Source: Leptolyngbya subtilissima AS-A7 (GTDB taxonomy: Bacteria; Cyanobacteriota; Cyanobacteriia; Phormidesmidales; Phormidesmidaceae). Taken from it: 64,000 bases of DNA. The notes under the pieces are model-generated. The model was given only the letters and a program-made list of their open reading frames with translations. It was not told the origin of the DNA and made no database searches. Location: contig NZ_JAMPKY010000002.1 of the NCBI RefSeq assembly GCF_039962255.1, positions 310,001 to 374,000 of the forward strand, read 5' to 3'. How positions within the stretch are numbered: position 1 is the first letter of the stretch; every line of letters begins with the position of its first letter. Below, in pieces: positions 1 to 64,000 of this stretch. The translations under genes and the position numbers were made by a program.

Positions 1-648
1 CACCACCGCGTAGGGGTCGGTTAACGTCGAGGCCGTCACCATCGCCGAAAAGGTCGAGGCGTTGATGGTGTGCTCGGCGTGGAGGGTGAGGCAAACATCA
101 AAGATATGCGCCGCCAGAGGGTCGGGCTCACGCTCGTTGAGCATGTAGAGAAAGTTGGCGGAGTAGTTGAGGTCATCCCTGGGCTGCACCGGGTCATTGC
201 CCTTGCGCATCAGCTGAAACGCCGCCACCATGGTGGGAATTTTGGCCAGCAGCCGCACCACCGCCTGTTGAATGTAGACAGGGTTATCCAACGCCCGGCG
301 AGAGTAGAACAGGCCCAGGGCCGCCGCACAAGCTTGCAGGGCATCCATCGGGTGGCCGCTCTCGGGGAAGCACTTCATCATGTCGCGGACGCGGTACTTA
401 AGGCGGCGGTGGTAGCAAATTTCGTGCTCAAAAGCTTCTAGCTCCTGCTTGGAGGGCAACCCGCCCCAGATCAACAGGTAGGCCGTTTCAAGAAAGGTGC
501 CCCGCTGGGCTAACTCTTCAATGGGAATGCCGCGATACTCCAGAATTCCCGCCTGGCCATCCACATAGCTAATGCTCGACTGGGTGGCCGGTACACCCTC
601 TAAACCGGGCCTGTACTCACATACGGTCATAATAGTTGTCGCTCCCAT
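1..648 (-). CDS. gltA: Citrate synthase, 5' part
   Basis: Condenses oxaloacetate and acetyl-CoA to citrate, the entry step of the (branched) cyanobacterial TCA pathway. Only about the first 210-216 residues are present; the gene runs off the left edge. The visible part has the N-terminal citrate-synthase core, with the EYRGIPIEELA stretch, the small-helix region and LNEREPD near the edge. Two in-frame ATGs are possible, at 648 and 630; the second gives MTVCEYRPGLEG, close to typical cyanobacterial starts, so the true end may be 630. Identity is confident from residue pattern; regulation cannot be seen. Confidence 0.9.
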   Translation of the reverse strand, partial: MGATTIMTVCEYRPGLEGVPATQSSISYVDGQAGILEYRGIPIEELAQRGTFLETAYLLIWGGLPSKQELEAFEHEICYHRRLKYRVRDMMKCFPESGHPMDALQACAAALGLFYSRRALDNPVYIQQAVVRLLAKIPTMVAAFQLMRKGNDPVQPRDDLNYSANFLYMLNEREPDPLAAHIFDVCLTLHAEHTINASTFSAMVTASTLTDPYAVV

Positions 649-921
649 TTGCTGACCTGTGATTCCAAGGGCGTTAGCCCCTTAGAATCAACGCTACCAA
701 ATCATTTGATCAACCTTAGCGCTGCTGTCAACCGAGTGGGGAGAATGGCAGTGTAACAGCACGTCTTGTTAGACCCAATTCAGGCGAGGTCGAAGGCCAG
801 CAGAGACTTTCACACGTGGGTAGGGAACGGCGATCGCCCCAGCAGATCAAAAGCCGATCGTGCCCGTGCCAATATCCATGGCCTACAGTGATTGAGTCCT
901 CAATTTCCCACACCAATCCCT

Positions 922-1122
922 ATGACCACCCTTTCTGTGACCGTACCCGATATGGCCTGTGGAGCCTGCGTTAGCACCATTACCCAAGCCGTACAGGCCA
1001 TTGACCCCAGCGCCGAGGTCAAAACCGACCTCGCGTCTAAGGCGGTAGACATTACCGCCAGCGTGACCGCCGAGGCACTTACCGAGGCAATTCAGAAGGC
1101 GGGCTATACGGTGCAGGCCTAG
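922..1122 (+). CDS. Heavy-metal-associated (HMA) copper chaperone, Atx1/CopZ-like
   Basis: A 66-residue single HMA domain with the metal-binding MACGAC (CxxC) motif near residues 10-15 and the expected beta-alpha-beta-beta-alpha-beta pattern. Cyanobacterial Atx1 proteins of this size carry Cu(I) to P-type ATPases that feed thylakoid plastocyanin and cytochrome oxidase. The ATG at 922 is preferred because it places the domain at the N-terminus; an in-frame TTG at 892 would add ten unconserved residues. The last 44 bases overlap the 3' end of bvdR on the opposite strand. The metal (copper rather than zinc) is inferred from family. Confidence 0.88.
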   Translation: MTTLSVTVPDMACGACVSTITQAVQAIDPSAEVKTDLASKAVDITASVTAEALTEAIQKAGYTVQA

Positions 1123-2131
1123 GCGCGGCAACATCGACTACCCGCCCCGTCGCCGCCGATCGCTGGGCCGCCGAGGCCACCTGCAAGGTGTAGAGGCTGG
1201 CCTCGGGCGTGCAGTACAGTGCCTGTCCGGTCAGCAAATGCTCGATTACCTGGGCAGTGTCGGCCGCAAACAGCCCCCGGCGAGAGCCGACTGCTATAGC
1301 GCGGGTACCTTGGGCGTCGGTCAGAGTACCCTGGTCACCGTCCAGGCAAAGCGAGCCGTCACTGCCGATTACCTCTAGCCGCCGCGTCGCTTGCCACAGG
1401 GTCTCGCCTTTGCCATAGGTCACCTCGGCAATTAGCCCTGAGGCAAAGGTGAGCTGGGCAGTGCAGAGGCAGGTGGCGTAGCAGGTCATACCCTCAGGGC
1501 CACGGGTGAGGCGGTCGTAGTGGTTTTGGCAATAGACCCGCGCCACTGGGCCAAAGCAGTCGATCAGCCGGTGCAGGCGCGATAGTGCCCCCACTAACGG
1601 AAAGCCAAACAGCTCAGGGCAATAGGTCCAGGTGGCAGGAGCAGGGCGGCGAGGGGCCAGGGTGCAGTAGCGGGCGTAGAAGGGCTGACCGATCGCCCCC
1701 AAATTAGCTTTTGCCGCTAGATGAGTGCCCCCCAGCAGCTCGATGTGCTCGACGTGCAGCAGGCGCTGTTTGGTTTGGGCTAGGGCAAGCAGAGGCTGAG
1801 CCTGGTCGGCACTCAGCGCCAGGGGATATTCCACTACCACATGGTGATTAGCCTCTAGGGCAGCGGCAGCCACGGTAGTGTGATCGCGGTTGATGTGGCA
1901 GACCACGATCAGATCTAGGTCAGAGCGATCGATCAGGGCTTGCCAGTTGTCTACAGCCACGGCGTTGTACTGCGCGGCAAAGGCCTGGGTATCCGCGGTG
2001 TTGTGGCCGGCTACGGCAACTAGGGATGCGCGATCGCTTGCCCGGAGCGCATCGGCTCGCAACCGCGCTACAAAGCCCGTGCCGACCATGCCGACTCGCA
2101 CTACATCGCTCTCAACCCTGGGGGTTGCCAT
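1079..2131 (-). CDS. bvdR: Biliverdin reductase, Gfo/Idh/MocA family
   Basis: NAD(P)H-dependent reduction of biliverdin IX-alpha to bilirubin; in cyanobacteria it is linked to normal phycobilisome formation. An N-terminal Rossmann motif GMVGTGFVA (about residues 13-21) is followed by segments that match cyanobacterial BvdR as I remember it: LLHVEHIELLGG, GQPFYARY, FGFPLVGALSR, GSRRGLF and EASLYTLQVA. About 350 residues, somewhat longer than Synechocystis BvdR. The start at 2131 (MATPRVES) is preferred over the upstream in-frame ATG at 2170. The C-terminal proline-rich tail is encoded antisense to the end of the copper chaperone gene, an arrangement that may explain the extra tail. Confidence 0.85.
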   Translation of the reverse strand: MATPRVESDVVRVGMVGTGFVARLRADALRASDRASLVAVAGHNTADTQAFAAQYNAVAVDNWQALIDRSDLDLIVVCHINRDHTTVAAAALEANHHVVVEYPLALSADQAQPLLALAQTKQRLLHVEHIELLGGTHLAAKANLGAIGQPFYARYCTLAPRRPAPATWTYCPELFGFPLVGALSRLHRLIDCFGPVARVYCQNHYDRLTRGPEGMTCYATCLCTAQLTFASGLIAEVTYGKGETLWQATRRLEVIGSDGSLCLDGDQGTLTDAQGTRAIAVGSRRGLFAADTAQVIEHLLTGQALYCTPEASLYTLQVASAAQRSAATGRVVDVAAPRPAPYSPPSELPR

Positions 2132-2285
2132 CACCCATTCCTCAGCTGCGTCGCCACCGCCATAGTACATTTTTCTCCAGCAGGGGGATGGTGCTGCAAC
2201 GGGTTCTCTGGAATGCTGAAGGCAGTATTAGCACGAACCTATGCCCCCCTTTGTGCCCCCCTGGTTTTTGCAGAACGGTCTGGCC

Positions 2286-3281
2286 ATGACCCTCTACACC
2301 GCCCTGGTGTCGAGCCAAACCTGGCCCCAAAGCATTGACCTGCCGCCCGTCACCTACCAAGACCATATTTTCACAGGCCAGGGGGATGTGCCGATTTTTG
2401 GTCGCTGGACGGTACCCGAGCGGTCAAAGGGCACCATTGTCGCTACCTACGGCATTACCGGTAGCCTCGACGACCAGTGGCAGCTCGAAATTTTGGGCCG
2501 CAAAGCCCACAATCGAGGCTACGGCCTGGTGGTGTTTGACTGGCGCGCCCACGGCAAAACCGCAGACCTTTCGCCCACCCTCACCTCCGATGGCATCTAT
2601 GAAGGGGATGACTATGTTGCTCTGGCTGCCCAGGCAAAGGCGCTTGGCTGTGCGCCACCCTTCTGGTTCATGGGCTATTCCCTTAGCGGGCAGCTGGCGC
2701 TGTGGGGGGCGAAAGCAGCGATGCAGCTACCATCCGACAGTGGTTTAGCACCGGGAGATATTGCCGGAGTAGTGGTGATCTGCCCCAGCCTCGACTCCAA
2801 CCGATCGCTACGCTACCTGACCGCAGACCCGCTGGGCAAGTTTTTAGAGCGATCGATCGCCCAAGAACTCAAGCGCCTGGCCCAACGCCTTTACGAAGCT
2901 CACCCCGACCACTTTGACCTAGCTGCGATCGATCGCGCCAACAGCATCTGGGGCTTTGACCACGAGTTGGTAATTCCTCGCCTGGGGTTTGCCTCGGTCG
3001 AAGACTACTACAACGCCAGTAGCCCGCTGCCCTTTATGGCCGATCTAACGACTCCGACGCTGATTCTCTACGCTGCCGATGACCCGCTATTTAGCCCAGA
3101 GATCATCCCCGACTTAAAGAAGGTCTGTGCGGCCAACCCCAAAATCGACCTGGTGCTCACTGACTACGGTGGCCACGTGGGCTACTACAACGGCAGCGCC
3201 GGTCAACGCCAGGCCGGGGATAACGACCCCTGGTGGGCGTGGAACCGCGCGCTGGACTGGGTAGAGCGGCAGACTACCTGA
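2286..3281 (+). CDS. Alpha/beta hydrolase (YheT-like)
   Basis: A soluble alpha/beta hydrolase of about 331 residues. Visible parts are the oxyanion-side strand TIVATYGITG, the nucleophile elbow GYSLSG (Ser), the acid loop ADDPLF (Asp) and a late GGHVGYYN (His), so the catalytic triad looks complete. Overall pattern recalls the YheT/COG0429 group of esterase-like enzymes of unknown substrate. The ATG at 2286 (MTLYTALVSS) is chosen; an earlier in-frame ATG at 2241 would add 15 residues and neither has a clear Shine-Dalgarno sequence. It stands alone, divergent from bvdR, with decayed DNA downstream. Confidence 0.75.
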   Translation: MTLYTALVSSQTWPQSIDLPPVTYQDHIFTGQGDVPIFGRWTVPERSKGTIVATYGITGSLDDQWQLEILGRKAHNRGYGLVVFDWRAHGKTADLSPTLTSDGIYEGDDYVALAAQAKALGCAPPFWFMGYSLSGQLALWGAKAAMQLPSDSGLAPGDIAGVVVICPSLDSNRSLRYLTADPLGKFLERSIAQELKRLAQRLYEAHPDHFDLAAIDRANSIWGFDHELVIPRLGFASVEDYYNASSPLPFMADLTTPTLILYAADDPLFSPEIIPDLKKVCAANPKIDLVLTDYGGHVGYYNGSAGQRQAGDNDPWWAWNRALDWVERQTT

Positions 3282-3334
3282 GATTGGCGTAGCTAAGTTC
3301 ACCGTGTTTTGAACGGCCGGGTGACCCGTTGGTC

Positions 3335-3778
3335 TCAATGTCGAGCTTGCCGCAGCTGCTGAATACACAGAGGGACAACAATGAGTTCGATGAAGACGTG
3401 AAAGACCGTGAATGGGTTGGCATGAAGCTCTAAAAAGCGAACTACCCCTAACACCCCGCCGATACTGGTAAAATAGCCCCCCACCACAGGGGCGATCGCC
3501 CGAGTTTCAGTAGCCGAGCCCTGATCGCAAAGTAGGCTAATCCAAATAAAACCGCGCCGACCACATGAAATTTAGCCCCATACACCTGGAGCTGAATAAC
3601 GTGGGTAACCCCGAAATCATCAGCAAATACGCAGCACAGGTTCTTGGTTTCAAGGTCAACCTACGCTAAATGGGGATGAACGTCTGAGCAGGGCAAACAT
3701 GAACCCGCCCTGCAGAAAAGTCAGAACCCCAGCATAGAGTTGATAGGACGGAAATAAACAAGGCAAAGATGTTTTGAT
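3335..3778 (-). pseudogene. Remnant of a small multi-span membrane protein
   Basis: No intact ORF fits, but the minus strand holds consecutive protein-like pieces in different frames. They are a hydrophobic stretch ending in GGFMFALLRR (upstream, near 3690-3778), then about 71 codons containing KFHVVGAVLFGLAYFAIRAR (3448-3660), then a shifted frame with GVLGVVRFLELHANPFTVFH that stops at 3335. Together they read as a three- to four-span membrane protein broken by at least two frameshifts. The family is not recognised. It could also be chance hydrophobic reading of intergenic DNA; the continuity across frames argues for decay. Confidence 0.4.
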
Positions 3779-3845
3779 CTCTAGGGTGCGTCAACACCTG
3801 ATCTGAGGCACCCTAGGCCATGGAGAACTCTGTGAACAACATGTT

Positions 3846-3976
3846 AGAAGGTGTTTGAAAAATTCCATCTCTTGTAACAAAAGTGGGAATCCCCCTAAAT
3901 CCCCCTTTAAGAAAAGGGATTTAGGGGGATCGGTAGGTGGCTAAAGCTACAGCAAATTACTTCTCAAACGCCCTCT
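3846..3976. repeat. MITE-like element with terminal inverted repeats
   Basis: The ends are imperfect inverted repeats of about 16 bases (AGAAGGTGTTTGAAAA at 3846 and the complement of AGAGGGCGTTTGAGAA ending at 3976). A TA dinucleotide lies at or beside each end. Inside is a perfect 15-base palindrome arm pair, ATCCCCCTAAATCCC at 3889-3903 and its complement at 3916-3930. It encodes no protein. The inner ATCCCCCTAAATCCCC motif is a widely dispersed cyanobacterial repeat as I recall, so this is probably a non-autonomous IS derivative of about 130 bp. It sits in the same decayed interval as the broken membrane protein. Confidence 0.6.
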
Positions 3977-4099
3977 TAGGCGTGTCATCGATTCTCACTA
4001 CAGTCCTCTGTACGTTAGCGTTGCCGCGCCCACCCCAAAAAGGTTTAGGGACTGTAACCACTGATTCTTAAGCCATCAGCAGTTAACCGATCACAGACC

Positions 4100-4444
4100 C
4101 TAAAACAGGCGCAGAATGAGGGGATAGCGGAATGCTGTGTTGGAGTTAGTAATGCTGTGGAAGATGCCAAAGATAGGCATAATCAAGTCCACAAGAAATA
4201 CAACCACCAACAGCGGAATACCGATCAGCACCCAGGCCAAAATTCCTGCGACTACCTTCCAAAACCATATATTTAGGTGAAAGTTTATGGCTTCCTTAGC
4301 GTTTTCTTTAACGACTGAGTCGTTAGAAATCAGCAGGATGGCGATAGGAACGCCAACAGACACGACGAGAGTGTTAAAGAAAATTGAGCCGTGGCTAACG
4401 GCAGAAAGAATTTTGCGGGTACCGATGTCTTCAGTGGAATGCAT
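4100..4444 (-). CDS. DUF4870 / Tic20-like membrane protein
   Basis: A 114-residue inner-membrane protein with three to four hydrophobic segments: about residues 20-40, 58-85 and the C-terminal part. The diagnostic VVKENAKEAINFHLN stretch before the second span is the DUF4870 signature. The family is structurally akin to Tic20, but no function is established. The ATG at 4444 is well supported by AGGAG eight bases upstream on the minus strand. It lies downstream of the Deg protease gene in the same orientation, about 48 bases away, so the two could share a transcript. Confidence 0.8.
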   Translation of the reverse strand: MHSTEDIGTRKILSAVSHGSIFFNTLVVSVGVPIAILLISNDSVVKENAKEAINFHLNIWFWKVVAGILAWVLIGIPLLVVVFLVDLIMPIFGIFHSITNSNTAFRYPLILRLF

Positions 4445-4492
4445 GGAAAGTCTCCTAATTCAAGGGATGGGTGAAAGGGTAAATGGGTGGTG

Positions 4493-5662
4493 TTAACTAG
4501 CCTGCTCGTGAAGCTCAGCGGTTTTAACCTGCACCGTCAGGGGGCGATCGCCCCGCTGAATCTTAAGCTCCAGCGCATCGCCAATCCGGGTATTTTCAAC
4601 CTGAATTTGCAACCCATCGGCGCTGCGAATGGGGACACCGTTGACCTGTAAAATCACATCGCCACGGCGCAGTCCAGCATCAGCGGCGGGGGTGCCTTCG
4701 AGCACGCGAATGATGAGGACGCCATTGACTTCGGGAAGGTACATGCCCGAGTTGATGTCTTCGTTGCTGCGCTTGGCCTGCTCAGGAGTGAGGTTGGCAA
4801 TTTGTACACCGATGTAGGGGTGAGCCACCGTTTCGCCCCGGGCCAGCATGTCTTTAACCTCTTTGGCCTTGTTGATGGGAATGGCAAAGCCAATGCCCAT
4901 GGCGTCGGCACGAATAGCGGTATTGATGCCGATCACTTCGCCCCGCTGGTTGACCAGCGGCCCACCTGAGTTACCGGGGTTGATGGCGGCATCGGTCTGA
5001 ATAAACTCTAGCCGCTTGCCGGGAATACCTACGGAGCTGCTGGTGCGCTTGAGAGTGCTGACGATGCCGAGGGTGACGGTGTTGTCGAGGCCGAGGGGGT
5101 TGCCAACGGCGATCGCCCAGTCGCCCACTTCAATCTGGTCAGAGTCGCCCAGGGTAGCGATGGGCAACACATCGTCTTCGCCATCGTCGATTTTGACCAC
5201 GGCCAGGTCGGTGACTTCATCCACCCCTTCCACTACGGCATCAAAGCTGCGGCCATCCTTGAGGGTGACCACCACCCGGTCAGCGCCGTTGATTACGTGG
5301 GCATTGGTCAAGATATTGCCGGTGTCGTCGATGATGAACCCTGAACCCTGCCCCCGCAACAGTTCTTCCTGGGGCTGACGCGGCATACCGCCGAAGAAGT
5401 CGCGCAAAAGGGGATCGTCGTAAAACGGATCCCGTGTCTGGCGAGTGATTGTTTTTTCGGTGTCAATGCGAACTACCGCCGGGCCAACCTGGCGCACAGC
5501 TGCCGCCACAAAACTTTCGTTGCCGATCGCCGCTGCTGCTGCCGACTGGGCCTCAGCCGGAGATGCGATCGCACCACTGAACATCATCACCGCCGCAGCG
5601 ATCATGGCCAGCAGCCGTCTTAGGGGTATCCAGAGTCCTTGTTTCAAGGGAGCAGACCTCAT
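4493..5662 (-). CDS. Deg/HtrA-type serine protease (HhoA/HhoB-like)
   Basis: Envelope quality-control protease with chaperone activity. The first 40 residues form a signal peptide (basic residues, a hydrophobic run, then ASPAEAQS). The trypsin-like domain shows His in TNAHVING, Asp in VTDLAVVKID and Ser in NPGNSGGPL. One C-terminal PDZ domain follows, with HPYIGVQI and GVLIIRVLEGTPAADAGL. The length of about 389 residues fits the cyanobacterial HhoA/HhoB/HtrA group, but the paralogue cannot be decided here. The ATG at 5662 is preferred to an in-frame GTG at 5680. All catalytic residues are present. Confidence 0.93.
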   Translation of the reverse strand: MRSAPLKQGLWIPLRRLLAMIAAAVMMFSGAIASPAEAQSAAAAAIGNESFVAAAVRQVGPAVVRIDTEKTITRQTRDPFYDDPLLRDFFGGMPRQPQEELLRGQGSGFIIDDTGNILTNAHVINGADRVVVTLKDGRSFDAVVEGVDEVTDLAVVKIDDGEDDVLPIATLGDSDQIEVGDWAIAVGNPLGLDNTVTLGIVSTLKRTSSSVGIPGKRLEFIQTDAAINPGNSGGPLVNQRGEVIGINTAIRADAMGIGFAIPINKAKEVKDMLARGETVAHPYIGVQIANLTPEQAKRSNEDINSGMYLPEVNGVLIIRVLEGTPAADAGLRRGDVILQVNGVPIRSADGLQIQVENTRIGDALELKIQRGDRPLTVQVKTAELHEQAS

Positions 5663-5864
5663 AAAGCAAATTCGACGCACAACAGCGGGGGGTTAGTATC
5701 CCGTCGATTGATCAAAATTGTTCCACAACTGCCCACTTAGCGGGGGAGGGGGATACCGTACTTTCGAGTGGTTAAGGCCGAAAGCCCAAGTTTAATAGCA
5801 TGATGAAAGACACCGCTACCGGTAGCGTCGTGGGTACAGCTAAGACCATCAATGAGAGTTCTAG

Positions 5865-7379
5865 ATGACTGCCAACTACATCATGGCCCTAGATTTGGGC
5901 ACCACCGGCAACCGAGCGATCATCTTTAACCAGGAGGGGGCAATCGCCGGTCAGGCCTACCGTGAACTCACCCAGTATTACCCGCAGCCCGGCTGGGTTG
6001 AGCACGACGCCCGCGAGATTTGGGATGCGATCGCCTGGGCCATAGAGTCGGCCCTTGCCAAAGCCAGACTCAAGCCTACCGATATTGCCGCCATTGGCCT
6101 CACGGTGCAGCGTGAAACCTGCCTGCTGTGGGATCGCCGCACGGGTCGCCCTCTCGCCAATGCGATCGTCTGGCAAGATCGCCGCACGGCACCGCTGTGC
6201 AACCAGCTACGAGATGAGGGGAAGGCGGAGGATATTTACGATCGCACCGGCCTAGTCCTTGACGCCTACTTCTCCGCCACCAAGCTAGCCTGGCTGCTAG
6301 AGCAGGCCAGGAAAGAGGTGGATCCGCCGGTTGATTTTGACCAGGTGCTGGCGGGCACGATCGATAGCTGGGTGCTGTGGAACCTTACCGGGCGGCAGGT
6401 CCATGCTACCGATCACAGCAACGCCAGCCGCACCATGCTGCTCAACCTTGCCAGCGGCCAGTGGGACAACACTCTGCTAGAGCTATTTGGCATTCCGCCC
6501 CACATCATGCCTGCAATCAAGCCCAGCGTGGGGGTGTTTGGCCATACCGATCCGACTGTTTGGGGTGCTGAAATCCCGATTGCGGCGATTTTTGGCGACC
6601 AGCAGGCGGCGCTCTACGGTCACGGCTGCGATCGCCCTGGTCTGCTCAAGTGCACCTACGGCACTGGTGCGTTTCTGGTCTCGCACACGGGGGATGAGGT
6701 GGCGCGATCGCAGCACCATCTGCTCTCCACCGTGGCTTGGTCTGAAGCAACGCTCGATCCGCTGCGGCCCCATCTGGGCTATGCGATCGAGGGCAGCATG
6801 TTTACTGCCGGGGCCTGTATCCAGTGGCTGCGCGACGGCCTGCAAATCGTCTCCAGCGCAGCGGAGACTGAAATTCTTGCCCGCAATGCTCGCGACAACG
6901 GCGGCGTCTACTTTGTGCCCGCCCTCAGCGGCCTCGGTGCCCCCCATTGGGATATGAACGCTCGGGGTGCCTTCCTAGGTCTGACTCGCGGTACTCAGCG
7001 AGAGCACATGGTGCGGGCGGTGCTAGAGGCGATCGCCTACGAAGTCAAAGAAGTCGTCGACGCCGTCAACCAGGATGCAGGCACCCCCATTAGCCAGCTC
7101 AAGGTCGATGGCGGTGCCTGCAACAATGATTTTCTCATGCAGTTCCAGGCTGACGTGTTGGGCATTCCCGTTGAGCGACCCGAGATGCTGGACGTCACCG
7201 CCCAGGGAGCGGCCTTTGCCGCAGGTCTAGCGGTCGGCTTCTGGGATGACTATCGCACTCTGGTGGAGAGCCGCGCGATCGATCGCGTATTTGAACCCGG
7301 CGCAGGCCAGGCCGCAGCGCAGGAAAACTTTGCACTGTGGATGAAAGCTGTCGAGCGGGCCAAAGGCTGGGCTGACTAA
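5865..7379 (+). CDS. glpK: Glycerol kinase
   Basis: ATP-dependent phosphorylation of glycerol to sn-glycerol 3-phosphate. The 504-residue sequence has the FGGY-kinase phosphate-1 loop ALDLGTTGNRA near residue 9, WVEHDAREIW, WQDRRT, the active-site FGDQQAALYG, and the C-terminal LKVDGGACNNDFLMQ adenosine motif. In place of the usual GTTSSRA it reads GTTGNRA. Length and motif order match full-length GlpK. It is followed 68 bases later by the aminotransferase-fold gene on the same strand, possibly co-transcribed. No glycerol facilitator or glpD is adjacent. Confidence 0.95.
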   Translation: MTANYIMALDLGTTGNRAIIFNQEGAIAGQAYRELTQYYPQPGWVEHDAREIWDAIAWAIESALAKARLKPTDIAAIGLTVQRETCLLWDRRTGRPLANAIVWQDRRTAPLCNQLRDEGKAEDIYDRTGLVLDAYFSATKLAWLLEQARKEVDPPVDFDQVLAGTIDSWVLWNLTGRQVHATDHSNASRTMLLNLASGQWDNTLLELFGIPPHIMPAIKPSVGVFGHTDPTVWGAEIPIAAIFGDQQAALYGHGCDRPGLLKCTYGTGAFLVSHTGDEVARSQHHLLSTVAWSEATLDPLRPHLGYAIEGSMFTAGACIQWLRDGLQIVSSAAETEILARNARDNGGVYFVPALSGLGAPHWDMNARGAFLGLTRGTQREHMVRAVLEAIAYEVKEVVDAVNQDAGTPISQLKVDGGACNNDFLMQFQADVLGIPVERPEMLDVTAQGAAFAAGLAVGFWDDYRTLVESRAIDRVFEPGAGQAAAQENFALWMKAVERAKGWAD

Positions 7380-7447
7380 CAGTGCAGTTTCAAGCAAAAT
7401 GAAATTCTCGCTAATCTAGGGAGACATGCCCCTTCTCCCTATCTACC

Positions 7448-8806
7448 ATGCCCGACTCTACCCATGACGTCAGCACCACCCCTGCGGCCTCAATGGTCCC
7501 TGCGGCAAGTGTCCCCTCGGATGAGGAGATGTGGGAAATAGTTGAGCATCACCTGGTGCGCTATGGGGGCAGCTTTGCTCCGATGCTGATCGAGCGGGCA
7601 CGGGGCAGCTATGTCTACGATCGCCAGGGCCGCAAAATTCTCGACTTTACCTCTGGGCAGATGTGCGCCACCTTGGGCCACAACCATCCCGATGTGGTGC
7701 AGGCTATCCATAAGGCTTGCGAAGACGTACTGCACCTGTTCAGCGGCATGCTGTCTCCAGCGGTGATAGAACTGGCCGACTCGCTCTGCCAGCTCTTGCC
7801 GTCCACCCTGCAAAAAGCCCTATTTCTCAACACCGGCAGCGAGGCCAACGAAGCCGCCCTGCGCATGGCCAAACTGCACACAGGCGGCTTCGAGGTGGTT
7901 GGGCTTAGCGCCTCCTGGCACGGCATGACCGCCGGAGCTAGCGCCAGCACCTTTATCTCGGCCCGTAAAGGCTACGGCCCAACCATTCCAGGCAACCTGG
8001 CACTGCCCACGCCCAACTGCTATCGCTGCCCTATTCGCCACTGCCAAGACCAGTGCGATATGACCTGTTTAGACGTAGGCTTTGACCTAGTCGACAGTCA
8101 GTCGGTAGGAGCCTACGCCGCGCTGATTGTGGAACCCGTGCTCAGCGCTGGGGGGGTAGTCGTGCCCCCAGAGGGCTACTTTCAGCGGTTGCAGAGCTAC
8201 TGCCAAGAGCGGGGCATGCTGCTGATTTTGGATGAGGCTCAAACCGCCTTTGGTCGCCTAGGCAGCTTCTTTGCCTTTGAACAACTGGGCATGGTGCCCG
8301 ATATTCTCACCTTGTCGAAAACACTGGGGGGAGGCCTGCCCCTGGCGGCGACCGTGACCAGCGCGGCGATCGAGGCCGATTGCTATGAGAAAGGCTTTAT
8401 CTACTACACCTCCCATGTATCTGACCCCATGCCTGCGGCGGTAGGGCTGGCGGTGCTGCGGGTATTGACCAGCCAAAATCTGACGGAGCAAGCCGCAACC
8501 ATGGGGACCTATTTGAAGAACGGATTGCTCAAGCTCAAGGATCGCTACGAGGCGATCGGCGATGTGCGCGGTCAAGGGCTGCTGCTGGGGGTAGAGCTGG
8601 TGAAGGATCGCACCACCCGTGAACCTAACCCAGAAACCGGGGCCGCTATCACCCGCCGCTGCCTGGAGCTAGGGCTGAGTATGAACATTACCGCCCTCCC
8701 CGGTATGGGCAGCGTGTGGCGCATCGCCCCGCCGCTGACCGTCACCTACGAGGAACTAGACGAAGGTCTAGCAATTTTAGAGCAGGCGATCCGCGACTGC
8801 CGGTGA
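7448..8806 (+). CDS. Class III PLP enzyme, 2,2-dialkylglycine decarboxylase-like
   Basis: PLP-dependent fold-type I enzyme of 452 residues. Compared with remembered Burkholderia 2,2-dialkylglycine decarboxylase it shares HHLVRYGG, LDFTSGQM, HLFSGMLSP, SWHGMT, LILDEAQT, LSKTLGGGLPLAA (PLP lysine), YYTSHVSDP and GLSMNITALPGMG. That enzyme decarboxylates dialkylglycines and then transaminates pyruvate. An insert with five cysteines (YRCPIRHCQDQCDMTCLD, about residues 196-213) replaces a Cys-free stretch of that enzyme. The first 25 residues are low complexity and probably disordered. A different aminotransferase specificity remains possible. Confidence 0.8.
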   Translation: MPDSTHDVSTTPAASMVPAASVPSDEEMWEIVEHHLVRYGGSFAPMLIERARGSYVYDRQGRKILDFTSGQMCATLGHNHPDVVQAIHKACEDVLHLFSGMLSPAVIELADSLCQLLPSTLQKALFLNTGSEANEAALRMAKLHTGGFEVVGLSASWHGMTAGASASTFISARKGYGPTIPGNLALPTPNCYRCPIRHCQDQCDMTCLDVGFDLVDSQSVGAYAALIVEPVLSAGGVVVPPEGYFQRLQSYCQERGMLLILDEAQTAFGRLGSFFAFEQLGMVPDILTLSKTLGGGLPLAATVTSAAIEADCYEKGFIYYTSHVSDPMPAAVGLAVLRVLTSQNLTEQAATMGTYLKNGLLKLKDRYEAIGDVRGQGLLLGVELVKDRTTREPNPETGAAITRRCLELGLSMNITALPGMGSVWRIAPPLTVTYEELDEGLAILEQAIRDCR

Positions 8807-8825
8807 TAGATTGTCCATCACCGGC
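8799..8825 (+). terminator. Hairpin overlapping the stop of the PLP-enzyme gene
   Basis: Perfect 9-base inverted repeat GCCGGTGAT...ATCACCGGC with a 9-base loop; the TGA stop lies in the left arm. No T-run follows, so it is a weak terminator candidate or an mRNA 3'-end stabilising hairpin. Confidence 0.35.
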
Positions 8826-8951
8826 GTAGCTTAAACTGATGAATGGCTCTCGCTTACCTAGCGCTAGGCCCAAGACTCCTGATTGGCGTTAGCTCCACAA
8901 TAAGGATTTTGTCTGCTGGGTTGAAGACCACTGTTGCCTATCTTAGGGAAA

Positions 8952-9626
8952 ATGAAGATCCTGCTCGTTGACGACGAAGTAGAACTCGCCGACCCACTGA
9001 GTCGCTTGCTCAATCGGGAAGGTTACGAGGTGGATGTGGCTACTAACGGAGAAACGGGCTGTGATCTGGCTGGCCAAGGCGGCTACGACTTGCTCATTCT
9101 CGACTGGATGCTGCCGGGGCTGAGCGGGTTAGAGATTTGTCGGCAGGTACGATCGCGCCAAGACAACACCCCCGTGCTCTTTCTCACGGCCAAAGATACC
9201 CTCAACGATCGCGTCGATGGCCTTGATGCCGGGGCTGACGATTATTTGGTCAAACCCTTCGAGCTTAGGGAACTGCTGGCGCGGGTGCGGGCGCTGCTGC
9301 GGCGATCGCCCAACCTAGAGCCCACCCAGCCCCGGCTCACCTTCAACGATCTCACCCTAGATGAATCTAACCAGCTCGCTCATCGCCAGGGTCAGCCCGT
9401 CGAACTATCTGAAAAAGAAACCCGCCTGCTAGCCTACCTGCTGCGCCACGCCAACCAGGTGCTCACCCACGAACAGATTTATCAAAGTGTCTGGGACGAC
9501 CAAGACGCCCCTAGCAGCAACGTGGTCGCCGCCCAAATGCGCCTGCTGCGCCGCAAAATAGAGCCCAAGGGCACCGCGCCGATTATTCACACGGTCTACG
9601 GCAAGGGATATCGGCTGGGTGAGTGA
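8952..9626 (+). CDS. rppA: OmpR/PhoB-family response regulator, RppA-like
   Basis: A 224-residue two-domain regulator. The receiver (residues 1-120) begins MKILLVDDE with the acidic pair, has the phosphoacceptor in LLILDWMLPG, Thr in FLTAKD and Lys in YLVKPF. A winged-helix DNA-binding domain follows, ending GKGYRLGE. The pattern DEVELADPLSRLL with DWMLPGLSGLE matches proteins annotated RppA in cyanobacteria, which link redox or metal signals to photosynthesis genes. The ATG at 8952 is chosen; an in-frame TTG at 8934 is less likely. No histidine kinase is adjacent, so its partner must lie elsewhere. Confidence 0.82.
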   Translation: MKILLVDDEVELADPLSRLLNREGYEVDVATNGETGCDLAGQGGYDLLILDWMLPGLSGLEICRQVRSRQDNTPVLFLTAKDTLNDRVDGLDAGADDYLVKPFELRELLARVRALLRRSPNLEPTQPRLTFNDLTLDESNQLAHRQGQPVELSEKETRLLAYLLRHANQVLTHEQIYQSVWDDQDAPSSNVVAAQMRLLRRKIEPKGTAPIIHTVYGKGYRLGE

Positions 9627-9674
9627 GAGGTAAGTTTTAAGTTGTGAATTTTCAATTAGCGAACTCAAAACTTT

Positions 9675-10259
9675 TTAGAATCTCGACCCTGGCTGCTTTA
9701 AAAATTCTGCCTCTTCAGGCGTTGCCTCTCGCCCCAAAATCTCGTTGCGATGGGGAAACCGGCCAAACCGCTGAATCACGTCTCGGTGGCGCATTGCATA
9801 GTCAAGGAAATTCTCAAGTTCAGGGTGGGCAGCGTGGAGCGATCGCACCAACTCCACCGAGCGCTCCTGATCGGCTAGATCTTCGCTGTGCTCCAGTGGT
9901 AGGTAAAAGAAGATGCGTTCCACCGGCAAAACCTGCTGGTCGTAGCCCTGGGCCAGGGCATAGTTGGCGGTGTCTCGGGCAGCGCGATCGCTGGCAAAAC
10001 TGCGCGGATCGCCTCGAAACAGATTACGAGGAAACTGATCGAGCAAAATCACTAGGGCAAGGCACGATCGCGGTTGCTGCGGCCACGTCGCCAGAGCACC
10101 AGTTGAAGCTTGCTCATAGTCAGTCAAAAACCGCTGTCGAATAGTGTCATCAAACGCTGGGTCTTTCTTGAACCAGGCCTGGCGCTGCTGACCATACTCG
10201 CTACTAGGATCCTCCGGGTCGCCAAACCAAAACCGCAGAATCTCATTCCAACGCTCCAT
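9675..10259 (-). CDS. DUF924 family protein
   Basis: A 194-residue, mostly helical protein with the DUF924 hallmarks ILRFWFGDPED, WFKKDPAFDD, LALVILLDQFPRN, FYLPLEHSED and YAMRHRDVIQRFGRFPHRN. The family has TPR-like helices and no firmly established role. It lies 8 bases downstream of the metallophosphoesterase gene in the same orientation, so the two are almost certainly one transcript. Confidence 0.88.
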   Translation of the reverse strand: MERWNEILRFWFGDPEDPSSEYGQQRQAWFKKDPAFDDTIRQRFLTDYEQASTGALATWPQQPRSCLALVILLDQFPRNLFRGDPRSFASDRAARDTANYALAQGYDQQVLPVERIFFYLPLEHSEDLADQERSVELVRSLHAAHPELENFLDYAMRHRDVIQRFGRFPHRNEILGREATPEEAEFLKQPGSRF

Positions 10260-10267
10260 CTACTCAC

Positions 10268-11848
10268 CTACTCCAGCACCAGCGGATCCAGCGCATAGTC
10301 CTCCCAGCTCTGGTGCGATCGCTCCGAAATGTGGGGCGTCACGATAAATTGGGGCACCTCATCCTGGGTGACATCGATGCGCACAAAGGAGTAAGGCCGC
10401 CGTCGCTCGGCTTTGTGGCCAGTGAGGCCCTTATACAACTGCGATTTTGCCACCAGCTTAAACTCCATTTGCCCATCGGGGTCTGCCCCTATGGGTTCAT
10501 AGAGCATGGTGCCCTCCGGCCGCTGCCGCCGCAGGCTTAGACCGCTACCGCCGCAGACTAGATAATTCATGTGGCTGTCGGCATAGCCCGTGGCCTCGGT
10601 TCTGAGATATTCAAAACAGTGGGCGTGGCCGTTGAGCACCAGGTTAACCGGGGGACGATTTACGCCAATTTCAGGCACCGCCGCCGCCACCTGGTCGAGC
10701 ACCCAACGCAGATTCTGACGAATGGCCATCGTCTGTCCCTGGCCCCACTTGGTATTCTCAGTCACGTAGGGCGGGTGGTGAAAGAACAGAATGCGGCCCC
10801 GCACCGCCTTATCCTGCCAAGAGGCAATTAGCCCGTCCCGCAACCACAGCAGCTGCTCGGTATCGACCAGGGTGGTGGGTCGAGGGTGCACCTGCTTTTC
10901 GATATCGAGCAGCATTTCCTCCATCTGCTCTATCTTGGCTTGAAGGTCATCTAAGCGCTCCTGGGCATGGGGATCGGTGCGCTGTAGGTGCATGGCTTCG
11001 TCTCGCACCTCCTGCTGCTGACGCTGAATCGCCTCTCGCTGGGCCAGCAATCGGCCTCGATAAGCCGCATTTGAGGCCCGCTGGGGCGACAGGGCCGGGT
11101 CGTTGAAGGTGCTGCTGTCGAGGGCAAAAAAGTCGATGCCGCCGTAGCGAAAGGTGTAGTAGCGGTTAGGCAGCCGGGTAAACTGCCCCGGCTGGTAGCG
11201 CAGCCCCAGGGTTTTCTCGCCCCAGGGGCCATAGTGGCGCTCGAGGTGAGCGTCTAGATCTTCATCCGACAGCGTTTTTAAGTAGTCTAAAAAAGCGCGG
11301 GCATAGGCATCGCCGATGCCAGAACCGTGCCAGCTCACATTGGGATTGAGGTTGAGCCCTAGCAGCTTGCGCACGGGCCGGGACAGCTGCACCAAAATGC
11401 TGTAGAGCCGGGGCAGGTTGTAATAGTCGTGGTTGCCCGGCACCGCCAAAAACGGGAACTGAAACACCATATTGTCAAAGGCGATTCGATCAGGGCGATC
11501 GCCCCCCACTAGCCATTCCCGGTAGGGCTTAATGAAATTCTCTGGATATTGCTCGCTAGAGCCCACCTGATAGACCACATCGCCCGTGTGCAGCAAAAAG
11601 CGGCAGTCTTGCAGATGGGGAAGCATTTGCTTGGCAATGCGCCGCTGAGGGTGATGGTCGGGGTGAGGACCAGAGCCGCTATCGCCAATCACCAAAAACG
11701 AGAACTCTCTGTCGTCGCTGCGACCGTCCTCCAAAATCAGCCGGGTCTGGTCGATGCGGCGCTGCATTAACATCGGGTGCTGCCAGCAAACCCGCTCCTT
11801 CATTTTGGCGACTTTGGTCAAAATGGGCGGGTCAAGAATGGAAGCCAT
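10268..11848 (-). CDS. Calcineurin-like metallophosphoesterase
   Basis: A 526-residue soluble phosphoesterase. Metal-ligand motifs appear in order: VIGDSGSG (Dx-type motif, about residue 53), HTGDVVYQ (GD), VPGNHDYY (GNHD), FFHHPPY (H) and LNGHAHCFEY (GHxH). A charged coiled-coil-like insert rich in Q, E and R (around residues 270-315) separates the GNHD and late motifs. No signal peptide is seen. The substrate is unknown. It forms a unit with the downstream DUF924 gene. Confidence 0.85.
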   Translation of the reverse strand: MASILDPPILTKVAKMKERVCWQHPMLMQRRIDQTRLILEDGRSDDREFSFLVIGDSGSGPHPDHHPQRRIAKQMLPHLQDCRFLLHTGDVVYQVGSSEQYPENFIKPYREWLVGGDRPDRIAFDNMVFQFPFLAVPGNHDYYNLPRLYSILVQLSRPVRKLLGLNLNPNVSWHGSGIGDAYARAFLDYLKTLSDEDLDAHLERHYGPWGEKTLGLRYQPGQFTRLPNRYYTFRYGGIDFFALDSSTFNDPALSPQRASNAAYRGRLLAQREAIQRQQQEVRDEAMHLQRTDPHAQERLDDLQAKIEQMEEMLLDIEKQVHPRPTTLVDTEQLLWLRDGLIASWQDKAVRGRILFFHHPPYVTENTKWGQGQTMAIRQNLRWVLDQVAAAVPEIGVNRPPVNLVLNGHAHCFEYLRTEATGYADSHMNYLVCGGSGLSLRRQRPEGTMLYEPIGADPDGQMEFKLVAKSQLYKGLTGHKAERRRPYSFVRIDVTQDEVPQFIVTPHISERSHQSWEDYALDPLVLE

Positions 11849-12092
11849 GGGTCAGGAGTGAATTATGCGGCGATTGAGAGCTGGCCCCAAAGTCGAAAGG
11901 CCCTCATTTAGGGTAATCTGTGTTTCCTAAAATTGCCGAGCCTCCTATGCAGCAGCGGCAATGATCCAGCGTAGGCAGGCTAAGCTAAATTCATTCCGGG
12001 TAGAGCGAGCAGGTGACGAGATGGCTATCGCTCTCCTCAATAGAGATTTGGTGGTCATTCCCTCTAAACAACAGCGCAACTTGCGATCGCCC

Positions 12093-12683
12093 ATGCCCCT
12101 CGACTCTATCCACAACGTCATTAACCACTTTGAACAGCAGCCTCGCTGGCGCAGCCGGGGCCAATTTCGCCAGGTGCTCAACAGTTGGGCCGCCGTCGTA
12201 GGCGATGGGGTAGCCCGCCAAGCCGCCCCCGTGCGGCTCGATCAAGACGTGCTGCACGTGGCGGTAGTCAACCCCATGTGGGCTCAAACCCTAACACTAG
12301 AGCGGCGGCGAATTCTAGCCAAGCTCAACGATCGCCTCCATCTCAACCTCAGCGACATTCGCTTTTCAAGCGGCGACTGGTATCGGCAAAATAAGTCGAC
12401 CCAGCCTGACCAAAGGACGGCAGCTTCCACAGAACTACCTGAGTGGCTGCGGCAGCATCCCAGCTATGAACCCCGAGCCATCCCGCGATCGCCCCAACGG
12501 CCCGAAACAGCCGAAGAGAGCTTTGAGCGCTGGGCTGGCCTGACTCAACAGCTGGCGGCCCAGCAGCCCCTTTGTCCCCAGTGCCACTGCCACTGCCCCA
12601 CAGGAGAACTCAAGCGCTGGGGACGGTGCAGCATTTGTGCGGTCAAAGGGCTCAAAGGCCCAGTTGGGCGACATTCTGTATGA
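12093..12683 (+). CDS. dciA: DciA-like replicative helicase loader (DUF721) with C-terminal zinc finger
   Basis: DUF721 proteins include DciA, the ancestral loader that interacts with DnaB helicase. The DUF721/KH-like region spans about residues 1-100 ([39 protein letters not shown]). A disordered linker leads to a C-terminal Cys cluster, CPQCHCHC...CSIC (about residues 167-186), like a zinc ribbon. The ATG at 12093 ([13 protein letters not shown]) matches the usual domain start; earlier in-frame ATGs at 12021 and 11961 would add unconserved residues. The 3' end overlaps lipB by 32 bases on the opposite strand. Helicase loading is inferred from family. Confidence 0.75.
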
Positions 12684-13335
12684 CGGGCTTGACCCCAAAC
12701 ACCTGAGCAAAGCGAGTGACCACGACGGGTCGCACCGACTCCACCGTAATGCCTGGGCAAAATTGGGCCAGGCTGCCCACCGATTTGTCGGCAATGCCAC
12801 AGGGCACGATCGCTTCAAATCCCGCCAAATCAGGACATACATTGAGTGCAAAGCCGTGCATCGTCACCCAGCGGCTCACCTTAATACCGATCGCTGCCAG
12901 CTTAGTGTTGCCCACCCATACTCCGGTTAGCCCGGCCTGCCGCCCTGCGCTCACGCCAAACTGGGCCAGCGTTTGAATCAGCACTTCCTCCAGCTGACGC
13001 AGATACCAGTGCAAATCGGGCTGGTGCCGCTTCAGGTTGAGAATGGGGTAGCCCACTAGCTGACCGGGGCAGTGGTGAGTGACCTCGCCCCCCCGCTCAA
13101 TGCGAAACAGAGGATAGGGCAATTCCTCAGCCGGGAGCTTGAGGTGGTCTAAGGTTGAGCCCTGGCCCAAGGTATAGACACCGGGATGCTCGACTAGCAG
13201 CAGGCGATCGGGCTGGGGGTGCTCGCGGTGGCGTTGTACCAGCGTCTTTTGCAACGTCCAAGCTTCTGTAAAGGGCATAACACCCAGCTCGTAAATATCG
13301 CAGCGGAGCGTTGATTCCCCGTGGTTTTGATTCAT
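12652..13335 (-). CDS. lipB: Octanoyltransferase (lipoate biosynthesis)
   Basis: Transfers octanoyl from octanoyl-ACP to lipoyl domains, such as pyruvate dehydrogenase E2 and glycine cleavage H protein. Motifs are [15 protein letters not shown], the [18 protein letters not shown] lipoate/protein-ligase signature, and [22 protein letters not shown] containing the catalytic Lys. A conserved Cys follows in [12 protein letters not shown]. About 227 residues from the ATG at 13335; an upstream in-frame ATG at 13410 would add 25 atypical residues. The gene's 3' end overlaps dciA. Confidence 0.95.
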
Positions 13336-13488
13336 TCCTGTCAAGCGTAAATCAGCGGGAATAGCCCATTTTTCCTGGGTTTTGCAATCAAGAATTATCA
13401 ACCCATGCAAAGGATTCTAACGGACGCTGTTGTGCAGAATACAAGGTGTTAGGGTGAAACCAAGCCGACGTATCAAGGAGTCCGCTTT

Positions 13489-14142
13489 ATGAAGCTGGTA
13501 ATCCATGGCAGAAATATTGAGATCACAGACGCGATTCGGGAGCATGTAGAGCAAAAAATCCTCAAGGCGGTGAGTCACTTCAAACACCTCACCAACGAGG
13601 TCGATGTCCACCTATCCGTAGCCAAAAACCCCAGAATTGGAGCCAACCAGGCCGCTGAAGTTACCCTATTCGTAGACGGAGCCGTTGTTAGAGCCGAAGA
13701 AAGCAGCGAAAATCTTTACGCCAGCATCGACCTAGTAGCCGACAAAATTAGCCGCCAACTGCGCAAGTTTAAAGAAAAGCGCAACACTCGCATGCAGGGC
13801 AGTTTGGGCAAAACGACCGAGGCCTACCTGAATGAAGCGCCGCTGACCGATGTCACCCACGTGCTCAATACCAGCGAGCCCCAGCTTCCTGAAGAGGTGA
13901 TTCGCACCAAATACTTCGCCATGTCGCCCATGTCTGTGACAGAGGCCCTGGAGCAACTAGCGGTCATCGATCACGATTTTTATATGTTTCTCAATGCAGA
14001 AACTGAGGAAATCAACGTGATTTATGAGCGCAACCACGGCGGCTATGGGCTCATTCAACCCCGCAAGCCCAACCAAAATGGCCATCTTAATGGCCACGAC
14101 AGCAAGGCTAAGAGCCACGCTGAGACCGCTGCTCACAGCTAA
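13489..14142 (+). CDS. hpf: Long-form ribosome hibernation promoting factor, LrtA-type
   Basis: Binds the 30S decoding region and drives 100S dimer formation during dark or starvation; in cyanobacteria the gene is known as lrtA, a light-repressed transcript. The N-terminal HPF/RaiA domain (residues 1-105) starts MKLVIHGRNIEITDAIREHV. A basic, disordered linker leads to the C-terminal dimerisation domain (about 140-190) with VIRTKYFAMSPMSVTEA and the LNAETEEINVIYERNHGGYGLI ending. The length of 217 residues marks the long form. AAGGAG precedes the ATG, and a strong terminator follows 20 bases after the stop. Confidence 0.95.
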   Translation: MKLVIHGRNIEITDAIREHVEQKILKAVSHFKHLTNEVDVHLSVAKNPRIGANQAAEVTLFVDGAVVRAEESSENLYASIDLVADKISRQLRKFKEKRNTRMQGSLGKTTEAYLNEAPLTDVTHVLNTSEPQLPEEVIRTKYFAMSPMSVTEALEQLAVIDHDFYMFLNAETEEINVIYERNHGGYGLIQPRKPNQNGHLNGHDSKAKSHAETAAHS

Positions 14143-14162
14143 TCCTATATAAATCGACCCTT

Positions 14163-14198
14163 AAAAAAGCCCCAGCCTGCGCAGGCTGGGGCTTTTTT
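14163..14198 (+). terminator. Rho-independent terminator of hpf/lrtA
   Basis: A perfect palindrome with AAAAAAGCCCCAGCCTGC on one side and its complement ending in TTTTTT on the other. The GC-rich stem is flanked by A and T runs, so it can work in both directions, between hpf and the convergent grxC. Confidence 0.92.
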
Positions 14199-14237
14199 GC
14201 AAAACTAAAACCTTGGGTTCTATCTGCGTCAGCAATA

Positions 14238-14507
14238 TTAAGCAGGAGAACCAGCTAGCAAAGGCTCGACGCCGTTTTTAGCGTCTAGAGCAAAGAAGTC
14301 ATCGCAGCCGCCCACGTGGTGGTCGTTGATAAAGATTTGCGGCAGCGATCGCCGCCCGTTAGCCCGCTGAGACATTTTGCTGCGAGCGGCTTCATCACCA
14401 TCAATGCAGTACTCGGTGTAAGCAATGCCCTTTTGATCAAGCAGTCGCTTGGCACGAATACAGAAGGGACAGCTGCTCCAGGTATAAATTTCGACGTTAG
14501 GGGTCAT
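14238..14507 (-). CDS. grxC: Glutaredoxin 3
   Basis: An 89-residue glutaredoxin with dithiol active site CPFC at about residues 13-16, the cis-proline motif RSLPQIFI, and the glutathione-binding GGCDDFFAL. It reduces disulfides and mixed disulfides using glutathione in the cytosol. Size and motifs are typical of GrxC-type proteins. It is transcribed toward the hpf terminator, and an AGGTG-like ribosome site precedes the ATG at 14507. Confidence 0.95.
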   Translation of the reverse strand: MTPNVEIYTWSSCPFCIRAKRLLDQKGIAYTEYCIDGDEAARSKMSQRANGRRSLPQIFINDHHVGGCDDFFALDAKNGVEPLLAGSPA

Positions 14508-14599
14508 AGCGCACCTCCAAGGGCGGTATTCAAGGTTCTTTACATTATTTTAGTCTTCTCAGCACTGTCGCTACGTCCACAGTTCGGTAGGCATATCCC

Positions 14600-16135
14600 T
14601 CACCCACTCCCCTTCAGCGCGTGGGCGATCGCATCCACCACCCGCGACACCTCCACAATCTCCAGCCCATCCACCTTCACAGATTGCCCCTTGGGCACAA
14701 TCGCCCGCTTAAAGCCCAGCTTCGCCGCCTCCTTCAACCGCAGCTCTAGTTGGGAAATCGGCCGCACTTGCCCGCCCAAACCCACTTCACCAATCAGTAC
14801 GAGTTCTGGATCGACGAGGCGATCGCGAAAGCTGGCCACCACCGAAATCGCGATGCCCAGATCTGCTGCTGGTTCCCCCACAGCCAACCCACCGGACGAC
14901 GCCACATAGGCATCTAGCTTAGACAGAGGAATGCCCACCCGCTTCTCTAACACCGCCAAAATTTGCAGCAGCCGGTTGTACTCCACCCCCGTGGTTGAGC
15001 GCCGGGGCGAGCTGTAGCTGGTGGGGCTGACCAGCGATTGTAGCTCTACCACCAGAGGTCGGGTGCCCTCACAGGCGACGATGGTGGCAATACCCGGCAC
15101 CTGCTCGTCCCGGTTGCCGAGGAAAAGGGCTGAAGGATTGCTGATCTCCGCCAGACCGCGATCGACCATTTCAAACACGCCCAGCTCGTGGGTAGCGCCA
15201 AACCGGTTTTTGACTGACCTGAGCAGTCGGTGGCTGGCAAAGCGATCGCCCTCAAAGTACAACACCGTATCGACTAGGTGTTCGAGCACTTTGGGACCTG
15301 CGATCGCCCCCTCCTTCGTCACGTGACCCACAATAAACAGAGAAATGTTTGATCGCTTCGCCAACTGCATCAGCGCCGACGTACATTCCCTCACCTGCGA
15401 CACCGACCCCGGTGCCGAGGTCAGCGCCGCATAGTACAACGCCTGAATACTGTCGATAATCGCCACCGTCGGCTTCAGCGACTCTAGCTCCATCAAGATA
15501 GTCTCTAGATCAATCTCCGGCAGCAAAAACAACTGCGAATCCACTGCCTCCACCCCAGCTGGCTCAAACTCCTCCAGCTCCGCCTCTTCTTGTCTCTCTG
15601 CCCGCTTCCCGTTTTCCTTCTTCCCTTTAGGATTCTCCCTCCTACTCCCTACCCCATCACCCCCTACCCCAACACTCCCCACCGGCCCCAGCCGCTGCCA
15701 CCGCAGCTTCACCTGCTGACCCGACTCCTCCGCGCATACGTACAGCACCCGCTGCCGCGCTGCTAGCTGGTTCGCCACCTGAAGCAGCAGGGTAGATTTG
15801 CCAATGCCGGGGTCACCCCCTAGCAGCACCAACGAACCCGGCACAATGCCACCGCCCAGCACCCGGTCAAGCTCTCCATAGCCCGAGGGCAGACGCGCCT
15901 GAGGATGGTCTTGAATCTGGTTAAGGGTCATCGCCAGACGTGGCTGACTGACCTTGGCCGTCGTTGACCCGCCCCGACTACGGCCTAAAGCAGAGGCCCG
16001 AGCAGTCGTCTCCTTAGCAGGCTGAGCCTGTTCTACCAGAGCATTCCAGCTGTTGCACACGGGGCAGCGGCCAAAGTACTGAGGCGACTCAGCTCCGCAT
16101 TCATTGCAAACAAAAATTGAACGAGATTTAGCCAT
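14600..16135 (-). CDS. radA: DNA repair protein RadA (Sms) with a linker insertion
   Basis: RecA-like branch-migration ATPase in recombinational repair. Domains in order: zinc finger CNECGAESPQYFGRCPVC (residues 10-27), Walker A GGDPGIGKST (about 106-115), Walker B VAIIDSIQALY, the RadA-specific KNRFGATHELG, and a C-terminal Lon-like domain (KLDAYVASSGGLAVGEPAADL). Residues of about 151-200 are a charged, low-complexity stretch (ENPKGKKENGKRAERQEEAE) that normal RadA lacks. It is encoded by a polypyrimidine-rich tract at 15536-15685 that resembles intergenic repeats elsewhere in this window. The frame stays open, so the protein is probably functional. Confidence 0.95.
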   Translation of the reverse strand: MAKSRSIFVCNECGAESPQYFGRCPVCNSWNALVEQAQPAKETTARASALGRSRGGSTTAKVSQPRLAMTLNQIQDHPQARLPSGYGELDRVLGGGIVPGSLVLLGGDPGIGKSTLLLQVANQLAARQRVLYVCAEESGQQVKLRWQRLGPVGSVGVGGDGVGSRRENPKGKKENGKRAERQEEAELEEFEPAGVEAVDSQLFLLPEIDLETILMELESLKPTVAIIDSIQALYYAALTSAPGSVSQVRECTSALMQLAKRSNISLFIVGHVTKEGAIAGPKVLEHLVDTVLYFEGDRFASHRLLRSVKNRFGATHELGVFEMVDRGLAEISNPSALFLGNRDEQVPGIATIVACEGTRPLVVELQSLVSPTSYSSPRRSTTGVEYNRLLQILAVLEKRVGIPLSKLDAYVASSGGLAVGEPAADLGIAISVVASFRDRLVDPELVLIGEVGLGGQVRPISQLELRLKEAAKLGFKRAIVPKGQSVKVDGLEIVEVSRVVDAIAHALKGSG

Positions 16136-16428
16136 AACTACCCTTGCCCCGCCGATTATTCAGGGCGATACTTGGCTCTAAAACACGGCTGCTGCTGCGC
16201 AATAAACCTTAAAAAAGCCTGAAGCACAGATGTTCCACGCATGCGGCATGAATCAATACACATAGAATAATCAAACGTCGTAGGTTCTGCTTCGGCAGCG
16301 TTTGAGGGGGCTGCTGTGGCGGTGCCCACGGTTGTTTAGCTCAATCAACTCATTAGCTTTCAAAAGTTAATCATTAAACGTTGCGATTGTTTATAGAATA
16401 TGACGTTATGTAGGGAGCCTTGAAAGCC

Positions 16429-17157
16429 TTGGAAAACAACAAAGAAAAAATTCTAGTGGTCGACGATGAGGCCAGCATTCGGCGAATTCTCGAGACCCGC
16501 CTATCGATGATTGGCTATGACGTTGTCACCGCCGCCGATGGCGAAGAGGCCCTAGAAACCTTTCGCAATGCCGCTCCTGACCTGGTTGTGCTCGATGTGA
16601 TGATGCCCAAGCTCGACGGCTACGGCGTCTGTCAAGAGCTACGCAAAGAGTCTGACATTCCTATTATTATGCTTACCGCCCTGGGCGATGTGGCCGATCG
16701 CATCACCGGCCTAGAGCTTGGGGCCGACGACTACGTAGTCAAACCCTTCTCTCCCAAAGAACTAGAGGCCCGCATTCGCTCCGTGCTGCGCCGGGTCGAC
16801 AAAACCGGCATGACCGGCATTCCCAGCTCCGGCGTCATCTCTGTCAACACCATTCGTATCGACACTAATAAGCGCCAGGTGTACAAAGGCGACGAGCGCA
16901 TTCGCCTCACTGGCATGGAGTTCAGCCTGCTCGAGCTGCTGGTTAGCCGCTCCGGAGAGCCCTTTTCCCGCTCCGAAATTTTGCAGGAAGTATGGGGCTA
17001 CACCCCTGAGCGTCACGTTGATACCCGCGTGGTCGACGTGCACATCTCTCGCCTGCGGGCCAAGCTTGAAGACGACCCTAGCAACCCAGAGCTAATTCTC
17101 ACCGCTCGGGGTACCGGCTACCTGTTTCAGCGGATAGTGGAGCCCGGCGAAGAATAG
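16429..17157 (+). CDS. rpaB: Response regulator RpaB
   Basis: Essential OmpR-family regulator that with histidine kinase NblS controls high-light and photosystem genes through HLR1 sites. The receiver begins KEKILVVDDEASIRRILETRLSMIG, with phosphoacceptor Asp in VVLDVMMPKLDGYG, Thr in MLTALGD and Lys in YVVKPFSPKE. A winged helix follows (GTGYLFQR). Family members usually start MENxKEKILVVDDE, which corresponds here to a TTG at 16429. GGGAG lies about 11 bases before it, whereas the first TTG (16420) is only 2 bases from that site. The first codon is therefore TTG. About 290 bases upstream hold no gene. Confidence 0.95.
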   Translation: MENNKEKILVVDDEASIRRILETRLSMIGYDVVTAADGEEALETFRNAAPDLVVLDVMMPKLDGYGVCQELRKESDIPIIMLTALGDVADRITGLELGADDYVVKPFSPKELEARIRSVLRRVDKTGMTGIPSSGVISVNTIRIDTNKRQVYKGDERIRLTGMEFSLLELLVSRSGEPFSRSEILQEVWGYTPERHVDTRVVDVHISRLRAKLEDDPSNPELILTARGTGYLFQRIVEPGEE

Positions 17158-17208
17158 TCGGTAGGGTAGTCTGCTAGAATTTGCTCAGGTTTTTAACAGA
17201 TTTAGCAG

Positions 17209-18243
17209 ATGGGTTTTAACCGGGCACGCATTGCCATTGATGCCATGGGGGGAGACTTCGCCCCAGGCGAGATCGTTGCAGGTGCCATTCGCGCCAAGGC
17301 CGAGCTAGATGTCGATGTCGCTTTAGTCGGCGATGTTGACCAAATCAAGGCGTCTACGGCTAGTCCGGAGCAGCTGGTGGGCATTGAGCTAGTGCCCGCC
17401 GAGGGCAGCATCGAAATGCACGAAGAGCCGCTGAGCGCCCTGCGCAAAAAGCCCCAAGCCTCCATCAACGTGGCGATGGACTTGGTCAAACGCAATGAGG
17501 CCGATGCAGTGGTGTCTGCAGGGCACTCTGGGGCAGCGATGGCTGCCGCCCTGCTGCGTTTGGGGCGACTAAAGGGTATTGACCGACCGGCGATCGGGGC
17601 TGTGTTTCCCACTGTAGTCGCCAACAAATCGGTGCTGATTTTAGACGTGGGAGCCAATGTAGACTGCCGCCCCAAGTATCTAGAACAGTTCGCCATCATG
17701 GGCACCATCTATTCCCGCTACGTGCTGGGAGTCGATAATCCTCGTGTGGGGCTAATCAACATTGGCGAAGAGCCTAGCAAGGGCAACGACGCGGCCTTAA
17801 AGGCTCACCAACTGCTTGAAGAAAACCCCAACATCCCCTTCGCGGGTAACGCCGAGGGGCGTGATATTCTCTCTGGTCAGTTTGATGTGGTGGTCTGCGA
17901 CGGTTTCGTGGGCAATGTGCTGCTCAAGTTTGCCGAGGCAGTAGGTGAGTCGGTGCTGCAAATTTTGCGAGAAGAGCTGCCTCAAGGCGTGCGTGGCAAA
18001 ATTGGGGCGTCGATCCTCAAACCTAACCTGCGTCGCATTAAGCAGCGGGTCGACCACGCCGAGCACGGCGGTGGCCTGTTGCTGGGTGTGGCTGGGGTGA
18101 CGGTGATTAGCCACGGCAGCTCCCAAGCACCCTCGGTATTTAACGCTATTCGGCTGGCTAAAGAGGCAGTCGACAACCGCGTTCAAGACCGCATTCAGGC
18201 CCAGTACCAGCGGGTGGCCATCCCCGCAGCAGACGGAGAATAA
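17209..18243 (+). CDS. plsX: Phosphate acyltransferase PlsX
   Basis: Makes acyl-phosphate from acyl-ACP and phosphate, the first step of the PlsX/PlsY route to lysophosphatidate. The 344-residue protein starts IAIDAMGGDFAPGEIVAGAI and contains VSAGHSGAAMAAALL and LDVGANVDCRPKYLEQFAIMG. It also has the characteristic VVCDGFVGNVLLKFAEAVGE and the C-terminal HGSSQAPSVFNAIRLA. It heads a lipid cluster, with fabH starting 4 bases after its stop. Confidence 0.97.
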   Translation: MGFNRARIAIDAMGGDFAPGEIVAGAIRAKAELDVDVALVGDVDQIKASTASPEQLVGIELVPAEGSIEMHEEPLSALRKKPQASINVAMDLVKRNEADAVVSAGHSGAAMAAALLRLGRLKGIDRPAIGAVFPTVVANKSVLILDVGANVDCRPKYLEQFAIMGTIYSRYVLGVDNPRVGLINIGEEPSKGNDAALKAHQLLEENPNIPFAGNAEGRDILSGQFDVVVCDGFVGNVLLKFAEAVGESVLQILREELPQGVRGKIGASILKPNLRRIKQRVDHAEHGGGLLLGVAGVTVISHGSSQAPSVFNAIRLAKEAVDNRVQDRIQAQYQRVAIPAADGE

Positions 18244-18246
18244 CCC

Positions 18247-19242
18247 GTGGAACAGTTTATGCCCGGTGTGTCACTGGTGGGCAGCGGTTCAGCCTGCCTA
18301 ACCGTACAACTCACCAATGACGATCTCAGCCAGCGCGTTGACACCTCCGATGACTGGATTGCGACCCGTACCGGCATTCGTCAGCGCCATGTGGCAGCTC
18401 CTGAGGATTCCCTTGCGTCTCTGGCGGCGGAGGCAGCCCGCAATGCTTTGGCCATGGCCGAGGTGAGCGCCGAAGAGGTTGATTTGATTGTGCTGGCCAC
18501 CTCTACCCCCGACGATTTATTTGGGACGGCCTGTCAGGTCCAGAGGGCTTTGGGGGCGACTCGCGCTGTGGCCTTTGACCTCACTGCCGCCTGCTCAGGG
18601 TTTGTGTTTGCCCTAGTAACGGCAGCCCAATATATCCGCACTGGGGTATTTAAGAATGTGGTGGTGATCGGGGCCGATATACTCTCACGCTGGACGGACT
18701 GGGACGATCGCACTACCTGCGTGCTCTTTGGCGACGGGGCTGGGGCCGTGGTGCTACAGGCGGCTGAGCGCGATCGCCTGCTGGGCTTTGAGCTGTGCAG
18801 TGATGGCTCCTTGAATCACTGCCTGAACCTAGCTTACCAACCTGAACCAGATGTTCTAGTTGGAGACATCACTGTTCAGAAAGGCACCTTTGCCCCCATC
18901 ACTATGAATGGGCGCGAGGTCTATAAATTCGCCGTCAACCGCGTCCCCGAAGTGATCGAAAAAGCGCTCTTCCGCGCCAACCTCACCGCTGCCGATATCG
19001 ACTGGCTGGTGCTGCATCAGGCCAACCAGCGCATTCTTGACGCAGTAGCCGATCGCCTAAACGTGCCCGCTGAGCGCGTGGTCAGCAACATGGCCCGTCA
19101 CGGCAATACCTCCGCCGCCTCTATCCCCATTGCTCTCGACGAAGCTGTGCGGGCAGGAAAAATTAAGTCTGAAGATGTGATTGCTACCGCCGGTTTTGGG
19201 GCTGGGCTAACCTGGGGCTCTGCCATCATTCAATGGGGCTAG
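18247..19242 (+). CDS. fabH: Beta-ketoacyl-ACP synthase III
   Basis: Initiates fatty acid synthesis by condensing acetyl-CoA with malonyl-ACP. The active-site Cys lies in DLTAACSGF (about residue 117), His in VLHQANQRI and Asn in [23 protein letters not shown] is a FabH signature. The GTG at 18247 is chosen because GGAG sits 8 bases upstream; the in-frame ATG at 18259 is too far from it. It is tightly linked to plsX (3 bases between stop and start). Confidence 0.97.
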
Positions 19243-19492
19243 GCAATAGCACCTTCAGCACCTATGGGTAACAGTCACCCCTCTCTTTTGCTAAGTCACT
19301 GTGGTCAACTTGGGACTTTCCCTCACGATAGCTCTCCTCTCCACGGCGGTTTCAATGGGCATTTTGTGAGACAGTATCTTGTGTAGTTCTGGCAGCGCTG
19401 ATCACTTTGCGAACCATCCCTGAATCTGGGGATGAAGTAAAGCAGGTGTTGGGGCTGGTCGCGATCGCCACGCAAGTCGGAAGGGTAGAGGC

Positions 19493-20380
19493 ATGACAAA
19501 CGCAGCATGGGTGTTTCCTGGGCAGGGTTCCCAGGCGATCGGCATGGGAACAGACCTCGCCACTGTGGCTCTGGCCCAAGGGCGCTTTGCCGAAGCCGAG
19601 GCCATCCTGGGTTGGTCAGTGCTCGATGTGGTTCAAGACGCTGACGATAAAGTTTCGAACACTCTCTATACCCAGCCCTGTCTGTACGTCATAGAAAGCA
19701 TTCTGGTCGATTTGCTCAAGGAGCAGGGCCATCAGCCAGCGGTTGTAGCCGGTCACAGCTTGGGAGAATATGTCGCCCTCTACGCTGCTGAAGTCTTCGA
19801 TTTTGCCACCGGGCTCACCCTGGTGCAGCGTCGTGCTGATTTGATGGCCCAAGCCTCTGACGGCATGATGGCCGCCCTGTTGGGCTTTGATACCGACGAG
19901 CTAGCCGCCAAGATCGAAGCTACTCCTGGGGTAGTGCTGGCCAACGACAACAACCCCGGTCAGGTAGTGATCTCAGGTACCCCAGAGGCCGTCACCACCG
20001 TAATGGAAGGCGTGAAAGCCAAGCGGGCCGTGAAGCTTAACGTCAGCGGGGCCTTCCACTCGCCGCTGATGGCCGATGCTGCCGCAACGTTTCAGGCAGT
20101 TTTAGAACCAATTCCCTTCGCCACGGCCCAAGTGCCCGTACTCTCCAACGTAGACCCTACCCCCTCCACCGACGGCTTGGTATTAAAGCAGCGGTTAATC
20201 CAGCAGATGACAGGCTCTGTGCGCTGGCGCGAAATCACCCTGGCGTTGCCAGAACTTGGCATTGACACAGTAGTCGAAGTGGGGCCGGGCAACGTGCTCA
20301 CCGGGTTAACCAAGCGCACCTGCAAAGAACTCGCGCTGGTTAACGTAGGCAATCTGGAGCAAGTCGCCAGTGCAGGCTAA
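19493..20380 (+). CDS. fabD: Malonyl-CoA:ACP transacylase
   Basis: Loads malonyl groups onto ACP for chain elongation. The sequence opens WVFPGQGSQAIGMG, has the nucleophile GHSLGEYVAL (Ser), Arg in VQRRADLM, and His in GAFHSPLM. Length of 295 residues is usual. It lies 250 bases downstream of fabH on the same strand; that gap shows no gene or clear hairpin. Part of the plsX-fabH-fabD-plsC group. Confidence 0.96.
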   Translation: MTNAAWVFPGQGSQAIGMGTDLATVALAQGRFAEAEAILGWSVLDVVQDADDKVSNTLYTQPCLYVIESILVDLLKEQGHQPAVVAGHSLGEYVALYAAEVFDFATGLTLVQRRADLMAQASDGMMAALLGFDTDELAAKIEATPGVVLANDNNPGQVVISGTPEAVTTVMEGVKAKRAVKLNVSGAFHSPLMADAAATFQAVLEPIPFATAQVPVLSNVDPTPSTDGLVLKQRLIQQMTGSVRWREITLALPELGIDTVVEVGPGNVLTGLTKRTCKELALVNVGNLEQVASAG

Positions 20381-20422
20381 ACCTCACACGACAGTCCTAA
20401 TCTCCCAGGCAAAGGGACTTTG

Positions 20423-21085
20423 ATGGTTGTACAGAATAAGCCCGAGATGAGTCGCGATCGCGAACCCCCCGTTAACCTGCTGTGGTACCACCTATTCAAA
20501 TGGTCGGTGGTGAGTCCGATGCTGGGCTTATATTTTCGGGGCCGGGTCTACGGTACCGATCAGGTACCCAAAACTGGAGGGTTGGTGGTAGTTGCCAACC
20601 ACGCCAGCGACTTTGACCCGCCGCTGCTCTCTGCCGCCGTGCGCCGCCCCGTCTCTTACATGGCCAAAGAAGAGTTGTTTAAGGTGCCGGTGCTCAGTCA
20701 GGCCATTCGCCTCTATGGGGCCTACCCTGTGAAGCGGGGCAGCGCCGATCGCAGCGCCATTCGCGAAGCCCTCAAGCAGCTGGAGCAGGGCTGGGCAGTG
20801 GGCATTTTTCTCCAAGGCACCCGCACTCCCGATGGCCGCATTCCTGACCCCAAAATTGGCGCGGCGCTAATTGCGGCCAAGGCCCAGGTACCACTGCTGC
20901 CCGTCAGCCTCTGGGGCACCCAGCGCATTTTCACCAAGGGTTCGTCGATACCCCGCCCTACCCCCCTCACTATTCGCATTGGTGCCCCCATTGCCCCACC
21001 TCCCTCCACTGCCCGCGAGGGGTTAGAGGTCATCACCACCCAGTGCGCCACCGAAATCCATCGCCTCCACGACCTTGGCCGTTAG
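20423..21085 (+). CDS. plsC: 1-acyl-sn-glycerol-3-phosphate acyltransferase
   Basis: Second acylation of glycerolipid synthesis, making phosphatidate at the membrane. The HX4D block is NHASDFDPP (about residues 62-70), followed by an acyl-acceptor region VKRGSADRSAIREAL and the FLQGTRTPDGRI block corresponding to the usual EGTRS motif (here QGTRT). About 220 residues. ATG at 20423 is chosen over the TTG at 20420. Position after fabD supports the lipid role. The Glu-to-Gln change in the EGTR motif is worth noting, but such variants occur in this broad family. Confidence 0.88.
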   Translation: MVVQNKPEMSRDREPPVNLLWYHLFKWSVVSPMLGLYFRGRVYGTDQVPKTGGLVVVANHASDFDPPLLSAAVRRPVSYMAKEELFKVPVLSQAIRLYGAYPVKRGSADRSAIREALKQLEQGWAVGIFLQGTRTPDGRIPDPKIGAALIAAKAQVPLLPVSLWGTQRIFTKGSSIPRPTPLTIRIGAPIAPPPSTAREGLEVITTQCATEIHRLHDLGR

Positions 21086-21194
21086 TCGCTCCACCTCCTC
21101 ATCCCTTTACCCTCTCACCCATTCACTGACTTGCCCATCTACTCTCGCCTCATCTGGTAGCCTGTAAAAGTTCGCGATCGCACCGGCCAAGCCC

Positions 21195-21500
21195 ATGTCC
21201 CAAGACCTCAAACAAGAACTTACCGATATGCTTGCCCCTGCCGATTGGGCTTGGATCAGCCCCCACGCCAATCGGGGGGCAGTGGTGGTGGTCGATCGAC
21301 AGCTAGATTTAGTCGAGGTGGGGATGGCGATTGCCACCGACAATACCGCCGCTGTCAACCGCTGGATTGCCGAAGCTCTAATCACTAAGCCTTCGCCCTT
21401 GCAGCTGGAAGTGTGGGATCAAGCGACCAAAAAACAGTTTCAGTCGTTGATTGTGCAACCCTTCGTGCTCGTGCAAGAAGCCCCAGTCCATGAAAACTGA
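21195..21500 (+). CDS. DUF2288 family protein
   Basis: A 101-residue protein matching DUF2288: WAWISPHANRGAVVVVDRQLDLVEVGMAIATDN, then WIAEALITKPS. No function is known. Its stop overlaps the start of the following transporter gene by 11 bases (ATGAAAACTGA), so the two are translationally linked. Confidence 0.85.
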   Translation: MSQDLKQELTDMLAPADWAWISPHANRGAVVVVDRQLDLVEVGMAIATDNTAAVNRWIAEALITKPSPLQLEVWDQATKKQFQSLIVQPFVLVQEAPVHEN

Positions 21501-22575
21501 GGAATCCCAGGAAGAAATTGCCCCAGGAGCGTCGCCTCGGAGCAAAGATAATATTTGGACTACTTTGAGCACCAGCACTTTAGTGCGGTTCTTGCTGTTG
21601 TTTGCTTGCGGCTGGGCCACCATTCAGCTGTTGGCCTACTTTGAAGTATTAATAGTGGTATTTGTCACCGCCACTATTCTGGCGTTTTTGCTCAATCATC
21701 CGGTCACTTGGCTCAGCCGGTGGTTACCGCGCGGGGTAGCGGCGATTGCTGTATTTCTCATCTGCTTAGCCATCATTGTCGGCCTTTCCCTTACCCTGGG
21801 CATGGCGGTGTTATCCCAAGGGCAGCAGCTTTCCGCCAGCGTGCAAAATTTTTCTGACTCAGTCATACCCTGGCTCAGCAGCGCTGAAGAGCTGTTAGAA
21901 ACGCTGAATTTGCCCGTCGATTTGCAGGGTCTAGAGCCTCAGCTACAGAACCAGGCTGTAGCCATTCTCACAACTGGGCTAGGGCTCCTGCAATCGACCC
22001 TGGCCAACCTGGTTCTCGCCATTCTAATTGCGGTCGTAACCCTGTTTATGATGCTGGATGGGGCCAAAATTTGGTGGTGGTTGCTCAACAACCTGCCTAT
22101 TCGCAACAAAGTGCGATTCAACACCGTCATTCAGCACAATTTGCTGGGTTTCTTTTGGGGCCGCCTGCTGCTGGCTGTGTTTTCTATTACCTCCACCTTT
22201 GCGGTCTTTGCCTTTTTAGGCATGCCCTTTCCGCTGGTGCTCGCCGTCATTGCCGGGTTATTTAATTTAATTCCAGGCATTGGAGCCACCCTGGGCATCA
22301 GCATTGTATCCCTGCTGCTGCTATCGCAAGGGGTATGGTTAGCCATCCAAGCTGTTGTCGTTTGCATTGCTGTAGAACAGATCGAAGAAAATCTGCTGCT
22401 GCCTTACATCATGAAAGACTCTCTAGATATTAATCCTGTAGTCATGTTTTTTGCGTTGATTGTAGGGGCTACGGTAGCCGGAGTTCTAGGGCTTTTTCTA
22501 GCGGTGCCAATTGCCGGAGTAATCGTTACCTGGCTAGATATTGAAGCGATGCGGGGCAAGCCCACTCAAGACTAA
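21490..22575 (+). CDS. AI-2E family transporter (PerM/TqsA-like)
   Basis: A 361-residue inner-membrane protein with an N-terminal pair of spans (about 30-85), a periplasmic or cytosolic amphipathic region (about 100-160), and a C-terminal bundle of five or six spans. Family features include FNLIPGIGATLGI, QIEENLLLPYIMKDSLDINPVVMFFALIVGA and GLFLAVPIAGVI. Members export varied small molecules or ions; the AI-2 name does not establish the substrate. The ATG at 21490 lies inside the end of the DUF2288 gene; a TTG/ATG-like start farther upstream is not supported. Confidence 0.88.
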   Translation: MKTEESQEEIAPGASPRSKDNIWTTLSTSTLVRFLLLFACGWATIQLLAYFEVLIVVFVTATILAFLLNHPVTWLSRWLPRGVAAIAVFLICLAIIVGLSLTLGMAVLSQGQQLSASVQNFSDSVIPWLSSAEELLETLNLPVDLQGLEPQLQNQAVAILTTGLGLLQSTLANLVLAILIAVVTLFMMLDGAKIWWWLLNNLPIRNKVRFNTVIQHNLLGFFWGRLLLAVFSITSTFAVFAFLGMPFPLVLAVIAGLFNLIPGIGATLGISIVSLLLLSQGVWLAIQAVVVCIAVEQIEENLLLPYIMKDSLDINPVVMFFALIVGATVAGVLGLFLAVPIAGVIVTWLDIEAMRGKPTQD

Positions 22576-22667
22576 AAAATCTAGTCTGGCCTGGCTAAAG
22601 TAGGCTGATAAATAGACCATCAGCCGATAAGCTAGAACACTGAACCCCTGGCGATAAGATTTGATTT

Positions 22668-23666
22668 ATGACCAACGCTGCCCCGCCGAACTCCTCTATG
22701 CCTCAGGGGAAGCGGCTGCGCTTTACCCAATCTCCCCGTCCCTGGCTCTACGCTCTTTGGAAATTTTGGCGACCTCACACAGTCATTGGCACTAGCCTCA
22801 GCGTAGTGGGCATTGCCACCATCGTTTTAGCTGATTTGGAATTCGAAAACCCTATATCCTTCGAGCCTCTGCTGAGTTTAGTTGGGATTGCTGTGGTGGC
22901 CTGTTTGCTAGGCAATCTCTACATTGTTGGGCTCAATCAGCTTGAAGATATTGCAATCGATCGCATCAACAAACCCCACTTGCCCCTAGCCGCCGGAGAA
23001 TTTTCTGTTGCTGATGGCCGCTGGATTGTTGGCTTAGCAGGCTTAGGGGCCATGGGTTTAGCGGTCTTAGGCGGTCCCTGGCTACTGGCAACAGTGGGCC
23101 TGAGCCTAATTATCGGTACCGCCTATTCGCTGCCCCCGGTACGGCTCAAACGGTTTCCATTTTGGGCCTCGGTGTGCATTTTGGCAGTGCGGGGCACCAT
23201 TGTGAATTTGGGCTTGTTTCTGCACTTTAGCGATCGCCTCGATCTTCCCTTCACTATTCCTGGACGAGTTTGGGCGCTGACGGCATTTGTTCTACTATTT
23301 AGCATTGCCATTGCGCTATTTAAGGATATTCCCGACATTGAGGGCGATCGCCGCTACGGCATCAGCACTCTGTCCTTAAAGCTGGGTCAGCGCACCGTGT
23401 TTAAGCTGGCGTTGGGTATTCTGACCGTCTGCTATCTAGGTATGGCGCTAGTTGCCCCCTGGCTAACGGGGGTCAATCGACCTTTCCTAGCCGGATCACA
23501 CCTGTTGGTGCTAGCTTTCCTATGGTGGATGAGTTTGCGGGTATCCCACAGCGGCCAAAACGCTGCAGCTCAGAGAAACCTAGCCTATCCTGAGTTCTAC
23601 CAATTCATCTGGAAGCTATTTTTCCTGCAATACCTGATGTTTCCCCTAGCCTGCTGGCTGGCCTAG
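22668..23666 (+). CDS. hpt: Homogentisate phytyltransferase (tocopherol synthesis)
   Basis: UbiA-type prenyltransferase that joins homogentisate and phytyl diphosphate, the committed step to alpha-tocopherol. About 332 residues with eight to nine membrane spans. The first Asp-rich motif is NQLEDIAIDRINKPHLPLAAGE (NxxxDxxxD); the second is KDIPDIEGDRRYG. WRPHTVIGTSLS, GTAYSLPPVRLKRFPFWA and YQFIWKLFFLQYLMFPLACWLA match Synechocystis slr1736 as I recall it. The next gene, 34 bases on, is a geranylgeranyl-reductase-like enzyme, which suggests supply of phytyl chains. Confidence 0.93.
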   Translation: MTNAAPPNSSMPQGKRLRFTQSPRPWLYALWKFWRPHTVIGTSLSVVGIATIVLADLEFENPISFEPLLSLVGIAVVACLLGNLYIVGLNQLEDIAIDRINKPHLPLAAGEFSVADGRWIVGLAGLGAMGLAVLGGPWLLATVGLSLIIGTAYSLPPVRLKRFPFWASVCILAVRGTIVNLGLFLHFSDRLDLPFTIPGRVWALTAFVLLFSIAIALFKDIPDIEGDRRYGISTLSLKLGQRTVFKLALGILTVCYLGMALVAPWLTGVNRPFLAGSHLLVLAFLWWMSLRVSHSGQNAAAQRNLAYPEFYQFIWKLFFLQYLMFPLACWLA

Positions 23667-23700
23667 AGCAAAGCAGCCTAGCGTAAAGGATAGTAAACCT

Positions 23701-24852
23701 ATGTACGACTGCGTCATTGTCGGTGCCGGACCCGCCGGATCCACCGCCGCTTACCACCTGAGCAAAGCGGGTCATCAAGTTCTGCTGCTCGATGCCGCCA
23801 AACTTCCTCGCTACAAACCCTGTGGCGGCGGCGTCTCGCCCCAAGTAGCTCAGTGGTTTGACTTTGACTTTGCTCCTGCCATCTCTGTTAAGGTGCGCAA
23901 AGTGCGCTACACCTTCAATATGGCTGACCCCATTGAAGCCGAACTGCCCGCCGAAAAAGCCCTATGGATGGTGCGGCGAGACGAGTTTGACTATTTCATC
24001 GTGCAACAAGCCCAAAAACAAGGGGCCACCCTGTGGGATGGTACTAAGGCCCAAAGCATCGAAAATCAAGGAGATTTCTGGCAGGTCAACACTACTCAAG
24101 GCCCGGTTCAGGGACGTTTTTTAATTGCGGCAGACGGGGCACGCGGGTCAATGGCCAAGTGGCTGGGCTTTTCCCAACGGCGATACAAACTGGCCGCGGC
24201 CCTAGAAGCCGAGCCTCGATTGGAGGTCCCCAGTGAACCCGTAGTGCATTTTGACCTAGGCCTTATGCAGCAGGGCTACCTGTGGAACTTTCCCAAAGCC
24301 GATGGCTACTCCATTGGTGGGGGTGTGTTTCGCTCCGGAGCCCAGCGCAAGCAAGACCTGCGCACTCCTGTAGGCAACTATGCCGCCGCCTTTGATGTAG
24401 ACGCCAGCACAGTGCAGCATTTTGGCCACCCCATATTCATCTGGGATGGCCCCCAAGATCTGCATACCCACCGAGCCCTGCTGGCAGGGGAAGCCGCCTG
24501 CGTAGTCGATCCATTCACTGCCGAGGGCATTCGCCCCTCCATCTTTAGCGGGCTCAAGGCTGCAGATGCGATCGCCCAGGCTCTTAAAGAAGATAATCAA
24601 CTCCCAAGATCGAAGGGGCATCGAGCCCTAGCAAACTACAGCCAAATAATGAATACAGAATGGGGCCAAGAAATGCGCTGGGCCAGACGCTTAGCCCGCC
24701 TAGTCTACAACGCACCAGCCCTAGCCTATCGGGCTGGGGTGAAGCGGCCTTCTAGCACCCTAACCATGGTAAAAGTATTCTGCGGTGAGACCAGCTATGG
24801 GGAGGTGGCTCACAGAGCTATCCAGCGGCTTAGCAAAGGGCTATTGTCTTAG
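23701..24852 (+). CDS. Geranylgeranyl reductase family FAD-dependent oxidoreductase
   Basis: A 383-residue flavoprotein. The FAD-binding GXGXXG motif is CVIVGAGPAGSTAAYHLSKAG, followed by KPCGGGVSP typical of the family, an internal LIAADGARG, and GEAACVVDPFTAEGIRPSIFSG near residue 265. Such enzymes reduce isoprenoid double bonds; ChlP makes phytyl chains for chlorophyll and tocopherol. It is not a canonical ChlP by my reading, so the substrate is uncertain. It lies 34 bases after hpt in the same direction, probably one operon, and a bidirectional terminator follows. Confidence 0.82.
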   Translation: MYDCVIVGAGPAGSTAAYHLSKAGHQVLLLDAAKLPRYKPCGGGVSPQVAQWFDFDFAPAISVKVRKVRYTFNMADPIEAELPAEKALWMVRRDEFDYFIVQQAQKQGATLWDGTKAQSIENQGDFWQVNTTQGPVQGRFLIAADGARGSMAKWLGFSQRRYKLAAALEAEPRLEVPSEPVVHFDLGLMQQGYLWNFPKADGYSIGGGVFRSGAQRKQDLRTPVGNYAAAFDVDASTVQHFGHPIFIWDGPQDLHTHRALLAGEAACVVDPFTAEGIRPSIFSGLKAADAIAQALKEDNQLPRSKGHRALANYSQIMNTEWGQEMRWARRLARLVYNAPALAYRAGVKRPSSTLTMVKVFCGETSYGEVAHRAIQRLSKGLLS

Positions 24853-24870
24853 CTCTACTAGCTACTAGAC

Positions 24871-24911
24871 AAAACAACGGCCAAGGCAAACATGCTTTGG
24901 CCGTTGTTTTT
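24871..24911. terminator. Bidirectional terminator between the reductase and pilC
   Basis: Perfect 14-base stem AAAACAACGGCCAA with its complement at 24897-24910 and a 12-base loop. The T-run lies on both strands, as expected between convergent genes. Confidence 0.9.
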
Positions 24912-24950
24912 AGAAAATTGTCAACAATAGACCATAGGAAGCTCTGGATC

Positions 24951-26171
24951 TTAACCAATCGCATCCATAATCTTGAACATGGGCAAGTACATTGACACCA
25001 AAATCGACCCTACCATGCCACCTAATACCACAATCATGATCGGCTCCATGATGCTGGTTAGAGCTTTTACGGCCTGCTCCACCTCATCCTCATAGAAGTC
25101 GGCCACCTTCATCAGCATTGCATCTAGTTCTCCCGTTTCTTCCCCGATGCTGATCATCTGAATCGCCATACCAGGAAACACCGCGTGCTTTTGGAGTGCC
25201 AGACTAATCATCCCTCCCCCTTGTACATCTTTACGGGCCTCATCCACAGCCTCAGCAATCACCTGATTACCCGCCGTGTCCCGCACAATTTCCAAGGCTG
25301 TTAGAATTGGCACCCCGGATTTCGACAGAGAACCAAAGGTGCGGCAGAACCGAGCGGTAGCCGTTTTTTGAATCAGATCACCAAACAGAGGCATCTTGAG
25401 GGATAAACGGTCGATCACTCGTCGCCCGTTCAAAGTGGCGTAGTATCGGCGGTAGGCAAATGTCAACGCAGATATCGCCGCTACCATAAACACCCAGTTC
25501 AAGGGCTGGCGCAAAAACCGGCTGATCATCATCATGATCTGAGTAAAGACTGGCAGTTCAGTGCCTAAGTCCTCAAACATATCGGCAAAGATTGGCAGCA
25601 AAAATACTGTCATACCGACGAAGATAATCACGGCTAAGAATCCTACCGTTACTGGATAGGCCATAGCTGACTTAATCTGGTTCTGCAACCGGGCTAAATC
25701 TTCCAGTAGCTTAGCCAGACGATTGAGTACTTCATCGAGTACGCCACCTACCTCACCCGCTTGGATCAGCGCCACGTAAAGATTATCGAAACAAGCTGGG
25801 TGCTTACGCATGGCGTCAGACAGGTTGGTGCCCTGCTGCACATCAGCGTTGATGGCCATCAGTGCCTTCTTGAGTTTGGGGTTAGCGCAGTCATCTGCCA
25901 GTACCCCTAACCCTCGCACCAGGGCAACACCAGCGTTAACGAGAGCAGCGAACTGACGGGAAAAGATTGCCTTATCCTTAACCGTCACCTTGGTCATGGA
26001 GGTTTTGATGCTCTCCAGGTCAATATTGAACCCGGATTCCTCCTTTATATCCATCACATAGAGGCCCTGATCCTTTAAACGATTGCGGGCCTCATTGGGA
26101 TTCTCGGCGGCGATCCGCTCTTTGCGCTGGGCTCCGCTGGTATCGCGACCAATGGCAACGTAGGTAGGCAT
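24951..26171 (-). CDS. pilC: Type IV pilus inner-membrane platform protein PilC
   Basis: T2SF-family platform protein that couples the PilB/PilT motors to the pilin stem. The 406 residues contain two cytosolic GspF domains (about 65-190 and 270-390) and three membrane spans (about 175-197, 222-243 and 375-395). Signatures are FSRQFAALVNAGVALVRGL, IGEETGELDAML and PIMIVVLGGMVGSILVSMYLPMF. It is the last gene of the minus-strand pilB-pilT-pilC run; the pilT-pilC gap is about 250 bases. Confidence 0.97.
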   Translation of the reverse strand: MPTYVAIGRDTSGAQRKERIAAENPNEARNRLKDQGLYVMDIKEESGFNIDLESIKTSMTKVTVKDKAIFSRQFAALVNAGVALVRGLGVLADDCANPKLKKALMAINADVQQGTNLSDAMRKHPACFDNLYVALIQAGEVGGVLDEVLNRLAKLLEDLARLQNQIKSAMAYPVTVGFLAVIIFVGMTVFLLPIFADMFEDLGTELPVFTQIMMMISRFLRQPLNWVFMVAAISALTFAYRRYYATLNGRRVIDRLSLKMPLFGDLIQKTATARFCRTFGSLSKSGVPILTALEIVRDTAGNQVIAEAVDEARKDVQGGGMISLALQKHAVFPGMAIQMISIGEETGELDAMLMKVADFYEDEVEQAVKALTSIMEPIMIVVLGGMVGSILVSMYLPMFKIMDAIG

Positions 26172-26422
26172 AGCTCTGTTAGCTCAACGGCTTAAAAGTA
26201 CTGCAATTATAGCGACGGGTTCAGCTTGCCGAACCCGCTAAATCTACCTGAACTCGCGTGGGGTGTATCTTGCTCTCGCGGCATGATCACGTGGACCCTA
26301 GGTCTAACCCCAAACCAGTAGCAAGAAAGATAATCTGTGCTCCCTCTCTCTAGGCTAGGGCACTCAGTTTAAATTTTTCCTGAGCGCCCTATTTAGTTAC
26401 CTAAGGTCTTTTACCTAAGATT

Positions 26423-27547
26423 TTAGTGGCGTCCGGCGGCTGCCCCTTGGCGAGCAGCCGCATTAGGTGCTGGAGCTCCCCCAATTAGCCGTTGCAGTTC
26501 ATCGGGGCGGGAGGTCTTGGACATGGCCGCCTCAAAGGAAATTGTGCCGGCTTGATAGAGATCAGCCAGAACCTTTTCTAGAGTCTGCATCGCCAGCTTA
26601 CCCCCGGTCTGGATAGCACCGTAGATTTGAGGAGTTTTACCTTCACGAATCATGTTGGCGATCGCTGGGGTAATCACCATAATCTCTTGGGCCATAATGC
26701 GGCCAAACTCGCCGGGTTTGGGATTAGCTTTAGGCACAAGAGTCTGACTGAGCACCGCCACTAGCGAACCTGACAACTGCACCCGAATCTGCTGCTGCTG
26801 CTCAGGCGGAAACACGTCGATCATCCGGTCGACGGTTTGGGCTGCTGAGCTGGTGTGCAGAGTACCAAAGACCAAGTGCCCCGTTTCTGCGGCCGAAATA
26901 GCTAGGGAAATGGTTTCTAAGTCCCGCATTTCACCCACCAGAATTACGTCGGGGTCTTCCCGCAAGGCAGCACGTAGGGCATTGGCAAAACTCTTGGTAT
27001 CTTCCCCAATCTGGCGCTGGTGAATCAGGCTTTTGATAGGCTCATAGACAAATTCAATCGGGTCTTCGACGGTGAGAATGTGCTCAGGCCGCGTGAGGTT
27101 GATGTTGTTGATCATCGAAGCCAGGGTGGTCGACTTCCCAGAACCGGTGGGTCCGGTCACTAGAATTAAGCCCCGGGGTTTCTCTGACAGTTCCCGTACA
27201 ATGTTGGGCAACCCTAGCGCATCCATGCTTGGAATTTTGGAGCTCAGTGCTCGCAAACATGCAGCATAGGTACCGCGATCTTTGTAGACATTGACCCGAA
27301 AGCGGGCAAGCCCTTTTACCCCATAGGAGCAATCCAGCTCCCAGGTTTGCTCCAGCTGTTTGCGCTGGGTGTTGTTGAGCATGCTGAAGATTAGCCGCTG
27401 ACAAGACTCGGCGGTCATTGGCTCGTGCTCGGTAGGAGTGAGTTTGCCGCTAATGCGGATGTAGGGGGGCAAACCTGCAGAGAGGTGTAGGTCAGAGCCA
27501 CCCCGCTCAATCACCTCTTCCATCAAATCTTCGATCATCAATTCCAT
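26423..27547 (-). CDS. pilT: Type IV pilus retraction ATPase PilT
   Basis: Hexameric ATPase that depolymerises pili for twitching and phototaxis. The 374-residue sequence has an N-terminal PAS-like domain, Walker A VTGPTGSGKSTTLA (about 130-143), the Asp box EDPIEFVYEP, Walker B VILVGEMRD and the His box GHLVFGTLHTSSAAQTVDRMID. AIRNLIREGK-like PilT motifs appear as ANMIREGKTPQI. No fault is seen. It lies between pilB and pilC. Confidence 0.97.
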   Translation of the reverse strand: MELMIEDLMEEVIERGGSDLHLSAGLPPYIRISGKLTPTEHEPMTAESCQRLIFSMLNNTQRKQLEQTWELDCSYGVKGLARFRVNVYKDRGTYAACLRALSSKIPSMDALGLPNIVRELSEKPRGLILVTGPTGSGKSTTLASMINNINLTRPEHILTVEDPIEFVYEPIKSLIHQRQIGEDTKSFANALRAALREDPDVILVGEMRDLETISLAISAAETGHLVFGTLHTSSAAQTVDRMIDVFPPEQQQQIRVQLSGSLVAVLSQTLVPKANPKPGEFGRIMAQEIMVITPAIANMIREGKTPQIYGAIQTGGKLAMQTLEKVLADLYQAGTISFEAAMSKTSRPDELQRLIGGAPAPNAAARQGAAAGRH

Positions 27548-27691
27548 AGGGCTACCTCATGGGGTTTGAGAAACGTCGAGAGAATTTAGCGTTAGAAAAG
27601 CTTAGGCTAGTTTGATAAAGCAGTTGGTGCCGTAGCGTCCGTTGCTGCTAACAAGATGCCCAGTTTGGGACAAAATGCTGTCAACTAGCCG

Positions 27692-29695
27692 CTAATCGTG
27701 AAAACGGGGAGTGAGGCAGTAGGGACAGTCGAGCCAATCTTGCTGAAGCTCAGCGGCGCAGCTAGCACAGGTTAGAGAGGCTTTACGCTTCGACTTAAGT
27801 TCTGCTTCTAAGCCTGTGTCAGTAAAGGTCACCCGTTCCACTTCGTCTAAGGTGGTATACCCCTGCCGCACCAAGTCTAAGCTGTAGGAAAGCAGAGTTT
27901 GCATACCTTCTTCTACCGCTGCCTCTTTGATCATCTCAGTAGGGGCTCCTTCAGAAATCAGCTTCTGCAACCGTTCGGTAACGCGAAGCACTTCGTATAC
28001 TCCGACTCGGCCCTTGTAGCCACCACCTTGACACTTGGGGCAAAGGGTATTGTTATCTTTAGCTGCCACAAGTTCTTCTACGGTAAGGGTATTAGCCTTA
28101 TAGAAGGTGATATCTGATTCAGAGGCAGAGCTCAGACCAAAGTGGGCTAGTTCTTCAGGAGTAGGGCTGTAGGAAATCCGGCAATCAGTACACACTCGCC
28201 GTACTAGACGCTGGGCTAGTACCCCAATCAGAGCGCTAGAAACCATGAATGACTCTACTCCCATCTCGTCGAGACGGGCGATCGCCCCAGCAGCGTCATT
28301 AGTGTGCAACGTAGTCAGCACCAAGTGCCCCGTCAAGGCGGCTTCAATTGCCGTCTTAGCCGTTTCGCGATCGCGGGTTTCACCCACCAGAATCACATCT
28401 GGGTCCTGACGTAAAAAAGCGCGCAGAATTGACGCAAAATCCATGCCCTTTTCGCGAATTACCTGCACCTGGGTTAAACCAGGCAGCGTGTATTCGATCG
28501 GGTCTTCGGCAGTGCTGATATTAATGCCAGGGTCGTTCCGCTCTGACAGCACCGAGTAAAGGGTCGTGGTCTTGCCTGAGCCGGTCGGCCCTGTCACCAA
28601 TAGAAGGCCAAAGGGACGAGAAGCCATCTCCTGCACAATGCGAAGAGAGTCGGGGTCAGTAATTAGCTTATCTAGACCTAGCTGAGTCGCTGAGTTATCT
28701 AGAATCCGCAGTACCACCTTCTCGCCGCAACGACTGGGCAGAGTGTTGACTCGAAAGTCAACTTTGCGCCCCTGGAACACTCGCCGAATACGACCATCCT
28801 GAGGTGCTCGGCGCTCAGCGATGTCTAGCTCGGCAATGATTTTAAAGCGGGCGGTGACCGCCTGGATAATCTTTTTGGGCATCTTCGGCAGCGCTTCTTT
28901 AAGCACCCCATCCTTACGGAAGCGTACCCTCAGATATTCCTCTTGAGGTTCAACGTGGATATCAGAGACGCCCTCTTGTAGAGCTTTGGCTAAGATTTTG
29001 TTGACTAGGGCAATGACCGGAGCCGCACCGGCGTCCTTGAGGGCCATGCCCAGGTCAGCTTCTTCGTCGATAACATCTTCTAAACTGCCCGCGCCAAAAT
29101 CGAGCTCTTCCAGGCTAGTGTTAACGTCAACGGCGGCATCTAGTTCTTCTTTCTTCTGCTTGGCTACTGCATCGTCCAGATAGGTAGACATCAGCCGCTG
29201 ATAGTCTTCAACGGTAATCACCATGCGCCGAAGAGAGAGGTTTTGAGCCCGCAGAATACGGTTGAGGTCGTCCTGAGCCTCCAAATTCTCTGGATCGACC
29301 ATGGCAACGAGCACCGAAGGGGTCTCACCTTGATCCTTGGAAAGAGGCACCAAGCGGTGACGTCGGCAGATATCGACCGGCACCAGGGTATCGATTAGCT
29401 GCCCAATTTGGGCTGGGGAGATATCGTTAAGCTCGGGATCGAGGGATTCAACCCCGTAAAGAATTTTGAGCTCAAAAAGCTGCTGTTTTTTGTACTGCCG
29501 CAGCAGTTCGGGGGAGAGCTGTTGGCCGGTGAGCGACTCAAGCACATCAGTCAGCGACTGCCCACTTTTGCGGCTCTCCGCCAAGGCCTTTTGCATCTGC
29601 TCAGAGTCAACATAGCCCGCTTGAATGAGCTTGTTGCCGAAGGGCGAAAAACTCCGCTGAAGTACTAGTGCTCGCCGGGAGGAGGAATTAGTCAT
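27692..29695 (-). CDS. pilB: Type IV pilus assembly ATPase PilB with a C-terminal zinc ribbon
   Basis: Powers pilus extension. The N-terminal MshEN domain (about 1-180) is followed by the ATPase: Walker A VTGPTGSGKTTTLYS, EDPIEYTLPGLTQVQ, Walker B VILVGETRDRETA and GHLVLTTLHTNDAAGAI. A tetracysteine zinc loop (CTDC near 500, CPKC near 548) is usual. The extreme C-terminus adds CASCAAELQQDWLDCPYC (about 645-662), a second zinc ribbon. Total 667 residues. The gene is divergent from grpE. Confidence 0.96.
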   Translation of the reverse strand: MTNSSSRRALVLQRSFSPFGNKLIQAGYVDSEQMQKALAESRKSGQSLTDVLESLTGQQLSPELLRQYKKQQLFELKILYGVESLDPELNDISPAQIGQLIDTLVPVDICRRHRLVPLSKDQGETPSVLVAMVDPENLEAQDDLNRILRAQNLSLRRMVITVEDYQRLMSTYLDDAVAKQKKEELDAAVDVNTSLEELDFGAGSLEDVIDEEADLGMALKDAGAAPVIALVNKILAKALQEGVSDIHVEPQEEYLRVRFRKDGVLKEALPKMPKKIIQAVTARFKIIAELDIAERRAPQDGRIRRVFQGRKVDFRVNTLPSRCGEKVVLRILDNSATQLGLDKLITDPDSLRIVQEMASRPFGLLLVTGPTGSGKTTTLYSVLSERNDPGINISTAEDPIEYTLPGLTQVQVIREKGMDFASILRAFLRQDPDVILVGETRDRETAKTAIEAALTGHLVLTTLHTNDAAGAIARLDEMGVESFMVSSALIGVLAQRLVRRVCTDCRISYSPTPEELAHFGLSSASESDITFYKANTLTVEELVAAKDNNTLCPKCQGGGYKGRVGVYEVLRVTERLQKLISEGAPTEMIKEAAVEEGMQTLLSYSLDLVRQGYTTLDEVERVTFTDTGLEAELKSKRKASLTCASCAAELQQDWLDCPYCLTPRFHD

Positions 29696-30024
29696 ACGCT
29701 GATGCCAAAGTGCTGGTGTGAAACAGGCTTAAACCCAATTGTATGCAGGCAGTATTCCCTAAACGGGGAGATATACCCCTAAGCTAGCGCGATCGCAAGC
29801 CTTACCCGCGTTGACCCCGTAGTGTCGATAATACCCTTATCTAATTTATCTGCACCACGGCAGGCAATGGCTCATCAATCTTTCGGAATAAGGCAGCGCT
29901 TCAACCCAGGGCAGTCAAACCCACATTCCGCGATAGAATTGAAAGCAGTGCTAAGGGCAAGTCACTGAGATACACTTGGGCCTAAGCAAAGTTGTTGCAT
30001 TCACCCGCCGAGTTACATATCAGC
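29696..30024. other. Divergent intergenic region pilB/grpE
   Basis: About 330 bases between divergent genes. It must hold both promoters, but I see no CIRCE inverted repeat (TTAGCACTC type) or other named operator, and no small gene. Confidence 0.5.
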
Positions 30025-30726
30025 ATGGTTGACGACATTCACCACACGGCCCACGATCCCGCTTCTGACCCTGAAGCTATTGAAGAGATTCTTGAAGAAG
30101 ACGCTGTGGATATTGACTTTGACGACGTGGTCGAAGCTGCAGCAGCTACAGTTGAAGCCGCTGCAGCAGCACCGCCTTCTAATGGAGGTAGCGTTGATGC
30201 GGGTTTAGTGACCGATCTAGAGCGCCAAGTGGCAGGGCTAAAGGCCCAGCTTGAAGATCGTGCCAATCAATCAATGCGAATTGCAGCCGACTTTGAGAAC
30301 TACCGCAAACGCACCAGCAAAGAAAAAGACGAGTTAGCCACTCAAATTAAGGGCGACACCGTTATTGAGCTGCTGCCAGTAGTTGACAATTTTGAGCGGG
30401 CGCGATCGCAGATCAAGCCCCAGACCGAAGCCGAGATGACTATTCATAAAAGTTATCAGAGCGTTTACAAGCAGCTAGTGGAAACCCTAAAGCGTTTAGG
30501 AGTTTCAGCCATGCGTGCCGAAGGGCAAGAGTTTGACCCACTACTGCACGAGGCCGTCATGCGCGAACCAACCGCCGACCATGCTGAGGGGGTGGTAATC
30601 GAAGAGTTCGTGCGGGGCTACCAGCTCGGTGATCGGGTGCTGCGCCACGCTATGGTAAAAGTAGCTGCTCCGCCAGAGGATAGCTCTCAAAGCCCAGACA
30701 TTGAGAGTTCCGGCTCCCTTGAGTAA
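30025..30726 (+). CDS. grpE: GrpE nucleotide exchange factor
   Basis: Releases ADP from DnaK. An acidic, disordered N-terminus (about residues 1-60, rich in D, E and A) leads to a long coiled coil (about 65-130, with ADFENYRKRTSKEKDE) and the C-terminal beta domain (HEAVMREPTADHAEGVVIEEFVRGYQLGDRVLRHAMVKV). About 233 residues. The ATG at 30025 (MVDDIHH) is preferred over an in-frame upstream TTG at 29992. First gene of the grpE-dnaK-dnaJ chaperone set. Confidence 0.97.
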   Translation: MVDDIHHTAHDPASDPEAIEEILEEDAVDIDFDDVVEAAAATVEAAAAAPPSNGGSVDAGLVTDLERQVAGLKAQLEDRANQSMRIAADFENYRKRTSKEKDELATQIKGDTVIELLPVVDNFERARSQIKPQTEAEMTIHKSYQSVYKQLVETLKRLGVSAMRAEGQEFDPLLHEAVMREPTADHAEGVVIEEFVRGYQLGDRVLRHAMVKVAAPPEDSSQSPDIESSGSLE

Positions 30727-30744
30727 TCTACTAACCGGGTGCTT

Positions 30745-30909
30745 GCTAATTGTGATGAGTAGGAGAGCCCTATCACTGTGCTCTAGGTTCTACAAACACC
30801 CGCATTTGAGCAATGCAGTCAAAAGTTACCGTGGCGAACGATAACTTCTTCGGTGTAAGCGGGCAACCTAATCACAATTAGCTCAGACCGCTACAGGCCT
30901 GAGCTAATT
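30745..30909 (+). promoter_or_regulatory. Two overlapping inverted repeats in the dnaK leader
   Basis: GCTAATTGTGAT (30745-30756) is the exact complement of ATCACAATTAGC (30871-30882). The right arm overlaps a second, local hairpin: AATTAGCTCAG (30876-30886) with CTGAGCTAATT (30899-30909) around a 12-base loop. The two foldings share bases 30876-30882, so they exclude each other. The second hairpin ends about 40 bases before the dnaK start. It could be an RNA switch, a dyad operator, or coincidence. Confidence 0.5.
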
Positions 30910-30949
30910 TCGAAGGTAAAGCGAACGATTAAGTTGAGCACCGTGGGCT

Positions 30950-32905
30950 ATGGGTAAAGTAATCGGCATTGACCTAGGAACAACGAACAGTTGTGTCGCT
31001 GTCCTCGAAGGCGGCAAACCAGCTGTAATTTCCAGCACTGAAGGGGGCCGTACGGTACCCAGCATTGTTGGATTTGGCAAAAACGGCGAGCGGTTAGTAG
31101 GCCAGTTGGCAAAACGCCAAGCGGTTACAAACGCAGAGAATACGGTCTACAGCATCAAACGATTCATTGGTCGTCGCTGGGAAGATACCGAGGCGGAGCG
31201 CAGCCGCGTACCTTACGTCTGCGTTAGCGGTCGTGACAACACCGTAGACGTGCAGATCCGCGGAAAGGCGTTTACGCCCCAAGAAATTTCCGCAATGATC
31301 TTGCAAAAGCTCAAGCAGGATGCCGAGACTTACCTGGGAACTGCAGTAACCCAAGCAGTTATTACCGTACCGGCTTACTTTACCGACGCGCAGCGCCAGG
31401 CAACTAAAGACGCCGGCACCATTGCGGGCCTAGAAGTCTTACGCATTATCAATGAGCCCACCGCTGCAGCCCTTTCCTACGGGCTCGACAAGCAGGACCA
31501 AGACCAAATTGTATTGGTGTTTGATCTGGGGGGCGGTACCTTTGATGTGTCTATTTTACAGCTAGGCGATGGCGTCTTTGAGGTCAAGGCCACCGCTGGC
31601 AACAACCATCTAGGCGGTGACGACTTTGACAACTGCATCGTCGAATGGATGACCGCTGCTTTTCGCGAGCAAGAAGGCATTGATCTATCTGCCGATCGCA
31701 TGGCGCTACAGCGCATTCGTGAAGCAGCTGAAAAAGCCAAGGTTGAGTTGTCGAGCATGCCTTCGACCTCTATCAACCTCCCCTTTATTACCGCCGACGA
31801 GTCTGGGCCAAAGCATCTAGAGATGACGCTAACTCGTGCTCAGTTCGAGCAATTCGCGTCAGAACTGGTGCAGGCCACCCTAGATCCGGTTAAGCAAGCT
31901 CTTAAAGATGCAGATTTGAGCCCTGATGCGATCGATCGCATTTTACTAGTAGGCGGATCTACCCGCATTCCGGCCGTGCAGCAGGCAGTTAGCGCCTACT
32001 TCAACGGCAAAGCTCCCGATCGCTCTGTGAACCCCGATGAAGCTGTGGCCCTAGGGGCATCAATTCAAGCGGGTGTATTAGGGGGGGAAGTCAAAGATTT
32101 ACTCCTGCTCGATATCACCCCCCTCTCCCTAGGTATCGAAACCTTGGGAGAAGTATTTACCAAGATCATTGAGCGCAACACCACTATTCCCACTAGCAAG
32201 TCCCAAGTATTTTCGACCGCCACCGATGGCCAAACCTCTGTAGAAATTCACGTTCTTCAGGGTGAGCGGGCCATGGCCAAGGACAACAAAAGCCTGGGCA
32301 AGTTTGAGCTTACCGGTCTTCCCCCTGCTCCGCGAGGAGTACCGCAAATTGAAGTGTCCTTTGAAATCGACGCCGACGGTATCTTGAAAGTAGCGGCCCT
32401 CGACAAGGGTACGGGTCGCGCCCAAAGCATCTGCATCACCAACACGGGTGGTCTAACTGACAGCGAAGTCGATCGCATGCGTCTGGAGGCCGAAACCTAT
32501 GCCGATGAGGACGGGCGACGACGACAGCTGGCAGAACTGACTAATCGAGCAGACAACCTGTTCTATAGCTACGAAGCCACTCTGCGCGACCATGGCAGCC
32601 TGCTAGATGAGGCAACTCGGGCCGATTTGGATGAGAAAGTCAGCCAGCTCCGTGTCGCCACCCACAACCCCAGCATTGATGTCGCTACCTTCCAGGGATG
32701 TATTGATGCCCTACAATCGGCCATCTTTGCTGTCGGTACCAACGTTTACCGCGACGTAGACACCGGAGCCGAGGTAGATATGGGCGTTCCAGCAGCAGCC
32801 TATGCCGGTGTTGAAGCCGGGAACGACGAGACCTACGATCCTGACTACGACGATGATATGGGGTTAGACGCTACCGTAACCGCCGATTACGAAGCCATAG
32901 ATTAA
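30950..32905 (+). CDS. dnaK: Hsp70 chaperone DnaK
   Basis: ATP-driven protein folding with DnaJ and GrpE. The nucleotide-binding domain (1-385) starts [21 protein letters not shown], with [14 protein letters not shown] and [11 protein letters not shown]; the linker [15 protein letters not shown] leads to the substrate domain and an acidic C-terminus ending YEAID. In total 651 residues. The position between grpE and dnaJ suggests the main DnaK2-type paralogue of cyanobacteria, but that assignment is inference. The intergenic leader carries overlapping inverted repeats. Confidence 0.97.
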
Positions 32906-33002
32906 GGCTAAGGGGGGCGGGTATTCCCACCTAGCCAAGGTGGGCACTCCTTTTAAAATGGTTTAATGTTGATTGTTGCTGGAGTTGTCTAGGTAGCCCC
33001 CT

Positions 33003-34130
33003 ATGGCCCGTGATTTCTATGAGATTCTCGGTATTTCGCGCAACGCCGATCAGGACGATATTAAGCGAGCCTACCGACGCTTAGCCCGCAAATATCACCC
33101 CGATGTCAACAAAGATCCTGGGGCTGAAGACACCTTCAAAGAGATCAACCGAGCCTACGAAGTGCTTTCTGAGCCCGAGGTTCGAGCCCGCTACGATCGC
33201 TTTGGAGAAGCTGGGCTCGGTGCTGGTGCCGGTGTTGGCGGTTACCAAGACTTTGGCGACATGGGTGGCTTTGCCGACATTTTCGAGAGCTTCTTTAGCG
33301 GCTTTTCGGGAGGTGGGGGCCAGAGTACTCGCCGACGAGGGCCGACCCGAGGCGATGATCTCCGCCTTGACCTCAGGCTTGACTTCAAAGAAGCGGTATT
33401 TGGCGGCGAGAAAGAAATTAAGATTAGCCACTTGGAAACCTGTGGTACCTGCACAGGCAGCGGTGCTAAGCCGGGGACTCGCCCATCCACCTGTGGCACC
33501 TGTAGTGGTACTGGCCAAGTTCGTCGGGCTACTCGCACCCCCTTTGGCAGCTTTACCCAAGTATCGGCCTGTCCGACCTGTAGCGGTACAGGTGAGGTGA
33601 TTGAAGACCGCTGCGACGTGTGCGGTGGTAGCGGTCAGAACCAGGAAACTAAAAAACTCAAAATTACAGTGCCAGCTGGTGTCGACAACGGTACTCGGCT
33701 ACGGGTGTCTAATGAAGGGGACGCTGGGTTGCGGGGTGGTCCCGCTGGAGATTTATACGTCTACCTATTTGTAGCCGAAGATGCTGCTTTCAAGCGGGAT
33801 GGTATCAATATTCTCTCTGATCTCAAAATTAGCTATCTTCAAGCAATCTTGGGCTGCAAGCTGACTATTGACACCGTTGAGGGCCCCGAAGAGCTCGACG
33901 TACCGGCGGGTACACAGCCCGGTACAGTCCTTACCCTCGACAATCGTGGTGTGCCTAAGCTGGGCAATCCCGTTAGCCGCGGCGACCACTTGATCACTGT
34001 CCAAGTTGATATTCCCACGCGCCTGAAGCCGGAGGAGCGAGAGCTAGTTGAAAAACTGGCGGAAATTCGTGGTGAGAAGGTCAATCGAGGCGGTATTGAG
34101 GGCTTCTTAGGAGGGCTGTTTCGCGGATGA
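33003..34130 (+). CDS. dnaJ: DnaJ co-chaperone (type I)
   Basis: Stimulates DnaK ATPase and delivers substrates. The J domain (1-70) has the HPD motif in KYHPDVNK; a Gly/Phe-rich region (about 75-115) follows. Four CxxCxGxG zinc repeats are near residues 143-212 ([32 protein letters not shown]), then the C-terminal peptide-binding domains. Length 375. The stop overlaps the next ATG by four bases (ATGA). Confidence 0.97.
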
Positions 34131-34369
34131 GCTACTCTACGGCTGCCGATGAACGTTTAGATCTGCGGGGCACCCCCTGCCCAATCAATTTTGTGCGAAC
34201 TAAGCTCCGCCTGGAGAAAATGACACCTGGAGCTTTGCTAGAGGTGTGGCTCGATGCTGGGGAACCCGTTGAGCAGGTACCCGATAGTCTCACTATGGAA
34301 GGGTACAAAGTAGAGCATTTAGAAGATTGCGCTGATTACTTTGTTGTCTACGTGCGCCGCCCCAGTTAG
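34127..34369 (+). CDS. TusA/SirA-like sulfurtransferase
   Basis: An 80-residue protein with the TusA signature [22 protein letters not shown]; the Cys in the PCP motif would be the sulfur carrier. It starts within the dnaJ stop (ATGA overlap), and rsgA follows immediately. In picocyanobacteria a similar small gene lies between dnaJ and rsgA, as I recall. The exact sulfur pathway (tRNA thiolation or molybdopterin) is unknown here. Confidence 0.85.
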
Positions 34370-34372
34370 GTG

Positions 34373-35536
34373 ATGGCGCCTTCTGAGTTTGATAACACAG
34401 TACTCGCTGAGCCGAGAGCAGGCCTCTGGGGCTTGGTGGTAGCCATACAAGCCAACTACTATCGGGTGAGATTAGACAAAAACAGTGACCTGCCTAATGA
34501 TGTGGTCTCAGGTCAAATTTTGCTGTGCACTCGCCGAGCACGACTGAGAAAAACCGGTCAGCAGGTGATGGTGGGTGATCGCGTGCAGCTAGAGGCGATC
34601 GACTGGGCCGGAGGAAGAGGCGCGATCGCTGCAGTCGGCCCCCGCCGATCAGTGTTGGATCGACCACCCGTGGCCAATGCTGATCAAATTTTGCTAGTTT
34701 TTGCCCTAGCCGAGCCTGATCTTGATCCCCAACAGCTTGGGCGCTTTTTAGTCAAAGCCGAATCGACGGGGGTGCCCGTCCATCTCTGTCTCAACAAGCA
34801 GGACCTAGTTAGCACCGCCACCCGTCGCTATTGGCAGGAGCAGCTAGACGCCTGGGGCTACCCAGCTACGATGATCAGTCTTCAAGAGGATGAGACCGTA
34901 CAAACCCTGCTACCTCAGCTACAGGGTCGCACAACCATCATCTCTGGGCCCTCTGGGGTAGGTAAATCAAGCTTGATTAACTGGCTCATTCCCCAGGCTA
35001 GCCTGAGAACAGGGGCGGTGTCTGGCAAGCTGGGGCGGGGCCGACATACCACTCGCCATGTAGAGCTGTTCGAACTGCCGGGGGGCGGCTTTTTAGCAGA
35101 TACCCCTGGCTTTAACCAACCCGATCTGGCATTGACCCCGCTGGTCCTGGGTCAGTGTTTTCCAGAAATTCGGTCACGTCTAGCCAAGGGTGTTTGCCAA
35201 TTTAACGATTGTCTACATCAGGACGCGCCGGGCTGCGCTGTCGACCCCCACTGGTCTCGCTATGACTTTTACCTCACCCTGCTGAAAGAAGCCCTTGAGT
35301 ACCAGGAGGGCCAACAGCAGCAGCGTGACCCTGACGCTCCGCTCAAGCTCAGAATGGGAGAGCAGGGACAGCAGCGCCAAGAGCCCAGGCTCCAGACTAA
35401 AAAATATCGTCGCCCATCGCGCCGTCACCAGAAACAAAGGCTTGACTATCTACGCTATGACCTAGATGGGTCTGGCGATAGTCTTGATCCGCAGTCTAGT
35501 GACGTTGACTGGCCCGAAGACAATGGCTTGAGCTAG
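34373..35536 (+). CDS. rsgA: Ribosome small-subunit-dependent GTPase A
   Basis: Circularly permuted GTPase in late 30S maturation. An OB-fold N-terminus (about 20-90) precedes the GTPase motifs in permuted order: LNKQDL (G4), SGPSGVGKSSLIN (G1), GRHTTRHVELF (G2) and ADTPGFNQPDL (G3). A C-terminal zinc knuckle C...CLHQDAPGC follows, then a basic tail. About 387 residues. A GTG at 34370 immediately precedes the ATG at 34373; either could be used. Likely in one operon with dnaJ and the tusA-like gene. Confidence 0.94.
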   Translation: MAPSEFDNTVLAEPRAGLWGLVVAIQANYYRVRLDKNSDLPNDVVSGQILLCTRRARLRKTGQQVMVGDRVQLEAIDWAGGRGAIAAVGPRRSVLDRPPVANADQILLVFALAEPDLDPQQLGRFLVKAESTGVPVHLCLNKQDLVSTATRRYWQEQLDAWGYPATMISLQEDETVQTLLPQLQGRTTIISGPSGVGKSSLINWLIPQASLRTGAVSGKLGRGRHTTRHVELFELPGGGFLADTPGFNQPDLALTPLVLGQCFPEIRSRLAKGVCQFNDCLHQDAPGCAVDPHWSRYDFYLTLLKEALEYQEGQQQQRDPDAPLKLRMGEQGQQRQEPRLQTKKYRRPSRRHQKQRLDYLRYDLDGSGDSLDPQSSDVDWPEDNGLS

Positions 35537-35699
35537 TCAAACTGGGCTTGAATTCGGTGCTGGCTAGGCTGCAATCGTTAGGGTTCTGGCCACTTAGCGC
35601 TGATTAATCGCTTGCAGTTAAATGAATAGAGCGCCAGATAATGGTCAGCCCTCAGAGCCTAAGTCTTCTGACCTGCAAAACATGCTGACGCTTTACTTG

Positions 35700-35860
35700 C
35701 CTAAACTATTAAAAATTTGAAACCCTGCCGGATTTTATATTTTCTTTTTTTTTATGGGGTTTTCCCCAGAGTTTTCCCCAGATTTAACGGAGTTTTCCAC
35801 AGAAATTAACGGCGGAGTAGTCATTAAGACCAAAACTGAAAATCAGGATTCTCCACAGGT
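35700..35860. other. Candidate replication-origin-like region (DnaA-box cluster beside an AT-rich stretch)
   Basis: A gap of about 600 bases (35537-36141) has no gene. Its centre holds an AT-rich run (35701-35755) followed by GTTTTCCCCAGA twice in tandem (35759-35770, 35771-35782), GTTTTCCACAGA (35792-35803) and a TTCTCCACAGG copy (35849-35859). TTTTCCACA at 35793-35801 matches the DnaA box used in cyanobacteria exactly. The arrangement of AT-rich DNA and a box cluster is what an oriC shows. The rest of the gap shows nothing else. An ordinary regulatory repeat is the alternative. Confidence 0.4.
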
Positions 35861-36141
35861 ACATCAGATCGCTTGTGTGCTGGTAATTACAAATAGCCCA
35901 GACGGGGATCGCTGAAACCCTTGAGACCTCGTTGCCAAAACTGGGGGATAGCGGATCGGGGTGTAGTTGGCAAGATTGACATCCCCCTGCCCTCTGGTGA
36001 CAATGGTGCGACCAGCTTACACAGCGCTTCTGTTCCAGCTTGTCTATGGGCTTTAAGTTCCCTTCCAGCAAGGGATCCAGCCTGTTAAGCAGTTGGTGGG
36101 GGCTGTATTTTGCTGTCTAGTTTCAGATTGGGGAAGTGGAA

Positions 36142-36366
36142 ATGAGTGAGCAATCAATGGCGACTATGGCATCGAGAATCAGCCTCAGCGTAGAAGTGCC
36201 GGAGGAGTTGTTTGAGGCCATGCGCGACTATGTAGAGACCCACCCATCGTGGAGCCAACACCGGGTGTTCTGCGCGGCGCTGTCACTATTTTTGATGCAG
36301 AACGGTATTAGCGATCGCCGTATCAATCGTCTATACCTAGACGCAGTGTTCGACTACGCTGCCTAA
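36142..36366 (+). CDS. DUF2811 family protein
   Basis: A 74-residue protein typical of cyanobacterial DUF2811: ISLSVEVPEELFEAMRDYVETHPSWSQHRVFCAALSLFLMQNG. The ribbon-helix-helix-like spacing is only suggestive, and the function is unknown. The ATG at 36142 has a purine-rich GGGGAAG just upstream; a GTG at 36136 is a less likely start. Confidence 0.78.
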   Translation: MSEQSMATMASRISLSVEVPEELFEAMRDYVETHPSWSQHRVFCAALSLFLMQNGISDRRINRLYLDAVFDYAA

Positions 36367-36672
36367 TTTTGTGGGAAGGTTCTGACACTGAGCCTTCAGA
36401 TGAATCCAATTAGGTAACGATGGATTAATTGGGGTCTGTAAGTTAATGCCTTGCAATAGCTAGTATCTGGCGATCGCCCAAACCTTGATTTTTGGTTGTT
36501 GTAAAAGTTTAAGTACTAATTGGCACCACGCTCAATCAATCGCCAGGCCAAGCTTTGTAGCCCTGGCGAGCTAGCCGAGGCCAAAGCTAACTGATTCGCT
36601 GCCAAACCTGGATAGGTGGCCACAATCGCCGAACGCTTCTTTGCCACAATGCTCGGGTGGCAGCTACAAATT
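36367..36672. other. Intergenic region without a recognised gene
   Basis: About 300 bases between the DUF2811 gene and the convergent sugar dehydrogenase. Apart from a modest hairpin (CGCCAGG at 36541-36547 with CCTGGCG at 36562-36568) I see nothing that supports a gene or RNA. Confidence 0.4.
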
Positions 36673-36708
36673 TGCGAAAGGGCGCCCCTCTTGGAGCGCC
36701 CTTTCGCA
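36673..36708. terminator. Hairpin downstream of the sugar dehydrogenase gene
   Basis: Perfect 13-base stem TGCGAAAGGGCGC and its complement at 36696-36708 with a 10-base loop, 27 bases past the stop at 36735 on the minus strand. No long T-run, but the stem is strong and lies between convergent genes. Confidence 0.7.
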
Positions 36709-36734
36709 TTTCGTACAGTCTTGGGGTGACTGAG

Positions 36735-37952
36735 CTACGAAACCGGCTCTAAACGGACCAAGCGACCGTTGGGGTCGTCGGTCAGGACGTAGAGAAAGCC
36801 GTCGGGACCCTGGCGCACATCGCGCACCCGCTGACCAATTGGAATTGAAACCTGATTGACCACGGCACCATTGGCGTCCACCTCGATGCGGCGCACATCT
36901 TGGGAGACTAGCCCACCGGCAAACAGCTGCCCTCGCCACTGGGGATAGCGATCGCCCCGATAAACCGCCAGCCCCGAGGGCGCAATCGAGGGCGTCCAGT
37001 AGGTGAGAGGATCTACCATATCTGGACGCGATCGCTCGGTGGAAACCGGACCGCCCGAATACTCCTCGCTGTAGGTCACCACTGGCCAGCCGTAATTTTT
37101 GCCAGGCTCCAGGCGGTTGAGTTCGTCCCCACCCCGAGAGCCATGCTCTGTAGACCACACCTGGCGGGTTTCAGGGTCAAGGGCTAGGCCCTGAATGTTG
37201 CGGTGACCGTAGCTCCAAATCAGCGGATTGGCACCCGAATCATTCACAAAGGGATTGTCGGTAGGAGCCTCACCCTCGTCGGTAAGGCGCACCACTGAGC
37301 CCAGTAGAGTTTGGCGGTTTTGAGCCTGGTTACGAATTAGCTCACCATCAAGTCGTAAGGGGGGATTACCACCATCGCCTAGGGCTACCAACAGAGTGCC
37401 ATCGGGCAGCCACAGCAGGCGTGAGCCAAAATGTTGGCCATCTGATTTATTGCGGTTGTTGGTGAAGATTACCGTCCAGTCGGTGAGGGTGTTGCCCTCT
37501 AGCCGCGCTCGGGCCACCTGGGTGCGGTTGGCCTGCTGAGTGCCGTCGGCGTAGGCCAGGTAGATAAAACCGTTGTTTTCAAACTCGGGGTGTAGGGCAA
37601 TGTCGAGTAGTCCTCCCTGACGAAAGGCCAGTACCTCAGGCACCCCAGCGATGGGGTTAGGGTCTAGGACACCGTTGCTGACCCGGCGCAGACGTCCAGG
37701 ACGCTCGGTAATTAGCATGTCACCGTCAGGTAACCAGACCATGCTCCAGGGATGCTCTAGACCCTCTACAACCGTGACCGGCTCGACGTTGTTCACCACT
37801 ACATCGGCAGGCGGCGACTCAGGAGCGGCGGATTCGACCTGGGCGGTATCAGTCGCAGGCAAGACGGTAGGGCTGGGGGCTGAGGCGCAGCTGCCCACGG
37901 CAAGCAGAATGAGGCCAGGTACAAGAATAGAAGTAAACCGAGTAGATACCAT
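36735..37952 (-). CDS. PQQ-dependent sugar dehydrogenase-like lipoprotein
   Basis: A 405-residue glucose/sorbosone dehydrogenase-type beta propeller. The N-terminus has a lipoprotein-like leader ending LAVGSC near residue 22, then a low-complexity Pro/Ala linker (to about 50). Propeller motifs include EGLEHPWSMVWLPDGDMLITERPGRLR, GLLDIALHPEFENNGFIYLAYA, SYGHRNIQGLALDP, WSTEHGSRGGDELN and PSIAPSGLAVYRG. Such soluble aldose dehydrogenases (Asd) use PQQ and Ca2+ and lie outside the cytoplasm. The cofactor is inferred from the family, since no PQQ synthesis gene is seen. Confidence 0.85.
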   Translation of the reverse strand: MVSTRFTSILVPGLILLAVGSCASAPSPTVLPATDTAQVESAAPESPPADVVVNNVEPVTVVEGLEHPWSMVWLPDGDMLITERPGRLRRVSNGVLDPNPIAGVPEVLAFRQGGLLDIALHPEFENNGFIYLAYADGTQQANRTQVARARLEGNTLTDWTVIFTNNRNKSDGQHFGSRLLWLPDGTLLVALGDGGNPPLRLDGELIRNQAQNRQTLLGSVVRLTDEGEAPTDNPFVNDSGANPLIWSYGHRNIQGLALDPETRQVWSTEHGSRGGDELNRLEPGKNYGWPVVTYSEEYSGGPVSTERSRPDMVDPLTYWTPSIAPSGLAVYRGDRYPQWRGQLFAGGLVSQDVRRIEVDANGAVVNQVSIPIGQRVRDVRQGPDGFLYVLTDDPNGRLVRLEPVS

Positions 37953-38081
37953 AAATACCGCAGCGCGTTTGAAACCAGGAGCGATTGCAGTCAGGGCAAT
38001 CGCACTCCATAAATAATCTCCCTAGGGTCTATAGCCAACGCCATCTACCCACAGACAGAGCTACCAATCTAGGCACGGCCC

Positions 38082-38735
38082 TTAGCCGTCAGAGCCATTG
38101 CCAGCCCAGGGACGCCGCAGGTGCAAAGGCAGGTGGGCGCGGTCGTTCAGCTGGCGCACAAAGGGGCCGTACTCCATCAGCTCCACTAGCGATACGGCGG
38201 TGACGGACATGGCCAGGCGATCGCGATATCGCCCGACATCAATCCCTAACAAGGTGCACAACATAATCCGCAGGGTGGCCTTGTGGGACACGATCAGCAC
38301 ATTACCGTCAGGATAGGCCTCTTCAATTTCGGCCAGCACGTCGGAACTGCGGCGGGCTACCTGCATAGCCTTTTCGCCATCGGTGGGCGTATTCCAGGCA
38401 GGGTCAGCGAGCCAGCGAATGTAGTCGTCGTGGAATGCAGTATTGACCTCGGCGGGGCCCATACCTTCCCATTGCCCAAAGGACAGTTCCCGCAAATGCT
38501 CGCGACGTTGTACCGTCAGCCCCGTGATTTGGCACAGGGGCTGCACGGTGGCGGCAGCATGGCTGAGCGGGCTACAGAAAACCGCTTTCCAGTCGAGGTG
38601 GTGGTAGGCCTTGGCAAAATAGTCGGCCATTTGCTGACCCTGGGCCGTCAGCGCTACCCCATCTTGGCTACAGTAGCGACCCGTACGGCAGTACTCGGTT
38701 TCAGCATTGCGGAGTAGGTAAAGCCTCAGAGGCAT
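38082..38735 (-). CDS. Histidine phosphatase paralogue lacking the catalytic His
   Basis: A 217-residue member of the phosphoglycerate mutase-like clan. The usual LRHGE motif at residues 8-12 reads LRNAE, so the phospho-accepting His10 is Asn and Gly11 is Ala. Other family parts remain: FCSPLSHAAATVQPL, LRELSFGQWEGM, and SHKATLRIMLCTLLGIDVGRYRDR with the second catalytic His. It lies 13 bases downstream of an intact homologue (38749-39393) with near-identical blocks, so it is a tandem duplicate that has probably lost phosphatase activity. A regulatory or binding role is possible but unproven. Confidence 0.85.
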   Translation of the reverse strand: MPLRLYLLRNAETEYCRTGRYCSQDGVALTAQGQQMADYFAKAYHHLDWKAVFCSPLSHAAATVQPLCQITGLTVQRREHLRELSFGQWEGMGPAEVNTAFHDDYIRWLADPAWNTPTDGEKAMQVARRSSDVLAEIEEAYPDGNVLIVSHKATLRIMLCTLLGIDVGRYRDRLAMSVTAVSLVELMEYGPFVRQLNDRAHLPLHLRRPWAGNGSDG

Positions 38736-38748
38736 AGGGCACTTGACC

Positions 38749-39393
38749 TCAGGTGGAGGGTAGCGATCGCAGCTGGTCGCTCAGGTGAGAGCGATCGGCA
38801 ATGGTGTGAAACAGCGGCCCCCGCGAGCCCAGCTCAACTACGCTCACGGCGGCAACCGGCATATCCATGCGATCGCGGTAGCGGCCCACATCAATACCCA
38901 GCAGAGTGCAGAGCATAATGCGAATGGTGGCCTTATGAGACACTAGCAAGATGTGTCCGCTGGGATGGGTGCGCTCAATCTCGTCGAGCACCTGAGCCGA
39001 GCGGCGGGCGATATCTACGGCGCGTTCGCCCCCCACCGGCGCATACCAGGCCGGGTCGGTTAACCAAGCCACATACTCGTCGTGGTGATCGCGGTCAACG
39101 GCTGTCGGGTGCATGCCTTCCCAGCGACCATACATCACCTCCCGCAGCCCGTCGCGCAGCCGCATCTCTAAGTTCAGCACATCACACAGCGGTCGAGCCG
39201 TCTCTACCGCCCGTCGCAGAGGGCTGACGTAGGCGGCGCTCCAGGGCAGATGGGCGTAGGTTTCGGCAAACTCCTGGGCCATAGCCATTCCCTCGGAGGT
39301 TAGGCCGGGGTCATTTTCGGGCGTGCCGCAGTAGCCCCCCGTGAGGCTATAGGCCGTTTGGCCGTGCCGTAAAAAATAGAGAAAGACTCCCAT
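38749..39393 (-). CDS. Histidine phosphatase (phosphoglycerate mutase-like)
   Basis: A 214-residue enzyme with LRHGQT at residues 8-13, giving phosphohistidine His10, then YVSPLRRAVETARPL, LREVMYGRWEGM and a late SHKATIRIMLCTLLGIDVGRYRDRM (second His). The substrate is unknown; close cyanobacterial relatives are annotated as phosphoglycerate mutase or phosphoserine phosphatase. The ATG at 39393 (MGVFLYFLRHGQT) is preferred over 39465 because it begins the domain. It is the intact half of a tandem pair. Confidence 0.88.
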   Translation of the reverse strand: MGVFLYFLRHGQTAYSLTGGYCGTPENDPGLTSEGMAMAQEFAETYAHLPWSAAYVSPLRRAVETARPLCDVLNLEMRLRDGLREVMYGRWEGMHPTAVDRDHHDEYVAWLTDPAWYAPVGGERAVDIARRSAQVLDEIERTHPSGHILLVSHKATIRIMLCTLLGIDVGRYRDRMDMPVAAVSVVELGSRGPLFHTIADRSHLSDQLRSLPST

Positions 39394-39559
39394 CGGTGCC
39401 TGGCGGTAAACAATCGCGGTAGTGCCCTGGAACCACCTTCGCCCAGCAAGCCCTAAAACACTCAACCCATGGCAAAGGGCTCATCACCCCTAATCTAACC
39501 TACGGGCCGGGCAACCCAAAACAGGTTCAGAATTGTATAAGACCTAGCCAAATCTTGGC

Positions 39560-40153
39560 CTAGTCCAGATCTCGGCGCCCCTCTAGGGCGCGGGCTAGGG
39601 TGACCTCGTCGGCATATTCCAAATCGCCCCCCATGGGTAGACCAAAGGCAATGCGCGTTACCCGAGTAAAGGGCTTTAGCAGCTGCCCCACGTAGAGAGT
39701 AGTGGTGTCGCCCTCAATGCTGGGACTAATGGCCATAATCACCTCCTTGGTGCCCTCTTTGCTGACCCGGTGCACCAGGGGACCGATATTCAGCTGTTCA
39801 GGGCCAATGCCATCCATTGGCGAGATTAGGCCGCCCAGCACGTGGTAGCGGCCTCGATATTCGCGGGTTTTCTCAATAGCGATGACGTCTCGCGAGTCAG
39901 CCACCACGCAAAGGGTCTGAAGGTCGCGGTTGGTAGCCCGGCAGATGTCGCACACCGGCTCAGCTGACAGGTGAAAGCACACCGAGCACTGTCCCACCTG
40001 CGCTTTGGCCTCTAGGAGCGCCTGGGCCAAGGCCTGGACTTCGGTTTGGGGGCGCTTAAGAACGTGTAGCGCTAGACGCTGGGCCGACTTGGGGCCAACC
40101 CCCGGCAGCCGCTGGAATTCTTCGATCAGTCGAGCCAGGGGACGGGTGTAAAT
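39560..40153 (-). CDS. recR: Recombination mediator RecR, apparent ATT start
   Basis: RecR acts with RecF and RecO to load RecA at gaps. Reading upstream of the first ATG (40030) in the same frame restores the conserved [27 protein letters not shown] helix-hairpin-helix (to 40150), so the ATG is too late. Between the upstream TGA and this segment no ATG, GTG or TTG exists. An ATT at 40151-40153 lies 8 bases after AGGAG and would give a 197-residue protein, the usual length. The zinc finger [16 protein letters not shown] and the Toprim-type [14 protein letters not shown] follow. ATT is a rare but known start; a sequence error is the alternative. Confidence 0.9.
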
Positions 40154-40219
40154 GGGACAAACTCCTAGGGTTGCTCATTATTTAAATTGTACGTGTAAGG
40201 CTGTGAATGAAGGTGGGCA

Positions 40220-40591
40220 ATGGCAGATTTGAGCGGCATGTGGCTAGGCACTTACTGGCAGCGGGATACCCCAACCCGCTTTGAGGCCACCCTGGTGCAG
40301 GGGGGCAACACCCTGAGCGGCAGCATTCTCGACAGCGGCTATCTAGGCGAAGCCCAACTCAGTGGCACCGTGGTTGGTCGCCGGGTACAGTTTGTTAAAC
40401 GCTATTTGGGCCGAGGGCAAGCGGCCATTGACTATATAGGCACAGTGTCTGAAGACGGTGACCACATTACCGGGCAGTGGAGTATTGGCGGTTTCGATGC
40501 TGGCCCATGGGAGGCCCACCGCAGCGAGGACGACTTGAGCGCTAGCTGGCAGGCGCTTTTACAACAGAATTTGACACCAACCCTCACCTAA
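40220..40591 (+). CDS. Conserved cyanobacterial hypothetical protein
   Basis: A 123-residue, beta-rich protein (GMWLGTYWQRDTPTRFEATLVQGGNTLSGSILD, then GQWSIGGFDAGPWEAHRS). It has the alternating hydrophobic pattern of a small beta barrel. I think it is conserved in cyanobacteria but know no function. It has no signal peptide or cysteines. A hairpin terminator overlaps its stop. Confidence 0.65.
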   Translation: MADLSGMWLGTYWQRDTPTRFEATLVQGGNTLSGSILDSGYLGEAQLSGTVVGRRVQFVKRYLGRGQAAIDYIGTVSEDGDHITGQWSIGGFDAGPWEAHRSEDDLSASWQALLQQNLTPTLT

Positions 40592-40632
40592 AGCACAGAA
40601 ACCGAGTTTTTGTGCTTTAGGTGGCTTTTTTT
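40587..40632 (+). terminator. Rho-independent terminator
   Basis: An 11-base perfect stem CCTAAAGCACA (40587-40597) with TGTGCTTTAGG (40611-40621), followed by TGGCTTTTTTT. It ends the small hypothetical gene; the left arm includes the stop codon. Confidence 0.85.
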
Positions 40633-40708
40633 GGCTCAAAAAGGGCTTAAGTTTCGTATATCTGGTTGCCCCAGGCAATCTCGATACCGTACTGAGGAGC
40701 GGGGATCG

Positions 40709-42052
40709 ATGCATTCTGTCTGGTTGCAGGTGTTAAAGCCCACAGTGGTAGTGGGTATTTTGATGGCCAATGTGGCGCTGCCCAATTTTCCGGTGGCGGC
40801 ACCTGAGCAAAACTCTCAGGCTACGGTTGCCGTGCCTAAGGCTGATACCTTAGCGGAGCTGTATCGGCTGCGCGATCGCCTGGGGGTTGAACTCAGCCAT
40901 TACCCCACAATTATGGGAGCGGTTGATCCACCGCCCGCCACTCTTCTAGAGCAACTGGGGGCGATCAACTACCGTCTACGGCAAGAAGAAACAGCCCGGC
41001 AGCTTCAGCAGCAAGCCGAGCAGGCTGCCGCCGCCGCGATCGCTCTAGGAGATCCTGCCGCCCTGCCCGCCAAGGAACTAGCCGTCGCCTACAGCCACTG
41101 GGACAAAGCCGTAGCGGCGCTGAACCAGATCGCACCCAACACCCTTGGTCAAGCCCAAGCAGCAGCCCAAAAACAGCAGTACGAGCAGCAGCGGGCGATC
41201 GCCGCTTACCACTACGACACAGCCCGCTCGACTTCTCTACAACCCATAGTCGAACAGACAGGCCTGGCATCGCGGGTACGTCTGACCGTGTGCTCGCTGC
41301 AGCGAGAATGCCGGCGCTGGCAGGGCCATCGTCCGCCAGCTAGCTCTGCTAGCTTGATTAAAGTGCCGGTAGCGATCGCACTCATGACCAAGCTTCACCA
41401 AGAGGGCACTGCCCCCAGCACGCCCATTTGGATTAGTCCCAGCAACTGGACCGAGGATGCCGGATCCCTTTGGGTTAGAACCGCCTATCCCCTAGAGCAG
41501 GTCATGGCCGACATGATTAGCGCCAGCGGCAATATTGCCACCAACCAGCTGATTGACTACATGGGATGGCATGGCATCAATCACAGTCTGCGTAGCCAGG
41601 GATACCAAACCACCCGCGTCACCAAAAAGCTGGTCGGGGAAACAACCTACCCTGCTAACGCCGGCAGCGCCCCCAACGTCATCACCACCGACGAGCTAAC
41701 TGACATGATGGTGGCTATTTACAACCAGGAGTTTGCGGGAGCCCACTTGATAGAAGCAGCTTTGGCCAATCAGCGCGATCGCAATCTAGGCCACGCGGCC
41801 GTGCGTTCCCCCGTCGACTGGCTGGGCGAAAAGACTGGACGTAATTCTAAGGTGCTGGGCACCACTACAGCGGTTAGGGTGAGCGGCCAGCGCTATGTCA
41901 TCACCGCTACCCTCGACCACAGCGGCAACGACACGGCCATGCAAAGGATTGTTGCCGGGGTCATTCAGCACTTGCTCACCCACAACGGCTTTGAGCATGA
42001 GTTAGCCAGGGCTGACGATATGGTTACCGATCGCAGAACCTTTTTGCCTTAA
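40709..42052 (+). CDS. Exported serine hydrolase with beta-lactamase fold
   Basis: A 447-residue protein with an N-terminal signal or anchor (about 5-30), an Ala/Gln-rich helical region (about 85-180), and a class A beta-lactamase-like domain. Its motifs are SLIK (SxxK, about residue 215), SGN (about 273) and KTG (about 375). The order matches penicillin-recognising serine hydrolases. It could be a beta-lactamase or, more likely with the helical N-terminus, a peptidoglycan-active relative. The start at 40709 is supported by GAGGAGCGGGG just before it; the longer ORF from 40610 lacks support. Confidence 0.8.
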   Translation: MHSVWLQVLKPTVVVGILMANVALPNFPVAAPEQNSQATVAVPKADTLAELYRLRDRLGVELSHYPTIMGAVDPPPATLLEQLGAINYRLRQEETARQLQQQAEQAAAAAIALGDPAALPAKELAVAYSHWDKAVAALNQIAPNTLGQAQAAAQKQQYEQQRAIAAYHYDTARSTSLQPIVEQTGLASRVRLTVCSLQRECRRWQGHRPPASSASLIKVPVAIALMTKLHQEGTAPSTPIWISPSNWTEDAGSLWVRTAYPLEQVMADMISASGNIATNQLIDYMGWHGINHSLRSQGYQTTRVTKKLVGETTYPANAGSAPNVITTDELTDMMVAIYNQEFAGAHLIEAALANQRDRNLGHAAVRSPVDWLGEKTGRNSKVLGTTTAVRVSGQRYVITATLDHSGNDTAMQRIVAGVIQHLLTHNGFEHELARADDMVTDRRTFLP

Positions 42053-42142
42053 AGGAGCGATCGCCTCTGGCCTCGACATAACGCAGACAATTCAAATGCT
42101 CCAACCGCTCTGCGCGGCAGGCAAGCTGCCTCAAACATTTAG

Positions 42143-43003
42143 CTACCGCTCCAACCAGTCAATTAAGGCTTGGCGCATCGTGTCTACAGGCACGGGGCAG
42201 TTCAACCAAATCTCCAGGGCGGCGGCCCCCTGCTGCACCAGCATTTCTAATCCATCTAAGGTGGACAACCCCCGCTGGTTGGCCAGAGCAAGCAAGCGGG
42301 TAGGCCTAGGCGTATAGATCAAGTCATAGACTACGGCATGGGACGGAGCTAAAGCCAGAGGCTCTGCGGCCAAGGGCGTTTGCCCAGCGGTTGTGTGCAT
42401 GCCGAGGGGAGTGGTGTTGACGATTAGATCGGCGGTGGGCAGCAAGGTGGGCAACTCCTCCCAAGCATGAACCGTGAGCGGAGGTTGCAGGGGCGAATTG
42501 ACCCAGCCCTGCTGAAAGGCAACCAGAGCTTCGGCCCTGCGACCCACCACTTGCACCGCATCGAACCCTAGCTGCGCACAGCCCGCTACTACGGCCCTAG
42601 CTGCTCCACCGTTGCCCAAGACCAAGGCCGTGCATCCAGCCCAAGGTCTGAATGCTTTGAGCGGGGCCACAAACCCGGCTACGTCAGTGTTAGTGCCTGC
42701 CCAACCCTGCTCGGTGCGCCACACCGTATTCACTGCCCCTACAGCCTGAGCTTCGTCAGTAACCGTTGCCAACAGAGGCAGAATGGCCTGCTTGTGAGGA
42801 ATGGTGATACTGAACCCCTGCACCCCAGTGGCGGCAAAGCCTGCGATCGCAGCTTCAAGCCCTTCTGCTAGCACTGGAAAGGCCACATAGACGTAGTCGG
42901 CCCCGAGTTCTGCCAGCGCAGCATTATGCATTACCGGCGACAGGGAGTGGGTAACCGGATCGCCGATGACGCCAAGGATTTGAGTGGTTCCAGTAATGGG
43001 CAT
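42143..43003 (-). CDS. aroE: Shikimate dehydrogenase
   Basis: NADPH-dependent reduction of 3-dehydroshikimate to shikimate in aromatic amino acid and chorismate synthesis. The substrate domain has GDPVTHSLSPVMHNAAL and SITIPHKQAI (catalytic Lys) plus GAVNTV and TNTDVAGF. The NADP domain has LVLGNGGAARAVV, and TTPLGM follows. Length 286 is normal. It lies 128 bases downstream of panC/cmk on the same strand, separated by a polypurine/polypyrimidine tract. Confidence 0.96.
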   Translation of the reverse strand: MPITGTTQILGVIGDPVTHSLSPVMHNAALAELGADYVYVAFPVLAEGLEAAIAGFAATGVQGFSITIPHKQAILPLLATVTDEAQAVGAVNTVWRTEQGWAGTNTDVAGFVAPLKAFRPWAGCTALVLGNGGAARAVVAGCAQLGFDAVQVVGRRAEALVAFQQGWVNSPLQPPLTVHAWEELPTLLPTADLIVNTTPLGMHTTAGQTPLAAEPLALAPSHAVVYDLIYTPRPTRLLALANQRGLSTLDGLEMLVQQGAAALEIWLNCPVPVDTMRQALIDWLER

Positions 43004-43131
43004 GAGAGTGAGGAGATAAGGACGGTGAGGGGATGAGGAGGTGGAACAATTTGGTTTTGTTTAGAAACGCTGAGTTTACTTCCCTATCTTCCTCATCTCC
43101 CTTACCCTCATCTCCGTATCTCTCCATCTAC
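43004..43131. repeat. Polypyrimidine-rich intergenic repeat
   Basis: The gap between panC/cmk and aroE is a purine-only to pyrimidine-only tract (GTGAGGAGATAAGGACG on the left, CTCATCTCCCTTACCCTCATC on the right). Similar text occurs at 21090-21160 after plsC and inside radA (15536-15685). It looks like a dispersed low-complexity repeat family of this genome, not a gene. Confidence 0.5.
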
Positions 43132-44703
43132 TCATCGCTCCACCCTCGATTCAAATAGCTGGACTATTTTGTTCACCACATCTTCGATGGAGAGGCCATC
43201 GGTGTTGAGGGCGATCGCATCATCGGCCTGACGCAGGGGCGACACTCGGCGACTGCTGTCCTTGCGATCGCGATCGTCGATGGCTTGCTCCAGGTCGCTA
43301 AGGGACACTGCTGGCTGCTCCTGGGCGGCGAGGTCACGCTGGCGGCGGCGAGCCCGTTCACCCACCGACGCGGTGAGAAAAACTTTCAGCTCCGCCTGGG
43401 GAAACACTTGGGTGCCAATGTCTCGACCTTCCATGACCACACCGCCGGTAATGCCATACTGCTGCTGCTGGCGCAGGAGAACTTCGCGCACCGTGGGCTG
43501 GGCTGACACCGCCGAGACCGCAGCCGTGACGGCCGTGCTGCGAATAGCTTGGGTAACCTCTTGACCGTTGAGCCAGATGCGGCTGGGATAGGCGGCAAAG
43601 GCAGAGTCATTACCTGAGGCCTCTAGACGGATTTCACAGTCCTGCACGAGTTCTGCGATCGCAACCTCGTCCTGCACGTCGATGCCGCGCTCCAGGACCA
43701 GCCAGGTCACCGCCCGGTACATCGCACCACTGTCGAGGTAAAGCAGGTTTAGCCGTTGGGCCACCTGACGAGCCACCGTTGACTTACCGGCCCCAGCCGG
43801 CCCATCGATAGCCACAATCGGCTGGCGATCGCGCAGCAAAATATTATCAATTAGCCTCGTAGCACCCAGGTGAACCGCCACCGCCAGCATCCCCAGCGTC
43901 TCCACCCGCTTCAGGGGTTGCAGGGTTTCGGGATGCACCAGTTCTACATATTGGGGATGCAGGGACGGCTCCTGGGCCAGTTCAGCATTCACAGCCGCTA
44001 TTAGGGCCGAACTCAGACGCTCACCAGCTTGGAAGCACTGCTGGGCTGCCAATAGCCCTCGGTAGATAACTGCCGCCTGCTGACGCTCGACCTCGCTCAA
44101 GTAGCTGTTGCGGGAGCTCAAAGCCAAACCGCTCGTCTCGCGCACCGTAGGGCAACCAACCAGTTGGCTAGGCAGGTTAAGGTCGCGGGCCAGGCGCTTG
44201 AGGATGGCCAACTGTTGAGCATCTTTATAGCCAAAGTAGGCGCGATCGGGAGCCACCAAACTCAACAACTTAGTTACCACCGTCGCCACCCCCTCAAAAT
44301 GACCGGGCCGGTGGGGGCCACACAGCACTGCCACCATCGCCTTTGGAGGCATCACCCGAGTCATAGCGTCGGAATGGGGCTGAGCAGCGCCGTAGAAGGC
44401 AGTGACAGTGGGCATAAACACCGCATCGACCCCAGCCTGTTCACACAGACGCAGGTCTTGCTCGGGGGTATGGGGGTAACGAGCCAAATCTTCTTGGGGA
44501 CCAAATTGCAGTGGATTCACAAAAATGCTGACCACAACCACCGAGTTCTCCAACCGAGCCCGTTCAATCAGGCTTAGATGGCCTCGGTGCAGATTACCCA
44601 TAGTCGGCACCAGCCCTACCGCCACGCCGTCCTCCGCGTTCTGCTGGCGGCGTGCTTGGCTCAGATAGCGTTTTACTCCTTCAACCGTCTTGAGTACTCG
44701 CAC
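43132..44703 (-). CDS. panC/cmk: Bifunctional pantothenate synthetase / cytidylate kinase
   Basis: A fusion known in cyanobacteria. The N-terminal PanC domain (about 1-285) has VPTMGNLHRGHLSLIERA and the HIGH-type core, YKDAQQLAIL, and LALSSRNSYLS; it joins pantoate and beta-alanine for coenzyme A. The C-terminal Cmk domain (about 290-523) has the P-loop IDGPAGAGKSTVA, YLDSGAMYRA, VVMEGRDIGT and DRKDSSRRVSPL; it phosphorylates CMP and dCMP. The total of 523 residues fits the fusion. Both halves look complete. Confidence 0.97.
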   Translation of the reverse strand: MRVLKTVEGVKRYLSQARRQQNAEDGVAVGLVPTMGNLHRGHLSLIERARLENSVVVVSIFVNPLQFGPQEDLARYPHTPEQDLRLCEQAGVDAVFMPTVTAFYGAAQPHSDAMTRVMPPKAMVAVLCGPHRPGHFEGVATVVTKLLSLVAPDRAYFGYKDAQQLAILKRLARDLNLPSQLVGCPTVRETSGLALSSRNSYLSEVERQQAAVIYRGLLAAQQCFQAGERLSSALIAAVNAELAQEPSLHPQYVELVHPETLQPLKRVETLGMLAVAVHLGATRLIDNILLRDRQPIVAIDGPAGAGKSTVARQVAQRLNLLYLDSGAMYRAVTWLVLERGIDVQDEVAIAELVQDCEIRLEASGNDSAFAAYPSRIWLNGQEVTQAIRSTAVTAAVSAVSAQPTVREVLLRQQQQYGITGGVVMEGRDIGTQVFPQAELKVFLTASVGERARRRQRDLAAQEQPAVSLSDLEQAIDDRDRKDSSRRVSPLRQADDAIALNTDGLSIEDVVNKIVQLFESRVER

Positions 44704-44958
44704 AATCCCCTACCTTCTACTGCGTGAGTGTGTGACAGCTGAACTTCTGGCCACCTCGCTCCAAAGGTAATACCGTACCAGATTTAAAGTCATGAGCATA
44801 TCGCCAGTGCCCTGCCTTGCCATGACTTTACTTCAGCTCTTCTGTAGCGCCAAGGCTAGGGCACACCATCAAAAGCCCTCTCCACCAATTCAGCTGGAAA
44901 GGGCTAGCTTAAACCCCCAGAGAACCAACCTCCAGAGCAGCAAAGTTGGTCAGATTAA

Positions 44959-46074
44959 CTACTCGTCCGACAATACCTCTAGCTGTACTCGGGCCACTCC
45001 ACTGGCTCTCAGGCCAATATTGTTAGCCGCCGCGGCTGAGAGGTCAATCACCCGACCATGGCTGAAGGGGCCGCGATCGTTGATGCGCACCACCACAGAC
45101 TGCCCCGTAGATACATTGGTCACCCGCACTCGAGTGCCGAAGGGCAAAGTGCGGTGGGCAGCCGTCAGGTCGTTTTGGTTAAACACTTCGCCGCTAGCGC
45201 TGCGGCGTCCGTGAAACCCAGGCCCATACCAGGAGGCCATGCCGGTGAGGGTAGAGGTTACTATGCCAACTCGGGTGTCGGGAGCCAAAGGTTCGGGTAG
45301 ACCCTCAACGCTAGCCAGGGGAGGGGCATCGCCCAGCAGCCGCCGCAGTCGATTGGCGATTTGGAGCGCGTCTTCACCAGGGTTGTCGGTGGTATCAGGC
45401 AAGATCGTCTCGCCATCAAGGGTGATTAGGGATTCTTCTCCCCAAGCCACCACAAATGACTCATCATCGCTGTCCCAACGGGCCACGATAGCGTCGGCAT
45501 TGCCGTTAGCGGCCAGTTCCTGTAGCCGAGACACAACTGTCTCGGCTCGGCGCTGGGGCTCTTGAGCATCTGAGGCGACGGCCACGGTACCAAGGCCGGC
45601 ACTCAGAGTTTCTAGCTCGCCGCCCACTAAGGTGACAACTGGAATCGAGCGAATGTAGACGGTAGCTGCCTGACGGGAGTCTAGGGCGTGGGAAAAGACA
45701 GTAACTGTCTCGAGCGTATCGCTGGTGGAGCCAGAGGGCTGAAGCGATAGCGCTGAGTCAGGTTGAGCAGAAACGACTGGGCGGGCCTCGAGGGCGTGGG
45801 GGAAGACAGTAGCTGTCTCGAGAATGTCGTCGGTTGAATCAGAGGGTTGAAGTAATAACGCTGACTCAGGTTGGCTAGGCTCAAGAGTTGAAGGGTCAGA
45901 GTCCGCTGGCGAACCTGCTTCAGGGGGTTGAGGAAGAACGTCAGCATGATGCTTTGATTCTGGCTCCAGAGAGAGACTGTTATCGCCACTATCCTGAGCT
46001 TGAGTGGGCAAGGGTGCTCCAAAGACGGACACAGCGACGGCAACCGTCAGTCCGCCCAATACGCAATGTTTCAT
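44959..46074 (-). CDS. rlpA: RlpA-like septal lytic transglycosylase
   Basis: A 371-residue exported protein with an N-terminal signal peptide (about 1-26, AVAVSVFGAPLPTQAQ) and a variable acidic and Gln/Pro-rich region. A double-psi beta barrel lies at the C-terminus (about 280-371): GMASWYGPGFHGRRSASGEVF, DLTAAHRTLPFGTRVRVTN, INDRGPFSHGRVIDLS. RlpA removes stemless glycan at septa in other bacteria. The variable region carries a tandem 36-residue repeat (DNA 45684-45765 and 45792-45873, period 108). No SPOR domain is present. Confidence 0.87.
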   Translation of the reverse strand: MKHCVLGGLTVAVAVSVFGAPLPTQAQDSGDNSLSLEPESKHHADVLPQPPEAGSPADSDPSTLEPSQPESALLLQPSDSTDDILETATVFPHALEARPVVSAQPDSALSLQPSGSTSDTLETVTVFSHALDSRQAATVYIRSIPVVTLVGGELETLSAGLGTVAVASDAQEPQRRAETVVSRLQELAANGNADAIVARWDSDDESFVVAWGEESLITLDGETILPDTTDNPGEDALQIANRLRRLLGDAPPLASVEGLPEPLAPDTRVGIVTSTLTGMASWYGPGFHGRRSASGEVFNQNDLTAAHRTLPFGTRVRVTNVSTGQSVVVRINDRGPFSHGRVIDLSAAAANNIGLRASGVARVQLEVLSDE

Positions 46075-46388
46075 TTACACCAAAAGAATTCAGCAGGAAG
46101 AGCAAGGGATAGATCCTGATCACGGAAAATGACTCAGAACAGGCAGCACAGGAATTGCCTTAAATCCCACACTCGTTGCAAATTGGTCTTCGGCTTTTTT
46201 TGACGAAATGTAACCTAGCACGTTCGGATGACATTGCGAATCCGGGCATCTACCGGCAGGCGTAGCACTTCGTCACAAAATGAAAAAGTAGTTGACCTGC
46301 AGTAACTGGCTCAAACCGCCATCGTGTCTGGGCTTGATGGGTCTGAACCCACTTTGGTCAACTTTCAAATTATTTATCTATGGAGTCA
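46075..46388. other. Intergenic region upstream of rlpA
   Basis: Part of a 618-base gap between rlpA and purM. Apart from the rlpA promoter side I see no hairpin, repeat or RNA; base composition drifts to AT-rich toward its right end. Confidence 0.4.
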
Positions 46389-46622
46389 ATGAGTTATGTA
46401 AGATTAATCAATCTATTCATCAATTTGATAGAGTTCCATCAACAAGACGTGAAGTTGCTAGAACTCTCAACGTGCTTTTGGTCACCGAATGCCTCTGATG
46501 ACGCTGACCTATTAAGGTCAGAATTAATACTTAAACGTCTCGAACAACCGCTCAAAAATAGCAATTTTTGGATCCAAAAAATTAAAGATAAGGGCATTAA
46601 CTGGGGCGATCGCCGCTGCTAA
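46389..46622 (+). CDS. Possible small hypothetical protein
   Basis: A 77-residue ORF (MSYVRLINLFINLIEFHQQ at the start, ending KGINWGDRRC) in AT-rich DNA, unlike its neighbours. No ribosome site is evident, no family is recognised, and the ATG at 46380 is an alternative. It may be a real orphan gene or chance; the end lies in a HIP1 site. Listed with low confidence because the gap is otherwise empty. Confidence 0.25.
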   Translation: MSYVRLINLFINLIEFHQQDVKLLELSTCFWSPNASDDADLLRSELILKRLEQPLKNSNFWIQKIKDKGINWGDRRC

Positions 46623-46692
46623 CTCCCTTGCCCATTGACGAAGCTCACCCCCGTTTCTAAGGTAAGAGACTGGCCACACAGGAGATTGACCC

Positions 46693-47745
46693 ATGGACTA
46701 TCGGGATGCTGGTGTAGATGTAGAGGCAGGGCGTAGCTTTGTGCAGCGCATTCGCACCATGGTAGACAGCACCCGCCGTCCAGAGGTGTTAGGGGGCTTG
46801 GGAGGTTTCAGTGGCCTCTGCGAACTGCCTGCTGGCTACCGCGAGCCCGTGCTGGTGTCGGGCACTGATGGAGTAGGCACCAAGCTCAAAATCGCCCAGA
46901 TCACCCAGCGCCACAGCACCGTCGGTATCGATCTGGTAGCCATGTGCGTCAACGATATCCTCACCAGCGGGGCCGAACCGCTATTTTTTCTCGACTATTT
47001 GGCCACGGGCAAGCTTGAGCCCGCCGCCTTGGCGGAGGTAGTAGAGGGCATTGTGGCCGGCTGCCGGATGGCCGGCTGTGCTCTGTTAGGGGGCGAAACT
47101 GCTGAGATGCCTGGCTTCTATGGCCCCGGTGAATACGACCTAGCGGGTTTCTGCGTCGGTGTGGTTGAGAAGTCTCAGATTTTGGATGGCAGCCAGGTAC
47201 AGGTGGGCGATCGCATCATTGGCTTAGCCAGCAGCGGTGTGCACAGCAACGGCTTCAGCCTGGTGCGCAAGGTAGTGGCCGAGGGCCAGCGAACCGACAC
47301 CACTAATACTGGCTATAGCTGGGACGAAACTGTACCGGTTCTAGGCGATCACAGCCTAGGGGAAGTCTTTCTCACCCCCACGCGCATCTACGTAGAGCCT
47401 GTACTCAAGGCTCGCCGGGAAGGGCTCACCATCCACGGCATGGCCCACATTACTGGTGGTGGGCTGCCCGAAAACCTGCCCCGCTGCTTGGGGCCAGAGC
47501 AGAGTATTCACATTCAAGAAGGCAGCTGGCCGGTACCCCCAGTGTTTAGCTGGTTAGCCGAGGCAGGGCAGGTACCCGCCGCCGATCTCTACAACACGTT
47601 TAATATGGGCCTGGGCTTTGCTCTAGTGGTTCCTCCCCAGGAGAGCGATCGCGCCCTTGCTTGGTTGGCCGAGCACCAGGTCGAGGCCCATTTAGTGGGC
47701 GAGGTGACCGCTGGATCGGGTGAAGTCACTGGCCTGCCCGAGTAG
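46693..47745 (+). CDS. purM: Phosphoribosylformylglycinamidine cyclo-ligase (AIR synthetase)
   Basis: Closes the imidazole ring in purine synthesis, using ATP and FGAM. The 350-residue sequence opens [20 protein letters not shown] and has [70 protein letters not shown] and [13 protein letters not shown]. Length is normal. It is followed about 130 bases later by the prohibitin gene on the same strand. Confidence 0.97.
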
Positions 47746-47875
47746 CCTCAGCATGGATGGACTGAGCACCACGGCGGCGTCCAGCGCAGCGCTGATCCGA
47801 AGCCTTGCTGAAGAACTACCCCGTTCTGGTTCAATAGCCGATACCGTAGAGGGGCAGCATATTTAGGAACATCCG

Positions 47876-48730
47876 TTGAAATCTTCGACTCTGAACTGGC
47901 CACCGGTGGTGCTGAGCTTTCTCGCGATTGTGGGTTTAGCCCTGGTGACCAGCAGTTTTGTAATTATTAACCCAGGCCAAGCCGGGGTGCTGAGTATTCT
48001 CGGCAAATCTCAGGATGGGGTACTGCTAGAAGGCATTCATTTGAAGCCACCTCTAGTGTCTACAGTCGATGTGTACGACGTGACAGTGCAAAAGTTTGAG
48101 GTGCCAGCCCAAAGCTCTACCAAAGATCTGCAGGATCTTTCCGGCCGCTTTGCCATCAACTTTCGCCTTGACCCTACAGAGGTGGTGAATATTCGTCGCA
48201 CCCAGGGCACGCTCGAAAACATCGTGTCTAAAATTGTGGCACCCCAGACCCAGGAGTCATTTAAGATCGCTGCTGCCCGCCGCACCGTCGAGGAGGCGAT
48301 TACCCAACGGGCAGAACTCAAGCAGGACTTTGATGATGCCTTGACCTTTCGCCTCGACAAGTACGGCATTCTAGTGCTGGATACCAGCGTGGTCGATCTG
48401 ACATTCTCAACCGAGTTTGCTAAGGCCGTCGAAGACAAGCAAATTGCCGAGCAGCGCGCTCGCCGCGCCGTCTACATCGCCCAAGAGGCAGAACAGGAAG
48501 CCCAAGCCGAGATCAACCGGGCCAAAGGCCGCGCCGAGGCCCAGCGTCTGATCGCTGAAACCCTAAAGGCCAAGGGTGGTCAGCTCGTTCTGCAAAAGGA
48601 GGCGATCGAGGCTTGGAAAGGAGGAGGCGCTCAAGTCCCCCGAGTCTTGGTAATGGGTCAGGGCAGCAACGTACCGCTTCTCTTTGACCTACAGCAGGCC
48701 GCCAGGGACGAGGCGGATCAGCCAGGCTAG
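47876..48730 (+). CDS. Prohibitin family (SPFH) membrane protein
   Basis: A 284-residue protein with one N-terminal membrane anchor (about 8-28), an SPFH/PHB domain (GQAGVLSILGKSQDGVLLEGIHLKPPL, FRLDPTEVVNIRR) and a long coiled coil (about 180-240, EQRARRAVYIAQEAEQEAQAEINRAKGRAEAQRL). These form ring scaffolds in thylakoid or plasma membranes. The start is a TTG at 47876 with AGGA 8 bases upstream; no ATG lies near. Confidence 0.88.
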   Translation: MKSSTLNWPPVVLSFLAIVGLALVTSSFVIINPGQAGVLSILGKSQDGVLLEGIHLKPPLVSTVDVYDVTVQKFEVPAQSSTKDLQDLSGRFAINFRLDPTEVVNIRRTQGTLENIVSKIVAPQTQESFKIAAARRTVEEAITQRAELKQDFDDALTFRLDKYGILVLDTSVVDLTFSTEFAKAVEDKQIAEQRARRAVYIAQEAEQEAQAEINRAKGRAEAQRLIAETLKAKGGQLVLQKEAIEAWKGGGAQVPRVLVMGQGSNVPLLFDLQQAARDEADQPG

Positions 48731-48749
48731 CCTAAGGCCTCAAAAGTTT

Positions 48750-48787
48750 GACCCTGCTTGTGCCATTACAACAGCACAAGCAGGGTC
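48750..48787. terminator. Hairpin between the prohibitin gene and rodZ
   Basis: Perfect 14-base stem GACCCTGCTTGTGC (48750-48763) with its complement (48774-48787) and a 10-base loop, between convergent genes. No strong T-run on either side, so termination strength is uncertain. Confidence 0.65.
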
Positions 48788-48808
48788 AGCCTCTATCAAA
48801 GCGAGTTT

Positions 48809-49588
48809 CTACCAGGCTAGGCTGATAGCTTCAATGGGGGAGTAGGTAATTTCTCGCACCATTCCAGGCTGGCCTAGGGCTTGGGCCTGCTTGTCGTTGT
48901 AGCTGACCATCACGGCACCAGCATTGCCCGCTCGCACCGTTAATGCTTGATCTGCGGTCCACAGACGAGTGTCGCCGGGCTGCAAAATACCTTCGAACTC
49001 GGTTTTACCGTCGGAGGTGATGCGTAGCCAAGACTGGGCAGTGAGCGTCATTTTGACTTTAATCGGAGCTTTGGGATCCTCAGGCTCGGCAGCGGCGGGG
49101 GCAGGAGTATTATTCGGGCCTGGATTAGCTGGCCCCTCGACTCCTTCTAGGGGATTTAAAGGAGGCAGCACCGTGACCTCTGGGGCCGTCTGACGCAGCA
49201 CGTAGGACAAGCCACTAATAGCCGCCACTAGCAGCACGAAGTATGCCCCATAGAGATGCAAAGGGCGGAGCTGCGCTGCTGGAGTCTCTTTCCAAGAGGT
49301 CCGCTGAATGCGGGGTGGAGTAAAAAACTGACTGGCGAGGGTCTCGCCGTCGAGTTGGAGAGCATCACCATAGCGGCGCAGAAGGCCACGGATGTATACC
49401 GGTTCGGGCAGCCCGTCCAGATCGCCTTGTTCAATGGCGGTCAATAGGCTAGGACGAATCAAGGTTTTTTCAGCCATGACCTCTAGGCTTTGCCCCTGCT
49501 GCTGACGAGCCCATTGCAGCATCGCACCAAGCTCCGAGAGCTGTTCTCGGTAGAGAGCATTAGGGTCAACCAACTCTTTTGTCTTCAT
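48809..49588 (-). CDS. rodZ: RodZ-like helix-turn-helix membrane protein
   Basis: Morphology protein that links MreB to the membrane. The cytosolic N-terminus (about 15-90) is a HTH_25 domain: LGAMLQWARQQQGQSLEVMAEKTLIRPSLLTAIEQGDLDGLPEPVYIRGLLRRYG. One span follows (about 112-130), then a Pro/Ala-rich linker and a C-terminal DUF4115 beta domain (VKMTLTAQSWLRITSDGKTEFEGILQPGDTRLW). About 259 residues. The cell-shape role is inferred from the family. Confidence 0.88.
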   Translation of the reverse strand: MKTKELVDPNALYREQLSELGAMLQWARQQQGQSLEVMAEKTLIRPSLLTAIEQGDLDGLPEPVYIRGLLRRYGDALQLDGETLASQFFTPPRIQRTSWKETPAAQLRPLHLYGAYFVLLVAAISGLSYVLRQTAPEVTVLPPLNPLEGVEGPANPGPNNTPAPAAAEPEDPKAPIKVKMTLTAQSWLRITSDGKTEFEGILQPGDTRLWTADQALTVRAGNAGAVMVSYNDKQAQALGQPGMVREITYSPIEAISLAW

Positions 49589-49619
49589 ACAGGGAAAATC
49601 TAGCTCAAGACGGCGAACG

Positions 49620-50387
49620 CTAACTAATGACGGAGGTAGTTTTCTGAGGAGTTGATTGAACCGATGACTCAGCTAATAATGCCTCAATTTCGGCAGATGA
49701 TAAAGCCCTGTAAGCCCCCACACCTAGATTACCCAGCGCAACTGAACCTACTGCGGTTCGGTGTAAGTCTATCACCCGATGACCTAGGGCCATGGCAACC
49801 CGGCGGATTTGCCGGTTGCGCCCTTCCTGAAGAATAACCTCAAGTTGGGTATGGTTGGGGTTAGTGGCGATCACTCGAACTTGGGCAGGGCGAGTAAGCT
49901 GGCGATCGAGCCAGATACCTTGTCGCCAAGCATCGAGGGCTGAGGGAGACAGCTGCCCATCGAGGCGCACCCGATAGGTTTTCGAGACGTCGTGGCGGGG
50001 ATGTGTAAGCCGAAAGGTGAAGTCACCATCATTGGTAAGCAACAGAGCTCCAGTCGTGTAAGCATCCAGTCGCCCTACGGGGTGAATGCCGATGGTTTGC
50101 AACTCAGGGGGTAGAGCGTTGAGCACGGTAGGGCGATCCTGAGGATCGGCACAGGTAGACACCATGCCGAGGGGCTTGTGCAGGAGCAGATAGTGCTGAG
50201 TAGGCCGATGATGAGCCTGGAGGGGTTGTTGATTGACTTCTATGCGATCGCAGCTAAGGTCAGCCCGCTGGCCCAAGTAGGCCACGGCTCCGTTGACCTG
50301 CACCTGCCCGGCCTCAATCATCTGCTCGGCTTGCCGTCGGGAGGCAACCCCATACTGAGAGAGGATTTTTTGTAACCGTTCTGCCAT
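49620..50387 (-). CDS. RluB/RsuA-family pseudouridine synthase
   Basis: Modifies rRNA uridine. An S4 RNA-binding domain at the N-terminus (MAERLQKILSQYGVASRRQAEQMIEAGQVQVNG) is followed by the catalytic domain with GRLDAYTTGALLLTNDG (catalytic Asp) and LQEGRNRQIRRV. About 255 residues from ATG 50387; five more residues if it starts at 50402. Whether the target is 23S (RluB-like) or 16S rRNA cannot be decided. The rodZ gene lies 31 bases downstream. Confidence 0.92.
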   Translation of the reverse strand: MAERLQKILSQYGVASRRQAEQMIEAGQVQVNGAVAYLGQRADLSCDRIEVNQQPLQAHHRPTQHYLLLHKPLGMVSTCADPQDRPTVLNALPPELQTIGIHPVGRLDAYTTGALLLTNDGDFTFRLTHPRHDVSKTYRVRLDGQLSPSALDAWRQGIWLDRQLTRPAQVRVIATNPNHTQLEVILQEGRNRQIRRVAMALGHRVIDLHRTAVGSVALGNLGVGAYRALSSAEIEALLAESSVQSTPQKTTSVIS

Positions 50388-50552
50388 GACGTGGTAACGC
50401 ATAAATGGGGTAACCCCGGCAAGGTTTAGTCAACCTGCTTAACAATTATGACAGCAATCCAGAGCATCTGAGTATAAGTTCTTACTAAGATCCCTAAGTA
50501 GCGCTGCTTAACTTGGCCAGTGGGCTGGTGGTCAGGGGCGACAAAATGCCTC

Positions 50553-51911
50553 TCATAACAAGCTATTGGGCTGGGTAGCCGGCAGCCGCAGCCGCAGCCA
50601 GCCGCCGCCCAGCTCGGGATGATTAGCGGCGGTAATTGTGCCATTGTGGGCCTCTATAATCTGGCTCACAATGGCTAGGCCCAGCCCTGTACCGCGGCCA
50701 ATTTCTGGAGTGGTCCCGGTATTTATAGGAACTAGGTCAACCAACGGGTCAGTGCGGGTGCGCGAGGGATCGGCCCGGTAAAAGCGGTCGAAAATATAGG
50801 GCAAATCTTTAGCGCTGAAGCCTGGACCCATATCCATCACGTCGAGAATGAGCGTATCTGGCTCTGGGTTTTCGGCATCGTGATCCAACGCTGGGGCAGT
50901 TCCCGGTTCTAACAACCGAACATAGACGTTGGCGCGACTGGGACTGTGTTTAATGGCATTGTCAATCAAGTTGAGCAGCACCCGATGGAAAAGCGGCTCA
51001 TCGAGATTGGTTAGACAGTGGGAAGGGCCGTCGTAAGCTAGTTTAAGCGCTTTAACCTGCGCCAGAGGCTCCAGGCTAACCCAGGCCCGTTGAACCAGCT
51101 GGGGCAGATCGACAGGCTTGAGGCTCAGACCCTGAAACTGATCCCCTTGGAGACGGCTGAGATTCAGCAGGTCTTCAACTAAATTGCTGAGGCGAATGGT
51201 TTCGTTGACTAAACGGTCAAGCCAGCGGCGTTGGCTCTCATCGACTCGGGGCTGAAGGGTTTCGGCCACCAGGCGAATGGACGTGAGAGGAGTTTTGAGC
51301 TCGTGGGCTACATCAGAGGTCCAGCGATCGCGCTGCTGCACCAACAAGGCGGCCTCTTGGCGATTTTCCAGAAATACGCCGACTTCACCTCCATCCAGGG
51401 GAATAGCATAGCCCCGCAGAGGAAAGGTAGGCTCTTCTTTAGGATGGAGTGGATCCGGAGAAATCTGATAGAGCATCCATTCGCGCTGACAGCACGCTTG
51501 CTTCTCTCGGGTTTCTTCGATCAGCGCATCGAGTTCGTAGGAGCGGGCCACCTCTAGCAGCAGACGGCGGCGCTGCACCGACCCTGTCAGGGGCTGATTC
51601 ATCTTGAGCAGGCGGTTGGCCTGGTCGTTACACCAGATCAGCTGGTTTTCTTCATCGACCTGTAGATAGCCGATGGGAGCGGTCTGTAAAATGAGCTCTA
51701 GGGTGTCGCGGCTGGTGCCTAGCGATCGCAGCTGCCGCTGCTGCTGAGGCTGGGTTTTCACCAACTGCTCAACTTGTCCTAAAGCTGTGGGCCAATCGGT
51801 GGCTTGCAGAGTTGTGATCAAGCGTCGCTCACGGCGCCGCTGGTGCCGCTGCTGCCAAAATAGCAGTAGCGCTCCCGTAGCTAGCCCCAGCAGATATGCA
51901 AAAATAACCAA
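50553..51911 (-). CDS. Sensor histidine kinase, SphS/PhoR-like
   Basis: A 452-residue kinase with one N-terminal span (about 3-20), a PAS-like sensor region (about 65-190), HisKA with phosphoacceptor His203 in SDVAHELKTPLTSIRLV, and an HATPase_c domain (NLIDNAIKHSPSRA, DMGPGFSAKDLPYIFDRFYR, GRGTGLGLAIVSQI). The layout is like the phosphate sensor SphS, which pairs with SphR. No response regulator is adjacent, and phosphate sensing is inference. All catalytic boxes are intact. Confidence 0.85.
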   Translation of the reverse strand: MVIFAYLLGLATGALLLFWQQRHQRRRERRLITTLQATDWPTALGQVEQLVKTQPQQQRQLRSLGTSRDTLELILQTAPIGYLQVDEENQLIWCNDQANRLLKMNQPLTGSVQRRRLLLEVARSYELDALIEETREKQACCQREWMLYQISPDPLHPKEEPTFPLRGYAIPLDGGEVGVFLENRQEAALLVQQRDRWTSDVAHELKTPLTSIRLVAETLQPRVDESQRRWLDRLVNETIRLSNLVEDLLNLSRLQGDQFQGLSLKPVDLPQLVQRAWVSLEPLAQVKALKLAYDGPSHCLTNLDEPLFHRVLLNLIDNAIKHSPSRANVYVRLLEPGTAPALDHDAENPEPDTLILDVMDMGPGFSAKDLPYIFDRFYRADPSRTRTDPLVDLVPINTGTTPEIGRGTGLGLAIVSQIIEAHNGTITAANHPELGGGWLRLRLPATQPNSLL

Positions 51912-52087
51912 GCTTTTCCCTGGCCGCAGCGATCACGTCTTGTCCAAGCCTATCGCACAAAAAAGCACCCCCACAGAGGTGCCTTAGTGAAATGACGACT
52001 CAGGTAGTCTCCTGCCCTAAAAATAGTCAACGGCGGCCCTAGTCTTACAACCAGAACCACCGCTTAGCCTAACCGGGCAAACTTGGT

Positions 52088-52258
52088 CTATCGAACAGTG
52101 GCCCCACGATACTTAAGGCCCTGAGGATGAGCGGCCTGAGCCTGGGGTGCTACATGGCGGGTAGCAACAGCGCCGCGGTAGCGACCAATAACTTCTTCAG
52201 AGACATTAACTTGGGCATTAGCCGGTTCGTAATCAACGCCGCGATATTTCAAGGACAT
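52088..52258 (-). CDS. DUF4278 domain-containing small protein
   Basis: A 56-residue protein with the DUF4278 motif SLKYRGVDYEP at the N-terminus and a second copy, GLKYRGATVR, at the very end, joined by an Ala/Gln/His linker. The ATG at 52258 has AAGGAGAGGC just upstream on the minus strand; a longer ORF from 52339 is not supported. Found in many cyanobacteria, with no known role. Confidence 0.78.
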   Translation of the reverse strand: MSLKYRGVDYEPANAQVNVSEEVIGRYRGAVATRHVAPQAQAAHPQGLKYRGATVR

Positions 52259-52519
52259 CTTTCGCCTCTCCTTAAGTGAATGAAGGTGTATAAACAGAGG
52301 CGCGTTCCTTCGAGCTGGAGCTCTACTTCCGTCTCTCACAGAGAGATGAACGATTTGTTTCTGTATTCATTGTTACCGTTTTACCTATAAATGTCAAGTC
52401 CTTTTTGCTCTCACAGCTCTGGGTTTCACAGTTAGAACTAAGGCACGAGCGGTGCTCCGCAGTCCGGATGCTAAAGCTATGTGAGCAGCTCTAAATTCTT
52501 TCTTTAATCTCCAAAAACT

Positions 52520-53338
52520 ATGCACGGCCCCATTCCTCCCCACCGCTACTTTGCCTACCTTACCTGGACTGACATTGAGGCAATGCCCGATCGCGCCAAT
52601 GCGGTGATTGTGCAGCCCATGGGAGCGATCGAGCAGCATGGTCCCCACCTACCCCTCGCCGTAGACAGCGCCATCTGCACGACCGTGCTCGGTAACGCCC
52701 TGGCTCAGCTAGATGACGCCGTACCGGTCTACAGCCTGCCTCCCCTGTACTACGGCAAATCTAACGAGCACTGGCATTTTCCAGGCACGATTACCCTCTC
52801 GGCTGAAACCCTGCTGAAGGTCATCTACGACGTCGCCGAAAGTATCTACCGAGCTGGATTTCGCAAGCTGGTGCTGCTCAATGCCCACGGCGGCCAACCC
52901 CAGGTGCTAGAAATTGCCGCGCGAGATCTGCATCAGGTCCACGATGATTTGCTGGTATTTCCTTTATTTGTGTGGGCGGTACCCAACTGCGCTGGCGATT
53001 TGCTGACGCCCAAAGAGATGGAGCTGGGCATTCACGCTGGGGATGCCGAAACCAGCCTCATGCTGACGATTATGCCTGAGCAAGTGCGCATGGCTGAGGC
53101 CAAAGCCGAGTTTCCCCAAAATTTGCCGACAGACAGCTGGCTCACTATGGAGGGAGCGTTGCCCTTTGCCTGGGTAACCCGCGATCTCAGCGCCAGCGGG
53201 GTTTTGGGAGACCCAACTATAGCCACTGGGGAAAAAGGGGAACAGCTCCTCACCTCTCTTGCTACGAGTTGGGCGACCGCACTAGAAGATATTTATCGAT
53301 TTCGCCAGCCCCACACTGACTCGGCCTACTTGCTTTAG
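52520..53338 (+). CDS. Creatininase-family amidohydrolase
   Basis: A 272-residue metal-dependent hydrolase with MGAIEQHGPHLPLAVDS (metal-binding), LLNAHGGQ (His-Gly-Gly) and IHAGDAETSLML. Creatininase-family members include mycofactocin and formamide hydrolases; the substrate here is unknown. The chain is close to the usual length. It is the last chromosomal gene before the tRNA-Cys and the mobile element. Confidence 0.88.
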   Translation: MHGPIPPHRYFAYLTWTDIEAMPDRANAVIVQPMGAIEQHGPHLPLAVDSAICTTVLGNALAQLDDAVPVYSLPPLYYGKSNEHWHFPGTITLSAETLLKVIYDVAESIYRAGFRKLVLLNAHGGQPQVLEIAARDLHQVHDDLLVFPLFVWAVPNCAGDLLTPKEMELGIHAGDAETSLMLTIMPEQVRMAEAKAEFPQNLPTDSWLTMEGALPFAWVTRDLSASGVLGDPTIATGEKGEQLLTSLATSWATALEDIYRFRQPHTDSAYLL

Positions 53339-53460
53339 AGGTCTAGAGACAGGCCCATGCGATCGCCCCTTAAAGCTCAGCCGATTTAATCTGTTGGTCT
53401 CTGGGCCAAAATGATTTGCTGAAGGCTGTGTGGCGCGATCGCCGGATTGCGTCCCGAGTT

Positions 53461-53469
53461 TGCTATACT
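53461..53469 (+). promoter_or_regulatory. Extended -10 promoter of tRNA-Cys
   Basis: TGCTATACT at 53461-53469 is a TGnTATACT-type extended -10 element, 14 bases before the tRNA 5' end. No clear -35 is placed at the usual spacing. Confidence 0.5.
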
Positions 53470-53482
53470 CGAAAACTGATAA

Positions 53483-53556
<74 letters not shown>

Positions 53557-53689
53557 TAGTTTACTGCGCTCATTTTTGAGCTAGAAGCACCGTAGACAGG
53601 GCATTGTAGCTCTGTTACGGTTTATGTATTGTTGCTAGTTGTAGCTAGTTGTTGTCCATTGAGCCTTTGTATATAGGCAAAATCTAGGC

Positions 53690-54766
53690 ATGGATTTTGC
53701 AGAGCGGCTGAACCGTGCGAACGGTCGCCTTAAGGCGGCTAGGATTCGTGTACGGCTGCAAGTGCTCAATCAGAAGCTTTATGTCAGGGGCACGTTTCCC
53801 CCTGCCCCTGGCAGCACGAAAGATTCGCCACATCAGCAGCGGATCGCCCTGGGGCTACCGGCAAACCCTAGGGGCCTAGCTCTGGCCGAGGAACAGGCGA
53901 AGGGGATAGGGGTAGCCCTAGAGGCTGGCCGGTTCAATTGGGAGCATTACCGGGGCGACCGGGCCGAGACGGTAGGAGATTGGGTAGAGCGGTTTAAGCG
54001 TCGGTGGAAGGGTGCCGCTATCACCTGGAAAACCGATTACCAGCAGCCCTTTAATAAACTGCCCATGGATGCGCCGTTGACGGCCGTCCTGCTGGAGCAG
54101 ACCGCCGAGAAACGAACGGAGGAGGATTCGCGGTCGCGGCTGCGGGCCTGCAATGCTTACCGCCAGCTGGCAGAGTTCGCGGGCCTGCCGGTGGATGGTT
54201 TTGCCCAGCTCAAGGGCAGCTATAGCGCCGCGGCGGTTGACCCACGATCGTTGCCGACCGACACGGCGATCGCCCGCTGGCGAGACACCATCACTGATCC
54301 GGGGTGGCGGTGGCTATTTGGGATGCTGGCGGCTTATGGGTTACGGCCTCATGAGGTGTATTCCATCGACCTGGCCGACTTCCCCACCGTGAGGGTGCAT
54401 GAGGACACCAAAACCGGCTCGCGGTTTGTATGGCCACTTTACCCAGAGTGGTCAACCAACTGGGAACTAAACGTGGTGACCATGCCGCCGCTCGAAAATA
54501 TTGCCGGATGCAGCAACGGTCAACTGGGGACCAAAACGGCGAAGGCCTTTAACCGCTTAGGTTTTTGCCATGCCTATGACCTGCGCCACAGCTTTGCTCG
54601 CCGTTGTCTTGAGTTTGGTTACTCACCGGAATTTGGGGCCAAGCTGATGGGCCATAGCCCAGAGACACACTGCAAGGTCTACCGGCGATGGATTGATGAG
54701 GGCACCTATTGGGCCATCTACCAGGCAGGTGTTAGTCGGGCCGAGCGGCCTAAGCCACCAGCTTGA
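53690..54766 (+). CDS. int: Tyrosine-type site-specific integrase
   Basis: A 358-residue recombinase whose catalytic domain lies in the C-terminal half. Arg219 is in AAYGLRPHEV, Lys241 in HEDTKTGSR, Arg299 in YDLRHSFARR, His322 in LMGHSPET and nucleophile Tyr331 in KVYRRW. At position 296, where many relatives have the His of HxxR, this protein has Tyr. It starts 134 bases after tRNA-Cys. Upstream are tandem TAGTTGT copies (CTAGTTGTAGCTAGTTGTTG near 53634) that might be arm-type binding sites. Integration at the tRNA is inferred from position. Confidence 0.93.
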   Translation: MDFAERLNRANGRLKAARIRVRLQVLNQKLYVRGTFPPAPGSTKDSPHQQRIALGLPANPRGLALAEEQAKGIGVALEAGRFNWEHYRGDRAETVGDWVERFKRRWKGAAITWKTDYQQPFNKLPMDAPLTAVLLEQTAEKRTEEDSRSRLRACNAYRQLAEFAGLPVDGFAQLKGSYSAAAVDPRSLPTDTAIARWRDTITDPGWRWLFGMLAAYGLRPHEVYSIDLADFPTVRVHEDTKTGSRFVWPLYPEWSTNWELNVVTMPPLENIAGCSNGQLGTKTAKAFNRLGFCHAYDLRHSFARRCLEFGYSPEFGAKLMGHSPETHCKVYRRWIDEGTYWAIYQAGVSRAERPKPPA

Positions 54767-54785
54767 TAAAAGAAGGTTTTCTGGG

Positions 54786-55949
54786 TCAGTCTTGGTCAGC
54801 ACAAGTTACTGGCAAGAAAGCCAAAATAAGTTCCTTGTTAGCAACGAATCCTTTTGGTGTCTTTCGAACCAAGTTCATCTTCATCAACTCATTTAAATCT
54901 CTGGTTAATGTTTTGGTGGTTTTGGTAGCATACATCTCAGCCAGCTTTGGAGTTGCTTGAGTAATTTTATTTTTAAGCAACGGCTTATCACTATGAAAAG
55001 ACATTTCTAAAACAAGATTTCTCCTTCTAATATCCGACTGAGTATCTTTGTCAGCAAACAAGTCGTAAACCAAATCACTCCAAGCAATAATAAGCTGCTG
55101 AGCCCGAATCAAATCTATTTGCTCATCAAGCTTCTCCAAAAAGCCTTGAATAGCATACTTAACAAATTCTAGACATTCGCCCGTCTTGCTAGCATAGTCA
55201 AGTTGACGATAGTAGTTCTCTCTTGTGAAATTATAGTAATTACTAAGCAAGTGAGATACAGGCATTGGCAAACCGGCTTCAAGCAAGGTTTTAAGCTCAA
55301 TAAGCCTTGCCGTCCTTCCATTTCCATCATCAAAAGGGTGTATCCAGACAAAGTACAAATGAGACAAAATTGCCTTTAAAATTGCAATTGATGTCTTGTC
55401 TAAATCCAAGCCTTTCTCAAAGTTGTTGTACCAATCACAAAACCTATTTAAAAGCTCATAACAATATTCAGCTTTGGGAGCTAGATATCGACCCACACCC
55501 ACACTGCCCAACCGAATTTTTCCACTAATTTTTTCTTCGCCTAAAGGCAAATCTTTTAGGATTTTATAATTAAAGGATTCAATTAATCCTATGCTCAATT
55601 GAGGATCTTCGCATTGAGCTACACTTGAAACAATGTCGTTACAAGCATCAAGAACATTTTCAACTTCCTGCGCCAAATATTGTTGTGAGGACGGGAGTTT
55701 TAGGTCATGATGTAAGATGGCTTTAACTTGTTCTTCTGTTAAACTATTGCCTTCTATCGCAATAGTTGCTTGAACACCTTTAGCAAGGTAGAGTTCATGC
55801 AATATTTCAGCTACACTCGGCTTAAGAGGAACTCCAGAGATGTAATCACATTTAGATGACGCTTGGCCTAGTGATATCCAAAGACTTATAGGCGCTTCTT
55901 TCAGGTTTGGCTTGAAGTCAATCCATGGATGTGTAGCAGCTATAACCAT
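54786..55949 (-). CDS. Fic-domain AMP-transferase with N-terminal inhibitory motif
   Basis: A 387-residue Fic protein. The core motif HPFDDGNGRTAR (about residues 204-215) is complete. The motif TIAIEGN (about 62-68) fits the [S/T]xxxE[G/N] inhibitory helix of class II Fic enzymes. A C-terminal winged-helix-like region (about 330-375) follows. Fic proteins transfer AMP to protein hydroxyls; the target is unknown. The start at 55949 is backed by GGAGG six bases upstream. The gene is strikingly AT-rich compared with its neighbours and lies between integrase and excisionase, so it looks like later-acquired cargo. Confidence 0.9.
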   Translation of the reverse strand: MVIAATHPWIDFKPNLKEAPISLWISLGQASSKCDYISGVPLKPSVAEILHELYLAKGVQATIAIEGNSLTEEQVKAILHHDLKLPSSQQYLAQEVENVLDACNDIVSSVAQCEDPQLSIGLIESFNYKILKDLPLGEEKISGKIRLGSVGVGRYLAPKAEYCYELLNRFCDWYNNFEKGLDLDKTSIAILKAILSHLYFVWIHPFDDGNGRTARLIELKTLLEAGLPMPVSHLLSNYYNFTRENYYRQLDYASKTGECLEFVKYAIQGFLEKLDEQIDLIRAQQLIIAWSDLVYDLFADKDTQSDIRRRNLVLEMSFHSDKPLLKNKITQATPKLAEMYATKTTKTLTRDLNELMKMNLVRKTPKGFVANKELILAFLPVTCADQD

Positions 55950-56109
55950 CTTGTCCTCCCATGATTGTCCTACCACTCGTCTTACTACTTGTCCAGCTTA
56001 ATCCCTTGTAGTACAAGGGCTAAGCCTGATTTTATTCTAAATCTTGTCCACAGCTTATGGCCTCACTCAAAAGGAAACATTGGCTGCTGGTGGAGCGGAG
56101 CGCCCGGCC

Positions 56110-56325
56110 TCAAGCGCCGGTCTGAGTCTCTACCTGGCTTTGCCACTTTTCCAGGCGATCGCCGTGCCAAAGGTAGGTGAGCCGTTGCGCGGTGGGGTTT
56201 TTCACTTTCCAGTGCTCGCCTTTCTTTAAATCGCCATTTTGGCGAGCATTAGCCAGCACCCACCGGCTGATGCCCAGGCGCTGACAGGCGGCGGCGGTGC
56301 TGAGCCATGGGGATGGTTTAGTCAT
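56110..56325 (-). CDS. Small HTH protein, possible excisionase
   Basis: A 71-residue basic protein with STAAACQRLGISRWVLANARQNG, a MerR-like winged-helix pattern seen in excisionases and phage regulators, followed by GEHWKVKNPTAQRLTYLWHGDRLEKW. It is the last gene of the minus-strand operon and overlaps the preceding gene by 8 bases (ATGACTAA). Xis function is inferred from size, fold pattern and presence beside an integrase. Confidence 0.6.
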   Translation of the reverse strand: MTKPSPWLSTAAACQRLGISRWVLANARQNGDLKKGEHWKVKNPTAQRLTYLWHGDRLEKWQSQVETQTGA

Positions 56326-56659
56326 CGACTTTCACCCCCCATTCTTCTACTAAGCGGGTGAGCAGGTAGACCCAATCAGTTTCGGTGAGGCCATCGAAAA
56401 CGCGATCGCAGTATTCCTCTATCGACGCTTCGACATTTGGGGGCAGCTCGGGGGGCGGCTTGAGGAATAGGCGATAGGTGCCGTCGCGGCTCTCACTTGT
56501 GAGCATGGAAGGGCCTAGGAGGTTTTGTACGTTATTTTTTACGTCCTCCACGGGTTTAGAGCCGTCGAGCTGGCGAGCTAGGGCCATGCAGGCGGGGATA
56601 GCGTGTTTGGGCAGCCGCACGGAGTCGGTGGGGTTGTTCCACTTTGGGGGTCTAGGCAT
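56318..56659 (-). CDS. Unknown operon protein
   Basis: A 113-residue protein (MPRPPKWNNPTDSVRLPKHAIPACMALARQLDG, then LTRLVEEWGVKVDD). I do not recognise the family. The early RLPKHAIPACMALARQLDG stretch could be a short ribbon-helix-helix-like DNA-binding segment; that is a guess. It overlaps both neighbours by 8 bases (ATGACTAA downstream, ATGCCTAG upstream), which supports the ATG at 56659 and a translationally coupled operon. Confidence 0.7.
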   Translation of the reverse strand: MPRPPKWNNPTDSVRLPKHAIPACMALARQLDGSKPVEDVKNNVQNLLGPSMLTSESRDGTYRLFLKPPPELPPNVEASIEEYCDRVFDGLTETDWVYLLTRLVEEWGVKVDD

Positions 56660-57023
56660 CGTCAAGGGCCTCCCACTTGATGAGCACGCCTTTAAAGTGT
56701 TCTGAAGCAGGGCAAAAGAACCAGAGGAACTCTGGAATATCGCCAAAGCCATCGTCTTGGACCAGCTGCTGCACCTGGTCGACGTCGTTCAGAAGCTCAC
56801 CGTCGAGGTAGACGCGACCATCAGGCCGGATTTCTATTGCCCAGGTGTTTGAACATTTGACCAGAGCCAGCAGACGGCAAGATTTAGTTCTCATGCCGGT
56901 ATAGAGCTGAAGGGTGTCACCAGGCCTCGCGTGGCGGCGTTTCCCCGTGCGGCGTATGGTTTGGGTCTTTTCGCCCCGCTCTACGGGGCCAGCAAATTGA
57001 GGTTTGAAGTTATAGGCAACCAT
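56652..57023 (-). CDS. ASCH-like domain protein
   Basis: A 123-residue protein beginning VAYNFKPQFAGPVERGEKTQTIRRTGKRRHARPGDTLQLYTGMRTKSCRLL, the pattern of ASCH/PUA-like domains often found in phages and mobile elements. It may bind or modify RNA or nucleosides; no activity is shown. The ATG at 57023 is chosen over 57059. It overlaps the next gene upstream by 14 bases. Confidence 0.72.
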   Translation of the reverse strand: MVAYNFKPQFAGPVERGEKTQTIRRTGKRRHARPGDTLQLYTGMRTKSCRLLALVKCSNTWAIEIRPDGRVYLDGELLNDVDQVQQLVQDDGFGDIPEFLWFFCPASEHFKGVLIKWEALDDA

Positions 57024-57264
57024 GGCGCTGCTCCCTCTGTATGGCTCCGAGATCGCCAATTAGCTTCACCAGGCCGCGGCGGTCGAGGGTTTTGGAGTCT
57101 TCGCCGCACAGTGACGTTAAATCAGCCCAGGTGTAGCTCAGTGAATGCCGGAGGGAATCGACCTGGGCAATGAGATCGCCTAGATTGTCGCCACCGGTAG
57201 CTGGGGTGGCAGCAGGTGCAGCTGCGGGGCCGCGATATTGGGCAAGGATGGGGCGCTCACGCAT
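57010..57264 (-). CDS. Small unknown operon protein
   Basis: An 84-residue protein with an Ala/Pro-rich N-terminus and a helical C-terminus (GDLIAQVDSLRHSLSYTWADLTSLCGEDSKTL). It recalls short primase-associated proteins but is not recognised. The ATG at 57264, with GGTAGGTGA upstream, overlaps the primase stop by 8 bases (ATGCGTGA); a GTG at 57273 is an alternative start. Confidence 0.65.
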   Translation of the reverse strand: MRERPILAQYRGPAAAPAATPATGGDNLGDLIAQVDSLRHSLSYTWADLTSLCGEDSKTLDRRGLVKLIGDLGAIQREQRHGCL

Positions 57265-58717
57265 GGCAGTCACCTACCGCGCCGGGCTTCCAGTCTAGGG
57301 AGGGTAACCAGCCTGTGGATATCCCTTCCCTCCCCTCGCGCTCCCCTCCCTTCCCTTGGGGAGGTTTAAATTTTGAAAGCGGGTTTTCAGCAATACACGC
57401 TTCATTTTCCCCCCCATTGCGTGTAATAGGCCCATTACCAACGCTTTCGAGGCTTGCTAGGATCGCAGCTCTGACCTGCTCTTGGGTGGCTGAAACGCTT
57501 GGTATAGCGTCTATTACAGGCATTGCAGGCTGCGATCGCTCTGGGTGCCATAGATCGGCGTTCTTATAGAGGGTCTGGGAAGAGGTTTGGGCGGCTTTGG
57601 CGAGGTGTTTGACTAGCCACGAGACGGTAAGCCCGACCAGTTCGCCAAGCTCGCGCACGGCGGCGGCGATGCGATCGCGGGCATCTTCTGCGCGGGCTTT
57701 GTTGACCCCTGTGCGGGTTCGGTCTCGGAGGGGCGTGCTACCCAAGGGCCAGTAATAATTGCTGGCGCTGGCGGCCCAGGAAATGGCTTTGCGGTGGATT
57801 TGGTGTTGGTGTTGGCACCATTGCTCAAAGCCGGGGCAGCTGGTGGCTGTGGTTTCAATGTATTCCACCAGTTCGGTAACGCCTAGGCCTTTAAAGACTC
57901 TGCCGTAGGTGGCGATCTCTTTGAGCAGCATGTTGGTCTGGCCGTGATCGGTCCAGCCTTCGGCAATCATGGCTTCTAGGTCGTTCTTCCAGTCTTCGAC
58001 GGGGCCGCTGGCTTTGGTGCGGTAGCGGTGGCGGCGGTTGGCCCTGGCGACGGCGATCGCTTCGCTGATGGTCTCAGCGTCGTTCTGCAGGACGGCGTTA
58101 TCCCACTGGGCGAGGAAGAGGGCGAGGTCATAGGCCCCGCTGATGGGGTTTAAGTCTTCGTCGAGGACGCAGGCCCCGGTCATGGGTTGAAGGGGCAGTC
58201 TATGGCCGTTGTATTCGGTAAACTGCTTTTTCCAGAAGTTGCCCCAAGATTTCACGTTGGGGAAACATTCGAGCTGGCCAGGGGCGATTTGCAGTCCCTG
58301 GGCTTCTAAACACTGCTGAAGTGCGCAGGCCACCGAGAATGTGGGGTAGTGCTGAGGGAGGGGGCAGTAGATGTGGATGCCGCCGCTCCAACTGCTGCGG
58401 AGAATGATGACTCTTACGATGCCGATAGTCTCAAGGGCGGCAAGAATATCGTCGATGCGCTCTAAATAGGCGCTGGTGGCATCGATGTCGATCAGGCCGT
58501 AGCCGGTGGAGCTGCCGAAACGAACGCCGACGACTCGCTTGGGGTCTTGCCAGGCTGACCAGAGCACTCGGGGCTTGATGCGATATTTGCTGTTGGTCTT
58601 CCAGGCGGTGCTGAGGTGGTGCTGCTCTAGGGGGGCTTCTAGCCACTTCCAGCCGTAGCCAAAGATTTGGGTGAGCTTGGCCCCGTGGGGGTGCGAGGGG
58701 TAGAGAGCTTGTTTCAT
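57257..58717 (-). CDS. AEP-like primase / replication protein
   Basis: A 486-residue protein. Residues 74-79 give GLIDID, a DxD pair of the archaeo-eukaryotic primase motif I; residues 109-117 give SWSGGIHIY, like its motif II with a His. The C-terminal part (about 330-400) is helical and may bind DNA. A low-complexity Gly/Glu/Arg tail ends the protein. Comparable primases serve plasmid and integrative-element replication. It heads the minus-strand operon. Catalytic residues are matched by eye, so activity is inferred. Confidence 0.68.
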   Translation of the reverse strand: MKQALYPSHPHGAKLTQIFGYGWKWLEAPLEQHHLSTAWKTNSKYRIKPRVLWSAWQDPKRVVGVRFGSSTGYGLIDIDATSAYLERIDDILAALETIGIVRVIILRSSWSGGIHIYCPLPQHYPTFSVACALQQCLEAQGLQIAPGQLECFPNVKSWGNFWKKQFTEYNGHRLPLQPMTGACVLDEDLNPISGAYDLALFLAQWDNAVLQNDAETISEAIAVARANRRHRYRTKASGPVEDWKNDLEAMIAEGWTDHGQTNMLLKEIATYGRVFKGLGVTELVEYIETTATSCPGFEQWCQHQHQIHRKAISWAASASNYYWPLGSTPLRDRTRTGVNKARAEDARDRIAAAVRELGELVGLTVSWLVKHLAKAAQTSSQTLYKNADLWHPERSQPAMPVIDAIPSVSATQEQVRAAILASLESVGNGPITRNGGENEACIAENPLSKFKPPQGKGGEREGREGISTGWLPSLDWKPGAVGDCHA

Positions 58718-58754
58718 GTTTAATATTGATTAAGTCGAATTGAATCTGTTGAGC

Positions 58755-58796
58755 AAAAACGGCGATCGCCTAGTTGGGGGCGATCGCCGTTTTTTT
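58755..58796. terminator. Strong hairpin in the primase-operon leader
   Basis: A perfect 16-base stem AAAAACGGCGATCGCC and its complement, 8-base loop, T-runs on both sides. It stands between divergent genes, 38 bases before the primase start, with no upstream gene on the plus strand. It could attenuate the primase transcript. HIP1 sequences form the core. Confidence 0.65.
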
Positions 58797-58919
58797 AGTG
58801 CCTATGCGGATGTGGCCAGGTAGAAACTTTGGCTTTCATGGAGAAGAGTCCACTGTTGGGATAATTGGGTTTCACTCAGCGGCCAAGCCGGCAAGCAATT
58901 CCGCTGAGCGAATGTTCAC

Positions 58920-58970
58920 CATGCCCGATTGGACATGTTATGCTTAGCGTAGCATGGCCAAGCGGGCATG
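58920..58970. promoter_or_regulatory. Palindromic operator in the divergent control region
   Basis: CATGCCCGATTGG (58920-58932) and CCAAGCGGGCATG (58958-58970) form a 13-base inverted repeat with one mismatch. ATGCT (58940-58944) and AGCAT (58951-58955) form a smaller dyad at its centre. The sites lie just before the HTH gene and some 200 bases before the primase operon, so the HTH protein is a natural candidate to bind them. Confidence 0.6.
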
Positions 58971-58988
58971 ATCCGCCCTGGTCATGAA

Positions 58989-59240
58989 ATGTCTCAAGAA
59001 AGAGCCGTGAAGGTGATTGAAAGAATCAGAGAGTTAGGTCTCACGAACAAAGCGGTTGCTGACGCCGTAGGTGTTGGCGAGCGCTCGGTTTATCGCTGGT
59101 TCAGCTATGAGAGAGAGCCCAGACTGAATTTCCATCAGGTCGCGGCTCTCTGCACAGTGCTCAATTGGAGTGTGCAGCAGCTTGCTGAGGCATACCATCC
59201 ACCAGAAGCCAATGAAAAAGGGGCCGCCCTCGAAAGCTAG
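58989..59240 (+). CDS. HTH regulator (Cro/CI-like)
   Basis: An 83-residue single-domain regulator: AVKVIERIRELGLTNKAVADAVGVGERSVYRWFSYEREPRLNFHQVAALCTVLNWSV has the five-helix Cro/CI pattern (helix-turn-helix at about 18-38). Start 58989 (MSQERAVK) is preferred; the ATG at 58968 lies in the operator arm. Divergent from the primase operon and preceded by the palindromic operator, it probably represses both directions, including itself; inference. Confidence 0.78.
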   Translation: MSQERAVKVIERIRELGLTNKAVADAVGVGERSVYRWFSYEREPRLNFHQVAALCTVLNWSVQQLAEAYHPPEANEKGAALES

Positions 59241-59283
59241 CCCCCTCTGTTCACTGTCCATCTAAAACAGGAACCACCCAATT

Positions 59284-59619
59284 ATGAATGATGCGATCGC
59301 CCCTGGCTCGGGGGCTACTTTTTCATGCCCAGACAACGGAGAACAGCCCACCTTCTACGGTGCCACCCGCCTGGCCTTCCTTCGCGACATGGAAAACACC
59401 TGCTCTGAAATGGTGAGCGTAGCCACCAACTACCAAGAGCGAGACCCTAGAACCGTTCTGGCAGGAAGAATAGAGGCCCAAACCGCCAGCGGCTATCTAC
59501 TTGCTGTTCGCATCTCCCACGACACGCCGCCAGAGATATTAGCCGCAGCTGCTGACCTCTATGAAGCGATCCAGCAGCACTACCGCCAATCAATCGGCGA
59601 ATCTGACTGCCCTTTTTAG
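59284..59619 (+). CDS. Unknown element protein
   Basis: A 111-residue protein (FYGATRLAFLRDMENTCSEMVSVATNYQERDPRTVLAGRIEAQTASGYLLAV). Not recognised. It is mixed alpha/beta, cytosolic, without cysteine motifs of note. Start: ATG 59284 preceded by AGGAACC with an 11-base gap, the same leader type as the following genes. First of the plus-strand series after the regulator. Confidence 0.65.
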   Translation: MNDAIAPGSGATFSCPDNGEQPTFYGATRLAFLRDMENTCSEMVSVATNYQERDPRTVLAGRIEAQTASGYLLAVRISHDTPPEILAAAADLYEAIQQHYRQSIGESDCPF

Positions 59620-59693
59620 GGATTCAAAATTGTTAAGCCCAGGGGCAGTCGTCAAACAAGACCCCTGGGATGCCCTGCACGGACATAACCATT

Positions 59694-59870
59694 ATGACCA
59701 CCCGAGACCGCTTTACAACCGCTTCCGCAGCTCCTGAAAATGCCACCGCTAACTATCGCGACCTTCACGCCGTAGATGAGGTGGGCGAGAAAATCTATCG
59801 AGAGAACAGAGACTCCGGGCGGCTAACGGCCCACATGCAGGCCATTCGCCTCATTAGCTCTGTTCAATAA
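59694..59870 (+). CDS. Small unknown element protein
   Basis: A 58-residue protein ending HAVDEVGEKIYRENRDSGRLTAHMQAIRLISSVQ, probably helical. Not recognised. The ATG at 59694 is chosen over 59670 because GGACATAACCATTATG gives the spacing shared with the neighbouring genes. A terminator follows 15 bases after the stop. Confidence 0.55.
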   Translation: MTTRDRFTTASAAPENATANYRDLHAVDEVGEKIYRENRDSGRLTAHMQAIRLISSVQ

Positions 59871-59884
59871 CCGTCGCTGAGCCC

Positions 59885-59915
59885 GCGCCCCCATTCTCCT
59901 TGGGGGGCGCTTTTT
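59885..59915 (+). terminator. Terminator between small element genes
   Basis: GCGCCCCC (59885-59892) pairs with GGGGGCGC (59903-59910), followed by TTTTT. It separates the first two small genes from the rest of the series. Confidence 0.85.
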
Positions 59916-59941
59916 GTCGTTTAAAGAAGGACAAACCTCTT

Positions 59942-60172
59942 ATGACCACAGACCCGAACGAGCTGATCGTTGGATATGGCGAGGCAGACGGCCTTACCAA
60001 ACGCGAATACTTTGCAGCCCTGGCCATGCAGGGGCTCTTAGCGTCTGAGCGGGTTGGCGAGCCTGGCTCCGTTAGGCATCCCGGTAATGTCGCTGACCTT
60101 GCAGTAGATCAGGCCGATGAACTGATCGCATCTCTGAACAGTCCGTACAAGGGGAATAAGGCCGATGGCTAA
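59942..60172 (+). CDS. Small unknown element protein
   Basis: A 76-residue protein (MTTDPNELIVGYGEADGLTKREYFAALAMQGLLASER). The GLTKREYFAALAMQGLLA stretch is often seen in short phage or plasmid proteins, but no function is known to me. The ATG at 59942 is preceded by AAGGACAAACCTCTT, the shared leader; the ORF from 59900 is too long. Its end overlaps the next gene by 8 bases (ATGGCTAA). Confidence 0.65.
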   Translation: MTTDPNELIVGYGEADGLTKREYFAALAMQGLLASERVGEPGSVRHPGNVADLAVDQADELIASLNSPYKGNKADG

Positions 60173-60368
60173 CCCTCGAAGTCAAGCTCAACAAAAAATC
60201 CTCAAGCAAATTGAGGCCCAGGGCCACTACAAAACCACATCAGACCGCAGCGCCAAAGTAGCTCGCTCGCTCTCCAATCAGGGAGTGCAGCACATTTTTA
60301 GCTGCGAACTAGATGAGGCCCCAGGCAAGACCACCCACCGCTTTGCAAAACGCCAGCATTGCCGCTAG
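60165..60368 (+). CDS. Small basic unknown element protein
   Basis: A 67-residue, strongly basic protein (AQQKILKQIEAQGHYKTTSDRSAKVARSLSNQG). It may bind nucleic acid. The 8-base overlap with the preceding gene supports the start and indicates translational coupling. Confidence 0.6.
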   Translation: MANPRSQAQQKILKQIEAQGHYKTTSDRSAKVARSLSNQGVQHIFSCELDEAPGKTTHRFAKRQHCR

Positions 60369-60419
60369 TTCTGCCCAGGGCCTGGCCCAAAGTCATCACA
60401 CAAAGGACACCCCCACATT

Positions 60420-60890
60420 ATGAAACCGATTCACGGGGCATTCGCCCTAGCCATCATTGGTACCTCAATACCCAGCGTTAGCAACCTTGGCGACTTCGCC
60501 TCGAAAGTCACCACCGCCCGCGCCGAAGCCAGTCGTATCGGCGATGACATGACCGAGCTCACGCTGAGCCAGCAGGAGCAGGCGCAAAAAAACGAGGTGG
60601 CGATCGCCCGCTATCAAACCGGCTGCATTCCAGTGGTGAGTGTTGACCAGCTGCGCTATGTCTCGCTGGTGCTCAACCTGCCAGTCATCGACAGCGCTTC
60701 TAATCAACCCATTCCGGTGGGTTCTGTCGTCTGCGATGCCCACGGCAACACCGGCGTCATTACCGACGACGACAGCGACCCCAACACCCCAGGCGTCACC
60801 CAAAAGATGGCCTTTACCGGCAACAAATCCTTAGTCGACTCACGGATGAGCCACTACCAGGGGGCCGCCTACTACATGCCCTCAAACTAA
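60420..60890 (+). CDS. Unknown element protein with N-terminal hydrophobic segment
   Basis: A 156-residue protein. Residues of about 5-20 (GAFALAIIGTSIPS) form a signal or anchor, followed by a polar coiled-coil-like stretch (AEASRIGDDMTELTLSQQEQAQKNEV) and a beta-rich C-terminus. Two cysteines (GCIPVV, VVCDAHG) could pair outside the cell. Preceded by AAGGACACCCCCACATT (shared leader). Envelope location is inferred; function unknown. Confidence 0.65.
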   Translation: MKPIHGAFALAIIGTSIPSVSNLGDFASKVTTARAEASRIGDDMTELTLSQQEQAQKNEVAIARYQTGCIPVVSVDQLRYVSLVLNLPVIDSASNQPIPVGSVVCDAHGNTGVITDDDSDPNTPGVTQKMAFTGNKSLVDSRMSHYQGAAYYMPSN

Positions 60891-60904
60891 GCCGAGCAAA
60901 CCTC

Positions 60905-61330
60905 ATGACCTCTAAAACCGCTGACCGTTTGTTTAACCTGAGCGCCCACGTTGAGCGCATCGTTCACCTGGGCTACATGGCCTCCGACAGCACTTCCGAG
61001 GCGCTGAGGGATTTCTTGGAAGAGATCGACCACCAAGAGTTAGGGCGGCTCTTGAGCCTGAGCGACGAAGAGCAAGATTCGCTGAGCGAGATTCTGTCTC
61101 ACGGCGATCTGTTAGAAATTGTCACCGAGCTTGGCAAGAGTGGCTTTTTGCTCGAAGTGCAGGGCCGCATCTACCGCCAAGTATCGCCAGGCCACTACAC
61201 CGGCACCTGCTCGTCGGCGGTGGCGTATGCCTACGCCCCCAAGGCCACCGACATCGATGCAGCCATCAACAAGGCCCTCGACCACCTTGAACCGCGCCTG
61301 AGGGAGCCTGCCGAGAGCGTCGCGGAATGA
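60905..61330 (+). CDS. Unknown acidic element protein
   Basis: A 141-residue acidic protein, helical in the first half (ALRDFLEEIDHQELGRLLSLSDEEQDSLSEIL) with a more mixed C-terminus (EVQGRIYRQVSPGHYTGTC). It follows 14 bases after the preceding gene. No family recognised; possibly an adaptor or anti-regulator in the same series. Confidence 0.6.
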   Translation: MTSKTADRLFNLSAHVERIVHLGYMASDSTSEALRDFLEEIDHQELGRLLSLSDEEQDSLSEILSHGDLLEIVTELGKSGFLLEVQGRIYRQVSPGHYTGTCSSAVAYAYAPKATDIDAAINKALDHLEPRLREPAESVAE

Positions 61331-61399
61331 GCGACCTTGACGCTCGGCTCCGCCGCATCCGCCTAAGTCCCAGCAAACCTTTAGAAGAGACTTGAACCC

Positions 61400-62065
61400 A
61401 TGACTACCTATTACGGAAAAAAACGCTCAACTCGCTCCCCCAACTCAGGAGCCAAGACGGCCCGGCAGCTGCTCTACTGGCTCGCCATCTGCGTGGCCTG
61501 CGTCGTGGCAGCTGCAAACATGCTGCCCTACTGCAAAGCGGTGTCTCTAGCCCTGATTAACATCTTTGACCTGCAAGGCCTGGTGGGCTTCTTTGGCAAT
61601 CGTGCCCTGGCCCTCATTTCAATCCCCGTTGGGGTCGTGCTGTGGGCCTTCATCCAGTCGGCAGAGACCTACCCCATTCTGCTCAAGCACGACCGCAAGC
61701 TGATGCGCCTGATCGCCCTCGAAGCCGACTCAGCCGAGCAACTCCAGGTGAATGAAGACGACGATCCCGCCCTGGTGCGCCTGAAGGAGTGGTACAACCG
61801 TTTCCCCCTGCTCAGCATTCGCACTGCTAACCGGGCCAGCCTCTGCGCCTACATCGTCGATACCTTCCTCTGCTTAACCGTCTTCCCCCCCGTCGATGGC
61901 GGGTTTGGGCAGCTGGTGTTCGTCATCTTCACCGGCCAGTGGGGCCTCATCAACTGGGGCAGTGTCGGGCTGATCGTTACCATGCTGTTCTGCTTTGAAC
62001 TGATGGTCCGCTTCATCCTGTTTCTCGGCGTGCAGTGGCACTACATGAAGCGCGCCCACGGCTAG
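61400..62065 (+). CDS. Multi-span membrane protein of the element
   Basis: A 221-residue protein with a basic N-terminus and four or five hydrophobic segments (about 25-45, 60-85, 145-165, 170-215), interrupted by a polar loop (95-130). It has no recognised family signature. It lies directly before the DNA-translocase-like gene with 50 bases between, so it may form the membrane port for that ATPase; inference from context only. Confidence 0.7.
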   Translation: MTTYYGKKRSTRSPNSGAKTARQLLYWLAICVACVVAAANMLPYCKAVSLALINIFDLQGLVGFFGNRALALISIPVGVVLWAFIQSAETYPILLKHDRKLMRLIALEADSAEQLQVNEDDDPALVRLKEWYNRFPLLSIRTANRASLCAYIVDTFLCLTVFPPVDGGFGQLVFVIFTGQWGLINWGSVGLIVTMLFCFELMVRFILFLGVQWHYMKRAHG

Positions 62066-62115
62066 ACAACACGGCAACCGGGGGCAACGATGCCCCCTTA
62101 CTTTTTGGTGAAACC

Positions 62116-63561
62116 ATGAGCAATTTAGTAGTCAAATCTCACCCCCTCTGGATTGATACCGCCGAGGATGCCGCCGAGGGCATGCACAACCCCAAACTCT
62201 ATATCGGGGGCGGCCTGGCCGGTGGTCTCGTGCTCGGTAGCCTGCTGAACCCCCTCTCTGGCGTCGCGGCTCTAGCCTATGGCCTCTACCTAGCCTGGGA
62301 TGCCAACGAGCGCAACAGTGACCAGATCGAGGCCGTCAGCGATGGGCTCATCGCTCACCTGCTCGACAAAAAGCAGCTGCGCAAATATCAAGCCGATGTC
62401 GGGGCCGACCAGGTGCAGGCCGAGCTAACCCAGGCGATCGCCCGCGACCTGCGCCTGTCAGACGATGCCGAAACGCTGGCCAAGTCGTTGGGCCTGCTGG
62501 GCAAACCCAAGGCACTGCCCCAACTGCCCCCAAAGCCCTCAGAGGCAGCAACACCTAGCCCCTCGGCTGATGCTGCCCCGGTGCCCCTCGCCCCCATCAA
62601 ACTAGATCCAGACTGCCCCCACTTCCTGCTGCTGGCGGGTAGCCGGGAGGGCAAAAGCAACGCCCTGCGCTGCCTGCTCGATGGCCACGCTCGCGTCAAC
62701 TACGTCAGCACTAAGGCCACCGACCAGGTGCCAGCCCACTGGGATGGCTACGTTCTCTGGGGCAAGCCGGAGGAGAAGGGTAAGCAGCTGCAATGGTTGC
62801 TCGCCCACTGGGGGGCAAAGCTGGCCGCCCATGCCGAGGGCACCGATACTGAGCCCGAGTGGTTTGTCTTTGATGAGGCGATTCAAATTCGGACCTACGC
62901 CAAGCGCTCAAAGGTGAAAGGCCTGGCTGATGCCCTCGCTGGGCTACAGGTTGAAATTGCGACCCAGGGGGCGGCGATCGCAGCCTATGGGGTGCTGCTG
63001 GCCCAGACCAAGAACGCGGGGCCGTTGGGTATCGACCTCGACCTGTTGCAGCAAAATTTCAGGATGGTGCTGCCGCTGAAAAGTAAGCGACGATTGGCCC
63101 TTTCCGTGATTGAAAAGATGGGCGGTCTAAAGCTCACTACTGAGCAACGGGAAGACATTCTCAGCCACCCTAACCGCTACCTCCAACTGTGGTTGGGAGA
63201 GGATGAAGACATCTACCACGATGTCTTGCCCGAGTTCAAAGGGGAGTTAAAGCCGCTGGTTAAATGCCCCACAGAGGATGAGATTAATCGCCCCAAACCT
63301 GCTACTACAGTCATCAACCCAGGCGACGATAAGCAGCTAAATCTTGAGGCGATCGAGGGGATTATTTTTGAGGTTTTAGCCGCGGCCTCTGAGCCGCTGA
63401 AAGCGCACGAAATAAAATCAAAACGGCAAAAGCTAAAAGACCTAGAGGGGGGATTATTTAAAGCGGTTCTGGCGGGCCTAGTTAGGCTCAGCCGGATTCA
63501 CCAGACGCAGGATGAACCACCCCGCTATACCCTACCCCCCGACTCGTCCCCCACCGGATGA
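62116..63561 (+). CDS. Membrane-anchored FtsK/HerA-like DNA-translocase ATPase
   Basis: A 481-residue protein. An N-terminal hydrophobic pair (about 28-62) anchors it, and a Pro/Ala linker (about 130-165) leads to the motor. Walker A AGSREGKS lies at 174-181 and Walker B WFVFDEA at 249-255. A C-terminal winged-helix-like segment (about 405-475, LEAIEGIIFEVLAAASEPLKAHEIKSKRQKL) could bind DNA. Such a build occurs in FtsK and in the Streptomyces TraB family. It starts at 62116; the in-frame ATG at 62035 overlaps the preceding gene. CATCCGG repeats follow immediately. DNA pumping is inferred. Confidence 0.75.
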   Translation: MSNLVVKSHPLWIDTAEDAAEGMHNPKLYIGGGLAGGLVLGSLLNPLSGVAALAYGLYLAWDANERNSDQIEAVSDGLIAHLLDKKQLRKYQADVGADQVQAELTQAIARDLRLSDDAETLAKSLGLLGKPKALPQLPPKPSEAATPSPSADAAPVPLAPIKLDPDCPHFLLLAGSREGKSNALRCLLDGHARVNYVSTKATDQVPAHWDGYVLWGKPEEKGKQLQWLLAHWGAKLAAHAEGTDTEPEWFVFDEAIQIRTYAKRSKVKGLADALAGLQVEIATQGAAIAAYGVLLAQTKNAGPLGIDLDLLQQNFRMVLPLKSKRRLALSVIEKMGGLKLTTEQREDILSHPNRYLQLWLGEDEDIYHDVLPEFKGELKPLVKCPTEDEINRPKPATTVINPGDDKQLNLEAIEGIIFEVLAAASEPLKAHEIKSKRQKLKDLEGGLFKAVLAGLVRLSRIHQTQDEPPRYTLPPDSSPTG

Positions 63562-63677
63562 GAAAAACCATCCGGTGGCATCCGGTCTATATCTGGCAGG
63601 GCATCCGGCCATCTGGTGAGCCTCATCCGGCCATCCTGTAGGACGCCTCACCGGATGCCGCAGGATACCTGCCAGAT
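63552..63677. repeat. CATCCGG repeat and nested inverted-repeat locus
   Basis: Seven-base CATCCGG occurs six times in 107 bp: plus strand at 63569, 63579, 63602 and 63624; minus strand at 63554 and 63651. CATCTGG (63610) is a near copy. CACCGGATG pairs with CATCCGGTG (63552-63577), and ATCTGGCAGG (63591-63600) pairs with CCTGCCAGAT (63668-63677). A longer 18-base stem forms with an internal bulge. It may be a DNA-binding locus (origin or transfer site) or an extensive RNA structure. Confidence 0.65.
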
Positions 63678-63749
63678 GGAATGAAATATTGCCTTAAAAT
63701 CAATTCACCACACCACACCTCTAGTTACGGCTGGGGTGTTTTTTATTGT

Positions 63750-64000
63750 CTATCGGCGGTCTCGAATAATGTCTTCGATCGTCTTCTCAACGCACCAATT
63801 CAACGGGCGGCTCAGGTTGCGCTTCATAGTAGCCTCCAACAATCTCGAAGCCACTTCATGACTGTGGGTATACGCCGTTACTTGGCTAATAGCATGTTTG
63901 ACGGCGTGCTCAACTTCTTGGTTGTTTGCGTAAACCATCTGAGCCGATCGCCGAGTCCGCTTTCGGTTGCCTCCACGGCTAAAAAACGGGTGTTTTTTTA
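63750..64000 (-). CDS. Unknown protein, partial at the right edge
   Basis: The ORF ends at 63750 and stays open to the window edge: HPFFSRGGNRKRTRRSAQ precedes the ATG at 63938, then YANNQEVEHAVKHAISQVTAYTHSHEVASRLLEA. The start is therefore probably outside the window, though ATG 63938 (62 residues) is possible. The basic N-terminal part and helical remainder are not recognised. It converges on the repeat locus. Confidence 0.5.
   Translation of the reverse strand, partial: KKHPFFSRGGNRKRTRRSAQMVYANNQEVEHAVKHAISQVTAYTHSHEVASRLLEATMKRNLSRPLNWCVEKTIEDIIRDRR

Follow-up and report, generated by a model that had tools for sequence, protein, structure and literature searches.

An integrated cyanobacterial element whose winged-helix ATPase may be addressed to an adjoining repeat array

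An element of 19,058 bp, whose far end repeats 48 bp of the tRNA-Cys 3′ end exactly, is integrated in Leptolyngbya subtilissima AS-A7. The window, that is, the 64,000-nucleotide stretch of DNA analysed here, includes its left half and the start of its right module. A motor gene is found there together with short repeats that appear to match the motor's winged helix, a combination which suggests relaxase-free movement of double-stranded DNA (dsDNA) like that of Streptomyces, in another phylum. The explanation that we favour, and consider somewhat probable, is that of an integrative, circularising element moved by a self-addressed dsDNA motor, for transfer to a neighbouring cell. The features in the window are the following.

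53486–53556, + strand: tRNA-Cys (GCA), integration target, found with ARAGORN; its 3′ half is attL
53511–53558, + strand: attL core, 48 bp; exact attR copy at C2:382521-382568, outside the window
53690–54766, + strand: tyrosine integrase, 358 aa (PHROG 1 integrase, 1.6e-13)
54786–55976, − strand: Fic-domain protein, 396 aa (Pfam Fic, 4e-13; PADLOC SoFic, 4.4e-53)
56110–56325, − strand: excisionase-like HTH_17 protein, 71 aa (HTH_17, E 0.0021, below cut-off)
57257–58717, − strand: AEP-like primase/replication protein, 486 aa (motif only)
58968–59240, + strand: XRE-type repressor, 90 aa (HTH_3, 1.5e-6)
60420–60890, + strand: trio protein 1, 156 aa (in 25/25 trio loci)
61400–62065, + strand: trio protein 2 (tm221), polytopic membrane protein, 221 aa (in 25/25 trio loci)
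62116–63561, + strand: trio protein 3, 481 aa, predicted membrane-anchored P-loop ATPase ending in a winged helix
63569–63678, no strand assigned: putative recognition array, CATCCGG on both strands, orientation >>>)>)<(
63750–64000, − strand, continuing past the window: 122-aa TM/basic protein, start of the right module

The original prediction placed an integrase beside a tRNA and proposed to look for a second tRNA-Cys core to the right and for an empty site in related genomes. The integrase gene indeed adjoins tRNA-Cys, the second core is present (blastn, 100% identity over 48 bp, E 6.6e-21), and the genome of one relative has the empty integration site. The element ends at genome position C2:382568 (window equivalent 72568), beyond the 64-kb window. 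A related element is assembled as a closed 19.3-kb circle, in which a tRNA-like 3′ end between its ends is the apparent attP. The element thus has a tyrosine integrase at a tRNA 3′ end and flanking direct repeats, as actinomycete integrative and conjugative elements (AICEs) do.

The match of the integrase to Pfam Phage_integrase (3.8e-4) is below the cut-off. The predicted excisionase-like protein corresponds to the 71-aa HTH_17 protein, whose two supporting matches, to HTH_17 and to a PHROG excisionase (0.035), are weak; its family is present in 8/35 loci. In the AEP-like protein, a family found in 12/35 loci, the motifs D77, D79, R107-SS and SGG-H115 are invariant in 9/9 relatives. It matches zero Pfam families at E≤1 and zero NCBIfam families at 0.5, so that the prediction of an AEP-like primase stands by its motifs and not by membership of a Prim-Pol family; a Rep of the RepSA, RepAM or Prim-Pol type, as AICEs have, is not what this primase matches. 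The repressor had been correctly foreseen; this XRE protein also matches a small-terminase PHROG (0.0038) among 47 families, mostly regulators among the 25 listed. The Fic gene, which was absent from the earlier gene list, is probably cargo and was found in one of the 35 loci compared. When ten proteins were analysed with PADLOC, it gave the sole match, so that the trio here is not a known defence system.

The small protein, the polytopic membrane protein and the ATPase occur together in all 25 trio loci, which include integrated elements, plasmid-like replicons and one tailed phage. Small membrane proteins had been predicted, and trio protein 2 of the window has five hydrophobic segments. In trio protein 1, a hydrophobic segment exceeds the cut-off in 8/9 divergent relatives checked, but the window protein has none above it. 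Relatives of trio protein 2 were found in 36/291 genomes of the class using a single-protein query, and in three genomes when 244 genomes of the phylum were searched with a tm221 profile.

The ATPase had been described as FtsK-like, membrane-anchored and with a winged helix. Walker A and DEA motifs can be read from its sequence, and the winged helix is predicted at residues 411–470 (AF2 pLDDT 73–84), with VIA Z scores of up to 10.1 in structural comparison. The model (nine sequences) has a pLDDT of 46 overall and is good only in this C-terminal domain; the 50 VIA matches listed are winged helices, and that FtsK, HerA and TraB are not among them proves nothing. The N-domain contains a hydrophobic segment in 8/9 divergent relatives, which in the window protein is below the 1.6 cut-off. 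From the model, and from the segments of the relatives, the protein would be a membrane motor with a C-terminal winged helix, as is expected of a TraB/clt system. The FtsK-like part of the description fared less well: the window ATPase matches zero Pfam families at E≤1, and therefore not FtsK_SpoIIIE (PF01580), the domain carried by the Tra protein of AICEs. Among generic P-loop matches, 16 relatives gave HerA in 3/16 (best 4.4e-4) and FtsK in 2/16 (best 0.025). Type II motors reach 7.5e-4 with the HerA model, below its cut-off, and 2e-9 with RecA fusions in the PDB, a value that sums short P-loop matches of which no stretch passes alone. For the type I motor, no PDB sequence was below E 0.5, and a single-sequence search gave 0.14 at best, with an unrelated protein. 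In profile comparisons the motors are closest to FtsK (87%) or HerA (89%), over 25–41 columns only, the ParA control being at 7% and 32%.

The short repeats predicted after the ATPase gene are a CATCCGG array directly 3′ of the stop codon, with five exact copies and three with one mismatch. All five exact copies are within 200 bp after the stop, which 0/200 shuffles reach. Of the 20.5 kb searched for this element, the array holds 5/8 exact sites, a clustering that would suit a place where the motor is loaded better than signposts along a whole genome. At least five copies of a 7-mer adjoin the stop in 27/41 ATPase loci vs 7/212 other genes (Fisher 7e-20, the loci not being independent); 11/41 have fewer than four copies there. 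Truncated ATPases (L010, L083) and duplicates of L016 (L015, L017) were dropped before counting. Most arrays reverse orientation part-way. In three distant relatives (L127, L130, L136) the array is within the ATPase gene, in more than one reading frame, which indicates that selection acts on the DNA. A downstream array considered for L084 was rejected because the repeat belongs to another stretch; the candidate array of this locus lies inside the gene. In L016, a TTCACA cluster is upstream of the trio and was not counted as downstream. When pIJ101 was used as control, a GC-rich cluster (CGGCCCG) was obtained that is not assignable to clt, and the method is thus without a positive control.

The repeat motif varies among elements and follows the winged helix of the ATPase, not its membrane N-domain. 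Between the window element and L004/L005, N-domains are 90–92%, motors 94% and winged helices 18% identical, and the motifs differ; between L011/L014 and L012/L013 the winged helices are 86–90% identical (L014 and L012, 88%) and the main repeat is one base apart (L011 being mixed). Shuffled labels reach the observed value in 0/5000 cases for the winged helix and in 859/5000 for the N-domain. The motor label is as strong as the winged helix (0/5000), because the two motor types have been swapped too, and joint recombination explains part of the covariation, since array and winged-helix code are adjacent. As far as sequences can tell, repeats in cis would thus match the reading domain of the motor; such arrays are what a TraB/clt-like system would leave, and we take the covariation as a much stronger sign of one than gene order. 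This natural set of swapped winged helices with their matched arrays would show directly which 7-mer each protein reads.

In the explanation that we favour, Int, with the Xis-like protein, would excise the element as a circle, and the AEP-like protein would replicate it. The N-terminal domain would anchor the ATPase in the cytoplasmic membrane, alongside the polytopic and small trio proteins, while the C-terminal winged helix would bind the array next to its own gene and so load the motor, presumably a hexamer, onto its own element and not onto others. The motor would then drive the element, as dsDNA, across the membrane and into a neighbour; the most plausible routes are along the filament and to a cell in contact with the host. 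Cell-to-cell transfer is probably what this putative dsDNA translocase serves. Counted against it were that no outer-membrane part is known, that related elements share the right module but not the trio, and that the tm221 profile reached so few genomes of the phylum.

Plasmids bear on this in several ways. The window ATPase itself has no match in PLSDB; of 18 plasmids there that carry an ATPase relative, the match being mainly in the motor, 12 are typed as mobilizable or conjugative. On many plasmids the relative is therefore not the sole transfer system, which weighs against the main explanation. In two complete small plasmids, of Scytonema (17.3 kb) and Fischerella (24.5 kb), the gene of an ATPase relative is followed immediately by an array; both are typed as non-mobilizable and have no typed relaxase. 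No array was found in the Trichormus plasmid and two Tolypothrix plasmids (best, three copies).

The same array could be centromere-like, bound by the ATPase so as to position or segregate the circle, with no export. FtsK-like motors act in segregation, an array bound by a winged helix would look much like a centromere with its binding protein, and the trio is often found on replicons with plasmid replication genes. We consider partition or membrane tethering unlikely, although it is the first rival to be reckoned with: five trio replicons (L005, L009, L011, L012, L013) already have a ParA-like gene, recognised by its P-loop start rather than through a model, and both ParA and ParB are annotated on the 13-kb plasmid of Tolypothrix, where the annotation splits the ATPase gene into two CDS. 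An integrated element, moreover, hardly needs partition, and a membrane trio would exceed its needs. A smaller chance is given to the array being an operator, or replication iterons, bound by another element protein, so that its link to the ATPase would be positional only. Array and winged-helix code are neighbours, and repeat clusters also occur in the replication genes of L007 and L008; yet the array accompanies the ATPase even where another type of replication gene is present (AEP-like in the window, a 1126-aa protein in L007), N-domain and motor swaps leave its motif tied to the winged helix, and it is downstream of or within the gene, away from its promoter.

The right half, to C2:382372, is a 12-gene block on the opposite strand encoding TM and FHA-TM proteins, fibre-like proteins and proteins of 195, 271 and 829 aa; in L002 the 122-aa protein is followed by FHA-TM, fibre-like, p195, p271, p829 and p103 genes. 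The p271 model (two sequences) is poor (pLDDT 38). This block could encode a tailless or filamentous virion with fibres, with the ATPase as packaging or extrusion motor. The fibre-like protein matches PHROGs for a minor tail protein (4.3e-16) and a virion structural protein (2.6e-8), three of its matches being 'head and packaging' PHROGs (best 2.6e-8); the co-directional long block p103-p829-p271-p195-p82 is common to other integrated elements, and three IMG/VR contigs carry the trio. However, the trio region is one and the same in these contigs, plasmid-like loci carry the trio but not the right block, and the elements L075-L082 and L126 have the block without the trio. The ATPase is not needed for packaging where tail and baseplate genes (L017) and a terminase (L016, 8e-19) are present. 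INPHARED gave no match to the ATPase or p271, and IMG/VR pattern scans no relative of p271, p195 or three other ATPases of the family. As had been noted for the window, and as in AICEs, neither a relaxase nor T4SS, capsid or large-terminase families were matched by the element proteins (28 with Pfam, 20 of these with PHROGs), nor was a capsid found with PHROGs in nine further right-module proteins of L008 and L014. The suggestion of structural genes outside the window gains slightly from the fibre-like genes, but these searches gave no capsid or large terminase; we regard a provirus as the least probable explanation, with a slim chance.

Returning to transfer by a self-addressed motor, a broader proposal can be made, which we hold tentatively and at slightly less than even chance: a class of DNA-transfer modules that use neither relaxase nor T4SS may be widespread in, and peculiar to, filamentous cyanobacteria. 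Each would be a membrane trio whose motor is addressed by an array at or inside the motor gene, and both reading domains and motors would be exchanged as cassettes. This second TraB/clt-type system, perhaps of independent origin, would once more belong to a phylum with multicellular filaments and could serve spread along them. If true, a relaxase-free cyanobacterial class would be invisible to survey; among the open-licence PMC papers listed, none was recognised as describing a TraB/clt-like system in cyanobacteria.

The likeness to AICEs that was originally proposed stands for the integrative character, the single winged-helix motor, the membrane partner genes and the repeats. AICEs such as pSAM2, as described (PMC3218068), likewise have Int at a tRNA 3′ end, an Xis-like protein, a primase-like protein, a repressor and one motor, as in this 19-kb element. 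Membership does not stand: we do not class the element as an AICE because FtsK_SpoIIIE and Prim-Pol models fail, the host belongs to another phylum than the actinomycetes and the right half is an extra, fibre-like module. ICETh1 of Thermus thermophilus (14.9 kb, at a tRNA, 47-bp repeat) is described as moving by TdtA transjugation, with uptake through the recipient's competence system (PMC5365140). It likewise has a membrane motor, of FtsK-HerA type in TdtA, and, in that account, no relaxase or T4SS; unlike here, TdtA is accompanied by a NurA nuclease and restriction/methylation genes, and the description mentions no recognition array. In the FtsK/KOPS and SpoIIIE/SRS systems, 8-bp sequences with a set orientation guide a motor, and in FtsK the gamma subdomain reads them; these sites are described as spread over the chromosome, whereas the sites here are clustered beside the gene (PMC2680272, PMC5869595). 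Compared with the Streptomyces TraB/clt system (TRS) with Spd proteins, as presented in PMC4170104 and PMC12857230, the window protein lacks an FtsK Pfam match, the N-domain is separable and motors are swappable, and the array is directly at or inside the ATPase gene. The envelope here is a cyanobacterial double membrane, transfer is presumed, and on many plasmids an ATPase relative is accompanied by a relaxase. The two systems agree in having a single membrane motor, in the C-terminal domain that reads DNA (putatively so here), in short repeats (8 bp for TraB, 7–9 bp here), in partner genes for membrane proteins that are clustered with the motor gene, and in a filamentous or mycelial host; in this element, neither relaxase nor T4SS was found. 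If the system serves transfer, convergence of filaments in two phyla on dsDNA spreading becomes testable.

To the right of the window (C2:310001-374000), the 3′ half of tRNA-Cys recurs as an exact 48-bp repeat at C2:382521-382568, which supplies the right end that the original prediction had expected extension of the sequence to reveal. The element spans C2:363511-382568 (19,058 bp including both repeats). The empty site, likewise sought among related genomes, is present in G033, where the left flank (93% identical) joins the right flank (92%) directly, with zero insert. Since a second repeat copy occurs 10-21 kb beyond the same tRNA-Cys end in genomes G026, G043, G042, G023 and G038, with related genes inside, this site is a hot spot. 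Contig 4 of G023 (L123) probably holds a tandem of elements at the tRNA-Cys site, with a pair of integrases and small genes that recur there. Named close relatives fall within Nodosilinea, Leptolyngbya, Phormidium and Tildeniella.

A related element of G045 is a 19,415-bp contig whose ends overlap exactly by 127 bp, and therefore a circle of 19,288 bp, a picture that tandem copies would give identically. In the circle int adjoins p103; between them one tRNA-like 3′ end was read by eye and ARAGORN reported no whole tRNA, so that the junction is apparently the expected attP. In the closed circular relative L147 (G045 contig 31; identical to L010) the ATPase is shortened to 322 aa and no array follows it, as if the transfer part had been lost.

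Twenty-eight genes were taken as the gene set of the element.

Gene order of the element, left to right
Left part: int, Fic (window 54786-55976), Xis-like protein, p144, p135, p87, AEP-like protein
Then, on the strand opposite to the AEP-like protein: XRE, small genes, p156, p141, tm221, ATPase (window 62116-63561, + strand), repeat array
Right half, convergent to the left: TM protein, FHA-TM protein (FHA, Pfam, 1.5e-14), p129, p268, fibre-like p244 (PHROG minor tail protein, 4.3e-16), p150, p169, p82, p195, p271, p829, p103, attR

In keeping with the original prediction, neither Pfam (all 28 proteins) nor PHROGs (20 of them) gave a match to a relaxase, T4SS, capsid or large terminase. XRE did match a PHROG of small terminases (0.0038), one of 47 families of which the 25 best are mostly regulators, and the fibre-like protein matched three that are labelled "head and packaging", the best at 2.6e-8. 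The Fic protein (HPFDDGNGR motif; SoFic-like by PADLOC) is encoded in only 1 of 35 loci compared and is for this reason regarded as cargo, probably for defence or as a toxin.

The right-hand block (L002:751-9373, equal to C2:373750-382372) recurs in many cyanobacterial elements (L075-L082, L091, L092, L119-L123, L126), comprising p103 and p829 together with p271, p195/178, p82, fibres, and FHA-TM or tm122 in varying sets. As it is found both with and without the trio of p156, tm221 and ATPase, it forms a second module independent of the trio, with a possible role either in adhesion to partner cells or in a virion-like structure. Collagen-like G-X-Y stretches occur in the p829 relatives of L014 and L081.

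The trio was complete in 25 of 25 loci having any one member; these were retrieved by ATPase or tm221, so that p156 alone counts as independent, and one trio is common to L015-L017. Of 291 genomes of the class, 36 (from 23 of 130 genera) carry tm221, and a profile search detected it in 3 of 244 genomes of the phylum; the order has the ATPase in 14 of its 63 genomes, at up to six places per genome. The trio occurs, among others, on integrated elements, on tailed-phage contigs (L017 with tail and baseplate genes, L016 with terminase), and on plasmid-like contigs that bear either a ParA-like gene or a DUF3854 (CyRepA-type) replication gene. In L016, where the phage has a terminase of its own, two repeat clusters, GTCACAGTAGT and TTCACA, lie upstream of the trio (L016:7480-8380). 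A PLSDB search with L143, a remote ATPase, matched 18 plasmids (7 typed mobilizable, 5 conjugative, 6 non-mobilizable), all from Nostoc, Tolypothrix, Aulosira, Trichormus, Calothrix, Microchaete, Scytonema or Fischerella; tm221 also matched in Kovacikia. These genera are filamentous. As a rough background, a CyRepA-type replication gene matches unicellular genera too (Synechococcus, 24 records; Picosynechococcus, 9).

In the window, 5 exact and 3 one-mismatch copies of CATCCGG occupy 110 bp after the ATPase stop, forward first and reverse later. Spacing is irregular there; some other arrays are regularly spaced, at 10 bp in L008 and 11-12 bp over much of L014.

Motifs of similarly laid-out arrays after related ATPase genes
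GTGTGGG: L004, L008, L090
GTAGGTG: L005, L006, L009, L089
TGTCTCG: L011, L014
TGTCTTG: L012, L013
CGTTCGG: L007
CGTCTGGTG: L119
Another family of the class: TGTAGCA (L138), CGTGGCA (L143), CTGATGG (L139), others

Within the first 200 bp, 24 of 41 ATPases had a best 7-mer of at least 4 copies, versus 3 of 269 other genes; with the threshold at 5 copies the counts were 18 and 3 (13 different motifs). From -450 to +200 the latter threshold gave 27 of 41 versus 7 of 212, two of the seven being clusters adjoining the phage trio and two lying in replication genes; the first test is the cleaner, because this wider region was picked once internal arrays were known. Such arrays (GGTTCAG) lie within the ATPase gene of L127, L130 and L136, ahead of the C-terminal part and translated in more than one frame, and L084 and L087 likewise have internal clusters. 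An array directly follows the ATPase in two complete plasmids typed non-mobilizable, plasmid6 of Scytonema (17.3 kb) and plasmid5 of Fischerella (24.5 kb); none stands directly after it in a Trichormus and two Tolypothrix plasmids. Repeat clusters (GTTGACA x7, TGTTGAA x5) at the ends inside the replication genes of L007 (3697-7080) and L008 (3367-5739) are possibly iterons.

In the ATPase, a P-loop motor lies between a hydrophobic N-domain and a C-terminal winged helix. Two motor types, 14-20% identical and with little likeness outside the P-loop, can occur under a shared N-domain and related C-domains.

Motor types
Type I (window, L004-L009, L016): P-loop AGSREGKS or AGTREGKT
Type II (L011-L014): P-loop GPQGSGKS

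Type II motors matched HerA at 7.5e-4, short of that model's cut-off; type I is unplaced. Between L011:10001-11404 and window:62116-63558 the motor is swapped while the N-domain is still 72% identical; in L008 and L009, whose motor and winged helix are those of other loci, it is the N-domain that differs (18-28% identity).

Across 16 loci, the 11 pairs sharing a motif have winged helices 88-96% identical, with N-domains from 18 to 97%. Conversely, where two loci are almost identical in N-domain and motor and differ in the winged helix, the motif differs as well.

Pairs with differing motifs (% identity of N-domain, motor, winged helix)
Window/L004: 90, 94, 18
Window/L007: 92, 91, 55
L004/L005: 95, 96, 79

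Label shuffles reached the observed difference in 0/5000 cases for winged helix and motor and 859/5000 for the N-domain. The motor result mirrors the two motor types; the three pairs, in which the motor stays and winged helix and motif change, tell motor and winged helix apart. Array and winged-helix code are adjacent, which allows joint replacement; the main repeats of L014 and of L012/L013, being one base apart, argue for stepwise co-change too (L011 is mixed).

We propose that Int and Xis would cut the element out as a circle, that the winged helix would load the motor at the array, and that the trio would keep at the membrane a motor pumping double-stranded DNA out of the cell. Passage of the outer membrane might use septal contacts inside the filament or, as for TdtA, the motor of ICETh1 of Thermus thermophilus, uptake by the recipient's competence system (PMC5365140). 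Where a plasmid encodes a relaxase as well, the motor may provide one of two routes of transfer or act in local spread.

Membership of the AICEs was not supported: neither of two defining families (FtsK/SpoIIIE motor, Prim-Pol-type Rep) gave a match to the window proteins, and the element is therefore kept out of that group. No cyanobacterial system of the TraB/clt kind was recognised among the open-licence PMC papers listed. As far as sequence can show, the element would work like TraB/clt, the motor and repeat system of Streptomyces.
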